Shown here one piece after another: positions 1 to 6,533 of a DNA stretch of 6,533 bases (positions are counted from its first letter, which is position 1; each line of letters begins with the position of its first letter). The DNA is from JALTID01 sp027004335 [NCBI: bacterium] (lineage in GTDB: Bacteria > JALSQH01), in NCBI GenBank assembly GCA_027004335.1, contig JALTID010000234.1, forward strand, positions 1 through 6,533. Reading direction: 5' to 3'. Under the pieces are notes generated by a model. The model made no database searches. It saw only the letters and a program-made list of their open reading frames with translations, and was not told the DNA's origin. The position numbers and the translations under genes are program-made.

Positions 1-133
1 TCATCTCACAATCTGATACATATCTCGGGGCTATTTTAATTCTGTAATACTTATTAGGGGAACTTAAAACCTCTTCCCTTTTCTTCTCCTCCATAATTCT
101 GTTTATCAAAACTCCACCATGCGGTTCATTCAC
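1..133 (-). CDS. sat: ATP sulfurylase (sulfate adenylyltransferase), N-terminal part, cut by left window edge
   Basis: ATP sulfurylase makes adenosine 5'-phosphosulfate (APS) and pyrophosphate from sulfate and ATP in the cytoplasm. Only the first 44 codons are visible. They read MNEPHGGVLINRI at the N-terminus, matching the PHGG-x-L-x-NR opening of the bacterial/archaeal Sat family, and end in a YVSDCEM stretch that fits the family's 'sDlEMIa-GaFSPLtGF' region. The start is GTG at 133, chosen because it keeps the conserved PHGG motif and has AAGGAGG six bases upstream, inside the end of cysC. An internal ATG at codon 14 would remove the motif. The gene lies 1 bp after the cysC stop, so it is probably translationally coupled to it. 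Catalytic HxxH motifs lie outside the window, so an assimilatory or dissimilatory role cannot be judged. The family call rests on a short but characteristic segment. Confidence 0.85.
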   Translation of the reverse strand, partial: MNEPHGGVLINRIMEEKKREEVLSSPNKYYRIKIAPRYVSDCEM

Positions 134-134
134 T

Positions 135-740
135 TTAAGCCTCCTTTATATAACCTTTTTCAACAAGATGCCCTATTATTTTATCCACACTTTCTTCAAT
201 ACTCAACTTATCGGTTTCTATGACAAGCTCTGGATTTTCAGGTTCTTCATAAGGATCATCTATACCGGTAAAATGCTTTATCTCTCCCGCCCTTGCTTTT
301 TTATAAAGACCTTTGGGATCCCTTTCCTCACACACCTCAAGAGGAGCTTTGACAAAAATTTCTATGAACTCTCCCTCTTCTAATAAGCTCCTTGCAAAAT
401 TTCTATCCTTTCTGTATGGTGAAATAAAAGCAGTTATCGCAACAAGTCCCGCATCTACAAAGAGTTTCACCACCTCACTGATCCTTCTTATATTTTCCTC
501 CCTATCCTCTGCTGTAAATCCAAGATCCTTATTAAGACCCTTCCTTACATTATCACCATCAAGAAGATAGGTATGAACCCTGTACTTTTTATTCAAAGTG
601 TACTCCACCTCATTGGCAAGGGTGGATTTACCACTCCCTGAAAGCCCTGTAAACCAGAGAGCAAAAGGTTCATGTCCCTTTATTGCACTTCTGTCAGCTT
701 TTGTCAGCTTATGTTTGTGCTCATAGATATGCTCTGTCAC
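135..740 (-). CDS. cysC: Adenylyl-sulfate (APS) kinase
   Basis: CysC phosphorylates APS at the 3' hydroxyl with ATP to give PAPS, the donor for sulfotransferases and for PAPS reductase. At 201 aa it has the normal length of stand-alone bacterial CysC. Visible motifs are the Walker A loop GLSGSGKS (residues 32-39), [15 protein letters not shown] (61-75) with both aspartates, the arginine and the phenylalanine, DREENIRR (79-86), the FISPYR segment with S107 at the position of the phosphorylatable serine, and the mobile lid [18 protein letters not shown] (148-165). It starts at GTG (740), overlaps the upstream stop by 4 bp (GTGA) and has AAAGGAGG eight bases upstream. With sat directly downstream the pair forms a complete sulfate-to-PAPS module. 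All key residues are intact, so it is very likely active. Confidence 0.96.
140..146 (-). promoter_or_regulatory. Shine-Dalgarno site deciding the GTG start of sat
   Basis: On the minus strand the motif AAGGAGG lies six bases before the GTG at 133 and within the last codons of cysC. It supports GTG rather than the internal ATG at 94 as the sat start, and fits translational coupling of cysC and sat. Confidence 0.8.
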
Positions 741-1462
741 CGCAAAAACCTCCTTTTTACATAACCTACAATTTTATCCGTTGCCTCGCCTATATTCATT
801 TTTCTCACATCTACCATAATTTCAGGATCAACAGGTTCTTCATAAGGGTCAGAAATTCCAGTGAAGTTTTTTATCTCTCCTCTCCTTGCCCTCTCATAAA
901 GTCCCTCTCTGTCTCTTTTCTCACATGTTTCCACATCACATTTAAGATAAACCTCAACAAAATTTTTACAGAGACCTCTGGCAAAACTCCTCATTTCTTC
1001 ATATGGAGAGACAAAACTTGCGACAACACATATTCCATTCCTCTCAAGGATACTGGCGAGATGTGCTACTCTTTCATTATGAACAATCCTATCCTCCTGT
1101 GAAAAGCCCGTCTTAGGAAAGAGTTTTCTTATATCTCTTCCATCAAGTCTTTCAACTCTGAACCCCACTTTCTTTAATCTCTCAGCCACCTCATCACCAA
1201 TGGTGGTCTTACCTGAGAGGGGAAGACCCGTTATCCATATTACAAAAGGCTCAATTTCCTCTTTCCCGAACCTGATCTTATTCCACACCCTTTCATGGAT
1301 AAAATACACAATTATCTTGGCAATAAACTCAAAACCTCCGGCGATAGAGGCAAGCTTTAAATTGTGAAAAACCAGGTAAACAATGAGTATGGTAGTTAAT
1401 GTTGCAAGGATTCTCCAGGAAAAAGCTTTTACAAGGGAGCGCTTTTTTGTTTCAACAATCAT
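737..1462 (-). CDS. DUF2061 membrane domain fused to APS-kinase-like domain
   Basis: This 241-aa protein has two parts. Residues 14-66 form a DUF2061-type membrane domain: FSWRILAT, two hydrophobic segments (about 17-33 and 38-56), then a [14 protein letters not shown] signature. Residues 70-241 are an APS-kinase fold with Walker [10 protein letters not shown] (79-87), SPY (152-154) and the lid [19 protein letters not shown] (191-209), clearly paralogous to the downstream cysC. It departs from canonical Cys[16 protein letters not shown] is replaced by a one-residue-shorter [14 protein letters not shown] (107-120), so R109 sits where the second aspartate should be, and DREENIRR becomes DRIVHNERV with one extra residue. 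It is probably a membrane-anchored nucleotide kinase facing the cytoplasm. Whether it acts on APS or another nucleotide, or is regulatory, cannot be told. ATG start, only a weak GAGAG upstream; probably first gene of the sulfate operon. Confidence 0.88.
749..756 (-). promoter_or_regulatory. Shine-Dalgarno site of cysC
   Basis: AAAGGAGG on the minus strand lies eight bases before the GTG at 740, inside the last codons of the upstream gene. It supports the GTG start and the GTGA stop/start overlap. Confidence 0.75.
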
Positions 1463-1489
1463 TGATAAATTCTCTCAAAAAAGCATAAT
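1462..1489 (+). promoter_or_regulatory. Candidate sigma70-type promoter for the ispD-like gene
   Basis: TTGATA (1462-1467) and CATAAT (1484-1489) are spaced by 16 bases. The predicted start near 1496 leaves about 19 bases of leader containing AAAGAG (1501-1506), a weak Shine-Dalgarno site eight bases before the ATG. The position, in a 52-bp gap between divergent genes, suits a real promoter. This is by eye only. Confidence 0.42.
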
Positions 1490-1508
1490 TAAACATAAAC
1501 AAAGAGTT

Positions 1509-1536
1509 ATTATAATGGAAGAGAAAAACTTTGCAA
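1509..1536 (-). promoter_or_regulatory. Candidate sigma70-type promoter for the sulfate-activation operon
   Basis: On the minus strand TTGCAA (1536-1531) and TATAAT (1514-1509) are separated by 16 bases. Transcription would start near 1503, giving a leader of about 41 bases before the ATG at 1462. The -10 is perfect but the -35 matches the consensus at only 4 of 6 positions and lies inside the ispD coding start. AT-rich sequence yields such matches by chance, so confidence is modest. Confidence 0.35.
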
Positions 1537-2210
1537 TTATTGTAGCAGGGGGTAAAGGTGAAAGATTGGGAGGAAAGATTCCGAAGCAGTTTCAGTATCT
1601 CAGGGGCAAAACTGTGATCGAACACACAATAGATCATTTTGAAAAGTGTGAACTAATAGATGAAATCGTGGTGGTGATCAATCCCATATTTATTGAAACA
1701 ATGTATGATATAAGAAAAAATAATAGATGGAAAAAAGTTACAAAAATTGTTTCCGGGGGAGAGACTCGCCAGGAAAGTGTAAAAAATGGACTCGTTTCAA
1801 TCAGTGAAAATTCGGGTAAGGTGCTGATCCACGACGGTGTCAGGCCACTAATCTCGGCAGACCTTATCAGGAAGCTCATAGAAAAACTCTCATCAGAAAA
1901 AGCGGTTATCCCGATAATTTTTCCCAGAGATTCTATGGTAAAAATTGATAATTCTACCGTGGAAGAATTTGTTAAAAGAGACAGTTTCGCTCAGATCCAG
2001 ACACCCCAGGGATTTAATCTCAAGGTGATTAAAAAAGCACATGACTTAGCATGGAAAGAGGGGAGGAGAGATTTTACTGATGATTCTTCTATGATAACTC
2101 ACTATAATTTAGGCAGGATCAGCGTAGTTGAAGGAGATTACTATAACATAAAAATTACCTATCCAGGGGATCTTGAACTGATCAACTGCATAATGGAAGA
2201 TATTGAATAG
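1515..2210 (+). CDS. ispD: IspD-family cytidylyltransferase (2-C-methyl-D-erythritol 4-phosphate cytidylyltransferase)
   Basis: The 231-aa product fits IspD, which joins CTP and methylerythritol 4-phosphate to give CDP-methylerythritol in the MEP isoprenoid pathway. Visible motifs are the nucleotide loop AGGKGERLGGKIPKQF (11-26) with R17 and K24, GGETRQESVKNGL (81-93), HDGVRP (106-111) with metal-binding D107, R155, TPQGF (163-167), TDDSS (188-192) and YNIKIT with K213. These match the E. coli catalytic positions R20, K27, D106, R157 and K213. I chose the ATG at 1515: the open frame extends upstream to 1383, but that stretch overlaps the divergent gene and precedes the conserved N-terminus. 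No other MEP gene is in the window, and rmlA lies next door, so a related sugar-alcohol cytidylyltransferase (TarI-like) is a lesser alternative. It is the only plus-strand gene here. Confidence 0.82.
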   Translation: MEEKNFAIIVAGGKGERLGGKIPKQFQYLRGKTVIEHTIDHFEKCELIDEIVVVINPIFIETMYDIRKNNRWKKVTKIVSGGETRQESVKNGLVSISENSGKVLIHDGVRPLISADLIRKLIEKLSSEKAVIPIIFPRDSMVKIDNSTVEEFVKRDSFAQIQTPQGFNLKVIKKAHDLAWKEGRRDFTDDSSMITHYNLGRISVVEGDYYNIKITYPGDLELINCIMEDIE

Positions 2211-2215
2211 GAGTC

Positions 2216-3097
2216 TTAAAATCTACCTTCTTCCTCTTTCACCACCCTGAGAAGATACTCACCATAAGTGCTCTTTCTCAGTTCTTCTGCTAAGTTATCC
2301 AGCTGTTCAAGGGTAATATAACCCATCCTGTATGCCACCTCTTCTACACAGCCAATTTTAAAAGCCTGTCTATCCTCAATTGCTCTTACAAAAGTAGAAG
2401 ATTCTATAAATGCCTCATGGGTCCCGGCATCAAACCAGGCAAAGCCCCTGCCCAGAATTTTTACTTTGAGTCTACCTTCCTTAAGATAGAGTTGATTAAC
2501 ACTTGTTATCTCCAGTTCCCCTCTATCAGATGGAGTTATATTTCTGGCCTTTTCCGATGCACCTCTGTCGTAGATATAAAGTCCAACAACAGCAATATTG
2601 GATTTTGGCTTACTGGGTTTTTCCTCAATAGAGAGCACATTATAATCTTTATCAAATTCAACTATTCCGAATCTCTCAGGATCCTTCACATAATAGCCAA
2701 AAACCGTTGCACCCTCGTTTTCCTCCACGGCAGATTTTAGAATAACCGGCAAATCATGACCGTAGAAAATATTATCTCCCAGTATGAGGGCCACCGAATC
2801 ATCACCAACAAAATTTTCTCCAATAATAAGGGCTTCAGCAATACCCCTGGGAGCTTCCTGGACCGCATACTCTATTCTTAAACCAAGTTTTTCACCACTG
2901 CCAAAAAGGGCGGAAAAGTGATCTATGTCCTTTGGTGAGGAAATAATCAGAATATCCTTGATCCCCATAAACATCAGGGTAGTCATGGGATAATAGATCA
3001 TCGGCTTATCATAGATGGGAAGAAGATGTTTGTTTATTATTTTTGTAACAGGATAAAGCCTCGTGCCACTTCCACCAGCGAGAAGAATACCTTTCAT
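2216..3097 (-). CDS. rmlA: Glucose-1-phosphate thymidylyltransferase (dTDP-glucose synthase)
   Basis: RmlA/RfbA makes dTDP-glucose from dTTP and glucose 1-phosphate, the first step to dTDP-rhamnose and other deoxysugars of surface polysaccharides. The 293-aa length is normal for the family. Visible are the N-terminal signature [20 protein letters not shown] (8-27), YDKPMIYYP (29-37), LGDNIFYG (106-113) with metal-ligand D108, EEKP (158-161), [11 protein letters not shown] (167-177), ELEITSVN (194-201) and [10 protein letters not shown] (219-228), which includes the second metal-binding aspartate. The start is the ATG at 3097, five bases after GGAGG; an in-frame ATG at 3142 would add 15 residues before the conserved MKGILLAGG. 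rmlB, rmlC and rmlD are absent from the window. Its stop lies 5 bp from the converging ispD stop. It follows the TSUP gene by 55 bp and probably has its own promoter. Confidence 0.95.
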
Positions 3098-3102
3098 ATC
3101 TC

Positions 3103-3107
3103 CCTCC
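3103..3107 (-). promoter_or_regulatory. Shine-Dalgarno site deciding the rmlA start
   Basis: GGAGG on the minus strand lies five bases before the ATG at 3097. The upstream in-frame ATG at 3142 has no such site and sits within the promoter region, so the shorter start is preferred. Confidence 0.8.
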
Positions 3108-3122
3108 AGAAATTTTTTATAA

Positions 3123-3131
3123 ATTATAACA
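3123..3131 (-). promoter_or_regulatory. Extended -10 promoter for rmlA
   Basis: The minus strand carries TGTTATAAT, a perfect TGnTATAAT extended -10. No good -35 lies 16-18 bases upstream, which is usual for extended -10 promoters. Transcription would start near 3116, about 19 bases before the ATG, leaving room for the GGAGG site. It lies in the 55-bp gap after the TSUP gene, so rmlA may be transcribed apart from the upstream transporter genes. Confidence 0.5.
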
Positions 3132-3152
3132 GAAAAAATCAAAGGGAAATAG

Positions 3153-3875
3153 TTAACCCCAGATTACAATGGAGAGTCCGGTAAAAAAGAGGAGGTAATA
3201 GACAACTCCACGGAAGGTTCTCTCATTTACCCTGTGATGTAGAAACTCCCCGAGGATCAACCCAATAGCAACAACAATAAGAAGATACCCCGCCCGTGTG
3301 AGAGTCGCCAAATTAAAAATACCCGTCACAAAATAAGAAATAATAAGCAGAACATCCATCAGCACCCATAATCCATCCAGGGTGCTTCGGAAAGTAGTTC
3401 TATCTATACCCAATTTTCCTATTACATAAACTACAAGAGGACCGCTGGAAGCGTAAATCCCATGTACTATTCCTGCAATAAAAAGAAATATTAACGCTGT
3501 AAGGGAAGAAAGAGGTCTTTCATTTTTTTTATAAAAATTATAAAGCTCAAAAAGGGCAAGTGAAACTACAACTGCACCAAATAATCTTTTGGATTCAGCA
3601 CCTACCGTGTTAAAAATAATCTGACCTATCACAAAACCCACACTCATAGCTGGCAGAATCTTTTTCAGCAGAATCGAAAAATCAATAAACTTAAAATACC
3701 TGTACAGAATAAAACTGTTCAGGAGAAAATCAAGCAGAACAAGGACAGGAAGAACTTCCTTTATGGGGAGAAAAAGGGAAGCAAGAGTAACAGCTATTAT
3801 TATGCTCCCGAATCCAGTCATAGCCTGAATGGTGAAGGAGAGAAAAACCACTGGCGCCAGGAGCAAAAGTTCCAT
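3153..3875 (-). CDS. TSUP (TauE/SafE) family membrane anion exporter
   Basis: TSUP proteins are small inner-membrane carriers that move sulfite, sulfonates such as sulfoacetate, or other small organic anions, usually outward. The 240-aa product is almost wholly hydrophobic with about 7-8 membrane segments and shows the internal duplication of the family: [15 protein letters not shown] in the first half (14-28) and [20 protein letters not shown] in the second (134-153), each with the re-entrant glycine-rich motif. The length is typical. The ATG at 3875 comes 17 bp after the stop of the ESS carrier gene and lacks a clear Shine-Dalgarno site, so translation may depend on coupling to the upstream gene. 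The substrate cannot be read from sequence. Sulfite or a sulfonate is attractive because a sulfate-activation operon is nearby, but that operon is separately transcribed. Confidence 0.85.
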
Positions 3876-3892
3876 TTAAATAACCCAGAATT

Positions 3893-5257
3893 CTAAAATT
3901 TAGGTTTCTGTATGAGGCCAAATAATTTCAGGAGTGCGACAAAGAAGAAGAAGAAACCAAAATATATTAAAGTAACTTCAATTGCAGAAAGCTTCCAGGA
4001 AAAAGGAGCAAGATTAACAACAGTTGTAAGAACAAAAATTATGGGTACAGCGAAAATATTCATGAATCCAATCTCTTTTACAACAGGGGTCTTAAACTCC
4101 GGATCAACAATCCTCAGCAGGAGAATCCCAGTAGACACAGTACCTGTAACAGTCCCGAAAATTGCAGCCATTCTCTCAATGTTAAAGGAGTGGAGCCTCC
4201 TTCCAAAATAAAGCGTTATCCAGAGAGTAACAAGTGCTCCAAGAGTTGCGATTATGAGGATAGGCCCGATATATTTACCAATAATTGCCAATTGAATTGC
4301 CGCACCTGTAGCCACGATCAGATAATCTACAGAAAATCCGGTGATTCTCCTTTGAAGAGGAACACTTATAAGATAATCAACTTTAAAAACCTTGAGTAGC
4401 CATTGAATCCCCATAGCTATAACCATGCCAAAGAGGAAGAAAAATCCCCAGGTTATTTTCCCCATATTACCACCGATCAACCCTGCAAGCCACCATGTAA
4501 AGTAGTAAGTTATTCCATATGCAATACCTATCATGGCAAACTGAAAGGCAAGAGATTCAATATTGGCAGGATGAGTGGTTTGTCTTATAGTTATATCTTC
4601 CTCATGGCCAGGGGGATAGTACCCTTTAGCAAACTCTTCGGGTAATTCTTCCGCGCCAGTTGCAGTGAGTTTCTTTTTAATTCCCCAATTAACAAGAGGA
4701 ATACCAACGACAATTGCAACTAAAAAACCAAGAATTGCAAAGGTTATACCTACCATAGCCGCATCCTGAAATCCCATCTTCTCCCATACCCTCCCGAAGG
4801 AGAGAGCCTGTCCAGGACCTTCTTCAAAGCCCAGAGGAAGGAGAAAACCAAAGGCTTTATGTATGGTAGAACCAAAGAATATATAGATGGCAACCACCAA
4901 TCCCCCTATAAACGCCTGTAATGAAAAACTCACACCTTCCACTGTACCCATCCAGAGGGAACCTAAAAAAGAGTCCCTGCTTTCATGGGCAGAGAGTTTT
5001 TCTTCAGGGGGGGTAGGAGTTAGTCCTATGGAAACAAAAGAAAGATTGAAAAAATGGTAGGCAAATGTCTCAAAAATCTTTGTATCCCACTTTAACCAGT
5101 TTACAATAGTAAAAGCAATGATCCCCCCAAGAAGTGAACTTGGAAAGAGATACCTCTGTATGACTCCTACCTTTGCTCTGATGAGAAATCCCACCAGGAG
5201 CATCGCAGACAGAAAGCTGAAAATTAGCATAAAATTGAAGGGGAATATAGGTTCCAT
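3893..5257 (-). CDS. ESS-family (GltS-like) sodium:glutamate-type symporter
   Basis: This 454-aa polytopic protein resembles the sodium/glutamate symporter GltS, which takes up glutamate with Na+. Matching signatures are FPSSLLGGIIAF (38-49), FVSIGL (74-79), a first pore-like glycine segment FEEGPGQALSFGRVWEKMGF (144-163), where E. coli GltS has GGHGTGAA, and a second GTVTGTVSTGILLLRIVDPE (368-387). About ten or more hydrophobic segments are visible. It is some 50 residues longer than E. coli GltS (401 aa), mainly through a charged central loop at about 194-232 rich in E, K, P and H, probably cytoplasmic. The ATG at 5257 has GGGAGGAG just upstream, 14 bp from the preceding stop, so it is co-transcribed with the PLP enzyme. 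The different pore motif means glutamate is not assured; another amino-acid-like or dicarboxylate anion is possible. gltS is not assigned for that reason. Confidence 0.83.
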   Translation of the reverse strand: MEPIFPFNFMLIFSFLSAMLLVGFLIRAKVGVIQRYLFPSSLLGGIIAFTIVNWLKWDTKIFETFAYHFFNLSFVSIGLTPTPPEEKLSAHESRDSFLGSLWMGTVEGVSFSLQAFIGGLVVAIYIFFGSTIHKAFGFLLPLGFEEGPGQALSFGRVWEKMGFQDAAMVGITFAILGFLVAIVVGIPLVNWGIKKKLTATGAEELPEEFAKGYYPPGHEEDITIRQTTHPANIESLAFQFAMIGIAYGITYYFTWWLAGLIGGNMGKITWGFFFLFGMVIAMGIQWLLKVFKVDYLISVPLQRRITGFSVDYLIVATGAAIQLAIIGKYIGPILIIATLGALVTLWITLYFGRRLHSFNIERMAAIFGTVTGTVSTGILLLRIVDPEFKTPVVKEIGFMNIFAVPIIFVLTTVVNLAPFSWKLSAIEVTLIYFGFFFFFVALLKLFGLIQKPKF

Positions 5258-5271
5258 AACTCCTCCCTATT

Positions 5272-6533
5272 TTATCTGAACATGTAATTTGAAAACTCAA
5301 CTAACAGCGTTTCTCTCATCTCAGGGGGCAATATGTTCATAACTTCATTTACAGGTGCGAATCTCTCGGGGATCTTACCATCCTCCATTCCTACAAGTTT
5401 CATCAGATTTTCAATTACCTCAGGGGTAAACTCAAGAGATTCTCCACCGGCAAAAAGTCCCCCCGCCTTCTCAAGAAGGGTTCCTGATGGAAGTTTCTTT
5501 GCATCCTCAATGGCAACTTTAAGATCCTTTAGAAATTCATCCATATGAAATACATTGGAGTAATTAATTGAGAGGTGTATACTTTCTTTTATCCCCGCAT
5601 ATGAGAGAACAGGCTGTATATACCAGCCTTTTAGATTCATCTCATCAATTATGTGGAAGATATTCACATTATCTGATGTAAAAGCAACAAGGGTCATTTC
5701 AGGCTCAGCAATCAATCTGAGGTCAGGATGTTTCTTTACAAAATTTACCACTTTTTCCGTAGCTTCCAGTTTTTTCTTCGTAAAATCAAGATAACGCTCG
5801 AGTCCCACATACTGAAGAGTAGCCCAGGCAGCAGCTAACGGTCCTGTACTCTTGGTGCTCTGGATCGTATTATTGATCATGGTGTAGCCAGTCCAGCTGG
5901 CACATGCGAAGATCTGATGTTTTCTCAATTCCTTATTTTTGTAAAGTACAACTGAAGCACCTTTTGGGGTGTAGGCGTATTTGTGGAGATCCATGGAGAT
6001 GGATGTAACTCCATCTACAGAAAAATCAAACGGGGGAACATCTCTACCAAGCTTTCTCATTAGAGGAAGTAGAAATCCCCCCATACAGGCATCAGTATGA
6101 AAGAGGATCTCCTTTTCCTTCGCTATGGCAGCCATCTCTTCAATAGGATCAATTATTCCATATGCGTAACTTGGAGCTGAACCAACTATCAGAATCGTGT
6201 TATCCGTTATCGCCTCCCTGAGTTGATTTAGATCCGCTTTTAAATTTTCATCAACCCCTATGGTCTTAACCTTTACACCAAGATAATGACCGGCCTTGTG
6301 AAAAGCTGCATGAGCCGTAACAGGAACCAGGACTTCAGGCTCTTTTATATCAGGCCTTTTTTCTCTCATATAATTTCTTGCTGTTTTAACAGCTAAAATT
6401 ATACTTTCCGTACCACCACTGGTGAAATTTCCAGAAACATTTTCATCTCCGCCAAGATGAGCAGCAGCAAATGAGATTATATCATTTTCCATTTTTAATA
6501 TGCTTGGATAAACTGTAAAATCCAGTGCATTTT
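5272..6533 (-). CDS. PLP-dependent lyase/decarboxylase, sphingosine-1-phosphate lyase-like; 5' end beyond right window edge
   Basis: This is a fold-type I, group II PLP enzyme. The frame stays open to the window edge: 13 more codons (NALDFTVYPSILK) precede the ATG at 6492 and match the family's 'NPLHPDVFPGLRKME' region, so that ATG is internal and roughly 50-100 residues are probably missing. Counting from that ATG: TSGGTES (24-30) holds the PLP phosphate, H61 in VTAHAAFHKA stacks on the ring, D134 in HTDACMGGF contacts the pyridine nitrogen, and K171 in SMDLHKYAYTPKG is the Schiff-base lysine. VTAHAAFHKAGHY, GIIDPIEE, HTDACMGGF and PKGASVVLYKNKELR are closer to S1P lyase than to ordinary glutamate decarboxylase. 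The YAS-T--GSRPG segment of S1P lyases is replaced by TMINNTIQSTKSTG (204-217), implying a different substrate. It heads the visible operon with the ESS and TSUP carriers. Substrate unknown; glutamate, aspartate or a phospho- or sulfo-amine are all possible. Confidence 0.87.
   Translation of the reverse strand, partial: NALDFTVYPSILKMENDIISFAAAHLGGDENVSGNFTSGGTESIILAVKTARNYMREKRPDIKEPEVLVPVTAHAAFHKAGHYLGVKVKTIGVDENLKADLNQLREAITDNTILIVGSAPSYAYGIIDPIEEMAAIAKEKEILFHTDACMGGFLLPLMRKLGRDVPPFDFSVDGVTSISMDLHKYAYTPKGASVVLYKNKELRKHQIFACASWTGYTMINNTIQSTKSTGPLAAAWATLQYVGLERYLDFTKKKLEATEKVVNFVKKHPDLRLIAEPEMTLVAFTSDNVNIFHIIDEMNLKGWYIQPVLSYAGIKESIHLSINYSNVFHMDEFLKDLKVAIEDAKKLPSGTLLEKAGGLFAGGESLEFTPEVIENLMKLVGMEDGKIPERFAPVNEVMNILPPEMRETLLVEFSNYMFR

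What the first reader, a model, noticed from the sequence alone, without database searches (positions are those of the whole stretch)
737..1462. Membrane-tethered APS-kinase paralogue with an altered DGDN motif beside a canonical cysC
Two APS-kinase domains are encoded back to back. The first is fused to a DUF2061 two-helix membrane domain. Canonical CysC here has D61 and D63 in DGDN; the fusion has DGRD, placing R109 at the second aspartate, deletes one residue from the following loop and inserts one before the NxxR segment, while keeping Walker A, SPY and the lid. Retention of ATP and lid features with a changed substrate/catalytic loop suggests a changed substrate, a regulatory subunit, or a membrane-localised PAPS source next to a transporter or sulfotransferase. 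The domain pairing occurs in databases to my recollection; its function is, as far as I know, unassigned.
Basis: partly seen in the sequence, partly recalled or inferred. Interest (0 to 1): 0.62.

Follow-up and report, generated by a model that had tools for sequence, protein, structure and literature searches.

The report
Membrane-anchored pseudo-APS-kinase paired with CysC
This gene encodes a membrane-anchored look-alike of the enzyme that makes activated sulfate; it has lost the catalytic residue but kept the substrate pockets and travels with a working copy of the enzyme, so it probably holds, tunes or senses that enzyme at the membrane rather than doing the chemistry.

Summary
Window 737-1462(-) encodes DUF2061 fused to an APS-kinase domain, next to a canonical cysC; ATP sulfurylase (sat) follows. 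R109 replaces the second Asp of DGDN, the proposed catalytic base. Two details are wrong: there is no insertion before NxxR, and the lid is not kept, since its catalytic Lys is Glu here. The shortened loop is shared with fusions that keep DGD.

Of 59 distinct fusions, 49 have a degenerate DGD motif and 10 keep it. Of the 48 degenerate ones tabulated, all keep the Walker A Lys and APS-binding Arg483. None of 178 readable unfused kinases lacks the second Asp. All 49 genomes with a degenerate fusion carry a second APS kinase with DGD and lid Lys (one split by frame). The 9 genomes and 1 plasmid with an intact fusion show no other full-length kinase. Independent events are few, so this link is suggestive, not proven.

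Best reading: a membrane-anchored pseudokinase subunit that pairs with active CysC, placing or tuning PAPS synthesis for surface-glycan sulfation. Pairing and ligand binding are inferred. Pseudo-APS-kinase domains are known (Penicillium ATP sulfurylase); this membrane-anchored bacterial form is a new variant.

The parts
737..1462 (-). DUF2061-pseudo-APS-kinase fusion, 241 aa
1280..1435 (-). DUF2061 match; predicted membrane hairpin (helices at residues 6-31 and 36-62)
   Evidence: PF09834 match of 64.8 bits at these bases; helices in the model; hydropathy
809..1249 (-). APS-kinase domain with R109 in place of the catalytic Asp and Glu in place of the lid Lys
   Evidence: PF01583 match at these bases; motif readout
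135..740 (-). canonical cysC (DGDN, RDPKGLY), the presumed active partner; 4-base overlap with the fusion if the GTG at 740 is its start
1..133 (-). start of sat (ATP sulfurylase), cut by the contig end; a GTG lies one base after the cysC stop
   Evidence: translation; 68% identity over 41 aa to the Sat of genome G001, which matches PF01747 at E=1.8e-100
2216..3142 (-). rmlA, dTDP-sugar synthesis; glycan context, not shown to be co-transcribed
   Evidence: TIGR01207 over cut-off

Best explanation
The fusion is a membrane-anchored pseudo-APS-kinase. Its kinase fold keeps the ATP and APS pockets but lacks the Asp proposed as base for 3'-OH phosphorylation, and in this sub-clade the lid Lys has also become Glu. 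It is encoded with canonical CysC, often by neighbouring genes, and most likely pairs with it through the APS-kinase dimer interface. The pseudo-subunit would hold the active CysC at the inner membrane and, as a nucleotide-binding partner, could tune it, for example by easing APS inhibition in an asymmetric dimer. The PAPS made there would serve sulfotransferases acting on surface glycans. Shown: fusion, residue losses, kept pocket residues, purifying selection, co-occurrence with an intact kinase, glycan-cluster context in several relatives. Inferred: loss of catalysis, heterodimer, ligand binding, membrane location, purpose.
For: Catalytic role: Mtb CysC Asp480 is the proposed base near the APS 3'-OH, its counterpart essential in the mouse enzyme; Lys562 is placed to stabilise the transition state; both contact the APS 2'-OH (PMC4373884, passages).

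Residues: the 48 degenerate fusions tabulated have Walker A Lys 48/48, Arg483 48/48, Arg497 45/48, Phe576 47/48, Phe492 as F or Y 47/48; unfused kinases keep Asp480 in 178 of 178 readable.

Partner: all 49 genomes with a readable degenerate fusion have a second kinase with DGD and lid Lys, 48 whole and 1 (G434) split by frame. The 10 intact fusions (9 genomes, 1 plasmid record) have no other full-length kinase. In 334 genomes of the Omnitrophota sample, 4 of 4 fusions with an intact second kinase are degenerate and 4 of 4 without one keep DGD.

Selection: dN/dS 0.084 for the only fusion pair shown with dS below 1 (L173/L175), against 0.173 for their CysC partners.

Architecture: DUF2061 is fused to APS kinases of two separate lineages, and stands as a separate gene beside the kinase in 57 of 80 fetched loci (the scan used a DUF2061 motif, so this is not an unbiased rate). 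In a search not chosen that way, 9 of 192 genomes have DUF2061 and in 3 of these 9 it is fused to an APS kinase; two of the three are of one family.

Context: cysD-cysN-fusion-cysC-presumed cysQ in clusters with rml, wzm/wzt-like or glycosyltransferase genes.

Precedent for asymmetry: PAPSS1/PAPSS2 heterodimers show slightly diminished APS inhibition (PMC3734648, passages).
Against: No measured interaction, binding or localisation. The co-occurrence rests on few independent events: parsimony gives 2 losses of the motif and 2 changes of the second kinase, with 1-2 independent pairs, too few for a phylogenetic test. Five of the 10 intact cases are the plasmid, whose host chromosome was not searched, or Bacteroidota fusions of the other kinase lineage. 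Unfused kinases also fall inside the fusion lineage (L006, L007; also L189, L213, L219), so the fusion was gained or lost more than once. G001 has fusion and cysC on different contigs and G809 about 134 kb apart. The own genome shows no Sulfotransfer_1 or _3 match, and 7 of 16 degenerate-fusion genomes searched show none. 40 of 48 degenerate fusions keep the lid Lys, so most have lost only one of the two catalytic residues. Some phosphotransferases work without a strong base (recalled).
Confidence: 0.55

Rival explanations
1. Ligand sensor: the pseudokinase binds APS or PAPS at the membrane and controls ATP sulfurylase, a transporter or a glycan enzyme, like the pseudo-APS-kinase domain of Penicillium ATP sulfurylase, without needing CysC as partner.
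For: Ligand-contact residues are kept in nearly all degenerate fusions. Penicillium ATP sulfurylase is among the structural matches (1m8p, 1i2d), and its inactive APS-kinase-like domain confers allosteric control by PAPS (PMC3734648 and PMC13213808, passages).
Against: Does not by itself explain why DUF2061 is also found fused to or beside kinases that look active, nor the second kinase in every genome.
Confidence: 0.2
2. Neofunctionalised kinase: it phosphorylates another 3'-OH or a different nucleotide, with Lys/Arg/His or the neighbouring Asp/Glu taking over catalysis.
For: The Walker A Lys and, in 40 of 48, the lid Lys are kept. Many members have an acidic residue one step on (DGRD, DSKD, DSKE). 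In the window lineage the two catalytic positions are swapped in charge (R109 and Glu).
Against: The APS contacts are kept rather than changed. The shifted acid is absent in G001 (N), L043 (S) and L056 (T). In three of the four degenerate Omnitrophota fusions the first Asp is lost. No consistent new pathway gene was seen beside it in the loci annotated.
Confidence: 0.15
3. Low-rate but ordinary APS kinase giving a membrane-local PAPS pool.
For: Related fusions with DGD are the only full-length kinase found in their genomes, so the fold was probably an active kinase ancestrally.
Against: Asp480 is changed in 47 of 48 degenerate fusions and Asp478 in the other; the mouse counterpart of Asp480 is essential (PMC4373884, passages).
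Confidence: 0.07
4. Decaying redundant gene on its way to loss.
For: The motif is lost only where a second kinase exists.
Against: Purifying selection; pocket residues and full-length frame kept in samples from Campylobacterota, Omnitrophota, the phylum of G209 (Melioribacteraceae) and the window's phylum.
Confidence: 0.03

Closest known systems
CysC / APS kinase (PF01583, TIGR00455)
   Same: Fold, Walker A and APS-pocket residues; 176.9 bits against a TIGR00455 cut-off of 138.7
   Different: Catalytic Asp replaced by Arg, lid Lys by Glu, N-terminal membrane hairpin
C-terminal APS-kinase-like domain of Penicillium chrysogenum ATP sulfurylase (1i2d, 1m8p)
   Same: APS-kinase fold without APS kinase activity in sulfate activation; structural match
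   Different: Fused to the sulfurylase, which forms a homohexamer (PMC3728988, passage); no membrane anchor that I recall
Human PAPSS1/PAPSS2 heterodimer
   Same: Precedent for an asymmetric APS-kinase dimer with slightly less APS inhibition (PMC3734648, passages)
   Different: Built from two bifunctional PAPS synthases, not from a live and a dead kinase
DUF2061-APS-kinase fusions with intact DGD (Gemmatirosa plasmid, Spirochaetia, Omnitrophota; Roseivirga and other Bacteroidota separately)
   Same: Same two-domain layout; the first three group with the pseudokinases (100/98)
   Different: Keep both Asp and the lid Lys; no other full-length kinase found in the genome or record
CysN-like protein with a vestigial C-terminal CysC-like domain (L033, L255, L257, L258)
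   Same: Another degenerate APS-kinase domain in the same pathway
   Different: Both Asp lost (LGIGN, IGIGS in L258), attached to the GTPase, no membrane hairpin seen

Membership tests
APS kinase family (PF01583) | Profile match over the curated cut-off | tested here: met
   167.3 bits against 21.1
APS kinase, catalytically active | Second Asp of DGDN (catalytic base) | tested here: not met
   R109
APS kinase, catalytically active | Lid Lys of RDxKGLY | tested here: not met
   Glu in RDREGLY
APS kinase, catalytically active | APS phosphorylation | not testable with these tools
   needs an assay
APS kinase, ligand pockets | Walker A Lys and counterparts of Arg483, Phe492, Arg497, Phe576 | tested here: met
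   K85, R112, F120, R125, F200 in alignment A1; clade counts
DUF2061 (PF09834) | Profile match over the cut-off and two membrane helices | tested here: met
   61.7 bits against 23.1; helices 6-31 and 36-62 in the model; insertion in a membrane not shown
Penicillium-type allosteric pseudo-APS-kinase | Inactive APS-kinase fold fused to ATP sulfurylase and binding PAPS | tested here: not met
   not fused to the sulfurylase (sat is a separate gene); PAPS binding not testable; may still work like one
Campylobacter CDP-phosphoramidate kinase (Cj1415-like; recalled) | Neighbouring phosphoramidate pathway genes | tested here: inconclusive
   the nearby IspD-like gene passes the IspD model (TIGR00453 207.6 bits against 181.3); the pathway genes were not searched for by profile

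The most novel reading that the evidence does not exclude
A membrane-anchored pseudo-APS-kinase forms an obligate asymmetric dimer with CysC. In this lineage a genome tends to pair one live and one dead APS-kinase fold: either a dead membrane subunit with live CysC (free, or on a long frame that is presumably CysN), or a live membrane subunit with a dead CysC-like domain on CysN. Dimerisation of the two folds would dock the sulfate-activating complex onto the inner membrane and feed PAPS directly to glycan sulfotransferases.
Probability: 0.35. Interest if true: 0.78.

Novelty: new variant of a known kind. Interest (0 to 1): 0.6.

Why it matters
Bacterial PAPS synthesis is usually thought of as soluble (recalled). 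A conserved membrane-anchored pseudokinase partner, found in 31 of 397 genomes sampled from the phylum of Sulfurimonas, would mean that PAPS supply is placed and tuned at the membrane, and it would give a role to part of DUF2061. The related live fusions, dead fusions and separate DUF2061 genes form a natural series for testing how a pseudoenzyme arises once a second active copy is present. The dead member passes the TIGR00455 APS-kinase model, so automatic annotation would probably call it an active APS kinase.

Tried and rejected
Tandem duplication of cysC: rejected, because fusion and CysC sit in two separated clades.

Loop deletion as a sign of new function: rejected, shared with DGD-type fusions.

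A general charge swap (D to basic, K to E): rejected as a rule. The Glu occurs only in the window, G001 and G014; 40 of 48 keep the lid Lys and the other five have S, Q or R.

One origin of all degenerate fusions: not settled. They form one clade at 84/90 without the extra Omnitrophota rows, but two losses with them; the larger quick tree also gave two changes.

Phosphoramidate pathway reading suggested by the IspD-like neighbour: no support, not fully tested.

Papers on the pairing: none for DUF2061 with APS kinase or APS kinase with pseudoenzyme. Two of three of APS kinase, membrane-anchored and cysC gave 51 papers, of which I saw the 10 listed. APS kinase with Asp136 gave none. Four papers name DUF2061; I read passages of three, which give no function. 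The library holds open-licence papers only.

A model of the fusion-CysC complex was not made; only the fusion monomer was modelled.

Full report
WHAT IS THERE. Window 737-1462(-) encodes 241 residues: DUF2061 at 10-61 and an APS-kinase domain at 72-218. It overlaps canonical cysC (135-740) by 4 bases if the GTG at 740 is the start of cysC. Bases 1-133(-) are the start of sat, matching the Sat of relative G001 (PF01747). On the other side lie an ispD on the opposite strand, rmlA, a TauE-family permease, a membrane-like protein without Pfam match, and a PLP decarboxylase. The window genome is 1.5 Mb in 262 contigs, 80.2% complete; a search of its phylum reached two genomes, itself and G001.

THE ACTIVE SITE. 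Mycobacterium CysC is the reference: Asp478 near Mg, Asp480 the proposed base, Lys562 for the transition state, Arg483 and Arg497 on the phosphosulfate, Phe492 and Phe576 on the adenine; Asp480 and Lys562 both contact the 2'-OH (PMC4373884, passages). In the window protein Asp480 is R109 and Lys562 is Glu; the other contacts are kept. That R109 and the Glu form a salt bridge would be inference.

THE CLADE. Whole-genome searches covered 192 relatives, 397 genomes of the phylum of Sulfurimonas G203, 334 of the phylum of Omnitrophota locus L045 and 345 of the phylum of Melioribacteraceae locus L056. Distinct kinase domains read: 237, of which 58 are fused to DUF2061. Dropped before this count: repeats, and domains spanning under about 130 residues, among them the cut L073 (K at Asp480); the split L046 was counted as fused by hand. 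Of the 58, 48 have a degenerate DGD motif and 10 keep it; G420, read later, is a 49th degenerate one. At Asp480 the 48 have K 37, H 4, R 3, S 3, D 1; the last, L186, has lost Asp478 instead. Walker A Lys and Arg483 are kept in 48 of 48. Of 179 unfused kinases, 178 have a readable residue at Asp480 and all are Asp; two have lost Asp478.

A SECOND KINASE. Each of the 49 genomes with a degenerate fusion has another APS kinase whose motif I read: 48 are whole with DGD and lid Lys; in G434 the adjacent cysC is split by frame. Partners are free CysC or, in G803, G834 and G809, the end of a 596-655-residue frame, presumably CysNC though not profiled. The 10 intact fusions come from 9 genomes and one plasmid record (host chromosome not searched); none has another full-length kinase. 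In G193, G826, G838 and the plasmid the remaining match is a vestigial domain at the end of a CysN-like frame, with LGIGN or IGIGS in place of LDGDN; G192 has a weak match in a 603-residue frame that I did not read; G195 and G197 have only weak matches in 448- and 465-residue frames; G194, G196 and G928 have none. The Omnitrophota sample holds both states: 4 fusions with a second kinase are degenerate, 4 without are intact (Fisher 0.029, not corrected for kinship). On the tree, in the fusion lineage, the table is 20/0/0/5 but needs only 2 losses and has 1-2 independent pairs, so the link is consistent but not proven.

HISTORY AND SELECTION. With the motif columns removed, the degenerate fusions group with DGD-type fusions L033, L042, L045 and with two unfused kinases (100/98), away from their CysC partners. 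Four Bacteroidota fusions (L059, L062, L066, L069) lie in the other kinase clade, so DUF2061 was joined to an APS kinase at least twice. For the only pair shown with dS below 1, dN/dS is 0.084 for the fusion and 0.173 for CysC; other pairs were saturated or nearly so, including window against G001 (the best 25 of 51 fusion pairs were printed).

CONTEXT. In Sulfurimonas-type loci the order is cysD-cysN-fusion-cysC-presumed cysQ, with rml genes, wzm/wzt-like genes or glycosyltransferases around it. With starts taken as the first possible codon, fusion and cysC overlap in the window, L044, L046, L048, L049, L050 and L053 and are adjacent in L035; starts were not verified. Of 63 rows examined for order, 37 had the partner kinase just downstream, 5 upstream and 21 not near on the fetched stretch; the rows include DGD-type fusions, short loci and a few repeats. 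G001 has the two on different contigs, G809 134 kb apart. Sulfotransferase families PF13469 or PF00685 match in 9 of 16 degenerate-fusion genomes searched, 8 of them over a cut-off, against 2 of 14 control genomes; the window's own genome has none. Near the operon, L049 and L048 carry one over the cut-off and L053 one below it.

MEMBRANE. DUF2061 is modelled as two long helices and the kinase as an APS-kinase fold. Positive charges flank the hairpin, which suggests a cytoplasmic kinase; this is inference. DUF2061 occurs in 9 of 192 relatives; in 3 of the 9 it is fused to an APS kinase, two of these in one family. A separate DUF2061 gene sits beside the kinase in 57 of the 80 fetched loci, a set whose scan used a DUF2061 motif.

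READING. The pattern is that of a pseudoenzyme subunit. Known parallels are the inactive, PAPS-responsive APS-kinase-like domain of Penicillium ATP sulfurylase and the PAPSS1/PAPSS2 heterodimer with slightly reduced APS inhibition (PMC3734648, PMC13213808, passages). I favour a membrane anchor and modulator of CysC (0.55) over a stand-alone sensor (0.2), a new kinase (0.15), a slow APS kinase (0.07) or decay (0.03). No paper on the pairing was found in the searches named under Tried and rejected.

Noticed in passing
L263 (G828:C35:15000-22000): An APS-kinase domain with intact motif lies inside an open frame listed as 27,888 residues, about the whole 83,666-base contig, in a genome of the Omnitrophota sample; the 7-kb stretch read has no stop in that frame.
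   Followed up: partly
L033:7009-9066, L255, L257, L258: A CysN-like protein carries a C-terminal CysC-like domain with LGIGN or IGIGS in place of LDGDN, in genomes or records whose DUF2061 fusion keeps DGD.
   Followed up: partly
window 3893-5257(-): 454-residue membrane-like protein with no Pfam or NCBIfam match at E 0.001.
   Followed up: no
window 1383-2210(+) and L036:2747-3454(-): An IspD-like gene and an rmlA-like gene lie near cysC in both genomes of this phylum (those of L036 judged by sequence, not profiled).
   Followed up: partly
window 5272-6531(-): PLP decarboxylase most like MfnA (TIGR03812, below cut-off); a related protein lies in the Gemmatirosa locus at L033:1570-2973.
   Followed up: no
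L186 and L188 (Omnitrophota): L186 lost the first Asp (YGD) and the Arg before the lid motif (YDKKG) but kept the second Asp; L188 lost both Asp (SGS).
   Followed up: partly
L046:5357-6088: DUF2061 and kinase lie in successive frames separated by a stop, perhaps an assembly or sequencing break.
   Followed up: no
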